Origin: Clytia hemisphaerica
Lineage: Eukaryota; Cnidaria; Hydrozoa; Leptothecata; Clytiidae
Reading direction: 5' to 3'
Length of the DNA stretch: 64,000 nt
Assembly: GCA_902728285.1 (NCBI GenBank)
Contig: CACVBU010001197.1
Location: 2,009,743 to 2,073,742, forward strand
A model generated the notes under the pieces. That model was not told the DNA's origin. It saw nothing but the letters and a program-made list of their open reading frames with translations, and did no database searches. Each line of letters opens with the position of its first letter. Position 1 is the first letter of the stretch. Positions 1 to 64,000 of this stretch are shown here, piece by piece. The translations under genes and the position numbers were made by a program.

Positions 1-396
1 TGCAATCAAAATTCAATTTCCAATTTTTTAACTCGAAAATTGAAAATTGAATATTGCCATCGAAATTCAATTTTTTGACCAAAAATGTCGTCAAAAATTG
101 AATGAACGAAACATGCACACACGATTCTCCCTTTGGTAAAAGATTTCTTTCAAAGTTGAAAAAACATTTTTTCAAAAGAGCATTAAGCGTCACGCATTGT
201 ATATAATATGTTTTAAAGTCTTTAGAAATGGGTGTTTGAGACAAGAAACGAGGGTATTTTTAACTACTTCCTTTTTCTAGACTTTACCACTTGATACAAT
301 CGAAAACTTCCTACTGATACTGAAAATTCCTGTCATCCACCCCCTATACCGTATTTTTTATGGAAGAGCCCATTTAGCTAGAATGAAGAAATTTAC

Positions 397-576
397 CTCG
401 GTTACAAACTCTTTGTCACCATCAATTGAAAGTGCTCTTGTGCCCTTCTTTCTCAAATTACAGCACTGATCTGTCATCAAACTCTTTAGAGGTGATATAA
501 CTAACACTACTTTTGAAGTTCTGAGAAGAACTGTCTCTCTAGTTCCATGTTGGTGCTGTTGACCATCATCATTATT
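397..576 (-). CDS. Internal exon of a RecQ-like ATP-dependent DNA helicase (partial gene)
   Basis: On the minus strand an exon of exactly 60 codons is open from an acceptor (TATCAG just above 576) to a donor (GAG|GTAAAT at 397), phase 0 at both ends. It encodes VVLVISPLKSLMTDQ followed by a charged stretch and RALSI. The SPLxSLMxDQ string is the helicase motif Ia region of RecQ-family superfamily 2 helicases (known family knowledge). The Walker A exon should lie at higher coordinates and the DEAH exon at lower coordinates; I found neither within 1-396 or 577-1100. The piece may therefore be an isolated exon, a gene running off the left edge, or a remnant. RecQ-like genes are often amplified in cnidarian genomes, so a single-copy orthologue cannot be assumed. 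Confidence 0.72.
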
Positions 577-2640
577 CTGATAAAAAAAAAGGAAGGGATA
601 AAAAAATCAACGACTTCCCACTTTCAGTTAGCCTGGATATCCAAGCTCAACATTTTAGAAAAAATAAGTTTTACCTCAGCCAGACAAAGTTCTGAAATTT
701 AGAGCTTGGTTCACCTAGGAATCAGGTGGACCCCAGTTGACAGATTTTCCTGCATGAACCCCATGGCCGCAAATAAATATATGCACATAATGACATGCAT
801 AATTTCAAGATGGTACCCCAGCATTGATAAATAAATCAATTTAGAATGGCAGCCTTGACCATAAAATATAGACAGTGTGGTGGAAAGTCTGTTGGACAGA
901 AAGTGCAAAGTGAATTTTGGGGAGACAAAAAATTATCAAAACAAAACTTCCAACACAAAACAGCACTACAAAACTGGCAAACAGAAAAGGAAGAATTGAA
1001 GCAAAATAAAGAATTATACCTTTAGTTCTTTGCACGATGCAACCAAGCCATTAAGAAGATTTAAACAAGATAATCTAAGCAAGTATGAAAAGAAAACAAC
1101 CAGAACATCTAAAAATTCCCATGTTTTGATCTTCCCACTTCTTCCATACCAGTATTGTTATTTTTATTTGGATGCGTGGTCAAACACCCAGGGGAGATAA
1201 TTAGGCATTCTATTGTTATTTGCTTCGAAGAAGAAAAACCACGGAGATTTGCAAAGCAGCATACGCGCCTTATCTGATATTCCGATGGCGTATTGGCGGC
1301 CGCCCACGCTAAAGCTCTAAAGGAGCGGGCCAGTATACCATCGGAGACCTATAGTAGTCATCGTTTGATGTACCGCATCACAGTCGTGTCTAGCTGTCCT
1401 TACACTTTCTGCCTGACTATCGGTTGCACCCGACTGAATTTAGCATGAAAATCTCTGCTGCCTGAGAAGTCCTGAGAAACATTCAAACCTTCGATTTTTG
1501 GCTGTTTTTGGTTTATTTTGGTGGATTTATTGAAACTTGACAGTTTCATTACTTTTTCAGTATTATATTTAGTACTTATTTAGTACCTAGTGTAATTTCT
1601 TAGTAAGTGCACCAAGTTAAAAATGCTTGACATTGATTATTATCTTTTGTTATTTATTTGTTTTTGGTGGTTGACTGGTTATATCAATTGTAAAAGGGGT
1701 TACGCACGATACGAAAATCTCGTGTTCGCAAGCGAAAGGTTTTTTAAACGCCCTAAAATGTTTGCGGAGATATAAATATTTGGTAGGAGGCAAAAATATG
1801 GGGTTTGTACATTTACGAAGTAACGGGACGAACTCTTTTTAATATACGGGATTTGACGAAAAAGTGACGGGAAAACGGTTTTCAAAATTAAACGGTGACG
1901 ACGATTAACCTTATTTGTTGTTTGTATTCCGGTATTTGAACATCTAAAAACCTGTGTGACGATGATATAATTTCCAGGATTAGAGGATTCAGCAAATATT
2001 ATGACGGGAAAACGGTATTTCAAAAGTTACAATCCCCATCACGATATCAACTTAGTGGTCGAAATAAAAAGGTTACCATTTAGATGTTGGGTGGTGAAAA
2101 TAAAAGTCAATATGATAACTTTAATGTTAGACGTCATATCTGAAAGATTTGTCCATAATAAATAATTCTGAAATTTTATCTATATACAAAAAATGTACAT
2201 ATTACTTTAATTACTCTTTTGAAATTTGATACTGTATATGGTAAAATTTTTCAATAACATTATTTTGACAAGTTGGCTTAATAAAAATTAATAATGTTAA
2301 TGTAAAATTGGCATTCAATTGAAAGAGTACTATGAGGTACAGGAGGTAGCACGGGTGATAGACTCAATACAAATACGTAGCAAATACGTCTGCTTATTTC
2401 GAACATAATATATCTTCATATAGATCAGTAGGCTAACGAAAGATAGTATTGTAAAGTAAATTTGAAAGATCAATAGTATAATATTTATAATTTCTAAAAC
2501 TGTAAAATGATCATGACTACATATATCTATACTTAATCTATCGTAAATCGGACGAAGGATCGAGACAAAAATACCATTAGATGCTAGAAATTTCCCTAAC
2601 TATACTTAATCAGTTTAATTTTCAATTGAGGAGTAACTTT
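577..2640. other. Non-coding stretch with dispersed repeat fragments
   Basis: No supported gene. Short ORFs on the minus strand (711-1035) lack splice context and family signal. Around 1255-1345 lies a fragment of the dispersed repeat also present at 34310-34430 and 38190-38290 (shared string GGCGGCCGCC near an inverted GCTCTAAAGGAG). A MITE-like fragment lies at 1797-2028 (own entry). The remainder is AT-rich sequence without visible structure. Confidence 0.6.
1797..2028. repeat. Dispersed MITE-like repeat, ACGGGAAAACGG family (copy 1)
   Basis: The stretch shares TATGGGGTTTGTAC, GGGATTTGACGAAAAA and GACGGGAAAACGGTATTTC in the same order with 45248-45492, and more weakly with 58722-58880 and 60592-60686. 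It has no ORF. Ends are not resolved in this copy; the 45 kb copy ends in a C-run. Confidence 0.55.
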
Positions 2641-2935
2641 TGACCAACAACAACAACAACAACAAAAACAAAGAAAATTTTTTTGGTTTACATCAAAGGA
2701 GGGAAACAGTCATCATCTGCTTCAAAGGAATGAAGAGAGGAAGATGATGAAGTTAGACAAAGGGGTCCACAGAGGTGGGCAAAAAATAGGGTGGCAGATG
2801 ACTAATATGTAATTCGAAGGCAAAGAAGAAGGCAAATCATCATCACCCAACATCAATGCTAAAGTTTGGGAATTGGTGTGCTAGTGGTATGCTATCTTAT
2901 GATGCACCAAAGAAAAGAAGAGGCCGCAAAAATAA
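2641..2935 (+). pseudogene. Inverted, decayed copy of exons of the coiled-coil gene at 3112-4374
   Basis: The plus strand here matches the minus strand of 3112-3600: an AAC-repeat (poly-Asn), the CAGTCATCA...CTtCAAAGG segment, GTCCACAGAGG, then a block of about 37 codons (from near 2818) reading A-K-K-K-A-N-H-H-H-P-T and then F-G-N-W-C-A. Against the opposite copy, most differences in that block fall at third codon positions, so both copies were once protein coding. The segment between GTCCACAGAGG and the block has shifted frame and contains stops. The pair forms an imperfect palindrome centred near 3000-3020; an AGGTAAATTGACATA inverted pair (about 2961 and 3110) sits at its core. Confidence 0.55.
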
Positions 2936-3111
2936 AAATAAATATTATGATATAAATAATAGGTAAATTGACATAGACAAAAGGTAATTTACCTCTACAC
3001 TATAGTTAAATTGTTTGATAAGATATGATGAACTTTTCATCTTCTAATACAACATTTATATAATATATTATAGTGTAGGTAGTAAGATACGTTTTGTTTA
3101 TGTCAATTTAC

Positions 3112-4374
3112 CTGGAACTTTTTCTTTTGCGGTCTCTTCTGCTGCTGCTCCTTGGCACATCAAAAAACAAGCCACCACAGGCACACCAATTGCCAAACTC
3201 GAGCATTGTTGTTGGATGGCGATGATTTGCCTTCTTCTTCGCCTTGGCATAGCGCTGAAATGCACGTGCTATTGAGAAAAAAATTATATATTGTAATTGT
3301 GATTGTCAACTCAATGCAGCCCTATATGTATTTGCATTTTGGTTTCAAAGTCAAAAACAGGGGAGGAGCATGTCAAAAATCACTTTAAGATAATCAATTT
3401 AGATTCATTACAGTAAAAACAAGCTTTTCATTTGAAAATTACGAAATAATAACATACTTTTTGCATTATCTGCCACCCTATTCTCTGCTTGTATGTGATA
3501 ACCCCCTCTGTGGACCCACATACCAAAATGCATCATCTCCCTCTCCTCATCCCTTTGGAGCTGGTGATGACTGCTCCTTGAGTGGTTGTTGTTGTTGTTG
3601 TTGTTGTTGGGTTTCGTGGTCTGATATTCATTGAACCACAATGCTGTAAATTTAAACAAATACTTTTTCATACATAAAAAGTGTTATATTGAACAAAAAC
3701 TTTAGCAACGAAATGTAAAACATAATGTCTACTATCACAATATTATAATTAAATGCTTCATAATTGATATGAAAGAAATAAAGCTGATGATTTTCCTTTT
3801 TAGGCTACAGAAACCTGGAAATGAGATCATACCAAATCCTTCTTCTCTGTCATAGGCAGCAAGACTTAAGTAAAACCAGTTAAATACTTTTCTCATTTGT
3901 TATCCAAAATTATTTATGTGGCAATAGGCAAATTGATACTTACGCATTTGCTCGTTTGCCGCCTCTTCAAGGAGCTGCTCCCTTCTTTTGGCGGCGCGAT
4001 CTCGTTCTCCTTGAAAAAAAAAATTAATATATAAGTTATAATTAATCAAATCGGGGAAAACCTGTTTTCTACCCAACAGACACAACAGCTTTAAAAGTTG
4101 AAAGGAATGGTAAAAACATAAAGGTCTTACAAAAATGGAATCTTGAATTTTTTTCAAAAAATTCTCCAACTGTCTTTGTCTTTTAGGAAAAGAAATAATC
4201 AATGTCTCCCACCTCCACATATATGGAATGAACAAAAAATTTTTTTTAAATTCAAGTCCTTGTGACACTAGAGTTAGCTACAAAGAATAATAATGTGTCA
4301 CAAAAGGAGAACTTACTTTGCATTTGCTGCTGGATGGCTGCTTCAGCAGCTTGCCTTTCCAATTCTTCAGCCAT
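3112..4374 (-). CDS. Small multi-exon gene, Glu/Arg-rich coiled coil plus poly-Asn and a conserved FGNWCA block
   Basis: Exons on the minus strand: 4374-4317 (MAEELERQAAEAAIQQQMQ, start ATG at 4374), 4009-3944 (ERDRAAKRREQLLEEAANEQM), 3643-3524 (eight Asn codons, then HSRSSHHQLQ and an acidic stretch) and probably 3254-3112. The first three join in frame: each donor (GTAAGT, GTAAGT, GTATGT) and acceptor leaves phase 1. The fourth block has a good acceptor (TTTCAG) and donor (CAG|GTAAAT), and its conserved reading frame begins with CGC-TAT-GCC. That frame does not match a phase-1 donor, so an exon or an alternative donor near 3460-3490 is missing from this model. I do not recognise the product. 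The first 40 residues predict a charged helix. A diverged inverted copy lies directly downstream. Confidence 0.5.
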
Positions 4375-4700
4375 GGTTTACCTCACCTCTAACTGATAAT
4401 AATTGAGTTTGATTGTTTAGAAGAACTTTCATTCTTTATATGAAGAACATTTTTAATTATCATATTCGAATATTCGAATTTCCATATAAGGTTAAAGAAC
4501 TTACTAAAAATTGAATCTACTTTTCGAACGTAACGTATGACGTACATCTGACATCAGCTTTTACGCTGATCAGAGTTTCAAGATGAGTAGCCTGATAACA
4601 GATTGCCTGTTTTCTGGCCCAATACGCTGAGCTTTATCTGTTATAGCGGCCGTCCACGCTAAAAATTTCCAGATGAGATGAAGTTTTTATAACATAGTTA

Positions 4701-4911
4701 GACTAGTAAACTAGTCGTTGAAAACAGACCCATATACAAAAAATTCAAGCTCCAAATAAAAAGAATCGGAGAGGTGAGGTTGCGTGTCTTTTCTGAATTT
4801 CAGAATTTCAGTTATTTTCCTTTTCTCCCATGCGCGCTGAATATTTAATTAGTGTTTACATTATTTGATTGACAGTTTTATTATAAGTAATAACCGATTA
4901 GTTTACTAGTC
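4701..4911. mobile_element. Short MITE with GACTAGTAAACT termini and TA target duplication
   Basis: The element starts GACTAGTAAACTAGTCG and ends with the reverse complement AGTTTACTAGTC, about 211 bp apart. TA dinucleotides flank both ends (4699-4700 and 4912-4913), as expected for Tc1/mariner-related MITEs. No coding content. Confidence 0.6.
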
Positions 4912-6715
4912 TATAACATAGTTGGTTATTGAAGTAATAAAAATGACGCGGTCAAAATTCTATAAATTCTAAATTCATGGCAAAAAAGCAAGTGTCAAAA
5001 AAGTGGCAAAGTTTCCCAGGTCTTGGGCCGCTAAATCAGGACCTGGACCCCTTACGGAAAAAAATTTTGCTGGCCGGGACCTCCGAAAAAAGATCCTTAG
5101 AGCAATCAATTTCCTAGTGTTGAGTGATTTTTTGGCTCCTAGGAGACCTACTCTGTACCAGAGTGTATCTCACGATTATCGTAGCGAAGTACATGAATTT
5201 TGGAATTAGCCGTAGAATCGGGTTTGTGTACAGACAATAGGAGACCGAGAAAAGAGGATAACCTCGAACAAATAAACAGCTAAAAAAACTTGCTTGGTTA
5301 TGTTATTTTTCGATTGTTTGTGCGACTGTCGAAACTTTTTGTGTGGATTTTATTTCGTGAATCGTTATTTTCCCAATAAGTACTTTAGGCGTAAAAACTT
5401 TCGTGAGATTGAAAAATCGCAAATTTCACAACTTTTACATTCGCTTATTTCTCAGGAAAAAATATTTATCGCAAACATAAACTTTCGTGAATCGTTGGAT
5501 AAAAGTTAGCAATTTTGAACGAAGATTAGCTAAAAAGTAACGAATATTCCCTGAATCCGACAAAACAATTCTTTAACCTTTAAAATAGAGTAAAAGTTTT
5601 ATATTTATTACGATTTCGAAGTTTCCAAGATTTTCAATTTTTCTAGGAATTTTTCGCAAATTACCCAGTTAAGAATTTTCACAGTTTCAAAGTTTGTACG
5701 CCTAAAGTATTGCTCTAGTGGGGGATTGATAAAAGTGATATTACTTATGCGAACAATCTTTAAGGGTAAAGAAGTTCAAGTATAAGGGACCGAAGAAAGG
5801 TGGTACCACTTAATCGAGCAGATTCAATTTAGATGTTTAGCTCGTCTCCTCAAGAGGCTGACCACGCTGGTAAGAGTATAGTCGGGCAGAGAAATGACTG
5901 GTTAAGACAATTGTTTGTAAAGTCTAGTTATTTGATTCGATGAGGAAATTAGTCCAGACGTGGATACTTTGCTCTTACTTTTCTATAATCTATCGCATAT
6001 TCTTGCTGTAGAATAAATATTTTTTCTTGGGAAAATAATTGGAAATGACTTCAACCGAGTGTTTAATGGATTTTTCAATAAAAGATGAAAGAGATATGTC
6101 ATATTAAAGTATAATTCTCTTAAAGAAGAAGAATATTGTACATTTGTTAGAATATACTATATATTTTAAAATATCATTCGTTTTCCTTCTGGTCTTGTAG
6201 AGAATAGCCGATTGGGACCTGCAAGTAAAAACAGGAAAGGTAAAAAGTAAATATCGCACATATTTAATTTTAGCAAGTAATCAGATTTTGCTTAAAATAC
6301 ACTTTCAAGTTTTGACGAAAATTTACAGGAACTGTTACAAGTTATTCTTGGAAGAATCGCAAAAAAGATTTTTCAAACGCTGATAAGTAAAAATAAATCC
6401 GATTTACTATAAGTAATACCTGTTGTCTCGTGACGGGTGTATGTAGATAATGAAAATAAATAGGTAGAAAATAGGTAATGAAGTTCGGTATCCATCGTCA
6501 AGATTGATCTGCAGAAGTAAAATTAAGATATAAAGTAGATAGCATTGGGTTTTAACCATTTACAACATTTTTTGGAAAGTCCCACATAAGCAATAATAGT
6601 CATTAGAAATACTCAACTTGCTAGTAGATTAAAGCACTCGAAAACGATATAGCTAAATAATAAAGTTGAATTTCAAACTTTTGTGATTAGTTGATCTCCA
6701 GATGCATTCACCAAT
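4912..6715. other. Non-coding stretch downstream of the Helitron
   Basis: Two short plus-strand ORFs (5003-5209, 5294-5509) have no splice or family support. The missing helicase motifs of the neighbouring Helitron were looked for here on the minus strand and not found, nor was a CTRR end with a preceding hairpin. The sequence is AT-rich with no clear repeats. Confidence 0.55.
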
Positions 6716-7732
6716 CTATGAACGAAAAAAAAAAGAAGTTAAAAAGACATCAAAAGAATCAGTGGTGCTGTGAAGAGTTCTTCCATCTGGGATCAAGGTA
6801 GATGCTGCACCAGTTGGAGCAATATTGAGGGCTGATCCATTTCGTCTGAATAAACGCCGAGCAATATAGGTAATAGCGTTTATTGTGAAACTTTTGCCTG
6901 TACCACCAAATCCTTGAACAAGGAGGCGTAACGGTTCTGTTTCTTCTTCACCGATGGCAACATCTAACAGCTTTTCTAGGTTGATTGCGATAATAAGCCT
7001 TTGCTTAGGATTCGCCCATAAAAGATTGACATCTGGAAGGTCGTGGTTGTTAAGATGAGTGTTGATCATGTCTTCTGCCTCATCATATTTGTCTTTTAAC
7101 CATGTTTTGGTATCAGCTGGCCATTCGTTGGAATCGAAACATTCTTTGCCATACAGGTTCCAATCAAAGCCTGGTCCACCATCAAAGAGGTTTGCTTCAC
7201 CAATAATGGCATCGAAATTTACATTATTGTTCAGTCTGATATCTCTCAACAATGCTTCTCCAAGTCGCAGGTCGTTATACACGGAATCTTGAGATGACTG
7301 TTGTGAGTCTTGGGAAAGCTGTATAGATGGTGGTTGACTAAGCTGCACATCCCGATTTTCTTGAATTTCATCTTGATTGACATTCCTATTTCTTCGCCTA
7401 TCCCTTTCTACTTTCTTGTCATAATTTTGTTTTGATAAAGCTACGATTTCTTTTAAGAATTCTGGGCAGTCAGGACTGTCGTTGAGGAAATCAGCGAACG
7501 CATCAGAAAATTGTTCTTCTTCATCTTTCAGATCATCTGGTGTTCGCCACGTGCCTTTAGAGTGGATCATTAACTGACCTTTACAAAATTTTTCAGACAG
7601 TGGCCAAATTTGGTTTGACATCTGTTCCAGTAAACAATGGAACATGGTCACGTCCACATGGAGGTTTACATCTGCATATTTTGGTATTGTCATAAAGAGT
7701 CCGATCAGGATCTTCTTGTCGTCGTGATTCAC
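6716..7732 (-). CDS. Helitron PIF1-like helicase domain, truncated after motif Ia
   Basis: The ORF has 338 codons; the useful part begins near the shared stretch SNQIWPLSEKFCKG. Walker A is G-F-G-G-T-G-K-S (residues 274-281), followed by motif Ia I-A-P-T-G-A-A-S and G-R-T-L-H-S, typical of PIF1-family helicases of Helitrons. Motifs II to VI are missing: the frame turns into FFFRS and stops. The reading frame differs by one from the nuclease ORF upstream; the switch lies near 7610-7640. The first 40 codons of this ORF are the shadow frame of the nuclease ORF and not real protein. Confidence 0.85.
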   Translation of the reverse strand: MNHDDKKILIGLFMTIPKYADVNLHVDVTMFHCLLEQMSNQIWPLSEKFCKGQLMIHSKGTWRTPDDLKDEEEQFSDAFADFLNDSPDCPEFLKEIVALSKQNYDKKVERDRRRNRNVNQDEIQENRDVQLSQPPSIQLSQDSQQSSQDSVYNDLRLGEALLRDIRLNNNVNFDAIIGEANLFDGGPGFDWNLYGKECFDSNEWPADTKTWLKDKYDEAEDMINTHLNNHDLPDVNLLWANPKQRLIIAINLEKLLDVAIGEEETEPLRLLVQGFGGTGKSFTINAITYIARRLFRRNGSALNIAPTGAASTLIPDGRTLHSTTDSFDVFLTSFFFRS

Positions 7733-10700
7733 CTAGAAATTGGTCTAAAGGTGTTTCATTAGTAGCATTTTCGTCATTTTTCGGTCCTTTAGAGTTGAGT
7801 TGACGATAGCCACTCAGGCCAACTCGTTGAATCTTGTTTGTTGAATGATAGAGTTGACCACCAGCGTTGATAAAGTCTGCTGCTGCAGACGGGACATCCA
7901 CTATGCCAACAATCTGCATTAAGAGTCGATGGGTAACATTCTTCACAGTTGTGCCAATTTCTGCAGAATCCAACAACTCTCGATAAATGGTGACAAAATC
8001 CTCTGTGCTGCACGCTCCTTTGCAGCAATAGGAACAAATGTACTTGACCAAATTCAACAGATCCTGATCGATCAATGCCTGGCAGTCACAATTGGCCTGC
8101 CAGGAGATGAGCAAAGTTTTAATGTGATTCAGCATTCGAGGGTGATCACGAGGTCCTTCATATCTTGGATGACCACCAGAAACGATGCGAGGTTCAAAGG
8201 GATGCAGTTCTTTACCAGGTGTTTTCTTTGTTATTGGATCTTCTTTACCAAAATGGGAACGACAATAACGTGTTTTAGATTCCTTCTTCTTCTTTTTCAA
8301 ACAATATCCATTGCAAGAGTGCAGTGCGACCATGTTGGCAAGATCTATGTGGAACTCATTCAAATCATCTTCGTTGGTACATGTTTCGAGAGCAGGTACT
8401 GCTAAAGGATCATAGTCAGGGGGGTCTCTTGTTCCTTCTGGAGGCGCCCATCTGTCTTTATTAGGATTCCATTCAAGATCTTCATTTTCTGTTAAAACCT
8501 CTAAGCCACCAGCAGGATGCAAACTCGTGAACATTGGTGAGAATACCCCATCAGAATTCTTAGATACAGTTTGAAGCCATTCATGTAATTCTCTTGCTCT
8601 TTGTTCTTCTCCACAATCAAGACTCTCTTCTACCTTTTTGGCATGTTTTTCAGAAAAGATAACACCATGAGAATGGATTTGACCACGTCCTTTGGCAAAC
8701 TCGAATCTGAACCAAAAGGAGTTTGTTTGAAGAAGTTTAGAGATTACAGTATTGTAATAATTGATGGTCCTGGCACTGAAGTAGCTTGTTACAATGTGCT
8801 GGTTTTCGAGCACTGTCTGTCTGAAGAACCTTGAATCAGTTGAAAGCCGATCATAATAGTCTTGCTGATTAATGCCGCATGATTGGGCCTTATACCTGGA
8901 CAGTATTAAGGCTAGAGACGTCCAATGGAACTCTGCCATGGAGTTCGTATGGAAGTATGCGGGTAAATCACCAAACTCCTTTCTGCGATAGTGCACAAAT
9001 GCTTCAAGCTCTTTTTTTCTTTCTACCCAGTAAGGGTGGGTATTGACAAGATTACCACCCATCTTTAGGATCTTGAGTGGGACACTCTGATCATTGTTTT
9101 CATTCAGATTTGTTCTGAGTTCGTCAATTGTCAGATGTGCATCATTCAACTGCTGGGCGACCAAAAAGCTTCCTTGGTCAAGTGCCTGTTGCCGCAATTT
9201 CAGGTTATGGAGAAGAAATTTCAGAAATGGATGCTTTGGAACACGATCTTCCCCAACAAAATAAATATGTTGTATCCATTCGTCGAGATGTACAGTTACC
9301 AACTTCTTGCAGGTGATGTCACAACTTCCATTGACAAAGATGTCAGGAGCAACCATGGTAAAAAAACCAGGCGTTTTCAATTCCTTTATTGGAACTTCTC
9401 GAGTTCGATCCCAATCAGCGGATGCAACACCGCCTTGATGTAGAATTTCTTCAGATCCAGTCATTTTTTGTATGATCATCTTGAGCTCCTTATCAGCATC
9501 CTGTGGATCGACAGGACAGGTGATGCCTGACCCAGTAACACTGTCATCTCCCTCGTTGAATGGAATGAAAAATTGATTGGGAGCAGGTCCTTTTTCATCT
9601 TCTGTCATGTCCTCCTGTGTTTCAACAACTTTTAGTCCTGGCAGCTGAGCGGCCTCGTCTGGAAGTTGATTTATTCTATCTTGATGGATGACTGTGTCAG
9701 CATAATATGAATTGGGGAAGTATTGAAAGTATCTTCCATTCAGCTGAACACCCATACAGTTTGGCCCATCATATTTTTGGGTCTCAGGCTGTTCATCTTC
9801 ATAGCCTCCATTTGGATATCCAAAGCAAAGTCCATTCAGTGCTTGCTCAACTTTATGCCTCCTAACACCATATTGCTTACTGGTGATGTTTTGATTTTTC
9901 CTTTTCAAAATGATTACACCAATCTCCTCTGGCAGCAATGGTAGGTGTTTAGCTATCGACATCTTGTTAGGGATGCTGACACTGTGACCTTTACTTGAGA
10001 GCATACCATAACGAAGTAGATGAATATTAGTACATACAGTGATTTTAGCAATCATCAATCTCTCAACCATGGTAAGGTGTTGAAGAAAAGGTGGCGTGGG
10101 AAGAAAATGCATTCCATTGTGACGGATCCTGTCTGAAGATGGCCCCAAATCTTTATCATCAGTTGTAAGGTGTCCAGAAAACTTTGCAGGTTTCTTCAGG
10201 GATGCTTGTTTTTCCTTACCCTTGTTGGAGCTATTGTTCCTCTTGTTTATTCTGTTTGACTCAGAGGTTCTTTTTGTTCGATCCTTTCGACATCGATCAC
10301 AAATGCCAGCTTTGTTAACCTTCCAGACCTTTATTTTGACACGTGCTTGAGCATTGTTATAGGATGGGTTGTATACTGGACGTGTTTCTCTGCATACTAC
10401 ACATGTCGCCACGCCATGATTATTTTCACCCTCCAAAAAGTCAATAACTGATTGACCAACTTCAGGATTTGGGTGAAGAGAGTCAAACACATGGCCATCG
10501 GGCTGGACAGCATCGTTACCAGGTACAGGATTAATATCCACATCCATTGGAATAGGTGGGTTTTGATCCTCTATGATTGGGATATCTGGCTGTAAAGGAT
10601 CCTCTTGTGGATTTTCAATAGGGACGTCAATATTGTCAGCAACATTGTCTTTTCGGCATTGTTGCAAATTTTTCAAGTCACCTAAATCATCTTGCTTCTG

Positions 10701-11852
10701 CTGCTTTATTTTTCTTCTTTGATATTTGATTTTATTCTTTATCTTTTTTGTGCGTGATTTGGTTTGTTCGTCTGTTTCATTATTAGCAGGTTGAACATAG
10801 GGAACATTATTGTCTTGACATTGTTGAAGGAGTTTTTTTTCAGCCAATCGAGACTTTGAATGTGAAATATGGTGATGTTTGTAACGTCTTTGTTTACTAT
10901 CAGACCCACTACTGTGTTTACCACGCGCAGATATACTAAAGTCCATTTCCATTTCATCACAATCATCAAAAAAGAAGATTGGTTGAAGACAGTTGCCTCC
11001 CTCAAAATGCAATATTGTTTCATTTGTTGGTACTAATGACTGAAAATGGTCGTTGTTGGAAGATGCCAAAAACATCTCTATGCCAGAAGAAGCCGCAGGG
11101 TTCAAATCAAAATACGGTCTATCTTGTGTGCTTGTTTCACAGGTGATGCGGATATTTACATCCAAATAATAGGCAGTTGCAAGACAGAGAATGTACTCAG
11201 CATAAACTGCATTCTTTTCTTGATTTGCCAAAAATATTTCCCAATGATCACCCCCAAGATTAATTTGGTTTTGCATAATGACGTTTTGTAATCCGAAATT
11301 CTGGACTATATGATAAAAGTCTGTATCAGGCTGCATGTCTTTAAGAAATTTGACAACTGCTTTTCTTAACTCTCCAATGTCTGTGTATCTTCGATCTTCA
11401 GGGAGTCCTTCATAAACAGCACCTCGGTGTATTTGCTCTACGATGGCATGGAAAAAACAGTTACCATCTCCGGGTGTTGGACTGTGATGCGAGACATCAA
11501 GACCAATGAAGCGTGCTTGGGCAACCATATAATATGCTCTCTTTGCAATTCGTTCTTTTGGAGAAGGCACCCTTGCCATTTTAGAATTACTTGTTTGAAG
11601 GGAGTTTTCAACATCAAATGGTAAAACACTTTCTTCTGTTGAAGGTACGAGGGACTGAAATAGATTATAATCTGATGATGACAAAAACATCTGAATGCCA
11701 GAAGAAGCTCCAGGGTGCAATTCAAAATATGGAATGTTTTGAGTGCTTGATTGACTAGTGATCAAAATGTTGACATCTAAAAAAAAGGCAGCTGCAACAC
11801 GAATAAGGAAATCAGCCTTGGTTTCGTTCTTCTCTTGATTAGCCAAATACAT
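7593..11852 (-). CDS. Helitron RepHel-type protein: OTU protease, DUF6570-like region and HUH nuclease (helicase frame-shifted off)
   Basis: An uninterrupted ORF of 1419 codons. Residues 1-75 are the tail of the first OTU domain. Residues about 97-275 form a second, complete-looking OTU domain with D-G-N-C132-F and His269. Two CxxC pairs (about 484-487 and 518-521) suggest a zinc-binding linker. Residues about 570-700 resemble the DUF6570 region that precedes the nuclease in animal Helitrons. The HUH motif is G-Q-I-H1060-S-H1062-G within the Helitron-like N domain, and the tyrosine motif is Y1271-I-C-S-Y1275-C-C-K1278. HUH enzymes nick one strand and attach to it through tyrosine during rolling-circle transposition (family knowledge). 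The protein ends in a different frame from the helicase, which overlaps it at 7593-7732. The mapped start lies inside the old OTU1 domain, so it is not the ancestral start. Confidence 0.93.
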   Translation of the reverse strand: MYLANQEKNETKADFLIRVAAAFFLDVNILITSQSSTQNIPYFELHPGASSGIQMFLSSSDYNLFQSLVPSTEESVLPFDVENSLQTSNSKMARVPSPKERIAKRAYYMVAQARFIGLDVSHHSPTPGDGNCFFHAIVEQIHRGAVYEGLPEDRRYTDIGELRKAVVKFLKDMQPDTDFYHIVQNFGLQNVIMQNQINLGGDHWEIFLANQEKNAVYAEYILCLATAYYLDVNIRITCETSTQDRPYFDLNPAASSGIEMFLASSNNDHFQSLVPTNETILHFEGGNCLQPIFFFDDCDEMEMDFSISARGKHSSGSDSKQRRYKHHHISHSKSRLAEKKLLQQCQDNNVPYVQPANNETDEQTKSRTKKIKNKIKYQRRKIKQQKQDDLGDLKNLQQCRKDNVADNIDVPIENPQEDPLQPDIPIIEDQNPPIPMDVDINPVPGNDAVQPDGHVFDSLHPNPEVGQSVIDFLEGENNHGVATCVVCRETRPVYNPSYNNAQARVKIKVWKVNKAGICDRCRKDRTKRTSESNRINKRNNSSNKGKEKQASLKKPAKFSGHLTTDDKDLGPSSDRIRHNGMHFLPTPPFLQHLTMVERLMIAKITVCTNIHLLRYGMLSSKGHSVSIPNKMSIAKHLPLLPEEIGVIILKRKNQNITSKQYGVRRHKVEQALNGLCFGYPNGGYEDEQPETQKYDGPNCMGVQLNGRYFQYFPNSYYADTVIHQDRINQLPDEAAQLPGLKVVETQEDMTEDEKGPAPNQFFIPFNEGDDSVTGSGITCPVDPQDADKELKMIIQKMTGSEEILHQGGVASADWDRTREVPIKELKTPGFFTMVAPDIFVNGSCDITCKKLVTVHLDEWIQHIYFVGEDRVPKHPFLKFLLHNLKLRQQALDQGSFLVAQQLNDAHLTIDELRTNLNENNDQSVPLKILKMGGNLVNTHPYWVERKKELEAFVHYRRKEFGDLPAYFHTNSMAEFHWTSLALILSRYKAQSCGINQQDYYDRLSTDSRFFRQTVLENQHIVTSYFSARTINYYNTVISKLLQTNSFWFRFEFAKGRGQIHSHGVIFSEKHAKKVEESLDCGEEQRARELHEWLQTVSKNSDGVFSPMFTSLHPAGGLEVLTENEDLEWNPNKDRWAPPEGTRDPPDYDPLAVPALETCTNEDDLNEFHIDLANMVALHSCNGYCLKKKKKESKTRYCRSHFGKEDPITKKTPGKELHPFEPRIVSGGHPRYEGPRDHPRMLNHIKTLLISWQANCDCQALIDQDLLNLVKYICSYCCKGACSTEDFVTIYRELLDSAEIGTTVKNVTHRLLMQIVGIVDVPSAAADFINAGGQLYHSTNKIQRVGLSGYRQLNSKGPKNDENATNETPLDQFLGESRRQEDPDRTLYDNTKICRCKPPCGRDHVPLFTGTDVKPNLATV

Positions 11853-11956
11853 CTCCCATTGAGGGCCAGAGAAACGATTTTGATTTTGTTCACAATAATA
11901 TTGGTAAAACGCCGTCTCAGGTGTCAGGTCTCTCAGGAATTCAATGACTGCTATTC

Positions 11957-12157
11957 TTAATTTTCCAATGTCTTCAAATCGTTTTTCCTTTGGAAGTGTG
12001 AAATAAACATTGGGCGATGAATTTGCTCAAGAATAGCATGATAAAAGCAGTTACCATCAGTAGGTGTAGGGCGATGTAGCACCATGTCCAGTCCAATACT
12101 ACAGGCTCGAGCTACCAAAAAGTTTGCTTGTTCAGTCATATTAGATATTTGTGTCAC
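11957..12157 (-). pseudogene. N-terminal half of the first OTU cysteine protease domain of the Helitron (frameshifted)
   Basis: The 66-codon ORF starts MTQISNMTEQANFLVARACS and contains the OTU active-site motif D-G-N-C-F (Cys37), followed by an EQIHR string shared with the second OTU domain. A net one-base loss near 12015 ends it early. The next frame continues with the expected homologous segment and runs into the start of the ORF at 11852, so the two pieces are one ancestral domain. In the continuation the residue aligned with the catalytic His of the second OTU (N-N-D-H-F-Q) is Leu (D-Y-N-L-F-Q), so this copy would lack the catalytic His even without the frameshift. Confidence 0.8.
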
Positions 12158-12571
12158 TTTGATGATAACCTAGAAAATGTAAGAAAATAGATTATAAAAC
12201 ATTCATCACTATGAAAGGAAAATAGAGGCTGATGTATGGGAAAATTTTGGAAAATCTTCCCATAGTGGCTATTTGTTGCAGTAATGTAACAATAAGTTCT
12301 TTGAGAAAACACTTTTTAGTCAATTAATAGTCTAATTACCTTTAAGTTAATATTAATATAACATATGCATTGCTAATCAGTTACTTTTTTGAAGCAGGCT
12401 ACACGGCTTTTTGCACAATGCAATTGCGTTTTTTTGCATGACAACAAGCCTAAACTGCCCAGAATTTGTCCGTTGTTAGGAAAATTCATTGTGATGTCAG
12501 TTTTTTCTAAGGAAAATGAATACTGCGTTGACACCATTTGTCTAAATTTATTTTTTTATGTCAGAAATTAA
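12158..12571. other. Spacer between Helitron and satellite
   Basis: No gene or clear repeat. It should contain the Helitron 5' end if the satellite is not part of the element, but no terminus could be recognised. Confidence 0.5.
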
Positions 12572-14978
12572 AATATCAACACAATCGCAAGTGTATAAAA
12601 AGTATATAATTATAATAATCACGCAGTTTGAGAAAATACTAAATACTTATGTGTCTGTGTAATCTTTAAGCTTACTTGGGTGCTTACTATTGAAATTTGA
12701 ACGATTTCGGTAACAGCGGCAATAAAATATCGGTATCGGTATCGGTATCGGTATGGGGTACAGCATCTCCATAGGAAAAAGTAAACGCAAAACTTTAAAA
12801 AAAATTCTCTTAGAAGTCCCAGCAATATATTACAGATACAAATAACTACAAAAATGATTTAAAAAAAAAGAGAAACCCAAAAGTATCAAAACAATCGCAA
12901 GTCAAGTGTATAAAATAACCACGCAGTTTGAGAAAAAAACTAAATACTTATCTGTCTGTGTAACCTTTAAGCTTACTTGGTTGCTTATTTACTTGGGTGC
13001 TTACTATTGAAATTTGAACGATTTCGGTACAGCGGCAATTGGATATCGGTATCGGTATGGGGTACAGCATCTCCATAGGAAAACGTAAACGCAAAACTTT
13101 AAAAAAAATTCTCTTGGAAGTTCCCATATATTACAGATACAAAAAACTACAAAAATGATTTAAAAAAAAAGCGAAACCCAAAAGTATCAACACAATCGCA
13201 AGTCAAGTGTATAAAATAATGACGCAGTTTGAGAAAAAACTAAATACTTATCTGTGTCTGTGTAACCTTTAAAAGCTTACTTGGTTGCTTATTTACTTGG
13301 GTGCTTACTATTGAAATTTGAACGATTTCGGTACAGCGGCAATTGGATATCGGTATCGGTATCGGTATGGGGTACAGCATATCCATAGGAAAACGTAAAC
13401 GCAAAACTTTAAAAAAAATTCTCTTAGAAGTTCCCATATATTACAGATACAAAAAGCTACAAAAATGATTTAAAAAAAAGCGAAACCCAAAAGTATGAAC
13501 ACAATCGCAAGTCAAGTGTATAAAATAATGACGCAGTTTGAGAAAAAACTAAATACTTATCTGTGTCTGTGTAACCTTTAAAAGCTTACTTGGTTGCTTA
13601 TTTACTTGGGTGCTTACTATTGAAATTTGAACGATTTTGGTACAGCGGCAATTGGATATATCGGTATCGGTATGGGGTACAGCATCTCCATAGGAAAAAG
13701 TAAACGCAAAACTTTAAAAAAAATTCTCTTGGAAGTTCCCATATATTACAGATACAAAAAACTACAAAAATGATTTAAAAAAAAAGCGAAACCCGAAAGT
13801 ATCAACACAATCGCAAGTCAAGTGTATAAAATAATGACGCAGTTTGAGAAAAAACTAAATACTTATCTGTGTCTGTGTAACCTTTAAAAGCTTACTTGGT
13901 TGCTTATTTACTTGGGTGCTTACTATTGAAATTTGAACGATTTCGGTAACAGCGGCACAAATGGATATTGGTATCGGTATCGGTATGGGGTACAGCATAT
14001 CCATAGGAAAAAGTAAACGCAAAACTTTAAAAAAAATTCTCTTAGAAGTTCCAGCAATATATTACAGATACAAAAAACTACAAAAATGATTTAAAAAAAA
14101 AGAGAAACCCAAAAGTTATTTTCTCAGCCTATACTGCACAGTCTACAAGGGGGTTTATCGAGGTCAATTTTCTAGGTGCAAACTTTAATGTAGCAATAGA
14201 CAGATTGAAAATTAGTCTATGAATTTCTTGCTTCTATATGTAGGAAGCTTAGATGGGTATTAACGAGGACATAATGGCTTTCAAATTTAATCCTTTTAAT
14301 TAATCTTGATGCTGCAAAAATTCAAGCGTTTACTTGCAAGTCAAGTGTATAAAATAATCACGCCGTTTGAGAAAAAACTGAATACTTATCTGTGTCTGTG
14401 TAACTTTTAAGCTTACTTAGGTTGCTTATTTACTTGGGTGCTTACTATTGAAATTTGAACGATTTTGGTAACAGCGGCACAAATGGATATTGGTATCGGT
14501 ATCGGTATGGGGTACAGCATCTCCATAGGAAAAAGTAAACGCAAAACTTAAAAGAAAAATTCTCTAAGAAGTTCCCGCAATATATTACAGATACAAAAAA
14601 CTACAAAAATGATTTAAAAAAAAAGAAAAACCCAAAAGTATCAGCACAATTGCAAGTCAAGTGTATAAAATAATCACGCCGTTTGAGAAAAAACTTAATA
14701 CTTATCTGTGTCTGTGTAACCTTTAAGCTTACTTAGGTTGCTGTATTTACCTTTATTTACTTGGGTGCTTACTATTGAAATTTGAACGATTTCGGTAACA
14801 GCGGCACAAATGAATATTGGTATTGGTATCGGTATGGGGTACAGCATATCCATAGGAAAAAGTAAACGCAAATCTTTAAAAAAAGTTCTCTTAGAAGTTC
14901 CAGCATCAATATATTACAGATACAAAAAACTACAAAAATGATTTAAAAAAAAAGAGAAACCCAAAAGTATCAACACAA
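12572..14978. repeat. Satellite array of about seven ~310-bp units, each with an internal CGGTAT microsatellite
   Basis: Units begin near 12572, 12881, 13183, 13493, 13799, 14331 and 14636 at the string ATCAACACAATCGCAAGTC and end with AGCGAAACCCAAAAG or a variant. Every unit carries a (CGGTAT)n run of two to four copies followed by GGGGTACAGCAT. Adjacent units are highly similar with small indels. The fifth/sixth junction is interrupted by an unrelated ~215-bp stretch (about 14117-14335). No coding capacity is supported; the ORFs at 12619-12825 and 13240-13437 merely read through CGGTAT (as RYRYRY or PIPIPI). Confidence 0.9.
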
Positions 14979-17680
14979 TACCTGTTGACTTGAAAAACTT
15001 GAAAAACGAATGAGATTCTGTTTCTTTTGAAATCTTTTCAAATCAACTTTGGCTTTTAACTTTTCTTTGCTTTCGTTGGGTTGAAGTGTACGAAATGAAC
15101 AGCTGGTTGCCGACGATACGCTTCAGAAACGGAAAACGTACAACTCTGAACAAACATATTCACTTGAACCTACGCCTCATCAAAGACGTTCCGCAAATTG
15201 AATCAACGTATCACGACAAAAAAGCTAGTGCCTCGCTGTCTCACGCCTAAATGGTATTTGTTTGTTTTTGCGGAGTTGCCAAACAACAGACAGTCGGGTA
15301 CAGGCAATAATTCTCCATATTGGGACTTAAGACAGTTGCACACGACGACGAAATTCTGAATGGAAACGAGGCTTAAAAAGGGTAAAAATCGATTTTATCA
15401 CCCCGCATATCAGCTATTTTTCCCGCGCTTTTGCCAAAAGAATCGCACTCGCTCGCTGCGCTCGCTCGTGCGTAATCAAAGAAAGCATATCAGGTATGTT
15501 TTATTTAGTTTTACCAATAATTTTTATGCTGGAATTTTAAACTGCTGCATTCCAATTTAGACCTTTAGAGCCTGGTCGACCGTAGTCGGGAGACCCGACT
15601 TCTCTGTCTGTGTGGTTTCAAAAAAATATGAAAGTAGCCGGGAATTATACAAGATGCAGGAATCAATCGCAGAATTTGATTGGCCAATATTTTATTGTTA
15701 TGATTTGATAAACAAAAGTATGAAGTCAAACAGCTCTATTGTTTCAAGAAGTGGCGCTAGCTTTTAAATTGTTTTGAAAAGATAACGGTTTTTTCTTTCG
15801 TGATTTGAAGTGATTTGAATTGAGTCAATAATTCCATACTCTGTATTTCAGTGAAGTTGTTGGGATTTTGACAGGATAGAAATATTTTTGTAACAGAGTA
15901 TGGTCTCCAGACTAGGTCGACCGCCCTCCATGCAGAGCAGCGGACCGCCCAACCCCAACCGACATCAACAAACTTGTTGATCATGACATGTGTGTTGTTT
16001 ATTTGGAAAAGCCAGAATCCTCCTTCATCAATAACACAGTTGGATGGAGGTTCCCATATATTGTATCAGTATCTTGGGGACAAAGCTTTTATTTTTTGGT
16101 AAGAGGACCATCTTTGCCTGTTTCGCCAAACTCTATTTTTAGAGGCTGACATGCATATTTCAGGTAGTGAAAGATCTAGTGCAGGTGTAATTTTCACTTG
16201 GTGTGTTGAGGCAAGCTTAGTGATTCTGCAAATAGCAAAAAGTTCACATATTGCTGTATAAATTGGACTAGATTGAGGGAAATTTGGCTCATGGCCACTC
16301 TCTTCTAATTGTTTGGTTCGTGACATTGCTTGTTTACTTTTTTAGGCAGTGAAAGATCTTTAATAGGTGAAATTGTCATTCGATGTGAGGAGACAAACTT
16401 ATTTATTTTAGTAGCAGCAAAGAATTCGCATTTTATTGCTATAAATTGAACTGTAATTGGGTTTGGGTTTAGAGCCACTCTCAATAAATTTTTAGTTCGC
16501 GTCCTGCTTTGTTTACATTTTTCAGCTCGGAGCACTATGTAGAAATCGCACGGGAAATTTTTTTTGCATGTGTACTCTTAGTTCGGGGCACTAGTAATTT
16601 TTTACCGTCCCCAGACTCTTTCTAAATTTTACGAACGCGGTCAGGAGAAATTCCGTAATCCAAAGGTTCCAGATGTTAAAATTTTCCCGACCTTCAGAGC
16701 TTTAGCTTGTCGGAAGAAAATTTCTACATCGAGTACCAGATAAATACGCGCCTTGCTGATCGCCCGCGTGATCCATCCAAATACTTTTAGGCGGACACTT
16801 CAAGTCGGCTTGCATAATTTCTTATACGCGCTCCACCATTCAGATCTCTGATTCGCTTGGACCCAACCAATCAGAATATCCGCATAATCATCCTCATATC
16901 AGAATGCAGACGATCTAGGTAAACCAGACCATAAACATAAGAAATATCAAAATCAAAAAAAAAAGTTTACGCGCTGGATATGCAGGCTAACTTTAAGTGG
17001 GTTGGCAAACAATCACATCCTTCTTTCCCAGTAAGTCTTGTACTGCTGATAGTTGAAAATCTTTAAATTTCTCCACTTTGAAAAGTCTTGCAATTTGATG
17101 TTCTCTGCTTAAACTGATCGCCATATTTTTGTTGTGTTTACATATTTTTCTCATCCATAACTCCGAGAAACTCTAATTTCGCGATGAGAATAGAAGAAAA
17201 AATGAACCGTGTCCATTCATTTTATCTTCCTTCTTTTCGAGGGAACGTTGCCTGAGATTAGATTGAAGCAAAATCCCGTATTGCACCGTTTGGAACTAGT
17301 CTGTCTTTCCAATCCACTCTCCCGCGGCAATTTCTATTTTTTATAAGAACTCTTTATTATTAGCACTATTCTCGCGTTCCTGTGTCCAAGGAAAGACAGA
17401 CGCTTACTAGTCTAATGGAGAATGCAAAACGCTCTAGGGAGACCAGGCTGTAAACCAGAACATAAAATATGAAAAACTAGACTGTGAAATAGTTTACAGC
17501 CTGGATATCCAGGCTAACCTTTTCCAAAATAGACCGAGGAATGTAGTCTGCCCCATACATCGATATATTTTCCTTTTCAAAGGAGAGCCTGAGTTCCTCA
17601 TCTGTGACTTCTTTTTCCTCTGGAATTATTGCAAATCATTTCGAAAAGTCAATATTTCCTTATTAAAGCTATATTTCCAA
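14979..17680. other. Non-coding stretch
   Basis: No supported gene. Between about 16130 and 16510 two ~190-bp diverged direct repeats share GGCAGTGAAAGATCT and GTTTGGTTCGTGACATTGC-like strings. At 16620-16750 lies a fragment of the dispersed repeat of 34090-34430. A (CGCTCG) cluster occurs near 15447-15470. Elsewhere nothing stands out. Confidence 0.55.
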
Positions 17681-17689
17681 ATTAAATTT

Positions 17690-19000
17690 TTACATTTTTC
17701 ATATCCTCATTCGTATCCAGATTTTCATTGGCTAGAAATTGAAGCAACAAATCATGCCAACTTTCACCGTCCAACAACAATCTTTCATACATCATTGTCG
17801 AGATTTCTAGTTGAGAAGCTGTTGCTGGAACACGTTTACTGATAACATTGAAACAATTGAATGAACAAATGACATGAACCAGTATCATTCCCATCTTGTA
17901 AATCAAGCAGATAACTGGTCATGTTGTGTATGGAAGACTGTGATCTCATCAGCCCAAAAGTTTGATCCTCTCTTGCTTTGGTCAAGAAGTGCTTTGAAAA
18001 GTCTTTCAGTGTCTTTTTTGTACCATCATCTTTGCTCTTTTTAGTCAGCTTTCACTGTGAATCAGGGATATGTAAAGGGGATAAAAATTGATGATAATTT
18101 ACAATGGTTTCAATTCTTTTCGTATTACTGCAAAATCATGTGGCACCTCAAAACCAACAATTTCATAAAGCAGTGTCAGTTATACTTTTATTGGGAACTA
18201 AGAGCTAATGAGCTAATAAATTTCCGAATACATTAGTAAAAATGCTAAACAGAAAATAATAATTGTGCATATTGCAAGCTCTTTATAAAAAAATAAGCAA
18301 AAAAACAGCATAAAAATACGCGTTTTTTTTTTTGAGAAAATGCTTACAAAATCTTGAAATTCAAGATTAAGTTTACAATTATGGTGAATTCTGGTAACCA
18401 ATATATATCATTTTTGAAATTAGAGCTACTGTAATGGGGGCTTCGACCTATCTTGAGATATTCAGACTCAAAGCTCAAAATTTGACTTTTAATTTTGGGG
18501 TGCATTTTTTAAAAATGACATTATAGTTAATAAATAAAAAAACTCAACTAACAACTGGTTAATTTCAAGAAATCCTTCTCTGAAACACAAATTCTTTGAA
18601 AAAGCAATAATATTTTTCAACTACAAATGAAAAGATTAAATTAAAATATCCTACAAAATGCTGTTTTTGTCCATACTCCTTACATTGTGGAAATCTTCGA
18701 CAGCTTTTTATCACTTTCACAGAACCATAAATCACATCAGCTAGGTCAAACAGTGATACATCTGGAAAATATGCTGCTGGAACAATGATGACTGCGATTA
18801 CCCCATCAACTTTGTACTTTGCTTTACTACAAGCTGACTTCAAAATGTCCCGACACTGGACATTCCTTGAGCCCAAATACTTCGCAAATTCATGTTTTGC
18901 ACCGTCCTACTTTTTTTGACAGTGACTTTCTCACTTTTGACTTGCCCTTGTTTCTCACTCTCAATGTCTTTCGATACAGTGAGAACATTCTTGGCTTTCA
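17690..19000 (-). pseudogene. Degenerate coding remnants of an unrecognised gene
   Basis: Several minus-strand segments read like protein but lie in different frames. Near 18690-18915 there is a stretch containing FAKYLGSRNVQCRDILKSAC, then VIAVIIVPAAYFPDVSLFDL. Near 18110-18190 there is YEIVGFEVPHDFAVIRKELK. Near 17900-18030 there is KDFSKHFLTKAREDQTFGLM. Near 17690-17850 there is RVPATASQLEISTMMYERLL. The frames are interrupted by stops and shifts without obvious splice sites. I do not recognise the family. It lies head-to-head with the THAP gene. Confidence 0.3.
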
Positions 19001-19080
19001 TTGATCCATGGACTTATTTGATTCTTTCTGCTAGTCACCTTTGACACAATCTTTATGACTCATATCTTGCAGCTAAAGTC

Positions 19081-22000
19081 ATGGTTAAAAGCTGTAGTGC
19101 TGTAAAGTTCACTTTGGTGACAAAAAAGACCTGATGGCACTCTAATTCCACTTCACAGCCTTCCTGCAGACAAGAAAAGAAGAAGGGAATGGCTGGCTTT
19201 CTTAAACAGGAAGAAACTTCCAAAAACCGTCCTCATTTGTGGAGACCACTTTGTTGAAGGTAAGAAATGGAACCATAGCCCGGGGGGAGGCAGTGGGTTT
19301 ACCAACTGACGGTATGTGCGGCAAATAAAATGGCTTTTAGAATTGCACCCTTACAGTGCAGAAAACAATCGGTGAGATTCATACCCTTACAGTGCATTTT
19401 TCAAATTTTAAACTCTTTTAGAGCAAAAAAAATCAAGATTTTTGAGCAAAAATTTGCATTTTTTCCTACATTTGCTGAAATTTCCACCCATACAGTGCAT
19501 TTATCAAAAGTCCACCCTTACAGTATATTTCTGATATTTTAAAAAACATACCCTTAACCGCCGCACATACCCGTCGGTCAATTTGCCTGCTCCCCCCCCT
19601 TCGGGAACCATAGTATGGCAAAGATCATTAGATTTGTTTGAAAATAACACAATTTCTCTTTAATAAACATAGCTATGTCAACAGGTAGCCCCTATTTCTA
19701 TAAGTAGATCTAAATGAAATATCAACAAAGACATCTCACATAAAATATTACAAATGGTTTTAGTAACTAACAACAAGGTAGCTATATATATTATGATACA
19801 TATTCTCAACCGGTTTGTGTAAACCGCAGGTTACAGGTCACAGGTTACAGGTTACAGGTCACAGGTCAGTGATGACAGGTTGACTCTAATGAATGTCATT
19901 GCAGAGGAAAATGTTTGGAAAACACAAAAAGTTATCAAAAACATAATTCTCAAGCAATTTCATCCATTAGCCTCCGTCTCAGAACGCGGTCAGAAAATTT
20001 TGCGGATAATTTCACAGCGAAAATGCATCCAGTGAAATGTGAGTAATGTATCATGATTCAAGTCGACTGACATAATTATACACATAATACATGTTACAAG
20101 TTCTGCCTACGGATTCTCAAGCTCAGCTATTATAAAACTATTACATGTTAGTAGCAGACCCGACTGACCAATGTTATGTAGCAGGTTGAAACATGAGTTT
20201 CTACTGGAAAGATGCAGTTTGTTTTCAAGTTAAATCTTCAAAATAAAGCAAACTGTGTGGGTTTCTTTACTTCCAAACAACCTACCAATAGTTTTGGAAC
20301 ACTCCATAATAAAGGAAGATGGCTCTTCTTGTGGATTGGCTTTCTGATACCCCATATAAACACGATGTGACATGAAAGTTAAGAGACATGATTTGTTGGT
20401 TTTTGTTTGATTTGTTGACTCATATATCTCATGGAAAATGGTATAGCAAATGACTTTTCATGTATTGCTTGGCTCTACATGTGATACCTCTAAATTTGAA
20501 CACCTCCAGAATGTTGAAAAAAGCATTTTACGAGATAAGTTTCAATTATAATTTTCATGGAAATTTTTAATCGCCAGATTTGGCTTGGCGTCAGTTTTGT
20601 TTGGTTGATGTTTGGTATTGTGATCATTAAAAGCAATGAAATGCCACACAGTCACTCTACACATGATGCCTCCAGCCATGATTGGTATCTAGAATGTTGG
20701 AAAAAAACATTTTACGAGAAATTGTTGATAGAAATTATATTGACTTATTTTTACAATTTTGGCGGTGTGGGTTTAGTTGGTTGATAATGTTTACACTGTG
20801 GGATGGTTTTCAAAAAACTGTTATTGATTGTTGTTTGTTGGAATTGATTACCAAAAAAAAAGAGAACCTTTTTTTTATAAATACTTTATTTTTTTCATGA
20901 ATCGAAAAAACCGTGTGGATAGTATGTCTTGTAGTAACCAGTGCAGTGTCTGTTTTCAAATTTTGAAAGCTCTTTACCTACTGAATCTGTGAATTGAAGC
21001 TCTGACTAGCTCTATGTTTAAAACTTTGAGCCATGTTTTTTTCTTTGTTGCTATTAAAGATAGATTTTTAAATTGTCGTAATGTAAATTTATGGTAAAGT
21101 TTTAGTTTTTGAGTTTAGTTCATCAGTAGTGCATACAGTAGTATTTTTTCAGCAATCCTTTCTTGTAAATATAGTAACATTTAACCAGACTCACTGCCCT
21201 CATTATATTCAAATTTGTATTTTTTTAGGACTGATAAGTACATATTTTTAAACACCAAAACAAAGCAAACAACATGCCAGTTCTTTCTGGTGTGCTTTGA
21301 GTTCTATTTTAATCAACCCTCTCAACTGCTGATCTTTTAACTATCATTTATGAGTATAGAATGGGCTTTCATAGTACCATTTTCTCTAAGTATTTTGTGC
21401 AAATTTTCAACAAAGAAGTAGACTTCTTGACTGTCCTTGTCCCTTATGTTAAAGTTGTTCTGATCACCAGTACTTATAGCGCTGATGTGAAAATAGGTCT
21501 GCGTGAGGGGAGGTATTCTGCGTGAGTATGAGTTTTCGAAGCTGCAGCGGAGGAGATCATCTTTTATTTCAAAAATTCTCTTTACGGGGGTCAAACATAA
21601 TTTCACGAGCGTGTTTATGTAACTTATTTTTGTTTGATTTTTCTTTATTTGAACAATTATTAAAAGGGTATTCTTCGTTATTATGCATCAAGTAATGGTG
21701 CAATGGAAAATAAAAGATGACTGAATTAGGAAAAGTGAATATAGGTTTTCGTTTTTATAAGCATTATTTGGAGTATAAGATGACTGAATTAGGAAAAGTG
21801 AATATAGGTTTTCTTTTTTATAAGCATTATTTGCAGTTATTTGGAGTATAAGATGACTGAATTAGGAAAAGTGAATATAGGTTTTCTTTTTTATAAGCAT
21901 TATTTGGAGTATAAGATGACTGAATTAGGAAAAGTGAATATAGGTTTTCGTTTTTTCTCAACTTCAGTTGAGCTACAATCTGACAATGTCTGTCTGTGTG

Positions 22001-25000
22001 TGTGTCTGTCTGTCTGTCACAAAAACTTTAGGGCAGCCTGGAGACTTCAAAAATGCTTGGATTTGGCTGAAATTTGGCACACTTGTTCCTTGGGTGAATA
22101 TCTGGGGGTGTTTTTTTCATTTTTTGAAAATTTTGATTTTTGGGGCCTGGGGACGAGTTTTTCGCCAAAACGAGGCTAAAACTTTGGGGCAGGCTGGAGA
22201 CTTCAAAAATGGTTCGATTTGGCTGAAATTTTGCACACTTGTTCCTTGGGTGAATATCTGGGGGTGTTTTTTTCATTTTTCAAAATTTTAGATTTTTGGG
22301 GCCTGGGGACGAGTTTTTCGCCAAAACGAGGCTAAAATTTTGGGGCAGCCTGGAGACTTCAAAAATTGTTCGATCTGGCTGAAATTTTGCACACTTGTTC
22401 TTTGGGTGAATATCTGGGGGTCTTTTTTTCATTTTTCAAAAATTTAGATTTTTGGGGCCTGGGGACGAGTTTTTCGCCAAAACGAGGCTAAAATTTTGGG
22501 GCAGCCTGGAGACTTCAAAAATTGTTCGATCTGTCTGAAATTTTGCACACTTGTTCTTTGGGTGAATATCTGGGGGTGCTTTTTGCACTTTTCAAAAATT
22601 TAGATTTTTGGGGCCTGGGGACGAGTTTTTTGCCAAAACGAGGCTAAAGCTTTGAAGCAGCCTACAGCCCTCCAAAATGGTCGATTTGGTTGAAATTTGG
22701 CACACTTGTTCATTGGGTAAATATCTGGGGGTCTACAATTGGGCCTATGAATAATTTGAAGCCACTGAAGTTGAGCCCAGTGCGTTGCGCACGTTCGACT
22801 ATATAAGCATTATTTGGAGTATAAGATGACTGAATTACGAAAAGTGAATATAGGTTTTCGTTTTTATAAGCATTATTTGGAGTATAAGATGACTGAATTA
22901 GGATGTTATTAAGCAGCAGCTTTGGTTCATTGAAATGAAAACCTATTTTCACTGCGCCGTATTTTTGACAACGTTTAACAGGGAACTAAGGCTCGTTTAA
23001 AGATAAAACCTATTTTCACTCTGCTGTAATTTCCACAACATTTAGATGGAGCCAAGACACACGCTGTTTTATAAGAATGGTGTAAATCCATTATAAAATA
23101 TAATACTTATAAAATATTCTTACAGTTACAGCATTCTTAGGTTACGATCATATTTCAGACTTGATTTAACATTTAGTACTTACGTCTCAAGCATAAAATG
23201 GCATTTTATGAAAGAAGTGAGCCTTACTGACTGGGGGAATTGACAATTTTATAATTGGAGATGATCTAAAAGTTGGCATTCTTAGCTTGAGTAGCAAATT
23301 TCATGATGGTGATATTATTAGCATATTCTTAACTTTCATCAAGAACATTCTTATAAAGTGTATTCTTTTAAAAAAGAAAGCGTGTATTAAAGGTCTTTAC
23401 TGGAGATGAAACTCTATTTTTACTACCTTATTCTGATAATTTAAAAACACTTTCGTTTCGTTTATAAAATCTTTATAAAGATATTTTTAATACAGTCTAG
23501 CTTTTCACGCCTTATAAGAATTAAAGGTGTCTTTAGATTAAAAACGTTCTTATAATAAAATTCACCTAAACAATAGATTTGCTCATTTGTGAAATCCTTA
23601 GCAAGAAAACTCTACCCCCGTGTTAGAAAAGTCACAACGTAGGAGAGACAGTAAATAGCACATCTGTTGATCTATTGTTTACTACTTTTTCCCTCTCTCT
23701 ATTGAAACCCATTTTCACTTCAACACCTATTCTCACGCAATTACCTATTTTAACTCAAGCGCTGAAAGTACTTCTCGTTCTGATGGAGAACATTGCTATT
23801 TTTGGTAGCCTTCACATATCAATAAGGAGCTTTGGTGTAAATGTTTTTTCTGATGAAATCATACTAATCTGAAACTATTAGGCCTTTATGAACTTTCTAG
23901 AACAATAATCTTGCTCCAATCTTGAGAAACACTGGAAAAATAGGTTAGCATTCCCTGCCATAATTTCACAGATTTCCTCTGCTTTCTGCTTGAAAACGCT
24001 GTCGTATAGCCGAAAACGAAAGTGAAACTGTGAAAACGTCCGCAAATTCGGGCCCAGTCCTCTTCCGAGACGGAGGCTAATATAAAACCATTTCAAACAT
24101 CAAAATTTAACCATGTGCTTTTATCGATCTTTCGCAGTTTGCGCCGTGTATAACGCAGACCAGAAAATATTTGAAACCATATTATACGTATAACAGGTAT
24201 ATTACAAATTGTAATGTTTGTAATGTTATATATGATGGTTACATATAATAAAACACATCGCTCTAAAACTACCTTCTCAGAGAACTCACGAGCTTCTGAT
24301 TGGTGTAATTTTATATCCAGCCATATTGTTATCATCACATTCGGCATGCTAATTATTTTTGGTGTTTTTCTCTTGTAAGACATGATATTTTGTGATTCCG
24401 TCAATATTTTTGTCAAAATTTGTCATTAAGTCATTAAAATAACAATTGAATGATTAATTAGTTTCATCCTTCTAAAACCACTGTCTTAGGGACCTCACAA
24501 GCTTCTGATTGGTGCCGTTTTATATCCATTCACACTATCAACATCACATTCTGTATAATAAATATTTTTCGTGCTTTTGTCTTGTTAGGCATAATATTTT
24601 ATGATTTTGTCATTATTTTTGTAAGTAAGTGTCACTAGGTAGTTATTCTATTCAATTGTCATTTTAAAATATCTAAATAACATCTATTACTTTTTTGTAA
24701 TTTAATGCGTTATGTATTGATGTTATGTTATGTATATGTTATGATCTTAATATCTTTTTTCCAGTTTGCACTTTGTTGACCTGTAACCTGTGACCTGTAA
24801 CCTGTGACCTGTAACCTGTAACCTGCGACCTGTAACCTGCGGTTTACACAAACCGTATTCTCAACTATCATATAATGCATCATTATTTACAAGTAGAAAT
24901 AAGTAGACTTTCTTTTTATATTTTCAGGGAAAAAGAGTCAATGGAAAGAACATCCAGATAACGTCCCCACAATTGCAAAGCTAACAGCAAAACAAAAACA

Positions 25001-25217
25001 CCAATCAATAACTTCATTGTCAACATCTGCACCTCCCAAGGCCAAGCCATGTACAACTTCTTCATCCACTAAGAAAGGTAGGAAATCACTAAAACGTACA
25101 GAAAGGCATAGAAAATTAATTGATCGCAGGATTAACCCCATTTCACGTAAAAAAAGGAAGACAAAGTCAACGAAAGACGAAAGACCACCCGATGAAGTGG
25201 CACCACCTACTACATAG
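19081..25217 (+). CDS. THAP zinc-finger protein, two exons, intron carries a 5-kb transposon; first exon frameshifted
   Basis: Exon 1 begins at ATG 19081 (MVKSCSAV) and ends at donor GAAG|GTAAGA (19259). Exon 2 starts after TTTTCAG at 24928, phase 1 on both sides, and ends at TAG (25217). Across the junction the protein reads VLICGDHFVEGKKSQWKEHP and then DNVPTI: the C-x2-H pair and following His-Pro of a C2CH THAP DNA-binding domain. Upstream, PDGTLIPLHSLPADKKRRRE with EWLAFL is the middle of the domain. The first Cys pair (SC-SAV) is in another frame, and small indels are needed between 19104 and 19125 to connect them. The remaining ~70 residues are Lys/Arg-rich, without a transposase domain. 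It is either a decayed gene or one with assembly errors. THAP domains occur both in host regulators and in P-element-like transposases. Confidence 0.72.
19281..19605. mobile_element. MITE-like element, GTATGTGCGG family (copy in THAP intron)
   Basis: Imperfect terminal inverted repeats: the left end reads GGGGGGAGGCAGTGGGTTTACC...GACGGTATGTGCGGC, and the right end is the inverse (GCCGCACATACCCGTCGGTC...GCTCCCCCCC). The interior holds several CACCCTTACAGTGCA blocks. The same structure recurs at 58970-59300, with related versions at 27995-28400, 33070-33310, 39155-39415 and 62880-62980. Confidence 0.65.
21714..21960 (+). repeat. Tandem 62-bp repeats (four units; two further units at 22821-22905)
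   Basis: Units start AAGATGACTGAATTAGGAAA at 21714, 21777, 21850 and 21913, and again at 22821 and 22884. The second pair lies on the other side of the 156-bp array, so the array appears to have been inserted into, or expanded within, the 62-bp repeat. The ORFs across it are incidental. Confidence 0.85.
22029..22745 (+). repeat. Tandem 156-bp repeat array (about 4.6 units)
   Basis: Units begin near 22029, 22185, 22342, 22498 and 22656 at the string GGCAGCCTGGAGACTTC. Each contains GTTCCTTGGGTGAATATCTG and a GGGGCCTGGGGACGAG block ending in TTTTTCGCC. A GT/CTGTCTGT microsatellite (21985-22018) leads in. The array is bracketed by an inverted pair AACTTCAGTTGAGC (about 21959) and CTGAAGTTGAGC (about 22764, partly inverted), which suggests a composite nested insert. 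No coding support. Confidence 0.85.
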
Positions 25218-25504
25218 GAGATAATGAATGCTCAGGAGGAAAAAATCAAGACACCATTCAAGAGAAAACTAACCGAATTAGTGATTTAGAAGTCAACATT
25301 TCACGACAATCTAAGAAAATCAAAATTTTGGAAAGAAATTTAAAATTATCGAGAAATAAGACATTATTTTTGACGCGCAGTTGTCAAAACCTTAAATGGA
25401 GGAATTCACGATTGATCGGCAGAAACTCTTTCTTGAATAAACAATACAGTAACAATTAACATAAAATAAGAATACTCTTGAAAGTCAGCTGTTTAAGCAA
25501 AATC

Positions 25505-25720
25505 TTACTGAAGAAAAAATGATGTTTTATACTGGACTTCCATCGTTTGATATTTTTGATTCTGTTTTCGATTTTGTATGTCCTTTGTCAGGTTGAACTC
25601 AGAGTCTTCAAGTACAAATGGATCATCTGTAATTGGGATTTCAGCAAGTTTTTGCTGATATCTTTGTTTGGCAACTGCAGATAAATCAGCATGATAATAA
25701 TAAAACCTTCTGGGGGGCAT
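25505..25720 (-). CDS. Possible first exon of an unknown gene (RYQQKLAEI...DPFVL type)
   Basis: The minus-strand ORF begins MPPRRFYYYHADLSAVAKQR and continues with Y-Q-Q-K-L-A-E-I and a DDPFVL string. Short RYxxKL...DPY/F leaders of this kind open several uncharacterised cnidarian proteins that I recall as transposon-related; this is memory of a pattern, not a search. A donor-like TTCA|GTAAGA occurs at the end of the frame (about 25508). No continuation exon was found at lower coordinates, where the THAP exon lies on the other strand. A second ORF overlaps at 25686-25913 in another frame without support. Confidence 0.35.
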   Translation of the reverse strand: MPPRRFYYYHADLSAVAKQRYQQKLAEIPITDDPFVLEDSEFNLTKDIQNRKQNQKYQTMEVQYKTSFFLQ

Positions 25721-25913
25721 CAGAGGTCATTTCATCAGCTTGTTCGCTTAGAAACGCTTGAAAAAATTCTTGTTTACATGTTTTTGCTACTAAAAATGGC
25801 GGATGTGTAAAGTGACGTAATTCTCGGGAGGAAAACATTACGTCATGAATATTATGAATACTACAGGTTGCTGCAATTTTCAAATATTTTGTAAAAATAA
25901 AAAAGGCCATCAC

Positions 25914-26225
25914 AATTAACCAAACGTTTGCATACTATATTTGCAATGTAAGCCACGGATGACGGAAACTTTGACTTGTCTTTTGATGGTAAGACTGTTG
26001 TGCTTTGCTTTGCATGAAATCGTGGCTAAAACCCGGAAGGGGCACTCGATTTCTAAACGACGACATGTGCCGCCAAAATTTGGCTTTCAAAATCGGACCC
26101 TTAGAGTGTAGTTTTTGATTGCATATCTTATTTTGCTGAAGCCTCCTGAAAATGAGCCTGAGATGTTGTCACAATCTATCAAGGCACGAACAACTCAACT
26201 TGTGTAAGCAATTTGTTAAAATATC
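25914..26225. other. Non-coding stretch
   Basis: Contains a partial MITE of the GTATGTGCGG family (about 26035-26115, GACATGTGCCGCC and CGGACCCTTAGAGTG) and AT-rich sequence. No gene seen. Confidence 0.45.
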
Positions 26226-27309
26226 ATTTGCATTGTATTTTGCTACATTTAAAGCAATATTTTAATTCCAAAGCATTCCAATAAAAAGCATGAATAACAA
26301 AACAGATTTCTAAGGGCTGTACCTTCTTTTCTCCATTGCTTTTTTTGCATTTCGTGACTACCCTGAGTATGAAAGGTTAAGTTTTCAAAGAAGGAATATA
26401 TTCATCTCTGAAGACCAATAATAGAAATTTTATCGCGCATGTGTCAATCTAATCACTGTAGAAAGAATCAAAGACGAAGAGCAAATATTACCTTATTAAT
26501 GTCTACCAGACTGTACCAGTATGGTTTTACTTTTTACGAATTCCCTAGAAACCTCCAAGCGTTAATGAAATGAGTTTCTTTCAAAAGAAATCTTCTACAT
26601 GATTCCCTAATGTATAACAGTAATTGCTAAATTATCAGATACTATACAGGGTGTCCCTAATAAAAGTATCGAGTTTGAACATGCGATTGAGTAGAAAAGT
26701 TTGTGTGTGTTATCGCTAAAATATAATAACGTTCTCCATCACATAGGCTCATTTCAAAAGGTAGTTACAACGTATAACTGACAAAGAAAAAAGAGGGAGA
26801 GCTTAAAATACAATTTTGTGAATACACACTTAAAACTTTCTACTCAATCGCATGTTCAAACTCGATACTTTTATTAGGGACACCCTGTATAGTATCTGAT
26901 AATTTAGCAATTACTGTTATACATTAGGGAATCATGTAGAAGATTTCTTTTGAAAGAAACTCATTTCATTAACGCTTGGAGGTTTCTAGGGAATTCGTAA
27001 AAAGTAAAACCATACTGGTACAGTCTGGTAGACATTAATAAGGTAATATTTGCTCTTCGTCTTTGATTCTTTCTACAGTGATTAGATTGACACATGCGCG
27101 ATAAAATTTCTATTATTGGTCTTCAGAGATGAATATATTCCTTCTTTGAAAACTTAACCTTTCATACTCAGGGTAGTCACGAAATGCAAAAAAAGCAATG
27201 GAGAAAAGAAGGTACAGCCCTTAGAAATCTGTTTTGTTATTCATGCTTTTTATTGGAATGCTTTGGAATTAAAATATTGCTTTAAATGTAGCAAAATACA
27301 ATGCAAATN
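26226..27309. repeat. Nearly perfect ~1.08-kb palindrome, arms ~420 bp, centred on a mariner-type MITE
   Basis: The left arm (26226-26646) is the reverse complement of 26888-27309 with essentially no mismatches in the parts I compared (for instance the CTAAGGGCTGTACC and TTTTATCGCGCATG blocks). The arms run straight through the TA target duplication into the MITE inverted repeats. The right arm ends exactly at the assembly gap. A diverged single copy of the arm sequence exists at 44635-44915 without the palindrome. Either a true foldback or an assembly path that turned back through the MITE. Confidence 0.85.
26647..26887. mobile_element. Mariner-type MITE, CAGGGTGTCCC termini, TA target duplication
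   Basis: The element is 241 bp, starts CAGGGTGTCCCTAATAAAAG and ends with its inverse; the inverted repeats extend about 60 bp. TA flanks both sides (26645-26646, 26888-26889). The loop is non-coding. The terminus is typical of Tc1/mariner relatives and is shared with 42741-43078. Confidence 0.85.
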
Positions 27310-27736
27310 NNNNNNNNNNNNNNNNNNNNNNNNNNNNNNNNNNNNNNNNNNNNNNNNNNNNNNNNNNNNNNNNNNNNNNNNNNNNNNNNNNNNNNNNNNN
27401 NNNNNNNNNNNNNNNNNNNNNNNNNNNNNNNNNNNNNNNNNNNNNNNNNNNNNNNNNNNNNNNNNNNNNNNNNNNNNNNNNNNNNNNNNNNNNNNNNNNN
27501 NNNNNNNNNNNNNNNNNNNNNNNNNNNNNNNNNNNNNNNNNNNNNNNNNNNNNNNNNNNNNNNNNNNNNNNNNNNNNNNNNNNNNNNNNNNNNNNNNNNN
27601 NNNNNNNNNNNNNNNNNNNNNNNNNNNNNNNNNNNNNNNNNNNNNNNNNNNNNNNNNNNNNNNNNNNNNNNNNNNNNNNNNNNNNNNNNNNNNNNNNNNN
27701 NNNNNNNNNNNNNNNNNNNNNNNNNNNNNNNNNNNN
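27310..27736. other. Assembly gap (427 N)
   Basis: Run of undetermined bases. The left flank is the palindrome arm; the right flank is a (TG)n run followed by a G-run. Reading frames through the gap are meaningless. Confidence 1.
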
Positions 27737-27994
27737 TGTGTGTGTGTGTGTGGGGGGGGGGATATTAAAACGTCGACCATTTGGCTGGCAGTTGGTGTTC
27801 AACTTTTAAGTATTTAAGTAAGTAATTAATTGATTAAATTACACTACGTCAGTGACTTTAGTGTGTACCAGTTCTTTTAATTTTTAGGGGAAAGTCAAAG
27901 GTATCTCTTGCTTTATCAATTACATTACAGTTGACAGTAAAGGCCAAAAAGGGATAGAAAGGGGTAATCTGATGGGATTTTGGTTCAGCAAAAT

Positions 27995-28400
27995 CGATAT
28001 CCGGGGGGAGGGGTACTTAGGCAAAAATGGATGATGGGTATGTGCAGACGGTAAGGGTCGGTTTTTCACCTTTCAAAGTCTCTCTAAGGGTCGGAAAAAT
28101 CAGGAAGTTTTAAATTAGTCTCTCTAAGGGTCGGAAAATTCATGATTCATAATTCATGATTTTTAGGACATTTTTTGATTTCCAGAGAAAAAATTGTAAT
28201 AAAGTCTCCCTAAGGGGATGACTTTTTTCAAAAATCGAAAAAAAAAAATTCAAAAAGTCTCTTTAAGGGTCACCTTTTCAGCAAAAATCAATGACCATGA
28301 ATTAGCCCGGAGGGGGGGGTACTTAGGCAAAAACGGGTGATGACGGGTATGTGCGTCCTTATGGGTCGATTTTTTCAGAGTCTCTCTAAAACTAAGGGTG
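27995..28400. repeat. GTATGTGCGG-family MITE fragments, one full-length-like and one truncated
   Basis: Two head-to-tail starts share GGGGGGAGGGGTACTTAGGC and GGGTATGTGC (about 28000 and 28307), with repeated TCTCTCTAAGGGTC blocks between them. The second copy breaks off near 28400. Same family as 39155-39415. Confidence 0.65.
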
Positions 28401-28689
28401 AATTATGAACTATGAACCGTGAATTTTCTCCCAGAGTACAACCCCCCCTGCTTATTCCACCCATCTCTATAATTAAGCTCCAAAGCAAAAGAATATTGGA
28501 TTTATTTGCGATAATTCTAAACTCAGTAAGATAGATGAATAAATCTGTTAGTTCTATTTTTTTTCCGGACACACCGTTTTTTTTTGCCATAATCTGCCCT
28601 AATCAGCAGCACCCCCAGAAAATCTAATTTTCAATCGATGACTTCACCCTTCCGGAGCGCCGCTTCCACCAAAAGTATAAATATCGGGT

Positions 28690-29012
28690 AAGGGCCGATC
28701 GGATAATTCATCGAATAATTTATATCGAATGGTTTATTGCATCGATTTTTTTTATCAAATGATTTATCGCATCGAATTTTTAATCGAATAATTTATCGCA
28801 TAATCGAAATTTTTATCGCATATTTTATCGCATCGAATGATTTATCGAATGATTTATCGCATAATCGAATGATTTATCGCATCGAATGATTTATCGAATG
28901 ATTTATCGCATCGAATGATTTATCGAATGATTTATCGCATAATCAAATGATTTATCGAATGATTTATCGCATCGAATGATTTATCGAATGATTTATCGCA
29001 TAATCGAACATT
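28690..29012. repeat. AT-rich minisatellite of TTTATCGCA and TTTATCGAATGA units
   Basis: About 25 short units of 8-13 bp alternate between TTTATCGCATCGAATGA and TTTATCGAATGA. It has no coding potential and is locally palindromic in part (TCGATTAT/ATAATCGA). Confidence 0.85.
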
Positions 29013-30057
29013 TTATCACATAAGGCAGCTACGGCGTTCCATAGTTTTCAATGATGATGTCTTTCAATCTTACCTATGACATATTTTTTAGACAAATTTC
29101 ATAACATCAAAATCATTTTTTGGTCGATCAAATTCAAATTTTGACCCAGTACTTTCCGTAACCATCTTGTTAATACGTTCTTTTGAGCTATGCGAGAGTT
29201 AAGTAACAATTGGAAGCGGTGGGAAAATCGGGAAATAGCTTTTGGACTTGCCTTAACCCACTGAGCCCTGAAAAGCACCCTTTTCACAAACCTCACTCCA
29301 TCTCTGTCATAGTGTAGGAATTGATTCATTTGATGAAAATTCTTCTAATTTAGTACTATTTGTCTTTTTGGAAACTGGCAGTCCTTGTGAGGGTTGGAAA
29401 AATCAGAAAAATAAATCTCAGCCCCATTGAAGGTCAGAAAAATTGGATATTTTTAATTTTTTCTCAAAAAAACATCAGTCAAATCAGACCCAAGAAAGAT
29501 CGGAAAAGTCAGTAGATTTTCTAATCTTTTCCTCCTTTTTAGTCCCGCTTATCTGAGGGAGAAAGTTGGGCGGCATCCCCATCATCCTGTAAACCTAGTA
29601 CCCGGGGTCTTGGGACGATAGAATATTGCTTTTTCAACGTGTAAGATTGTGTTTGCAATGATGTCTTTTTTACAGTAAAATTCGCTTCGATTACAAAAAG
29701 ACAATGTAAAATAATAATTAAATACTAATTTGGCTATTAGAGGGAAAAAGGTTAAAAATTATTTGAGTGAAGATAGAGAGTCTATCACCATATTTCCCTA
29801 ACACCCTGCCTGGTAATTCTTATGATACGAACACAGTCAATTGCGGTGCAAGTCTTTGATCGAAACCTTCACACTGTCAGAAGAAACAGTGATAGCCTTA
29901 TCCAGATGGTGGGTGAATGTCTGTTGAGTTTTTCGTTCTAAATCTGCAATTTGGTTAAAAATAGGTTAAAAATTGTTTAAAAATTAAAAAAAAAGCGTAA
30001 AAGTAGATCCAGTAGATACTTGGGCCAGCAACTTTATTTATCCTGAGAATTTATTTC
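29013..30057. other. Intergenic stretch downstream of the chitin-binding gene
   Basis: Mostly structureless. At about 29380-29530 there is a dispersed-repeat fragment with repeated GGTCAGAAAAAT / GATCGGAAAAGTC motifs. The 3' UTR of the chitin-binding gene should occupy the end: AATAAA signals read on the minus strand lie within about 15 bp after the stop codon at 30058. Confidence 0.5.
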
Positions 30058-33000
30058 TCAATATTTTGGGAAGACGCACACTCTGACTTTATTGTCGAAG
30101 ATCAGTCCATGTGGACATTTTCTGCAGACAGGTCTTCCAGCGGTACATTGGACGTAATAAGTTGGTTTGTGTGGGTATCGGAAGACAACATAGTCACTGT
30201 GTGGGTAATCAGCACACAAGGATTTTGGACCTAAAAGAAGAATTCAGTAATTCAGTAATTCAGTAATTTTTAATTCTACATCCGAGTACACTGTTTTTGT
30301 ACATAAATGATTGTTGTTGAATGTTTTGTGCGCCCAGTTTATGGCATTTTTGGACATGCCATAAGCTAGAGTAGACAGGAAATTTAGGTGGAGAGTATCA
30401 ATTCTCACGGGGATCCCCACTCCACTGGAAAAAATATCCTACAAATTCTGAGAAATAGATTTCTTTCAATTCACATTTAAAATTCAATAGCAAAAAATTA
30501 CGCTGGAAAACTATTCTCACTGGGTTTTTTGACATAGAATTTCTAACCCTATTGGGATTTCGTTAGAAATCTTTATCACCGCTATAGGAAGAAGTTCAAA
30601 TTGGGCTGTGAGACAGGGTAATTCTCTCCCAGACCATTTTAGTGTCAAAATACTTACATTGGTTTTTATGGGGATTATGTGGTTTGTTTGGATTGTGATG
30701 TCCAACAACGCTGACATGTGGTTTCTTTGTTGTGGTCTGGGGGATGGTTCGTCGAACACATACATTGAATTTATCATTGAAGAACTGATGTTCTGGACAC
30801 TTTTTGCAGATTGGTTTTCCGTGAATGCATTGAACGAAGATGTTTGGTTGATGATCATTGAGGCGGAATAAAGAGCCATCAACTTTATTGGCACATAATG
30901 AGGTTGGACCTATGACAAAAATATGTATAGTTAATGTTTTTATAAGATGATAAGTCGTCATTTGGTAGGCTAAGTCATATATTTCCTCGTTTCAAGCGTA
31001 AACTCCTACTTTTAAGGCCTAAAAGGCCTGGTGCTGCCTTTCTGTAGACATTTCGTAATACTTCAGAATTCAAATCTAAGCTGTAAAATTCGTAGTCAGT
31101 AAGTAAGATTTACTTTTGTTAAGATTTGATACTTACAGTCTGAGTGAGGTACATGTGGAGCTTTAGTAGTATGTGGCTTGTGAACCTTGTGTGGAGCTTT
31201 TGTGGTGTGTGGAGCTTTTGTGGTGTGTGGGGCTTTTGTGGTGTGTGGGGCATTTGTGGTGTGTGGGGCTTTTGTGGTGTGTGGAGCTTTTGTGGTATGC
31301 GGTTTGTGTATTGTGTGTGGTTTGTGAGGTTTGATTCCTTTATATGGGTCATGAGGGGCTTTTGTAGTAGTTGTTGTTGTTGGTTTTTTGTCTGAAGGTC
31401 TAACACAGGTTTTCAAGGAATCACTAAACACCAATCCATGGGGGCATTTTTGGCAAATAGCTTTTCCGTTAGAGCATTGAACGAAAATGTTACTGTGTTC
31501 TTTCAAGGCGAAAATTTCAGTGTCTTTGTGGTGGCAAAGTGATGATGGACCTGAAAATAGAATTAAACTCAAGCAATATATCCAAGGAAATAGGGTTTTA
31601 AGTCAAGTATTTTGATGGAATAGTTTATTTTTTTTACGTAGATGGCTCAGTGACATAGGACGTTTGATTGCTCTTACGGGACCCACGACTAGCCGGCTCA
31701 GTTATACACCGGCAACCAACTGAAGGGAGTATTGAAAGGAGTGGGGATTCGGACAAGGAGCCCCCACTTTGTATGGATAACGCATTAGAGATCTGCGCTA
31801 TCGCTCATTTACAGGAGATTGCCATAGATTTAGAAAAGGATTCTTTATTATGACTCAACTTGAACTGTTTGATTTGCTGTATATTAAGACCCTTAAAAGG
31901 AGAGCGGGCATAAAGAAGATTTTAAATCTTCAAGGTTTTCTTACAATCTGGATTAGAAGCATGTGGTTTGTGTGGAGCTTTTGTGGTATGTGGCTTGTGT
32001 GTTTTGTGGGGTTTGTGAGGTTCGATTCCTTTATATGGGTCATGAGGGGCTTTTGTAGTAGTTGTTGTTGTTGGTTTCTTGTCTGAAGGTCTAACACAAG
32101 TTTTCAAGGAATCACTAAACATCAATCCATGGGGGCATTTTTGGCAAATAGCTTTTCCGTTAGAGCATTGAACGAAAATGTTACTGTGTTCTTTCAAGGC
32201 GAAAATTCCAGAGTCTTTGTGGCGGCAAAGTGATGATGGACCTGAAAATAGAATTAAATTCAAGCAATATATCCAAGGAAATAGGGTTTTAAGTCAAGTA
32301 TTTTGATGGAATAGTTTAACTTTTACGTGGATGGCTCAGTGACGTAGTACGTTTGATTATTCCTACGGGATCCGTAACTAGCTGGCTTAGTTATACACCA
32401 GCAACCAACTGAAGGGAGCATTGGAAGGAGTGGGGATTCGAACAAGGAGCCCCCGCTTTGTATGGATAGCGCCTTAGAGATCTACGCCATCGCTAATTTA
32501 CAGAAGTTTATCATAGATTTAGAAAATGATTCTTTACTATGACTCAACTTGAACTGTTTGTTTTGCTGTGTATTAAGACCCTTAAAAGGAGAGCGTGTAT
32601 AAAGAAGATTTTAAATCTTGAAAGTTTTCTTACAATCTGGATTAGAAGCATGTGGTTTGTGTGGAGCTTTAGTGGTACGTGGCTTGTGAACCTTGTGGGG
32701 CTTGTGTGTTTTGTATGGGTTGTAATGAACATGGGGCTTTTTTGTAGTTGTTGTGGTGGTTGTAGTAGTTGTTGTTGTTAGTTTCTTGTCTGAAGGTCTA
32801 ACACAAGTTTTCAAGGAATCACTAAACACCAATCCATGGGGGCATTTCTGGCAAATAGCTTTTCCGTCAGAGCATTGAACGAAAATGTTACTGTGTTCTT
32901 TCAAGGCGAAAATTCCAGAGTCTTTGTGGTGGCAAAGTGATGATGGACCTGAAAATAGAACTGAGAGATAAATATCGGCAGTTCATGATTTTTAAATCGA

Positions 33001-34507
33001 GACAGAAGTGTTATACATATATTCAGGTCATACCATTCGGAATCTTATCCCACTTGTCACTTAAAGTCCCGGGCGTGGGGGGAGGCTACTAAGGCAAAAG
33101 ATAAAAAAAATAATATTATTAAAAAGATGAAAGTACAAATTTTCTACTACGTTTCAAAAACATAAATACTTCTCTCGCGTCATTTTCCTTGGGCGGCACT
33201 AGATTGCTTTTGAATACCAGAAAGGCTAAATACCCGGGAGCTACTTTAGGAAAAATGGGTGTTGGGTATGTGCTAGCAATAAAGGGTCCTGTCCTCAAAA
33301 TTCTCTCCATTTGCAATTGATTAGGAAAGATAAAAAATTGACATCCTCAACAATCGCCACGTCAAAATTTCTGTCGTAAATGCCCATAAAAATAAAAATT
33401 TGATTGAAGTTTGAGAATTTTGGATTTTTGAGCTTTGAGCTGCCACCTCGCAAACTTATTATCCCCTCAAGGGACTAGATAAGATCGCTAGATAAGTTGC
33501 TTCTTTGTACTTACAGTCTGGGTCATCGTGTGGCTTGTGTATTTTGTTTGGGTTGTGTACTTTGTGTAGATTGATACGGTGATACGGATCATGAGTAGTT
33601 GGAAGAGCACTACATACTAAAGAGAATGGAAATAAATATCATAGCATTCAGAAAGCCAAGAACTAAAACATGTATATCTCTGTGTCAAAGATCTGGTCGG
33701 GACGAGAAAAATTTGTCTGAAATTTCGTCCCAATCGGAAAATACCCTACAATTTCATTCATCCCCATTTAAAATTCAATTGAAAAAGTTAGAAAGCCAAG
33801 AAAACAATAGACTTTCTATCCCCATTTGGGTTTGGACTGAAATATTCATCCCTACTTTGGGAATAAACTCCACCGGGGCTGTAAGACAGGGAAATGTAAT
33901 CTTGTCACACTTGTCTCTGAATTATCTTTTCAACGGTATTCTATTATGTGTTAGAATTGATGCATTGGTTGAAGAATGGCAATACAAGAATTATTGCATA
34001 ATTAGAGCGAAATACTTCCATGTCAAAACTTCTAACGATTTCTTTCAATATAAAAATAACATTTTCATACGTATAACAGGAAAACTTATCTGGCACCCAG
34101 ATGGTGAAATTTTCATCCGACACGATAAAGCTCTGAAGGTCGGGAAAATTTTCAACATATGTAAGGTTTACATTACGGAATTTTGCGAAACCGGATCAAG
34201 AATTTTGCAGCGGTAGGTCTGGTAAACCAGCCCTCGTTTTCGGGGATTGGCGGGTCTAACTGAAATATTTATAGGTTTACGCACAAGGGCTGTTTAACCT
34301 GACTGGGGGTGCGGCACATCAAAGGCCGACTATCATTCCTCTCCGACGGGAAATTGGCCCGCTCCCTTAGAGCTTTAGCGTGGGTGGCCGCCAATCCGCC
34401 ATCGGAATATCAGATAACAGGAAAACATACTAATAAAGAAAATGTCAAATTTGTAAGTAATGAGAGTGCTTACCTGCTAACAAAGCGATGGCGATAACCA
34501 ACTTCAT
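30058..34507 (-). CDS. Secreted chitin-binding protein with five CBM14 (peritrophin-A) domains and Thr/His-rich linkers, seven exons
   Basis: Exons (minus): 34507-34474, 33616-33515, 32948-32634, 32241-31945, 31550-31137, 30909-30658 and 30230-30058. All introns are GT-AG, phase 1; total 1587 nt, 528 residues plus stop, which supports the model. Exon 1 is a signal peptide (MKLVIAIALLA), exon 2 a His/Lys/Pro linker, and exons 3-7 each hold one CBM14 domain. Each domain has six Cys; the first Cys codon is split by the intron (T|GT), followed by PSSLC...VQC...IC-QKCP...C. Exons 3-5 are near-identical duplicates; exons 6 and 7 are diverged. Linkers are mucin-like: poly-Thr, then KAPH repeats (about seven PHTTKA units in exon 5), likely O-glycosylated. 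CBM14 domains bind chitin in peritrophic or cuticular matrices (family knowledge). A TATA box lies 80 bp upstream and AATAAA follows the stop. Confidence 0.9.
30395..30625. repeat. Dispersed ~230-bp repeat ending in GAAGAAGTT...CTGTGAGACAGGG (copy 1)
   Basis: Shares ordered blocks (CCCACTCCACTGGAAAAAAT, CATTTAAAATTCAAT, GGAAGAAGTT and GCTGTGAGACAGGG) with 33680-33895 and 52960-53250. A partial copy lies at 35385-35560 and an inverted fragment at 61850-61945. It lies in the intron between exons 6 and 7 and touches the edge of exon 6. Confidence 0.65.
31640..31830 (-). mobile_element. tRNA-derived SINE in an intron of the chitin-binding gene (copy 1)
   Basis: Read on the minus strand: GCGATAGCGCAGATCTCTAA (A-box region near 31790-31806), then TTGTCCGAATCCCC (B-box near 31744-31754). 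It resembles the head of a Leu-type tRNA. The body continues through CAGTTGGTTGCCGG and GTGGGTCCCGTAAGAGC. It lies between exon units, and the same SINE is at the same place in the next unit. Confidence 0.65.
32310..32520 (-). mobile_element. tRNA-derived SINE in an intron of the chitin-binding gene (copy 2)
   Basis: Same element as at 31640-31830 and in the same position relative to the flanking exons. Here the B box is canonical, GTTCGAATCCCC (32434-32443 region), and the A-box region reads GATGGCGTAGATCTC. It was copied with the exon rather than inserted independently. Confidence 0.65.
33680..33895. repeat. Dispersed ~230-bp repeat (copy 2, intron 1 of the chitin-binding gene)
   Basis: Contains GTGTCAAAGATCTGGTCGGG, GAAATTTCGTCCCAATCGG, TTTAAAATTCAATTG and GCTGTAAGACAGGG. 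It is responsible for part of a 205-codon open frame on the plus strand (33599-34216) that is not a gene. Confidence 0.65.
34090..34430. repeat. Dispersed ~330-bp repeat (copy 1)
   Basis: Matches 37970-38290 throughout: CAGATGGTGAAA, CGGGAAAATTTTCAACAT, CCAGCCCTCGTTTTCGG, GCGGCACATCAAAGGCCGAC, TTAGAGCTTTAGCGT and CATCGGAATATCAGATAA. Fragments occur at 1255-1345, 4560-4665 and 16620-16750. It is non-coding; the ends are not determined. Confidence 0.75.
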
Positions 34508-34586
34508 CTTGTGTCCTTGTTTTGTTGTCCTGTTTACTTGTTGAAATCAAGTTTTGGGATGTTTTGTAATATGTTTTCTTGCCCAT

Positions 34587-34592
34587 TTTATA
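34587..34592 (-). promoter_or_regulatory. TATA box of the chitin-binding gene
   Basis: TATAAA on the minus strand, 80 bp upstream of the ATG at 34507. The same motif at the same distance is conserved in the inverted copy (61638-61643 before ATG 61723). Confidence 0.65.
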
Positions 34593-36110
34593 CTTTTCCA
34601 CTAAGCCTTAGGATTTCCCCTAATAATGTCTAATCAACGTTTATGGATTACCACTATTGCAAATTCAGGTTAATTTTATCATTGTATCCTATAATTCAGT
34701 AATTAGGGCAAACGATATTAGTTGTTAATTAAGACAATTGGACTCAATTTGTTGCACCTCATTAAAGCTAATTTGATAGAAACGGTTTTTAAACATTCTT
34801 TTGTGATTTGCAACAAGGGTAAGCTTCTTCGATTAGTTTCTCCGCTTTTAGAGTAATTGAATTTCTCCATTCTTATCTACAGCAACAGTAAATACAACCT
34901 GCTACACGTTTTATCTAAGAATACACGTTTTCTTATAAGAACAAACTATATAAAAGCATAAGGCGCCCGGTCAAAATGTTAAAAACAAGTTAAGAACATT
35001 TTAAGGCTTTGCGGACCCTAAAGTCCCGAAAGTGGACAAAAAGACTCACAAAATGGTGAAAATAAGAGCATATTAAGAACATTTTTAGGCTTAAAAGTCA
35101 AAAAGGGTAAGAACATCAGAAAGCTTCAAAAATTTTGGATGTTCTTATAAAATAAACGTGTATTCAAGAGACTTACGGTTCGATATTTTTAACTTTTTGA
35201 GTTTTCAGTTTGTTCTAATTTGTTATTATAGAACAAACGTTTAATCAATTTGTTCTATCTTAACTACAGTTATAAGTAAACTAGCAGGTCATAAAGAACT
35301 TTGTTTATCATGTTTCAGAATGAATTTTTATTTTAATAAAATATCGTCCCAAGTGGAAAGTTATACTCCAATATTTGTCCCTGCTGAAAATAATTCAATA
35401 AACAAGTCTTCAGTCCGGAATATTGTGCTATTTTTCCTTCGCTGGATTTTCTGGCAGTCATAAAAAAACAAGGGTATATCAATACCCATCGAGTTTCAGT
35501 CCGTTATTCTTACCCCTACTGGCTGAAAATTCAACCGGGTCTATGAGACGGGGACGTTTTCGATCAGTTAAAGATAATCCCATGGACTCTGCTAAAAAAT
35601 AACCCTTTGTTATCCCCCATTTAAGCTATACGGGTTTATAGAATCTACAACCCTCGATTATTTTTTATCTAAAAGAGTTGCGGGTATGAAAATAGGCTCA
35701 GATGTCCTCCCATCGTTCATGCGGCAAATGTCCAGCAAAGGGCAACTGTCTTGAGTGCAATTTTCCTGTCAGGTTTTGAAAAATACACCGTTTAGTAGTG
35801 TCGACTGCGCACGCGTCCAAACAATTTTCCATTGTTTTGATTTTAACGACCGCAGGAAACTTCACTCTCCCCGTAAAAAAACCGGTATAGGTAGATTTCC
35901 GGTTCTCGTACGGAAACCCAGCATTTCTTGAAGCGAGTCTTGAAAGAGAATTTAATTTTGTCTTTGTCTATTACCGTCTAACATCTGCTACAAAGATTGT
36001 GAAGTAAAGCAGTCCCTCTTAATATTTTTTTTAATGCCAAGTAACATAGCACTGGTCAAGCTCCCATTTTCTGTAGTAGCCACTCGTTAGAAAGATAAAT
36101 ATTTATGTTG

Positions 36111-36553
36111 AATTCATGTTGAATAAGTAGAAACTCCAGCATTATACAAAATTAACACATTAATGCATAATTATTTTATGTATGTATTTCTAGTTTTTGC
36201 GGTTTTTCGCGAAAATCAACTTGAAAAACAATTAGGTTACACATCAGGTTAGAAACTTCATCATAGTACCCTTTATGTTCAGTCAATTGTTTGATCATTT
36301 TCTGTCGACGAATGCGATCTAAAAATTATGGTAATTTTCAGTTTTTGAGAGGCGTACCTATATACATATACCTTACAATCCAAAGTCGTCAAAAAGAAAA
36401 GGCTCACCTTTGAAAATAGTCAAGAAGCATTATATATTTGCAAAGAAATTGTAAAAGCTGCTTTTCAATCTCATTCTAGACTAATGTAATTTTTTGTACT
36501 ACCAAAGATTTTTTTCTACTTACAACGTTTTTACGCCTCTTGTGTACTACTTA
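36111..36553. other. Non-coding stretch between the duplication arm and a hAT-like element
   Basis: AT-rich; no gene or clear repeat was seen. A match to the right side of the window between 57787 and 60830 was not found by eye. Confidence 0.4.
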
Positions 36554-37271
36554 CAGTAGTGGCCTGGCTTAATTTTCTAGGTGGTGCAAACTATGAAATT
36601 GGCGCCACTGGTATTTTTGTCCTTATTTCCACCCTCTACCATTAAGTGAAAATATTAAACTGTAAGAGCAGTGACTGGTTGAAAGTAACGCCCGGAATCT
36701 CTGAGTTAACAAACTTTTATTCATACAAAGGTGGTGGTAATGATAACTTAATTGATATCTATTTCCGTGTTATTTCCTGGTCTTACTTTACTCTCCATTA
36801 AAGATCAATGGCTGAAAGAGGCCCCAAAAATTCTAAAGTTGGAAGGAATAAGGCTTCCTTGTAATTCTGGCGCCGCAGGCAAAGGATTTGGTGCAAGAAA
36901 CGTCAAACAGCTTAAAAGATATTCTGAAAAGGAGAAAGTTAGTCCGCATAAGACCACAAAAACCACAGCGAGCAGTTTCGATCAATCTCTCATTTTGGGG
37001 GTGAGCATCCTCTTTAACCCCTGGTGGACACAACACTTCTATTGCTTTGACTTTTCGCAATTCAATGTTGATAGTAGTTTTGAAAAAATTCGTAAAATAA
37101 AACGAAACGCCGCAGGCGAAAACAAATTTACATTGCACTTATAGAAGGCGCTAAAAACGTGTCAAAGGGCGCAAAATCGCCCAACCAAACATCAAAAAAA
37201 AATTTGGCGCCCCTTTCAGGTCTTTCTGGGTGGTGCACTGCACACCCTGTACCCCTGCCAGGCCGCTACTG
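36554..37271. mobile_element. hAT-like MITE, CAGTAG(C/T)GGCCTGGC termini (copy 1)
   Basis: 718 bp. The start CAGTAGTGGCCTGGC and the end GCCAGGCCGCTACTG are inverted repeats of 15 bp. The flanking 8-mers ACTACTTA and ATAACTTA match at six of eight positions, compatible with an 8-bp hAT duplication. A 130-codon ORF inside (36752-37144) shows no domain that I recognise. Confidence 0.7.
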
Positions 37272-37969
37272 ATAACTTACCCGAGGAATATTGTAAAAAA
37301 CGGTATTTTGTTGGGAAAATAATTTTTTGTGTATATGAATTTTAAGAAAACGGAAATCTTAAGGTTTTTAAAATTATCTCTGTTCTAGTATAAAAAAATT
37401 TGTTAGTCTGCCAAAACAGTTCCTAGTATCAAAATTAAGTCCTTATAATGTTCCTTAGATATCGCTCCTTTTTTAAGGCATAGAACAACCAATTTTCCCT
37501 TCAATCCAACATAACTAGCAATATTTAATGTCCTCATAGAAAAATTTGCAAGAGGGCCAAAATAAGTTTCCTCAGTAAAAACCAATAGCCTTTTAAAATG
37601 CAGACTTTTCTGTTTTTTTTTTCAAATATTGAAGACTGTATATTGATTATTTTGCTGTTTTTTAAACTTTAAACATGCATGTCTCTCTCTAAGGGTAACT
37701 TTTTCGCCTATTAACCATTTTTGGTTGCTTCACGGGTAGAAGGGTTAGGAAAGTTGTCTCTCTAAGGGTAATTTTTTCGTCTATTTGTTCGGGCTTTTAA
37801 TTGTTTATTTTATCTATTTGTAATCGTACAAATGGCAAAATTTTCGACTATGAGTTGTCTTGTTCTCATTTGGATATAACTGGAAAAATTATACCCTCGT
37901 CTCATCCGGAGTATTTTGAGTATTAGATGAAAAGATGGAAAAAACAATCGATTTTCCGGGGGAGGATAG

Positions 37970-38290
37970 CGCCCAGATGGTGAAATCTTCATAAGACACA
38001 CTAAAGCTCTGAAAGTCGGGAAAATTTTCAACATCTGCAAGGTTTAGATTACGGAATTTTGCAAGACCGCGTCAAGAAATTTGCAGCAGGAGGTCTGATA
38101 ACCCAGCCCTCGTTTTCGGAGATTGGCGGGTCCAACCAAAATATTTTTAAGTTTACTTGCATGGGCTGTTGAACCCGACTGGGGATGCGGCACATCAAAG
38201 GCCGACTATCATTTATTTGCGATGGGAAATTGCGGCCTGCTCCTTTAGAGCTTTAGCGTCGGCGGCCGCCATCGGAATATCAGATAAATG
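37970..38290. repeat. Dispersed ~330-bp repeat (copy 2)
   Basis: Second near-complete copy of the 34090-34430 family, same orientation, with scattered substitutions and a few indels. Confidence 0.75.
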
Positions 38291-39154
38291 ATTGATACCA
38301 TTTTAACGTATTTTAATTATTGTTTATCATTTTCGAAATTTTTCTCTTATCAGGTATTTTGGCGATCTCCCATATTTGGAAAAAAAGATCAACCCTACAA
38401 AGTCAGAGATCCTAAACAGTATTCATAATGACAACGAAACAGTTATCGGTGAGGTACCAATCAGATGCCAAAAAACGCAAATTTCATCGTAAATACATCA
38501 AAGCTTGACGATCCAAATGATTTTCTGGCGGATGATAACGGATGCTATAAGAACAATGGCTTTACATACAATTTGCTTACAGCTTACAATGAAACCTTGA
38601 ATAGGAAGCTTCAGTCAAATCAATGTTTGATCAGAACACTGACCTTTATATATCCCTGGACCAAGTTACTCAATGCCGGCCAAGCAAAATATTATGATCG
38701 GAGTTTTTGTGAAATTGGTACCCGCGGAGTCTAGATTCGCTTGTACACTAATGATGAAGCACCGTTTGCCGTTAGGCAAAGTTTCAAACACTAAAATGCC
38801 TTCTTTGCGGGTATCAATTCGTAAAAACTTCGATCAAAGATGGCGGATATAGCTTGGTCCAGGGATGTATGAAGGTCAGTGGATCAAAACAACGTTTTAT
38901 CGTAACGCATCCTGCAAGGATTTTTTAAGCAAAAAAATTATGATGTTCGTCACAAGGATGGACTTTTTAGCAGTAGACTCTTGCAATATAAATTTGAAGG
39001 CCCTGGACGAGATTCTGATGTTAATCACTATCAAAATTCTAAAAAGAACTTCAATCTGCACGCTAGAAAAGCGTGAGTCAACGAAAGAGAATATTACCCT
39101 TGCTGTCAGTGGAACAGCAACAGGTCCACTTATATTACACGACCAGCCCCCCAG

Positions 39155-39415
39155 GAGGCAAAAATGGGTGCTGGGTATGTGCGGACGGTAAGGGTCGGTT
39201 TTTTTACCCTTCAATGGGTCTCTAAGGATTGGAAAATTGACGATTTTAGGAAACTTTTTTTATTTCAAAAGAAAAAATTGTAAAAAAGTCAAAAATAGTA
39301 GAACATTTTTCTAGAAGGTCTCTCTAAGGGTCATCTTTTCAGCAAAAATCAGTCACTCTAAGGGTTGATTTTCTGAGGTCATGTCCGCACATACCCCTCA
39401 TCTGCCAACCCTATT
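39155..39415. mobile_element. MITE, GTATGTGCGGACGGTAAGGG family
   Basis: The left end reads GGGTATGTGCGGACGGTAAG after a CCCCCCAGG run; the right end is the inverse (GTCCGCACATACCCCTCATC). The interior has TCTCTAAGG repeats. Length about 260 bp; target duplication not resolved. Confidence 0.6.
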
Positions 39416-40074
39416 AGCCCCCACCCCGAAGCGACCGTCTCTTTGAGAAAGCTGGGGGACTCATGAACAGTAAAAGCGATGCATCACTTCCACCAATCAA
39501 CGGAATAAAATACCAGCGATCCCTTCAAAGAAAGAACTTATTAATATGAACCTCATATCTATCATGTTTTCTGTTGTGCGATATTCGTCTACGATGGCTT
39601 TGAGCAGATCAGAGGTGATTGGTTCTTTTCTATTCTGTTTGACGACAGGAATTCTCGCCGCAATAAGCCGTTTGCTTCCCTCGAAGGCTAATTACACTAT
39701 GGGATTATCGGTAGGAGAATGGAACCCGGAATTTCGATGGCCCCATCTGATTCCCATAACCGCGGCCGTTATCGCTCCTTCGGTCGCATTCGAACTTGTC
39801 AAATCGTCGAGGTAAACTGCTACGAAAAAGGGTTCTGCAGAAGAATAGGACACTTCGCTAAATTGGGAAGCCCATTCCCTCCATTTTTGCCAAGCGGGTT
39901 TGTACTTGCGTCAGGTAGAATTAGCGTAGGCTGCGTTGAGGAGTTCCGGTAGGGTACCTGCCTTTTCCTTTAATGAAGGGTCTTCTATTCTTTGTATTCT
40001 TTGATCAAGAACGGGGTGGGCGTCATCTTCGTGAAAAAAAAATATATATATAAATAACTCTCATACCTTTTGTG

Positions 40075-40400
40075 GTGGTATATGCAACAGAGCAGTGATA
40101 CCACGGACCTTCGACAGTCGATATTTGCAACAGAGCATTGATATCTTAAAGAAGTATTGCAAAAAAGCATTGATGCCATCAAGTTGGTATGTGCAACAAA
40201 GCATTGATACCACACGTCGATATATGCAACAGAGCATTGATATCCTTTCAATTGATATTGCACCCGGCAGTAAGATTGGCATTTGCAACAAAGCATTGAT
40301 ACCACACGTCGATATATGCAACAGAGCATTGATATCCTTTCAATTGACATTGCACCCGGCAGTAAGATTCGCATTTGCAACAAAGCATTGATACCATAAT
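40075..40400. repeat. Tandem repeat built on GCAACA(A/G)AGCATTGATACC
   Basis: Short ~20-32-bp units of the form GCAACAAAGCATTGATACC recur about nine times; a ~100-bp higher-order unit including GATATTGCACCCGGCAGTAA is present twice almost exactly (40240-40290, 40340-40390). Open frames on both strands across it are by-products. Confidence 0.8.
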
Positions 40401-41140
40401 CGTTCGATGTCATTTATATTTTTTGCATAAAAAGAAACGGGAAAATAGGTTAGGGTTAAATTGTAAGAAATGTTTAATTTTCACTGAAGCAAGAATGTTC
40501 GAGTCAGATAATGATCTAGAAATATATCTCATCTTTGTGTATTGAAGGACCAAAATCGAGTAACTGTTGAATTTATAAGTTGTCAAATGTGATGTACAAT
40601 GGTAGAGAATAAAAAGCTGTAAACCCATCAAAAATACAATTAACATCAGAGTTGTTTTTATAAAATAAGGATCTAATACAAGAAATTGTTTGACAAAAGG
40701 TTGAAATTATTTTCCATCGTTAGTAATTAATGGCCAGAAATAAACGGATGGCCGTAGTGGTATGAACAAAATTCCTTTCCCTTGGCAGTTTCTCAAATGC
40801 TTAATTGCCTTTCCAACCTGGGATATTGGCGGACAAATCCAGTTAAATTCAAACTTCCTCAATGGTAACAAAAAGCATTCACACCGGATTAATGGGGTTA
40901 GAATTCCCTTGAGTTAAAACGGTCTGATTTTGTGTTTAAGTTGTCTGCGAACCTAGTGAAATCTCCGAAATTTGAAAGAATATGATTAAAGCTTTCTGCA
41001 TCGGTAGAAAACAAAAAACTAAAAATAGGTTAATGTCTCTTAGGAATGTAATTACTTCCTTGATTATATAAAACAACGAAATATATACTGTCCAAAAATT
41101 GTAGTGCCATTAACTCAAAACAATCACATAAGTCAAGTCC

Positions 41141-41818
41141 TTAGTTCCCTTTTGAGCTCCTTGAGCTAGAAGAAGTTGAGTAGCCTTGTTTATGGGTTGA
41201 GCTCCCTGATGTTCTCTTCGATGTCGATTCGGGTATTTTAGGGGATTTTTTTGGGACGAGGGGGCAGTGGGATGCATAATGGCCAAGACGTTTGCATAGA
41301 AAACACATGATATCGTCGATACGATTAAATGACTTAATAGAGTTTCCTTTATGATCAGATACCTCTAACTTCCTCTTTATATTCTCGGCAGCTTTCCTTG
41401 CCTCTTTAAGTTGCTTGTCTTTAATTTCTCCAGAAGAAAGGAGAAGGCTCTGCTTGTACTGTTTAACGACCAGCCATCCCTCCCGGTCAGCCAATTTAAT
41501 AATTTGAATTCTGTCTTCAAGAGATTTCTTACCTTTCTTGAGGATTTCGATTGCAGTTTCGCTGTAGTTGGTTTCAAGGGCTTCCAAAGCATCGTCCACC
41601 GTTTCGAGGGTTTCGGCTGTATGTCTAAATTGCTCCTCGTGTCCCTTTTTGTTGAAGTTTGTCTGGTCCAATGAGCGTTTGCGTTCGATTCTATCTTTCA
41701 ACTTTCCCATGGCTTTGGCATGTTCTTCCTCCTTTTTCTTCATTTCAACCTCCATAAGTTCTTTGATGGTGTTCCTTAAAGCTTCTCCGTCTCCATTTGT
41801 TTGTAGGGCCATGATCAA
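41141..41818 (-). CDS. Intronless zinc-knuckle (CCHC) coiled-coil protein, retroelement gag-like
   Basis: ORF of 225 residues. Residues about 10-60 and 85-155 are highly charged helices. The zinc knuckle is C172-x2-C175-x4-H180-x4-C185 (CFLCKRLGHYASHC), followed by a Ser/Thr/Lys-rich tail ending SSSSRSSKGN. The segment ADREGWLVVKQY before the knuckle resembles, from memory, the short gag-like ORF that accompanies DIRS-type (tyrosine recombinase) retroelements in cnidarians. No reverse transcriptase, RNase H or recombinase frame was found on either side (37.3-41.1 kb or 41.9-42.2 kb), so it is either an orphan gag, a solo domesticated copy or a fragment. The frame is clean, unlike the other transposon remnants here. 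A second ATG (MALQTN) two codons downstream may be the real start. Confidence 0.75.
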   Translation of the reverse strand: MIMALQTNGDGEALRNTIKELMEVEMKKKEEEHAKAMGKLKDRIERKRSLDQTNFNKKGHEEQFRHTAETLETVDDALEALETNYSETAIEILKKGKKSLEDRIQIIKLADREGWLVVKQYKQSLLLSSGEIKDKQLKEARKAAENIKRKLEVSDHKGNSIKSFNRIDDIMCFLCKRLGHYASHCPLVPKKSPKIPESTSKRTSGSSTHKQGYSTSSSSRSSKGN

Positions 41819-41843
41819 AAAAATAATTTTCTACAAAACTTAA

Positions 41844-42243
41844 CTTACAAGGCGTGTTGTATAATGCAAGAAGCGAGTGATTTCAAATTCAAAACACACA
41901 CGTTTTAAACCATTTTTGCGCAAGCGCATTCTGTTCATAACATGATCGTAATTATACAAAAAGCAATTAACGTTTTTCGTGCGAAACCGTTAAGAAACTC
42001 GTTTCTCTCCTTTCTTCGATCGTTGAGAAACACGCAAAGCAAATATTATTCCAATCTTTATATTATTAGCTCTTAAACGATACGTGTATGTACGTACAAC
42101 TTCCATATGAACTACAAAAATCTACTTCCATATATTGTTTATATACTGCTACAAAATCTAAAAACGATGTTTATTGTAATTTAGAAATGATACGATTTCA
42201 CAACCATTTGTAATCCAATTTCAGAGACTCGATCAAAGACGCC
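41844..42243. other. Intergenic stretch
   Basis: Separates the 3' end of the cysteine-module gene from the start of the zinc-knuckle ORF. Its start would lie immediately upstream of 41818; no TATA box is obvious. No other feature seen. Confidence 0.4.
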
Positions 42244-43735
42244 TCAAGGTTTTTGGATTCCCATAGCCGCTGTACCGACACAGCAATGTTTGTATCTGCA
42301 TGCACCAGTAGTCCGGATACATCTGTAAGTATCCCAACCACGTCGACAACAAACTCCGTCTTTACCGCAAAAACCTGTAGAGCATTCCCCATCTTTTTTG
42401 TTACATTTCCACCAGCAGTTTTTACCTGTATGAGAAAACAGAGTAAAACATATAACGTTAGATGAACGTTGAAAGAACATTGATTGGTTGGAATGGGAAT
42501 CTTTAAGTTATTAGAGCTTTTTTAGAACCACTTTTTCAGGAATACATTTGACGCTCTCTAATTCGATATTCTACTATTCCATAATTTAAAGTCAACGCCG
42601 ACAAGAAACTCTTAAAAACGATACTCTACTATTCAGTAGGCTCCCTTACTTTATGAAAATAAAATGTCCCTTGAAATTCAAGTTTGAGAATGCCAACTGT
42701 ATTATGCTAAGTTTCAAAGATAAAAAGCCAAAATCTTCTACAGGGTGTCCCGAAAAAAAGTATCAAGTCATACCACTTCTATAGAAAGAAAGTTCTTGTG
42801 TGTGTTTCACTAAATTTGCTATTTTTATCAAAGTTTTTCTCTGTGTCATATTAATTGTCATGAGACATCTTTTATGAATAACTTTTTCAAAAAACAATTC
42901 TCAATAACTTTAACGTCATGAAAATTGTAAAGAAAGTTAATTCTTTTTTATCATAATGACTGTTGTAAAAACAATTATTGTGGTGGTATATATTTTCTTA
43001 CATTTTGTTTTAAACACACGCAACAACCTTCTACTCCGAATCATATTCGAACACGTAACTTTTTTTCGGGACACCCTGTACAAAGATTGGTGTAAATACA
43101 CTATGAACCAACCGCTATTTTGGACATCTCGTCTTTTAGTTGTACAACAATGCTTCCCATTGCACGGTGTGGCCATTCCTGCGCACCCAGCATCATTCCA
43201 TCCTCTTCGACAACAACGCCCGTTCACGCCACAAAATCCAGGACAGTAACCACCCTTTCTACCACACTTCGACCAGCAATTTGAGCCTTAAATATAATTT
43301 TGTTATGAAAATACAGAACTGTAGTATAAAGATGCAGAATTTTGGCGCCTCATTTCTCATGCAAGTTAACGGGACCCTCTTTTGGATAGCATATTGTTTT
43401 TGTTGCAGGTAACTTCAACGTTTTATAAAATTACTTTGTTCCAACACCAAATTCGACGTCTTGTATCCACTGGCTAGCTATTATATTCCCTGAGTTTAAA
43501 TGAAGGGAATATCTAAATTTCTGCAAAATTCTTAAAACTCCTTATAGTTTTAAGGTCAATGAAAAATTAATCTTACCTAGGTTCTTAACAAGAGCTGGCT
43601 CAGTACAACAGTGCCTATTAACGCAGGGGAATGCAGCGTCTTGCCATCGACCCCATCCTTTTCGACTGCAAAGACCTTTTTTACCACAGAAATAGGTAGG
43701 TTTTTTCCAACAATTTTGTCCTTGGTTTCTTAAAT
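42244..43735 (-). CDS. Secreted-type protein with three cysteine-rich CW...CCR-GW...HCC modules (5' end missing)
   Basis: Exons (minus): 43735-43577, 43286-43113 and 42425-42244 (stop TGA). Each begins in phase 1; the first two end in phase 1 (G|GTAAG; G|GTTGG, the latter weak), giving one module per exon. The full module is C-W-x2-C-x4/5-G-x-C-x3-F-C-G-x2-G-x-C-C-R-R-G-W, then Cys, Cys and H-C-C. Module 1 is shorter (CWKKPTYFCGKKGLC) and lacks the first internal pair. The all-disulphide pattern implies secretion. I recall this module from many cnidarian extracellular proteins; function is unknown to me. No signal-peptide exon was found upstream, where a SINE (43760-43962) lies. A mariner MITE occupies the intron between modules 2 and 3, 35 bp after the proposed donor. 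Confidence 0.78.
42741..43078. mobile_element. Mariner-type MITE, CAGGGTGTCCCG termini, TA target duplication
   Basis: 338 bp, from CAGGGTGTCCCGAAAAAAAG to the inverse CTTTTTTTCGGGACACCCTG, with TA on both sides (42739-42740, 43079-43080). Non-coding. Same terminus as 26647-26887 but a different interior. It lies in an intron of the cysteine-module gene. Confidence 0.88.
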
Positions 43736-43759
43736 CTAAAAAGAAAGAAAGGTGGTATA

Positions 43760-43962
43760 TTATTGGCCCAGCGCTAGCGAATGGGCCTTTAAAGAGAGTC
43801 TCACTATTTTTTTGTCACTTGTTTTCTGATTTCTACTAGCTTTTCTATGAATTTGATATTTCAAACTTTCTCCAAATATCGACCCGACCGGGATTCGAAC
43901 CACCAAATGAACTCTGATCAGAAGCCAACGCGATATCCGTTGAGCCACACTCGCACAGCAGA
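43760..43962 (-). mobile_element. tRNA-derived SINE (intact A and B boxes)
   Basis: On the minus strand TGGCTCAACGG (A box, 43937-43947) and GGTTCGAATCC (B box, 43891-43901) are perfect pol III promoter boxes. The sequence between them resembles an Arg-type tRNA, but the anticodon stem and the acceptor stem do not pair, so it is not a working tRNA gene. A tRNA-unrelated body follows to about 43760, ending GCTAGCGCTGGGCC. Confidence 0.7.
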
Positions 43963-44634
43963 ACACAAAATTTGTAAATACTTATAGAATGACAAAAAAG
44001 ACAGGGGTAGTGTTATTATAATATGGGTAAAAGTACCCCTTTTTTAACCTGACTGAAATTCGAGCCGTTACTAGCAACCCTGCGCCCGGCACAGTGACAA
44101 GCTGTTACTAGCAACCCTGACCCTACCTAACTGTTAGTCAATAAATTCCAAACAACAAAACCCCCGGAAACACAAAATCGTAGATAGGAAAAAAAACCAT
44201 GTTCGACTGACGGTCAATTTTTATCATCTTCCTTTTCAAAACAAGATGGCGGTCGAAGCAGGGAAATTGATTTCATGTGTTGATTAATACTTTCTTGAAC
44301 ATTTTCTTTGATTTAGTGGTCAAGAGACTATCAAACCAAAGAAACTTTGTAGTGATTTTTCTTTGTAAACTTTTTCAACATTCTGTCATATCTTATAGTT
44401 TTTGTTTAAGTTTTCATAAAGCTTTCTGAGTGAAAATTCTACCTTAAATCACCTTCATTTTTAGTTTCTTGTTTTCAAAAAGACTTTATTTTTAGGAAAT
44501 ATTGGCTTCTAATATAGAAATAAATAAACAGAAATGCAGCTCATGTGTAAATTTGAATAAGATTGGAACATATTTCTTGATCCTACACAAGGTTACTTCT
44601 GGATCTGTCGCTGTTTGTTAACAACGGTCAGTCA

Positions 44635-44915
44635 TTGCCCTGAGTATCAGAGGTTAAGTTTTCAAAGAAAATAGTAACCTCTGAAGACAAATAATAGAAA
44701 TTTTATCGCGCATGTGTCAATCTAATCACTGTAGAAAAAATCAAAGATGAAGAGCAAATATTACCATATTAATGTCTAGCAGACTGTATCAGTATGCAGT
44801 TTACTATTTACAAATCCCCCAGAAACCTCCAAGTGTAGTTGAAATGAGTTTATTTCGAAAGAAATCTTTTACATGATCCCCAAATGTATAACAGTAATTA
44901 CTAAACTTTTAATTA
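44635..44915 (+). repeat. Single diverged copy of the palindrome-arm sequence
   Basis: Matches 26355-26640 in order (CCCTGAGTAT, TTTTATCGCGCATGTGTCAA, AAATATTACC and AATGTATAACAGTAATT) with about one difference every 10-15 bases. It stops at TAATTACTAAAC and lacks the MITE. This shows the arm to be a dispersed repeat and gives the un-palindromic form. Confidence 0.8.
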
Positions 44916-45247
44916 TGGAAATGTCACTTTAATGATTCTCTATCACTGACTCTTTTTACAAAGCATTGATGACTTTTTGTAAGTTGTGTTTTCAACGACG
45001 GGAATAAAAATATCGACTATTACGCTCATCCAAGATCTTGGATGGTCGTCATGGTTACTTTTGTCTTCGCTGATTGCACGATGAATAGAATCTCGATTCG
45101 TCGGCACAGCGTAAATATATGATTTTGAGCTGTGCTTTTCACGGTAGTCAGTCATACATCAGTGAGAATGGGACGTGGCATGATTTTTAAACTCGACACA
45201 GAATCATTTCAAGTAAAACTGATTCTGGAATTTGTTGATGGACACTA

Positions 45248-45492
45248 AAATAGGTGGGGTTTGTACTTTTACGGTATGACGGGATTGGCCCTTTTTTAGT
45301 ACGGTATTACGGGATTTGACGAAAAAAGAGACGGGAAAACTGTATTTTAAAATCAGACGGTGACGGTATTTAGGTACATTTTTGCGCTGTACAAGCCGAT
45401 ATGACGGTGTTATTATTTTTCCAATTATCGGGATTCCGGGATTCAGCAAAAATGTTGACGGGAAAACGGTATTTCGAACCCCTACAACCCCC
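45248..45492. repeat. Dispersed MITE-like repeat, ACGGGAAAACGG family (copy 2, fullest)
   Basis: Runs from TAGGTGGGGTTTGTAC through GGGATTTGACGAAAAAAGAG and GACGGGAAAACGGTATTTC to a terminal CCCCTACAACCCCCCCCC. The G-rich start and C-rich end form a weak terminal inversion. Confidence 0.6.
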
Positions 45493-45819
45493 CCCCTAAA
45501 ATGGAGTTCATGTGTAAATTAGAACAAGATTGGAACTTTTTCCATGATGCTACGTGTGACTGCGTGTGAAAACGGTTATTTCTAGATCTGTCTCGTTTAA
45601 CGAATTGGTAACCTGAGATCAGATTGTTGTTGTTTTCTGCCCACCACGCTGAAGTTCTAAAGGGATAGGTGAAAACATACAATCTGACGAATATGCTATC
45701 GCAAAATCGTAAGGACCGCGTTCGTCTAAAAGGACTGGGGATGACAACAAAGTTGCGTGATTGTGTTTACGAATAGGGCGCCGTATTAGTTTTTGACTTT
45801 TTGGCGAGTCTGCTAAATC

Positions 45820-46250
45820 GCGTGCCACGCGTGCCAGCGTGCCATCGGTTTTTAGGCGTGCCAGCGTGCCATGCGTGCCATGCGTGCCTTCGTACCAACT
45901 GTCTTGGCGTGCCAACGTGCCAGCGTGCCAACTGTCTCGGCGTGCCAACGTGCTAGCATGCCAACGTGTCTTGGCGTGCCAGCGTGCCTACGTGCCATCC
46001 AAATTCCGGCGTGCCATCCAAATTCCGGCGTGCCATCCAAATTTTGGCGTGCCATCCAAATTTTGGCGTGCCATCCTTATTCTGGCGTGCCATCCAAGTT
46101 TTGACGTGCCATCCAAGTTTTGGCGTGCCAACCAAATTTTGGCGTGCCATCCTTATTCCGGCGTGCCATCCAAGTTTTGGCGTTCCAACCAAATTCCGGC
46201 GTGCCAACCAAATTCCGGCGTGCCTTCCAAGTTTTGGCGTGACAACCAAA
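45820..46250. repeat. GGCGTGCCATCCAAATTTT minisatellite (array 1)
   Basis: The first part (45820-45995) is built of ~10-bp GCGTGCCA(A/G)C units. The second (45995-46250) is built of ~19-20-bp units GGCGTGCCATCCAAATTTT or with ATTCC, about 13 copies. Because 20 bp is not a multiple of three, all six frames stay open for long distances; those ORFs (up to 151 codons) are artefacts. The inverse array is at 48545-48905. Confidence 0.92.
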
Positions 46251-47119
46251 TTTTGCGTACTTTTTCAAATTTTCAGAGTCTTTATTTTCCATAAGAAAAA
46301 GTCAAGAAAAATGATGACTTCTGAAAATTACTTTAGCCCTTGGACAACTATTTAGCTAAGCTCCTTATTTTTGGCTACAGCTCCTGACCACTTGATTTAA
46401 AAAGGCTTAAACGGTAACCGTAAACTCATGAGCTTTTTGGCCATTTTGAAGTTTTAGGTTTTCAAAAAAAAAAAATTCCAGAAAAAAACTTTTTCAAAAG
46501 GTTTCAGAATGAAAAGCTTTTTCAATTTTTTAGAACAGTAGCGTAGACAGGGGTAAAGAAAGATCTGCGTATGAGAGTAGATTTTAACGTCAAAGCAGTT
46601 ACCTATTCGTGACATAGAAACATCATTACTATGTCGTTTAATCTACTCTCGGATACCTAAAAGCCGGGGCGCTATAATTAATTTTTCGAAAATTTTCCAT
46701 CCAAGATATTTTTATTCCACCCCCCCTCGTATATTAAGTTTTGACATCTTTTCCAACCCCCGGTAGGTACCTGAAAGTAAGCCAATGTTGCTTCATCCTT
46801 GTTTACTCTATTGTACAAGACTCCAAACTGCTCAAAACGACTGAAAATGACATAACATCTGGAGGTAGTTTAACGTTGTTTGGAGCATTTAAGATAAACG
46901 CTTTTTTATATAAGAATATCTTCTATAAGAATATCAGGATGAAACTCAAAAGTCCAAAACTCTCAATATGATTATTTCTCATGTTTGTAAAATAGTCAAG
47001 TCCAAAAAAGTAAGAACATGTTAAGAATAATAGCACACCGCGCTGAATCTAAAAATAGATTTTATTTTTGACATAATCATTACTCTCGATGTGTTTGTAC
47101 GAGTTCCAATCCCATCAAC
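46251..47119. other. Non-coding stretch
   Basis: AT-rich; a possible short element between about 46533 (CAGTAGCGTAGACAGGGG) and 46670 is suggested by CTACTCTCG-like inversions but is not convincing. No gene. Confidence 0.4.
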
Positions 47120-47643
47120 GGCTGCGTTTAGACCAACTGGCATTTGTAATTTGGCATTTGCTCATGAGGGATTCGATTTCAATAGCTTTTCCATTGTATT
47201 TTCTGTCATGGCATTTAAGGAATCGTCTTTTTAGAGTCATTACTGAAAAGGTGATTCCCTCAAGTTCAACTTTGACAGATCAAACAATGAAAAGCATGGA
47301 ATTTCTCAAAAACTGCAGTTATTAAGACTGAAACTTTTTGCCTTAGGGCTAGGCTATGGCAAATCTTGCAAATTTTATAATCTATAGAAAGAACTGAATA
47401 AAAAACGTGCAAATACTTTAAAAAATCAAAAATGTCATTTTTTCTCTTTGTTTTGGTTCCTTTGTTTGATTTGAAATGCCAGAAAAGGGGATTCCTTTGC
47501 TCAAAATGGCATTTCAAATGCCAACGAAATGCCAACACGCTGGCATTATTAGGCATTTGACAAACCGAACAATTGCGCGGAAAAATAGAATTCAAAAGAT
47601 TACTGCAAGCAATTACAAATGCCAGGCTGGTCTAAACGCAGCC
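47120..47643. mobile_element. MITE with GGCTGCGTTTAGACC termini and 3-bp AAC target duplication
   Basis: 524 bp. The start GGCTGCGTTTAGACCAACTG and the end (inverse: GGCTGCGTTTAGACCAGCC) form ~33-bp imperfect inverted repeats including GGCATTTGTAATT. AAC flanks both ends (47117-47119, 47644-47646). A 3-bp duplication is the PIF/Harbinger pattern, which usually prefers TTA/TNA, so assignment is tentative. The interior repeats AAATGCCA several times; its ORFs are not real. Confidence 0.68.
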
Positions 47644-47646
47644 AAC

Positions 47647-48544
47647 CTTTGCGCTAATCTCTTTTGCACGTTAATTGCATCGTTTGACAAAAGATATATT
47701 ACAGCTTGCACGTATCTTTAATTGAGCCGCGTTGAATTGTGGGATTGCAACTCGTACAAATGTCAAAAAAGTGAAAAGTAATAATTATGACGTATGCGAT
47801 GCGGAGCGCTATTCACCCACAATTTTAGCAATTTCTTAAGAATACTTGACCGTCATCCAAAAGTACACTACACGTTTTTTTATTTATAAGCATAACGCGT
47901 ATAAGCATAACAAAGCTTGGATTCTGGCTCGAATACAATGGATTTATTGTTTTAGAACAATAGAAAATTAAGCATATTAAGCATATGTCCAGCCTCAGCT
48001 TAAATTACCATATGCTCAAGAAAAAAGCATAACGCTAAGTATCTAAACATATATTATATATAAAGCTGAAAATGAGATTTTGCTTTGTCAAGAAAATGAC
48101 AGGTAGACTGCTGCCTTACGCGTGGAAGAAACACGTGTATCTCCTCCAAAACTTTTAAAGTTATGTAATGCTCTGTTCATATAAAAATGAAATTAATAAA
48201 ATAATAATAAAAGTACTACAATTTTCATATCTCTAAAACAGCTCTCTTGGAGCATTTAATGTTTTCATTGCATGACAATCTATATCCATTTGCACCGCCA
48301 GCATCCTATTGAGCATGAGAAAACATCTTGTTGTAAATTGGTGTATACACCTCATATTTTGTGATAATGCCATTATTTACATAATTTAAGTGTCATTACA
48401 TAAAATAACCTTGAAAATGCTTTCCCACTAATTTTGAGGGAGTCTATATTGGGGTCCACAATGGGGTCCATATTGGGGGGGGGGGGTCCAAGTTGTGTCA
48501 TCTTCTCCCCCAAGCTTTACCGAAATTTCGGTAAAAATTCGGAC
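47647..48544. other. Non-coding stretch
   Basis: AT-rich, with a cluster of ATAAGCATAAC repeats (47885-47915) and no gene. A G-run precedes the minisatellite at 48475-48487. Confidence 0.45.
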
Positions 48545-48905
48545 GAGCACGCCGAAATTTGAATGGCACGCCAAAATTCGGATGGCACGCCGAAATTCGG
48601 ATGGCACGCCAAAATTCGGATGGCACGCCGAAATTTGAATGGCACGCCGAAATTCGGATGGCACGCCGAAATTCGGATAGCACGCCGAAATTCGGATGGC
48701 ACGCCGAAATTCGGATGGCACGCCGAAGTTTTAATGGCACGCCAAATTTGGATGGCACTCTGGCACGTTGGCACGCCAAGGCACGTTGGCACGCTGGCAC
48801 GTTGGCACGCCATGGCACGTTGGCACGCTGGCACGTTGGCACGCCAAGACACGTTGGCACGCAGGCACGCTGGCACGCATAGCACGCTGGCACGTGTGGC
48901 ACGCG
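48545..48905. repeat. GGCGTGCC minisatellite (array 2, inverted relative to array 1)
   Basis: About ten units GGCACGCCGAAATTCGGAT (48550-48740), then ~10-bp GGCACG(C/T)TG units (48740-48905), i.e. the reverse complement of array 1 including the order of its two sub-arrays. The flank after it (GCGATTTAGCAGACTC) is the inverse of the flank before array 1 (GAGTCTGCTAAATCGC, about 45805), so array and flank were duplicated together. Confidence 0.92.
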
Positions 48906-49059
48906 ATTTAGCAGACTCCTTTCTGGCGCACAACAAGATTCTTGTTGTAAAATTTTTCGCGGGAGGACTATTTTCCTCAGATGTATAATTTTCAAGTGCC
49001 TTCAGAGGTTTACCGTGCACGTGAGAAAATTATGAACAGCTGTCATCAGGTTACGAATT

Positions 49060-49500
49060 GGGGGCTTGATTTTTCAAACTCGACACAGAATTATTTCAAA
49101 TACCGATTAAATAGAATTTGTTGCGATGGACACTAAATGGAGTTCATGTGTAAATATGAACAAGATTGGAACTTTTTCCTTGATGCTACGTGTGACTGCG
49201 TGTGAAAATGGTTATTTCTAGATCTGTCTCGTTTAACGAATTGGTGGGTGGCTTGATTTTTCAAACTCGACGCAGAATTATTTCAAATACCGATTAAATG
49301 GAATATGGCAATGGAGACTAAAATGCAGTTCATGTGTAAATTTGAACAAGAATGGAACTTTTTCCATGATGCTACGTGTGAAAATGGTTGTTTCTGGATC
49401 TGTCTCGTTTTACGAATTGGTGGCTTGATTTTTCAAACTCGACACAGAATTATTTCAAATATCAATTTTAAATGGAATATGGACATGGTAAATGGAGACT
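49060..49500 (+). repeat. Tandem ~190-bp repeat (AAACTCGACACAGAATTATT...ATGCAGTTCATGTG)
   Basis: Units start TTTTTCAAACTCGACACAG near 49065, 49257 and 49430 and contain GATTGGAACTTTTTCC and GATGCTACGTGTGACTG. A further partial unit follows the MITE at 50180-50290, and single copies lie at 45180-45640 and 44500-44600. Non-coding. Confidence 0.8.
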
Positions 49501-49501
49501 A

Positions 49502-50178
49502 AAGTCTATTCACGATAAGTGTGCACTCTTTTTTCATTTACCTATAACTTTTGAAGGAATTCTTCAATCTTTATAAATTTGGTAGCATTGGAAAGATATT
49601 AGTGAGTGGAACAATTTAAAATAAAAAAAACTTTAAAAAGATTATAAAAATGAAGATGAAAATGAAGAAGAAAAAAATGAAGATCTTGTAGAAAAGTGCT
49701 ATAACTATCATTTTCACTGAAGTGAGTCCTTAATCATCGAACGTCATCACTGTGAAAAAAATTCTCAAAAATAATCATTCAGTCAAAAGATATCAAACAA
49801 AGTTATAAGCTGACTGAAGTCTAAAAACGCTGTTTTCTACAGTTTTTTGCTGCTTTTTGGGGTCAGTCACTTATGAACTTTGTATCATAACTTTATATTG
49901 AATAAATATTTTAATAAAATTTCTTCACAGTGATTATCTCCTAAGATCAAGGAATCTCTCCAGTGAAGATGAAAGTTATAGCACTTTTCTACAAGATCTT
50001 CATTTTGTTCTTCTTCATTTTCATCTTCATTTTTAGAATTTTTTTAAAGATTTTTTTATTTCAAATTGTTCCACTCGCTAATATCTTTCCAATGATACCA
50101 AATTTATAAAGATTGAAGTATTCCTTCAAAAGTTATAGGTAAAAGAAAAAAGAGTGCACACTTATCGTGAATAGACTT
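49502..50178. mobile_element. 677-bp MITE with ~230-bp inverted repeats and TA target duplication
   Basis: Starts AAGTCTATTCACGATAAGTG and ends with the exact inverse; the arms stay alignable for about 230 bp (GAAGATGAAAATGAAGAAGA block). TA is duplicated at 49500-49501 and 50179-50180. An empty site is visible in the neighbouring repeat unit (GAGACTAAAATGCAG near 49315), confirming insertion and TA duplication. No coding potential; it could form a large hairpin RNA. A diverged arm may lie at 51520-51700. Confidence 0.9.
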
Positions 50179-50290
50179 TAAAATGCAGCTCATGTGTTAA
50201 TTTGAACAAGATTGGAACTTTTTTCATGATTCTACACATTAAATGAAATGGTCATTTTCTTCAAACTCGACTCACATAATTGTTTTCAAG

Positions 50291-50881
50291 TCGAATTGAC
50301 CTTGATGGAGGAAAGAGGGAGAAGATGAACAAAGACAATACAACGAAGAAGCTCAATAAATCGATGTGTCACCATTATTACATTTTTTGATTTTTTGATT
50401 GTTTACCTTCGGGTAGATGGTTTCGAGCTTTCAACATTCAATTCATTTTTGATTGACTATGTACATTATGTTTCGTTTATTTTTTCACTTCCCTGTTCTA
50501 AGAAATGAAGAAAGGGAGAATTATCCTTGTCGACTTATTTTTCATTTTGTTTTGCTCAACGCAGTAAAATTTTAAATCCTTTGGCCATCCATTTCCTAGG
50601 GGAAATTTGAAATCTTATTAAACATTTTTAGGAATTTTTGGAAATTCGAAAATTCCGAAAATTTCGCTTTTGCTGGGCCTTCACGCCCAACGGGCTTCTT
50701 GTTTTTATTTTGAAAACAATCTGGGTTCTTGGTAAGGCACAAAGACAGGGGTATAAAGTTAAAAAAAAAACATCAAAAGACAAAGACAAATATACAACGT
50801 TTGGAATTTTCCATCCTTTATCGTCAACATGAGAAATATGAGCAATCTGATTGGCTAAAAACACATCCTCATTATCATCAC
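50291..50881. other. Non-coding stretch
   Basis: No gene or clear repeat. The overlapping ORFs at 50628-50864 lack context. Confidence 0.4.
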
Positions 50882-51290
50882 CTAGGTCGGGAACAAAGAA
50901 TAACCCTCAATCCACAGTTTGCGATCAGCCATTGCAGTACTCAGTTCCTCAATCTCTACTCCTGTTTTTCGTTTCAAAATATCAAGAAGTGTGTGCTTTT
51001 TCGAGCGCCTAGGGCCAGCAGGACACCGAAGTAGGATTTCAGATACGATTTCATTTTGTGCACGGAAAAATTGACCTGAGAAAGAGAGCATGCTGCTTGT
51101 CAAGACAGAAGGAATTTTTGGGAGTCCATGATAGATCTCGTGAAGGGTTGGGTGGTTGCGCCAATCAAAATTTTGTATTCTTTTCAAAAGGTTTGTATAA
51201 CAGCCATCAGGCTCTTCAGAATGGTTTTGTCATAGTCCAAGTCTCTGAGCCATAAAGAAGAATGGGCTCGACAAGACTTCTAAAAGTTTG
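50882..51290 (-). pseudogene. Fossil C-terminal part of a LINE reverse transcriptase
   Basis: Minus strand from about 51290: VEPILLYGSETWTMTK, then after a frameshift near 51215 GCYTNLLKRIQNFDWR, NHPTLHEIYHGLP, SGQFFRAQNEIVSEILL and ELSTAMADRKLW, stop at 50882. LYGSETW, a (D)GCYT motif, HPTLxEIYGxLP, an AGHxxRA-like string and a xELxTAMxDRxxW ending are typical of the region after the catalytic domain in non-LTR retrotransposon polymerases. The catalytic FADD-bearing part is absent. 5' truncation is typical for LINE copies. Confidence 0.82.
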
Positions 51291-52212
51291 ATGTTTGAGA
51301 CCGTTAAACAAATTAGAGTGCCCTATCTTGTTTAACTTATTACAAGCTTTCCAAGCTAGACTGGATCAAAGATAGATTGATCTTAACTTTTCGAAAACCA
51401 CCTAAAAACAACAAAAAAGTGCCCTTTTTTGAGTCGACCAAAGCAAAGTTTTAAGTTGTATTTTTTGACTAAACAAATATTCTTTGATTTCTTTCCCATT
51501 TATGACGTTCTAAGATTAAAGAAGTTGATTTTATTCTTCTTCTTTTTTCATCTTCTTTTTTCCATTTTTTAAAGATTTTTCTTTTTTGCAAATATTCCAC
51601 TCTGGATTATCTTTCAAACGAGCACAAAACTGTTTTCTAATTCGAATTCTATCAAAAGTTACAGCCTTTTTTGTGTCCACTGCAAACTATATTGAGACAT
51701 AGTTTTAATCAGATGTTGGTAACTTTTCTCAATGTCGTCGTCTGCTTGAGATATAAAAACGTATACATAAATGCTGTATTTTATATTGTACCGTACACAT
51801 ACGTTCAAAAAGGGGTCTGGTAAGCGAGAGATCATATTTGAATTTATTTTTGTATCTTATCCCGAAAGTTATTCTCAGGAATGTTTTCTTTTTTCCTCTC
51901 AATACTCACAAAATTATATTTTAATATCTTAATGCATTCGAATCATTTTCGTAGATTTTAATGTTTTGATGTTGACTTGTGAAAAAACAAAACAAAGGAG
52001 AGAGAAAAATTTGTTAATATTTTTCAAGTTGACGATAAACCAGTTGGATAACTACTACTTATTACATTGATATTTACTAGCAAGTAGCTGTCGCTATGAA
52101 TGCCCCGCGAACGTATTCATAATCGAGAATGAACGTTTGAAGGCCGCATTCCAACAGATCGTTTTATTGGAGTGCCATCCAATAAGCGCACAGCTAGAAA
52201 TTTCTATTTGCT
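51291..52212. other. Non-coding stretch
   Basis: Contains a possible diverged arm of the 49502-50178 MITE family (51520-51700, TTCTTCTTTTTTCATCTTC and ATTCCACTCTGGATTATCTTTC). No gene. Confidence 0.4.
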
Positions 52213-52720
52213 GTACCGAAAGATATATGGCTGTTTATCAAAAGTTATTGATTTGATTCTTATAAAGTAGGTGCTTATAAGACAAATAAAAATGCTCTCA
52301 TTGTGCACTGTCCCTTGTTTACTTTATAGGAACTATACCAAAAGGTATAAAGCTGTTGATCAAGAGTTATTGATCTGAATCTTATAAACTAGATGCTTAT
52401 AAGATCAATAAACATGCTCATATTGTGCACTGTCCCTTGTTTACTTTGTAAGAGCTAATTACCGAAAAATGTATGGCTGTTTATCAAGAGTTATTGATTT
52501 GATTCTTTTAAAGTAGGTCCTTATAAGAAAAATCATAGGAAAAATAAATATGCCCATATTATGCGCCGTCGCTTGTTTACTTTGTAAGAACTAATTACCG
52601 AAGGGTATATCACCGTCTATAAAGAGGTTATTGATTTGATGCTTAAACAATAGATGCTTATAAGAAAAATAAAAATGCTCATGTTATGCGCCATCCATTG
52701 TTTACTTTGTAAGTACTAAA
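52213..52720. repeat. Tandem ~128-bp repeat (four units)
   Basis: Units begin TACCGAAAG(A/G)TATATGGCTG near 52213, 52339, 52459 and 52596. Each contains GTTATTGATTTGATTCTTAT and CACTGTCCCTTGTTTACTTT. Another copy, inverted, begins at the right window edge (63940-64000: ATATGCCTTTCGGTAA). Confidence 0.8.
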
Positions 52721-52959
52721 ACGTGAGAATTAATACAAGTCGCAACAAAATAGATAAAACGATGGTGCGCGCGAGCATTCTTTAGCCGCGGCGGCCCGCT
52801 CAGAATCGAAAGAAACAACATCATGAACATGAATATTTTTCTGGCGAACAAGCCCACTGCGAGAACCAACAAAAACCCCTGTGGGGCAATTAGATAATTT
52901 TGGCCAATGTTTAGGTTTGATGCAAAGTATTTTAAAAACAATATAGGTAATATACACCC
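52721..52959. other. GC-richer island with an open frame, unassigned
   Basis: The minus strand 52930-52730 reads SNCPTGVFVGSRSGLVRQKN, then HDVVSFDSERAAAAKECSRA in one frame, with local GC higher than the surroundings. It might be a remnant exon, but no splice-phase link to the upstream thrombospondin gene or recognisable family was found. Confidence 0.25.
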
Positions 52960-53250
52960 CTGTGTCACAGACCTGGTGGGACCCCCAACTCACTGGAAGA
53001 TTTGGCCGAAATTTCGTCCCCCCTGGGAAAAATACCCCAAAAATTTCAACCCCACTGAGAAATGGACTTTGTTTTCATCCCCATTTGAAATTCGATGAGA
53101 AAAAATTGCACTCCAAAACCATCCCCACTGGATCTTTTCACCTTAGAGCAAATAGAATTACTATCCTCATTGAATTCATTTGGATTTTGATAGAACTTCT
53201 CATCCCCACTACGGGAAGAAGTTTCATTGGAGCTGTGAGACAGGGTCATA
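52960..53250. repeat. Dispersed ~230-bp repeat ending in GAAGAAGTTT...CTGTGAGACAGGG (copy 3)
   Basis: Longest copy: CCTGTGTCACAGACCTGGTG, GAAATTTCGTCCCCCCTGGG, CCCCATTTGAAATTCGATGA, CTACGGGAAGAAGTTTCATT and GCTGTGAGACAGGG. It sits directly behind the last visible exon of the thrombospondin gene. Confidence 0.7.
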
Positions 53251-53318
53251 TATATACATCTCCTACAATAAAATACACTCAATCAAAAGTGATTTACACC
53301 GTGATTAAAAAAGAATAC

Positions 53319-55687
53319 CTGGAATACACGCTCCATTGTTGCAGGACTCGAATTTGATTTTCGGTCCTATGCATGATTTCCCGCCAAAAGCAGGCTTTGG
53401 GTTATTGCAATTTCTTGTTGCTCGTCGGCGCCCTGGACCACATCTTCGATTACATGCTCCGAAAGCAGACCATGTACTCCATTTTCCATTAACCGGACAC
53501 GCTCCATTGTTGCAGGACTCGAATTTGATTTTCGGTCCTTCGCATGATTTTCCACCAAAAGCAGGCTTTGGGTTATTACAATTTCTTGTGAATCGTCGGC
53601 GCCCTGGACCACATTTTCGATTACATGCTCCGATAGCGGACCATGTACTCCATTTTCCATCAACTAAAATTGATTTTAAAAGATTCTTAAGAATAGTTCA
53701 ATTTGATAAAGACAATATAGTCGCCAAACACTGAACTTTTAAGGGAACGTTTTGGCCAATTTTGACTTTATCGTTTAGCAAATTCTTTCAAATCATTTTT
53801 AATTTCAATAAATTTAAAATTGTAGGGAATGTTCTTTATACTACTGAGTATCCCTTGCCATGGCATAATGTCAAAATGATTCACCTGGTATAACTGAGTG
53901 AAAACAAAACAGAGCGTTATATGGTTCAAATCTCTTCTTGCTAATTGTGTCTTTTCAGTAAACTAAAACCTTTGATCTGTTATAATGTTATGGCGAATTA
54001 AATTCAACAAGTACTTTTTGGGAGTTTAATCAGAGAGCTTGTTTTCGCCTTGAAATAGCAAAATCTTATAGGCTTAAAAGTAAATCGAGATTGAATATTT
54101 TTCAGATCGTTTTTTCACCCATTCGTTTAGTTTGAGCTTTAGCGTGATGAACAGAAGACAAATCACAACCTTATCTCAGGCTAAATGCAATTGATACATA
54201 CCTACTTTTGCATAAATGTAAACAGAATCAGTGGTACCAATACAATTTTGACCTTTTTCACAATGATGAAAGACTGTGTTGATTCATTGCTCGTATGAAG
54301 TTTGACCAGGATAATGACTCCCGTGATCCGCAGCCTTAGTTTCAAAACATCCCTCGTAGTCGGTTAGAACTAGTGCTCCTTCTTTTGCTTTTCCTGCACA
54401 GTCACAAGCCAAACTGCAATTTATGATAATAACCACACTTTAAAAGGCTCATACGTAAATGCAAAAAAAATAAGATTTAAGGACAAAGCCTGGTGATTAT
54501 CGGAGCTAAAAGGCAGAATAGTGAAAATTGGCTGTAAAGAATTAACTCGCTGCCGGGAGGTTTCATTTTAACCTGATCTTTTAAGCTATGACTATTTGAA
54601 GAAAAAGAAAATACCTCTTTATTGATCCATCACCATAGACTGGCTTTCTCATTATAAACTTGGTAGGGGCATTATCATTCTTTGTAAAACATCCAATACG
54701 GCTTAGTTTGGAACCATTACCACAGTCTGAAAAATATTTGAGATCATTTCAACTTTAAAGGAGAGAAAGATAATTTAAAAAAAGTTACTATTTGGTAAAT
54801 TTCCAGTCAATTTTTTTTCAAACTAACTATTGAAAAACATTTTTAAGGAGATATAGGTTGAATTTAGAGCTAATTTTAACATATTTCTAAGTACCAGCAG
54901 CTCCACAGGCCAAGTTAAGATCCCCTACCAATGACCTTATTCACATAAATTACTTATAAATTTTATAACATGAAAAATTATTTCAACCATATGCAATGTC
55001 GTATATATCAGACATGGACTGTAATGCACAGTTTGAGTTAAAAATCATCATTTTTAGTCTAACTCGTATGAATTGAATTGGGTTTCATGGTGAAGCAAAA
55101 AAATCAACAGGAGCCTTTCCAGCGAGATTTTAAGCCAAAAAGTCAAAAAAAATGCAAAGATTTGACAAAAATCCACTCTTTTAAGATTTTGACCGTTTTT
55201 GACCATTTTTGGTCAACGAGTTATCCAAGAACCACCAAATTTGGCCATGTTTTACTTGATTCTGTCCTCCAGCGAATTAATTTAAAGCTTTACCATTGGG
55301 CATCTTTCTATCATTCAGACAGGTCCGCGCAGCCCACCCCGGCCTTCCTAAATCGGGCGGCCTCAAAGGCGCCTTAAAGAAAGAGGAGACTCAAAGCTAT
55401 CAAACGAGCTATGAACAAGCTTCTAACTCCATCTAGATCTCGAGATATAAGCCTTTAAAGTTTGAAATAGCGATTTTCTTTAAAAAACTTAGAAAAAAAT
55501 GACCATGGCATATAAAGGGTTAACAATCTTCTATATCATTTGGTTCCTTGATTTTTCTCCTCGCCCTGTGAGTTGAAAACATTTAAACTGATCCCTATGA
55601 AGGGGTTTTTATAATAAACAGCCTACCTAGAATGTCTGCAAAACATCCTGATGCCAAATAAATTGCGATAAATAATTGCAACATCAT
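53319..55687 (-). CDS. Secreted protein with a GCF/CDC cysteine module and two thrombospondin type-1 repeats; in-frame TGA
   Basis: Exons (minus): 55687-55627 (signal peptide MMLQLFIAIYLASGCFADIL), 54726-54615, 54413-54202 and 53663-53319. Junction phases agree throughout (1-1, 2-2, 1-1), strong support for the model. Exons 2-3 form one module: CGNGSKLSRIGCFTK ... LACDCAGKAKEGALVLTDYE-GCFE ... HHCEKGQNC ... YIYAK, resembling GCF...CxC...GECW modules of cnidarian extracellular proteins (from memory). Exon 4 holds two TSP1 repeats, each with the W-x2-W C-mannosylation motif (KWSTWSA), six Cys and GRRR; both read CNRxCG, so the usual Ser/Thr for O-fucosylation is missing. Exon 3 contains an in-frame TGA (54286-54284) where related modules seem to have Cys. 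The frame stays open to the last donor (CAG|GTATTC at 53319); no terminal exon was found. Confidence 0.78.
54284..54286 (-). other. In-frame TGA inside exon 3 of the thrombospondin-repeat gene
   Basis: Reads CAA-TGA-ATC-AAC in the frame fixed by both splice junctions. One base change would restore TGT or TGC (Cys). Either a disabling mutation, a sequencing error or, least likely, a recoded codon. Confidence 0.75.
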
Positions 55688-57061
55688 GATGTACTTGATT
55701 TCTAAACAATAGAAAATATAGAATTCAGCCTCACTTTTTAGTCTTTGGTTTGGGTTTATCTTATACGTTTTTTTATGAACAAACTTTATAAGAACATAAG
55801 GCTTTGCGGACTGTAAAATACCCAATTTCTTAGGAAAATGGACAAAAATACTTGGTGAAAATAAGAACATGTAAAAAAAGCTTGTACCTTCATTATCTCA
55901 AGTCCTATAGAAGTGTAGATATTATGAATAGAGCTCTCATTCATTTCATCTCATTTTAGCATCTCATTCAGAACTTCAGAAATTTTCAAACCAAAAATAT
56001 CTCAAAATGTTTGACTAGCCTTACCTTTTTGCTTGTCAATCTTGCAATGATGAGAAATGTGCATTTTGCTAAATGTTATAATGAGAAATTTTTTGATCGA
56101 ACAAAAGGCCACAAGCTCTCAACGTTACAAGAACATGGCAACCAGGGTGAAAGCATGCTCTATGGTTAAATTATGAAGCATGGTAATGCGAGAGATCAAG
56201 TCTTGACGAATTTTCAGTTCGCCTTGATAATCCACATTTTTTTATTAAACATTGCACACGCTGTTTTATTTAAAAGAACAATTTTATAACAACACCAGCC
56301 TCAGTTTTAGCTCTTCGGAACGATAGCTCTATTGTTTGGAACATTATAAATACATTTAAGAACAATCTTATCCTCAGCCAAAATTTAATGGTTTTTATTT
56401 AAAAGAAAGCGTGGAAACGGATTATACATCTCTGTGTCAGTGATCCAGGTGATTTTGAACCTCGTTGCTCTAATAAATTGTAAAATATAAAAGAGTTTAT
56501 AGTATTTTACGGACTGTTGAGTTTTCATTAGGATGAGCAAACATTTTTCATGACCTTTAATGAACCAATCAGATCACAAATGAGGAAAATAAAAAAATTC
56601 AATGAAAAACTTTCTTAGCTGGGCCAGATAAATTTGATAAAAAAATTTAAAACTAGAAATGTAATTTTATTCATTAATTGACGTTTCGGTTTCTTCTTTG
56701 TACCTAGCCTGGGGATCCATGCTATGACACCTAGCCTGGGGATCCATGCTATGATTTCTTATTCTATATACTGATGGCAAAATATATAGCATGGTATAGA
56801 CTGGGAGTTTGAATTTCCCAGATCCTAATAACGGTTGAAAACATAGCCAATCAAATTTTGTTATTCTTTTGCTGGTCACACTTTCTTAAAGAAAGCGCAA
56901 GTTCCGAAATTTGGTTTTTATTTTAGTAAGTGAGGACAGCGCTAAATTCAAATTTTCCACTGTAAATTTTTGGAAGCAGAAATCTTCCCCTCACAGGTCA
57001 TATCCGTCCTGTATACATCAGATTATAAAAATACAGGACGGGTATCCTGTCTACTTTGCAC
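55688..57061. other. Non-coding stretch upstream of the thrombospondin-repeat gene
   Basis: Should contain the promoter; no clear TATA box was seen within 100 bp of 55687. A perfect 27-bp tandem duplication built on ACCTAGCCTGGGGATCCATG occurs near 56704-56757. No gene. Confidence 0.5.
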
Positions 57062-57786
57062 CAGTAGCGGCCTGGCAGTGGGTGCAGGGTGTGCAGTGCA
57101 CCACCCAGAAAGACCTCAGAGGGGCGCCAAAAAAGCTTTTCAAGGGGGCGCCAAAAGTTTTTTTGATGTTTCGTTGGGCGATTTTGCGCCCTTTGACACG
57201 TTTTTAGCGCTGAAATTTTTTTTTCGCCTGCGGCGCTTCGTTTTATTTTACGAATTATTTCAAAACTACTATCAACATTGAATTGCGAAAAGTCAAAGCA
57301 AGAGAAGTGTTGTGAATCCACCAGGGGTTAAAGAGGATGCTCACCCGCAAAATGAGAGATTGATCGAAACTGCTCACTGTGGTTTTTGTGGTCTTATGCG
57401 GACTAACTTTCTCCTTTTTAGAATATCTTATAAGCTGTTTGACCTTTCTTACACCAAATTTTTTTGCCTGCAGCGCCAGAATTACAAAGAAGCCTTATTC
57501 TTGCTAACTTTCGAATTTTTGGGGCCGCTCTCAGCCATTGATCTTTAATGGAGAATACAGTAAGACCAGGAAATAACAAGGAAATAGATATCAAATTATC
57601 ATTACCACCACCTTCGTACAAATAAAACTTTGTTAACTCAGAGATTCCGGGCGTTACTTTCAAACAGTCACTGCTCTTACCAGTTTAATAGTTTCACTTA
57701 ATGGTTTAGGGCGCACATAAGGACAAAAATACCAGGGGCAATTTCATAGTTTGCACCACCAAGAAAATCAAGCCAGGCCTCTACTG
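57062..57786. mobile_element. hAT-like MITE, CAGTAGCGGCCTGGC termini (copy 2, inverted relative to copy 1)
   Basis: 725 bp, opening CAGTAGCGGCCTGGC and ending GCCAGGCCTCTACTG; the whole interior matches the inverse of 36554-37271 (ATTCCGGGCGTTACTTTCAA, GAGGATGCTCACCC). No clean 8-bp target duplication was seen here (CTTTGCAC against GCATGTAA), which would be explained if this copy arose by duplication rather than transposition. Confidence 0.7.
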
Positions 57787-60700
57787 GCATGTAATTACTT
57801 AAATTAATTTTTTCAAAAGCAGTTTGTTCTTAAACATGTCAAAGAAGCGAAAATATAAGGTTTTATCTTAAAATTCTGAAATTGATTTTTCATTATAACC
57901 AGAGTCCTTAAAGGAAAACTGGCCAAAAAGGTTTCGCAAAGTGATTGTTGAAAATTCATTTACGTTGTGGCATTATTTCATTTATTTTTGAGAAATTACA
58001 GGAAAAGTTTTCAAAAAAAAAAAAAGATTATTTAGAAAATTATAAAAGACAGTATCGACAACTCTTTCTTTATACAACCAAGTATAAGTGAACAAAAAAG
58101 TAAAATCAACACAGTTTCTTACCAAGTATATTCAGGTTAAATGTCTGAAAGAATTCGTAAAAATGCTTTCCAGCGAAAAGTCAGATTTTCCACAAACTTA
58201 AAATCCAGATATATTGACAACTATACATCTAGGTTTAGCAAACAAACCTCTTTCTAAAAGAACTGCGTAGGTCTTCACATTAGTACCAAACCCAACAAAT
58301 AAATTTTTTAACTGGAACAAGAAGTTGAATCTAATACCTTGATAGAAACATTGAATTTTTGATTTTCAAATTAACTGTTTTCCTTTTTTATAAGATTGTA
58401 CCTGTTAAAATTTCTATTCGATATAAAATTTGGAAATATATGGCATATTTTATGTCCAGTTGAACTTTTTGAGCCCATTTTGACCAACAGCTGTTAAAGG
58501 AATAAAAGAAATGTGAAATTTTCGTTTAAGAAAAATCAAGTGACTTCACATTGCTTCTCTTCATTTCGCAAGTTTGAAAAAAGCAACAAACAAAGTTTTT
58601 GATCATAAAGCAAAGTTTTCTTTAATCTTTAAGCAATGAACAATCATATTTAATATTCGAAATATTTAGAGGTTTCATGGAGGATATATTTATTGCATTG
58701 GCTTCCCTGCTTGGTTATATGGGGAGGGTTTTCACTTTTACGGTATGACGATATTGGGCCTTTTTACCCACGGTAAAGGTATACGAGAAAAACGACGGGA
58801 TTACGTTATTTCATTTATCGGTAAATTCCTGTTTTTTGTCGGTATTTCGATATATTTATCAATAAAAACGATATTTCGGTATAAAACTATTTACCTCTTA
58901 GTTTCTTCATGAGTTTCATGCAGAAAACTTTCAAAAAAGATATGTCTATTCCGCTATTTTAACCGGGGAGGGGCAGCTGGGCAAAAGGACCGACGGGTAT
59001 GTGCGGGTCCTAAGGGTACCCTTTCCAATATGTTTAAAATGCACTGTAAGGGTCGGAAAAACTAGAGATGCACTGTAAGGGTAGAAATTTCAGAAAATTC
59101 TTGAAAAATCTAGATATTTTGACCAAAAATGCTAGAATTTTGACCATTTTTTGCACGAAAGGGATCGAAAATTTGGGGGAAAATGCACTCTAAAGGGTAT
59201 GATTTTCACTGATTTTTGCTGCACTGTAAGGGTGCAATTTTAAAAGCCAATTTTTGGCCCGCACATACCGTCAGTCCGCAAACCCAGTGCCCCCCCCGGG
59301 TATTTTAACCAGTAAAATTTTCTTACTCGCTTCCCTCGCACAATGTTGGATGTCCTATTCACTTATTGTCATGGTGAGGTTATTCTAAATAAGCAAAACT
59401 TTACGATATTTAAAAATATTTTCGTTATTTTTCTGCTGCCGCATTTTTTTAATGACAACTTTTGTGATTCAAATACTGCATCCAACAAATGAGTCTAGAT
59501 AAAATTTTCTCCGTCAGCACTAAATGATATGGTCGTTTCTCCGTATTTACTTATATTGCTACTACAATACAATACACTGATACTGCAGTAACTTAGAGAC
59601 AATAAAGGCGGCATTTACTCCTTCAATAATTAGTAAAAGTAGGTAGTTCTAAAAACATCTTTTGCAGCATCGAACGATTAAAAAATAATTCACATCATGA
59701 TGCACATGATGCGTTTTCAGGCAATCTAGCCATTCTAAAATCTAAATTATTTTATCGGCGAAACTCTTGGAACACTGCACCGGGTACGGCAGGTACGTCG
59801 CTCGCCGTACCATATTTTTGCCAATAAAATCAAAAATTGTGTGACCAAACAAGGCATACTTGGCTAACAATAGCGTATTAAGGCCGTTTTTCAATAACAA
59901 AGGATTTTGCGAACGCTTCGCTCGCGTTCTTATTTTCCATTTATTTATTTCCTCCTTTAGAATTCGCGTCCTCTAGTTGCAACACGGCACCACCTCTATG
60001 AAGCCTGTGTCTACGGCTTTGCAGACCATGATTGGCCCAAACCTCGATTTTAAATTAATTCTCAATATAAAAGACATCTTAAGGGTCGGCGAGGAAGAAA
60101 TTATTGGAGGAAAGGCTTAATCTTGCATTTGCCTCCCGTAACAAGCAAGTAACTTTGGCGCGGTAGACCTAAAATCTTGCTTTATGAAAGCTCAAATAGC
60201 TGTAAAAGAGGCCTTAAAAAGTCGACGATATCGAGAATAAGGTAACAAAACTAGCAAAAAACTTTATATATTGGCGAAAATGTTTGGTATAAGAATATGT
60301 CAATCTGTTTAAAAGAGACCATAAAAAGGTTAAATTTAGCCCCATAAGGTCACAATCATCTAACCAAAGATGTAAAAGCAAAGTTGGTGCGTGGACGTGA
60401 AAATGGTTTTTTTTTCACGCGTGAATACGTGAATTGGCAAAAATTTGTGCGTGAATACCTGAATTGAGGGTTGACTGGGGGCCTCATAAAGTACAAGACT
60501 TGTTTGTACAGTTTCTAATTTGTTACTACACAATATATTTGATAACTGAAAATTCATTATTTTCAAAAAAAAACATAAATATAGTATCGGTATCGGTATA
60601 AGGCTTCCTTCACCGACGGTATTACGGTATTTGACCCAAAATTTTGTCGGTATGACGGTATTTAAGACCCCTGAACCCCCCCCTATATGAAGTGTAGAGT

Positions 60701-60829
60701 TTTTCCTTTCCAGCAGTTTATTTATTTTTGAACAAGAAAGTTGTTGGTCGAATACGAAGATAGAGTAATAAGGTCCAAGGTGGAAATATCTTGAATTATC
60801 TTGATAAACGATCAAACACTAAACCCTCT
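57787..60829. other. Non-coding stretch
   Basis: Contains ACGGGAAAACGG-family fragments at 58722-58880 and 60592-60686, the GTATGTGCGG-family MITE at 58970-59300 and AT-rich sequence. The minus ORF 60360-60815 reads through a repeat and is not supported. A CGAACGCTTCGCTCGCGTTC palindrome lies near 59911-59930. Confidence 0.5.
58970..59300. mobile_element. GTATGTGCGG-family MITE (best-preserved copy)
   Basis: Left end GGGGAGGGGCAGCTGGGCAA then GACGGGTATGTGCGGG; right end GCCCGCACATACCGTCAGTC then CCCAGTGCCCCCCCCGGG. Internal TGCACTGTAAGGGT blocks match 19281-19605. About 330 bp; target duplication unclear, possibly TTTTAACC (present at both flanks, 58961 and 59303). Confidence 0.7.
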
Positions 60830-61325
60830 CAACACCCATACATTGTATGAGGGGCTAATACAGAAATGGGGAGCTGGATAGTGTTATGTCACTTGGCATT
60901 AAAAAAAATATTAAGAGGGACTGCTTTAGTTTGCAATCTTTGTAGCAGGTGTTAGACGGTAATAGACAAAGACAAAATTAAATTCTCTTTCCAAGAAGTT
61001 TTCTAGAAGATTGGTCAATTAGAACCTCTAAATGCATTTAGGAAATTGTATCTCAATATTGAAGGTTCTTGTGGAGGAGGAAATTAGTAAACATCAAAAC
61101 TTCGTATAAGAAGATTGCCTCTCGATTATTCGTGACAGGAAAATTGCACTCAAGACAGTTTCCCTTTGCCGGACATTTATCCCATGAACGATGGGAGGAC
61201 ATCTGAGCCTATTTTCATATCCACAACTTTTGTAGATAAGAAATAATCGAGGGTTGTAGATTCTCAGGGTTTATTGAAGATAGGATACAATGATAAAATT
61301 AGCCTGAGTTTGCAATATTGGTAAT

Positions 61326-61566
61326 CATAGATTTATAAAGCCCGAAGGGTTAGATGTCGGGCTTTAAGCCATCGCAGGCAAAAAAAATTGAATATCGGAA
61401 AAAAATATTGTTGCTATTGTTTTCGAAAACCTGCGAAGCTTCTAATTGGTCAAGTGCTGAAATTCTATTGTAATGTCACGTGACTTAGGTAGGATTTCCT
61501 ACCTAATCACGGCACACTTTTCGGCAGAAACTTGACATCTATCCCTTCGGGCTTTATAAATCTATG
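61326..61566. mobile_element. MITE with TAGATTTATAAAGCCCGAAG inverted ends, in the upstream region of the pseudogene copy
   Basis: Ends TAGATTTATAAAGCCCGAAG and the inverse CTTCGGGCTTTATAAATCTA, about 240 bp apart. The orthologous place in the left arm (about 34630-34650, GGTAATCCATAAACGTTG) lacks it, an empty site. The target duplication is not clear (TA possible). Confidence 0.75.
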
Positions 61567-61637
61567 GTGGTAGTTCTTAAACGTTGATTTGACATTATAG
61601 GAGAAATCCCAGGAAATCCTAAGGCTTAGTGAAAAAG

Positions 61638-61643
61638 TATAAA
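61638..61643 (+). promoter_or_regulatory. TATA box of the pseudogene copy
   Basis: TATAAA 80 bp before the ATG at 61723, same spacing as in the functional copy. Confidence 0.55.
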
Positions 61644-61722
61644 ATGGATGAGAAAACATGTTACAAAACATCCCAAACCTTGATTTCAACAAGTAAACAG
61701 GACAACAAAACAAGGACACAAG

Positions 61723-63432
61723 ATGAAGTTGGTTATTGCCATTGCTTTGCTAGCAGGTAAGCACTCTCATCTCACTTTAAAGTTGACATATTTCTACTCA
61801 GGCTTTTCACATGTCAAACCTATTTAAGTCTATTTATTAGTCGCACTGAAATCGTAGGGTATTTTCCGATCGAGAACGAAATTTCAACCAAATTTTTTAG
61901 TGAGGCGGGGGTCCGAACAGATCTTTGACACAGGGGTGTACATGTTTTACTTCTTGGCTTTCTCAATGCTATGAACTTTTTTTCCATTCTCTTTAGTATG
62001 TAGTGCCCTTCCACCTTATCAAGGTATCAAAACATTAACCACAAGAACTGCAAAGCTCCTCATGACTCAGACTGTGAGTACAGAGGAAAAAAACTGATCT
62101 TATCCATCTTAAGTTTGCGAGATGACAAATCACAAAGTTAAAAGTATGAAAATTCTCAAACTTTAATCTCAAAATCTTAATTCAAGATGGGCAATTATGA
62201 CAGAAATTTTGACGACCAGCGACCACAGAAATTTGGGTTATCGAGTTTTTTCTCCTTCTCCAACGTAGAGTGTCTCTCCTAATTATTAGAATATATTTAA
62301 TATTGAAGAGTAAGCTCACCTCTGCCTCATCTAATTAAAGCCGCATGCCAAATACGTAAAACAACCATTTCGACGCTCTTGGAGCTTGATTATGGTGTCA
62401 ATTTCTATCATTTTGTATTATCAGTATGACAATAATTAGCGGCACAAAAGTTTTTGAAAATGGTTTGAGGAGCTTTGTATCTCATCATCAGATTGTTGTC
62501 GAAATTAGTCATTTTGACAGCATAAAGACAATAGAATAATTGATTATATTCATATTCTTATGCCTTCCCAATTTTTTCCTACTGACAAGTTCTATCTATT
62601 CACACTAAAGGCATCTCATTCAGCATAGTGAAAATATTTGGTTTAACAAAACTTACAAACATCATACTTAATGACCCTGTCAATATTTTTGTCAAATAGT
62701 GTCACTCTGTCAAGAAAATGACTGGTTACTTCAAAGGCCACTTTTTAGTATCGTCCCCAGTATCCTGAGGACTTGATTTAAACCTTCTCTACGGTGGAGA
62801 GAGCAGATAAACTCGATAATCCAAATTTACCTGGTCACCGTTCGTGGACGCTGGTCGTGGTCGCCATTTCTGGTCGATGTTTAGAAACTCCCGAATTTTG
62901 AGGATGGAGAGGACCCTTTATTGCTAAAACATACCCGACACCGACTTTACCTAAAGTAGCTCCCGGGTATTTAGCCCTTCTGGTATTGAAAAGCAATCTA
63001 GTGCAGCTTGTTAATTATGTTTAAATCATATATGGGTGATATTTATCTCTCAATTTTATTTTCAGGTTCATCATCACTTTGCCACAACAAAGACTCTGGA
63101 ATTTTCTTCTTGAGAGAGCATAGTTACATCATTCTCGTTCAATTTCAATGCTCTAACGGAAAAGCTACGTGCACTCGACTGTCACACAAAACAACAACAT
63201 CAACAACACCTTCTACAACAACAACTACTACTACTACAAAAGATCCTCATGACCCATATAAAGGGATCGAACCTCGCAAACCCTACAAAACACACCAGCA
63301 CCACACCACACAATCGACAAAAGCTCCTCGCAACTCATTCAGAGGAATCAAACCTCACAAGGTTCACAAGCCACATACCACAAAAGCTCCACACAAACCA
63401 CATGCTTCTAATCTAGATTGTAAGAAAACTTT
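61723..63432 (+). pseudogene. Broken inverted copy of the chitin-binding gene (signal exon, linker exon, one damaged CBM14 exon)
   Basis: Exon 1 (61723-61756, MKLVIAIALLA) and donor are intact. Exon 2 (61997-62073) keeps its acceptor and VCSALP, but an indel changes its length from 102 to 77 nt, so it leaves phase 0 instead of 1 and the next exon would be misread. Exon 3 starts after TTTTCAG at about 63066 (SSSLCHNKDSGIFFLREHSY) but has lost the segment with two domain cysteines (the QKC...KTC region), jumping to the Thr-rich linker. Further exons are missing because the duplication ends at 63785. Skipping exon 2 would keep an open frame to the stop after KKTFKI (63442 region), so a short secreted Thr-rich product cannot be excluded. 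Confidence 0.8.
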
Positions 63433-63559
63433 CAAGATCTAAAATCTTCTTTATACACGCTCTCCTTTTAAGGGTCTATATATACAGCAGAATAAGCTGT
63501 TAAAGTTGAGTCATAATAAAGAAGCCGTTTCTAAATGTATTAAAAACTTCTGTAAATGA

Positions 63560-63720
63560 GCGATATGACCCAAATCTCTAACGCGTTATGAGGGGTTCCT
63601 TGCTCGAATCCCCAACTCCCTCCATTGCTCCATTCAGTTGGCTGGTAGATAGCCAAACCGGCTAGTCGTGGGTCCCGTAAAATCAATCAAACATCCAACG
63701 TTACAGAGCCATCCACGTAA
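63560..63720 (+). mobile_element. tRNA-derived SINE in the inverted copy
   Basis: Same SINE as at 31640-31830 and 32310-32520: GATATGACCCAAATCTCTAA and the B box GCTCGAATCCCC (63602-63613), followed by CAGTTGGCTGG and GTGGGTCCCGTAA. The A box is more decayed than in the other copies. Confidence 0.65.
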
Positions 63721-64000
63721 AAAAATAAACTATTCCATCAAATACTTGACTTTAAACCCTATTTGGCTGGATATATTGCTTGAATGAACGTATTATTTGT
63801 TTTATTAAATATTTCCCGTTTTCCCAAAAGGGAAATATTGTTAAAATGGGCTTTCTCCATAATAATAAATAATAACTTTCAGTGTCAAACGCCTTCCGTA
63901 CGCCCTGAACTGACACCCGTTTTAAGCGCCTAAAGAAATAATACTTTTATAAGAATCAAATCAATATCTCTTTGATTGAAGGCAATATGCCTTTCGGTAA

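What the first reader, a model, noticed from the sequence alone, without database searches (positions are those of the whole stretch)
19801..24865. 5-kb transposon with hairpin ends, telomere-like internal tandem repeats and a perfect 10-bp target duplication
Ends are CGGTTTGTGTAAACCG (perfect hairpin, GTGT loop) followed by arrays of CAGGTTACAGGTCA-type repeats facing inward, and TATTCTCAAC flanks both sides. No transposase is visible. The combination of a terminal hairpin, subterminal minisatellite and 10-bp duplication resembles MULE/Rehavkus or foldback elements but matches none exactly. It could be a little-described non-autonomous family.
Basis: partly seen in the sequence, partly recalled or inferred. 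Interest (0 to 1): 0.7.

Follow-up and report, generated by a model that had tools for sequence, protein, structure and literature searches.

The report
Defective Mutator-like transposon with nested insertion
The 5-kb element is a short, non-coding relative of a Mutator-type jumping gene, swollen by a second transposon that later landed inside it; this architecture is already known from mosquitoes, so it is a new family of a known kind.

Summary
Both ends carry CGGTTTGTGTAAACCG followed by inward arrays of a 7-bp unit (CAGGTTA/CAGGTCA), and TATTCTCAAC flanks both sides. The unnamed 417-Mb host genome holds 64 + 63 exact copies of the tip and none of the control. Of 37 short copies with both ends scored, 32 have a perfect 9-bp target duplication, 4 have 9 bp with one mismatch, 1 has 8 bp; the window's 10 bp is the outlier.

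The 5-kb unit is a nest. In 19 of 20 fetched copies the left and right parts are directly joined, and BLAST joins them in the twentieth. The extra 4,112 bp (19968-24079) is a different TIR transposon with an AT duplication, itself interrupted by a Helentron-like block.

Three 9.5-11.5-kb copies with the same tips carry pieces of a multi-exon MULE-type transposase. So this is a non-autonomous Mutator-like (MULE), foldback-type element. The architecture (palindromic tip, subterminal tandem repeats, 8-9-bp duplication) is that of Muta1 from Aedes aegypti (PMC5225508). New family, known kind.

The parts
19801..19810 (.). Left target-site duplication TATTCTCAAC (10 bp)
24856..24865 (.). Right target-site duplication TATTCTCAAC (10 bp)
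19811..19826 (+). Terminal palindrome CGGTTT-GTGT-AAACCG, left
   Evidence: 64 forward + 63 reverse exact copies genome-wide, control 0/0
24840..24855 (-). Terminal palindrome, right
19827..19868 (+). Left subterminal array: six 7-bp units CAGGTTA/CAGGTCA
24777..24839 (-). Right subterminal array: nine 7-bp units
19811..19967 (+). Left part of the outer element, a non-autonomous MULE
   Evidence: Matched at 93-99% in each of the 20 fetched copies L009-L028
24080..24855 (+). Right part of the outer element; directly joined to the left part in 19 of 20 fetched copies, and by BLAST in the twentieth, L028
19968..24079 (+). Nested 4,112-bp TIR transposon (TAGCCTCCGTCTC...), with 2-bp AT duplications at 19966-19967 and 24080-24081
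   Evidence: Empty site; coordinates and ends; genome copies; AT/AT flanks in 7 of 8 other copies
19968..19984 (+). TIR of the nested element, left (17 bp, 1 mismatch to the right)
24063..24079 (-). TIR of the nested element, right
21956..22801 (+). Third layer: Helentron/HINE-like block (subterminal inverted repeats, GTCT microsatellite, 4.6 copies of a 156-bp unit, 3' palindrome) inserted T|T in a 63-bp tandem repeat of the nested element
   Evidence: Ends and flanks; arrays; anatomy compared by eye with passages of PMC7492417; genome copies not tested

Best explanation
A non-autonomous Mutator-like element (MULE) of the palindromic-tip, subterminal-repeat (foldback type 2) architecture. Its transposase was supplied in trans by long relatives with the same ends. 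SHOWN: the same exact tip at 127 places; 9-bp target duplications around short copies; long copies with the same tips that otherwise share with the window element, at the BLAST threshold used, only a 57-bp piece of the inner repeat block; MULE-type DDE transposase pieces in the long copies. INFERRED: the transposase recognises the terminal palindrome and the 7-bp array, cuts at the element ends and joins them to a target with a 9-bp (8-10) stagger; the window copy inserted with a 10-bp stagger. Afterwards a second transposon that duplicates AT, as ISL2EU elements do, jumped into the copy; it already held, or later received, a Helentron-like block. At least two of the three long copies carry stops and frame shifts, so the family may no longer move unless an intact copy lies in the parts not read.
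For: Exact tip at 64 forward + 63 reverse places, control 0/0. Target duplication: 14 perfect 9-bp, 4 with one mismatch and 1 of 8 bp among 19 copies; 18 of 18 further pairs perfect at 9 bp, three of these being one duplicated insertion. Control: of 306 swapped pairs 6 were perfect at 8 bp or more, which is the number of swaps possible among those three identical-flank copies, and 10 in all (4 more) came within one mismatch at 8, 9 or 10 bp. Window left part at 93-99% in the 20 copies L009-L028; outer parts 76-98% identical to 18 copies aligned. Long copies C472 (10,054 bp), C555 (11,471 bp, perfect 9-bp TAGTATTTT) and C677 (9,526 bp, 9 bp with one mismatch by eye): the best match at each end of C472 and C555 covers 49-63 bp of the window's ends at 91-98%; C677's tips were read. 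Transposase: the long-copy ORF scores PF10551 MULE at E 0.005, below cut-off. Of four relatives taken from its tblastn list, L047 (E 3.8e-8) passes PF10551 (32.3 against 27.6 bits) and hits Transposase_mut at E 0.0016; L044 and L045 are just below (25.8 and 23.6 bits); L046 has no MULE hit. Invariant D, D and CxxH in the 6-row alignment A1; NAIESTH for the E in the next exon; W between second D and E in L029, L043, L044, L045 and L047 (by eye).
Against: The family's own transposase stays below the Pfam cut-off, as do relatives L042 (15.3 bits), L044 and L045; the MULE identity rests on one of four relatives passing and on shared residues. Relative L039 has a stop at the W position and lacks the ES stretch. 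One C-terminal piece of C555 gives a weak FYVE/PHD-type zinc-finger hit (PF21272, E 0.083, 13.4 against 27 bits), so the zinc-finger type is open. TIRs are short for a MULE (about 60-80 bp). That the long copies mobilised the short ones is inferred from shared ends alone. C472 has no duplication: its left flank is the reverse complement of C677's right flank, so the two descend from one insertion.
Confidence: 0.9

Rival explanations
1. A Rehavkus element, or a non-autonomous derivative of one.
For: Minisatellite-like arrays next to the TIR and 9-bp duplications (passages of PMC6446971). A weak FYVE/PHD-type zinc-finger hit in one C-terminal piece (PF21272, E 0.083, below cut-off; not in the matching piece of C472).
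Against: Rehavkus is described there with a PHD finger and a minisatellite before the 3' TIR. Here the arrays lie inside the TIR at both ends, and the long copies show a SWIM-like CxC...CxH split by an intron (by eye).
Confidence: 0.08
2. A true 5-kb element of which the 930-bp copies are internal-deletion derivatives.
For: The window copy has both ends and a perfect duplication.
Against: The junction is exactly an AT duplication around a 17-bp TIR; the insert's ends occur elsewhere, with 40 of 40 scored matches starting at its first base or the one beside it, and AT/AT flanks in 7 of 8 copies.
Confidence: 0.01
3. A foldback or Galileo-like (P superfamily) element with convergent TIR repeats.
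For: Palindromic tip and tandem repeats in the TIR.
Against: 9-bp duplications (Galileo 7 bp, recalled); long copies encode MULE-type DDE pieces.
Confidence: 0.01

Closest known systems
Muta1 and relatives, Aedes aegypti (PMC5225508; passages read)
   Same: Palindromic terminal motif, then subterminal tandem repeats; 8-9-bp duplication; transposase with introns; many non-autonomous copies, most sharing only the TIR.
   Different: Muta1: 10-bp imperfect palindrome, 9 x 12-bp repeats with spacers, TIR 145 bp, 3.2 kb, active in yeast. Here: 16-bp perfect 6-bp stem with 4-nt loop, up to nine 7-bp units without spacers, TIR about 60-80 bp, 9.5-11.5-kb long copies. Transposase sequences could not be compared.
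Phantom group of MULEs (PMC6446971 and PMC13359780; passages)
   Same: 8-10-bp duplication; SWIM finger in some; the 2026 paper names a Phantom_Muta2 clade.
   Different: Sequences not on hand, so placement is untested.
Rehavkus (PMC6446971; passages)
   Same: 9-bp duplication, minisatellite near the TIR.
   Different: Described with a PHD finger and a minisatellite before the 3' TIR; here two-sided arrays and a SWIM-like motif by eye, with a weak FYVE/PHD-type hit left open.
ISL2EU (PMC4482050; passages), for the nested element only
   Same: 2-bp AT duplication.
   Different: Reported target A|AT|T; here that pattern is not kept. No ISL2EU protein was sought.
Cg_HINE / Helentron non-autonomous elements of Pacific oyster (PMC7492417; passages), for the inner block only
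   Same: Subterminal inverted repeats, GTCY microsatellite, satellite-like array, 3' palindrome, T|T insertion without duplication.
   Different: Sequence not compared; copies in this genome not tested.

Membership tests
MULE (Mutator-like) superfamily | 8-11-bp target duplication | tested here: met
   9 bp in 36 of 37 scored short copies (4 with a mismatch), 8 in one, 10 in the window
MULE (Mutator-like) superfamily | DDE transposase of the MULE domain (PF10551) | tested here: inconclusive
   Best Pfam hit but below cut-off in the family itself (17.6 and 15.8 against 27.6 bits); one of four relatives found by it (L047) passes; D, D, CxxH invariant in six rows
[quoted passage not shown]
   CxxH invariant in A1; W by eye in 5 sequences, a stop there in L039; feature taken from PMC5225508
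MULE (Mutator-like) superfamily | Long TIR (>100 bp; typical, not strict) | tested here: not met
   71 nt at 92% in the window, 61 nt in C472. Typical, not defining: 2 of 14 Aedes families have TIRs under 60 bp
Muta1-type foldback (type 2) MULE | Terminal palindrome plus subterminal tandem repeats at both ends | tested here: met
Muta1-type foldback (type 2) MULE | Transposase clusters with Muta sequences | not testable with these tools
   No Muta sequence on hand
Rehavkus | PHD finger in the transposase | tested here: inconclusive
   Ten pieces of two long copies: one FYVE/PHD-type hit (PF21272) at E 0.083, 13.4 against 27 bits, none in the matching piece of the other copy
Rehavkus | Minisatellite before the 3' TIR | tested here: inconclusive
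   Arrays are present, but at both ends and inside the TIR
ISL2EU (nested element) | 2-bp AT duplication | tested here: met
   Window empty site and 7 of 8 other copies; C355 has CG/AA
ISL2EU (nested element) | Target A|AT|T | tested here: not met
   Of the 7 AT/AT copies, A precedes in 4 and T follows in 1
ISL2EU (nested element) | THAP transposase plus YqaJ protein in autonomous copies | not tested
   Autonomous partner not sought

The most novel reading that the evidence does not exclude
The subterminal arrays are runs of AGGTTA/AGGTCA hexamers spaced by one base, the layout of DR1 sites for nuclear receptors (recalled, not tested). If host HNF4/RXR-type receptors bind them, each new copy would bring receptor sites to its place, and the element's expression or movement could be tied to host hormone or metabolic signals.
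Probability: 0.05. Interest if true: 0.55.

Novelty: new member of a known kind. Interest (0 to 1): 0.25.

Why it matters
It shows the Muta1-like architecture (palindromic tip plus tandem repeats) in a separate genome, with long transposase-bearing copies and many short ones side by side, which is useful for asking what the palindrome and repeats do. It also gives a clear nest of three transposon types whose order of arrival can be read.

Tried and rejected
Rejected: a single 5-kb element (empty site). Rejected: simple deletion derivative of the long copies, since beyond the ends only a 57-bp piece of the inner repeat block matches C472 and C555 at E 1e-5; C677 was compared with C472 and with the nested insert, not with the whole window element. 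Telomere-like: the array resembles the fission-yeast telomere repeat (recalled), but its place inside a TIR with flanking duplications explains it. Nuclear-receptor reading: a literature search for tip and array letters found 28 papers, 20 listed; none of those 20 titles or abstract starts concerns such a transposon. The one HNF4A paper among them, opened at the match, holds it only in a qPCR primer. A search for Mutator, transposon, terminal inverted repeat, nuclear receptor and AGGTCA together found 0 papers.

L034, fetched for the second end of L020, was not analysed. L020 (one end found) was left out of the duplication count. L035 (C659) was not scored; by eye it is 9 bp with one mismatch (sequence printed).

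Full report
What is there. At 19811-24855 an element begins and ends with CGGTTTGTGTAAACCG, a perfect 6-bp stem with a GTGT loop. Behind each tip runs an array of a 7-bp unit, CAGGTTA or CAGGTCA, six on the left and nine on the right. The inverted repeat is 71 nt at 92%. TATTCTCAAC stands on both sides.

Other copies. The exact 16-base tip occurs 64 times forward and 63 times reverse, and the control pattern 0 times (only the first 100 places are listed, and some listed tips have no partner nearby). A search with window 19790-19900 gave 41 matches, 40 of 718 candidates being scored; 25 of the 41 start at query base 21 or 22, which is the element's first base or the one before it, and the others, apart from the window itself, start up to 16 bases earlier. 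I fetched 20 of these places at up to 10 kb. In 19 of the 20 both ends were found by motif: 14 have perfect 9-bp duplications, 4 have 9 bp with one mismatch, 1 has 8 bp. Of these 19, 6 are 907-930 bp long, 7 are 1,110-1,167 bp, and the rest 663, 1,398, 1,400, 1,451, 2,195 and 4,494 bp. In all 21 copies read for it, the window and L035 included, the left array has 5 or 6 units; the right one reaches nine, and the count there stops early where a unit is changed. A further 18 end pairs, the unfetched pairs at element-like spacing in the list, are all perfect at 9 bp; three of them are one insertion duplicated on C230. Of 306 swapped pairs, 6 were perfect at 8 bp or more, the number of swaps possible among those three identical-flank copies, and 10 in all came within one mismatch at 8, 9 or 10 bp. 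The window's 10 bp is thus an outlier in a 9-bp family.

The 5 kb is a nest. In 19 of the 20 fetched copies the left 157 bp run straight into the right part through CATCCATATAAAACC or a one-base variant; the twentieth, L028, was missed by that pattern but is joined at the same base in BLAST. In the window the same place reads CATCCAT, then TAGCCTCCGTCTCAGAA...TTCCGAGACGGAGGCTA, then ATATAAAACC: a 4,112-bp insert (19968-24079) with 17-bp inverted ends and a 2-bp AT duplication. The insert is a family of its own. Its first 200 bases gave 40 scored matches of 395 candidates, all from query base 1 or 2; 20 are printed as 100%, 7 of them with the full self-match score, the window's own included. 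Its last 181 bases gave 40 of 269; 17 have the full score, the window's own included. The best candidates are scored first, so this does not give the family's average age. AT stands before the left end in 4 of 4 loci read, one being the window's. Eight copies with both ends on one contig are 1.8 to 3.8 kb long by my arithmetic; 7 of 8 have AT on both sides and one (C355) has CG and AA. The short MULE copies have a median pairwise identity of 96.6% (18 short copies plus the window's outer parts, range 70-99%). AT is the duplication reported for ISL2EU elements (PMC4482050, passages), but their A|AT|T target is not kept here, and no protein was sought, so I do not file it there.

A third layer. 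Inside the insert, 21956-22801 breaks a 63-bp tandem repeat between two T's. It has a 5' inverted repeat pair, a GTCT microsatellite, 4.6 copies of a 156-bp unit, and a 3' copy of the inverted repeat followed by a palindrome. This is the anatomy described for oyster HINE elements (PMC7492417, passages). The match is by eye; the search for its copies did not complete.

The transposase. Two long pairs of tips were visible and a third copy came from the protein search. C472 is 10,054 bp, C555 11,471 bp, C677 9,526 bp. C555 has a perfect 9-bp duplication and C677 one with a mismatch (by eye). C472 has none; its left flank is the reverse complement of C677's right flank, so those two descend from one insertion. 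The best match at each end of C472 and C555 covers 49-63 bp of the window's ends at 91-98%; beyond the ends, at E 1e-5, only a 57-bp piece inside the Helentron-like block matches. One long-copy ORF found 84 matches in the genome, 3 at 95% or more and the rest at 64% and below. It scores PF10551 MULE at E 0.005, below the cut-off. Of four relatives fetched from its list, L047 passes the cut-off (32.3 against 27.6 bits) and also hits Transposase_mut, L044 and L045 are just below, and L046 has no MULE hit; L042 is below too. Six sequences aligned keep D, D and CxxH without exception. The E stands in the next exon as NAIESTH, and a W lies between second D and E in five sequences (by eye), while L039 has a stop there. 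A CxC...CxH pair split by an intron looks like a SWIM finger (by eye); one C-terminal piece of C555 gives a weak FYVE/PHD-type hit instead (E 0.083). Against C472, changed codons were 44 non-synonymous to 18 synonymous in C555 and 27 to 12 in C677 over seven open pieces, best match per piece only; both have stops or frame-shifting gaps in some pieces.

How it works. The short and long copies share only their ends, so the ends are what the transposase must recognise; this step is inferred. The 9-bp duplication is the stagger of its cuts. The palindrome plus array is the architecture of Muta1 from Aedes aegypti, a 10-bp imperfect palindrome plus nine 12-bp repeats, which transposes in yeast and has over 300 putative derivatives, most sharing only the TIR (PMC5225508, passages). 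Mechanistically this element most likely works like Muta1; membership in the same clade could not be tested.

Novelty. Four letter strings of the tip and array found 28 papers, of which the 20 listed are about other matters. That is a weak test, and Repbase was not on hand. The family may be undescribed; the kind is described.

Noticed in passing
window 19968-24079: The nested AT-duplicating transposon belongs to a family with many near-identical copies: 20 of 40 scored 5' ends are printed as 100% over 200 bp. Its autonomous partner was not sought.
   Followed up: partly
window 6716-12026 (-): Helitron-like open frames of 338 and 1,477 aa with OTU, DUF6570 and PIF1 hits.
   Followed up: no
window 19121-19309 (+) and 25196-25459 (+): A THAP-like exon and a coiled-coil exon (by eye) flank the element, which may sit in an intron of a THAP gene.
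   Followed up: no
window 30.5-33 kb (-): Repeated chitin-binding-like exons with threonine/histidine-rich tails; CBM_14 was hit in both of the two scanned.
   Followed up: no
G000 C230:237746, 245614, 252858: Three copies of one insertion with identical flanks, about 7-8 kb apart: a tandem duplication carrying the element.
   Followed up: partly
window about 27310-27750: A run of N.
   Followed up: no
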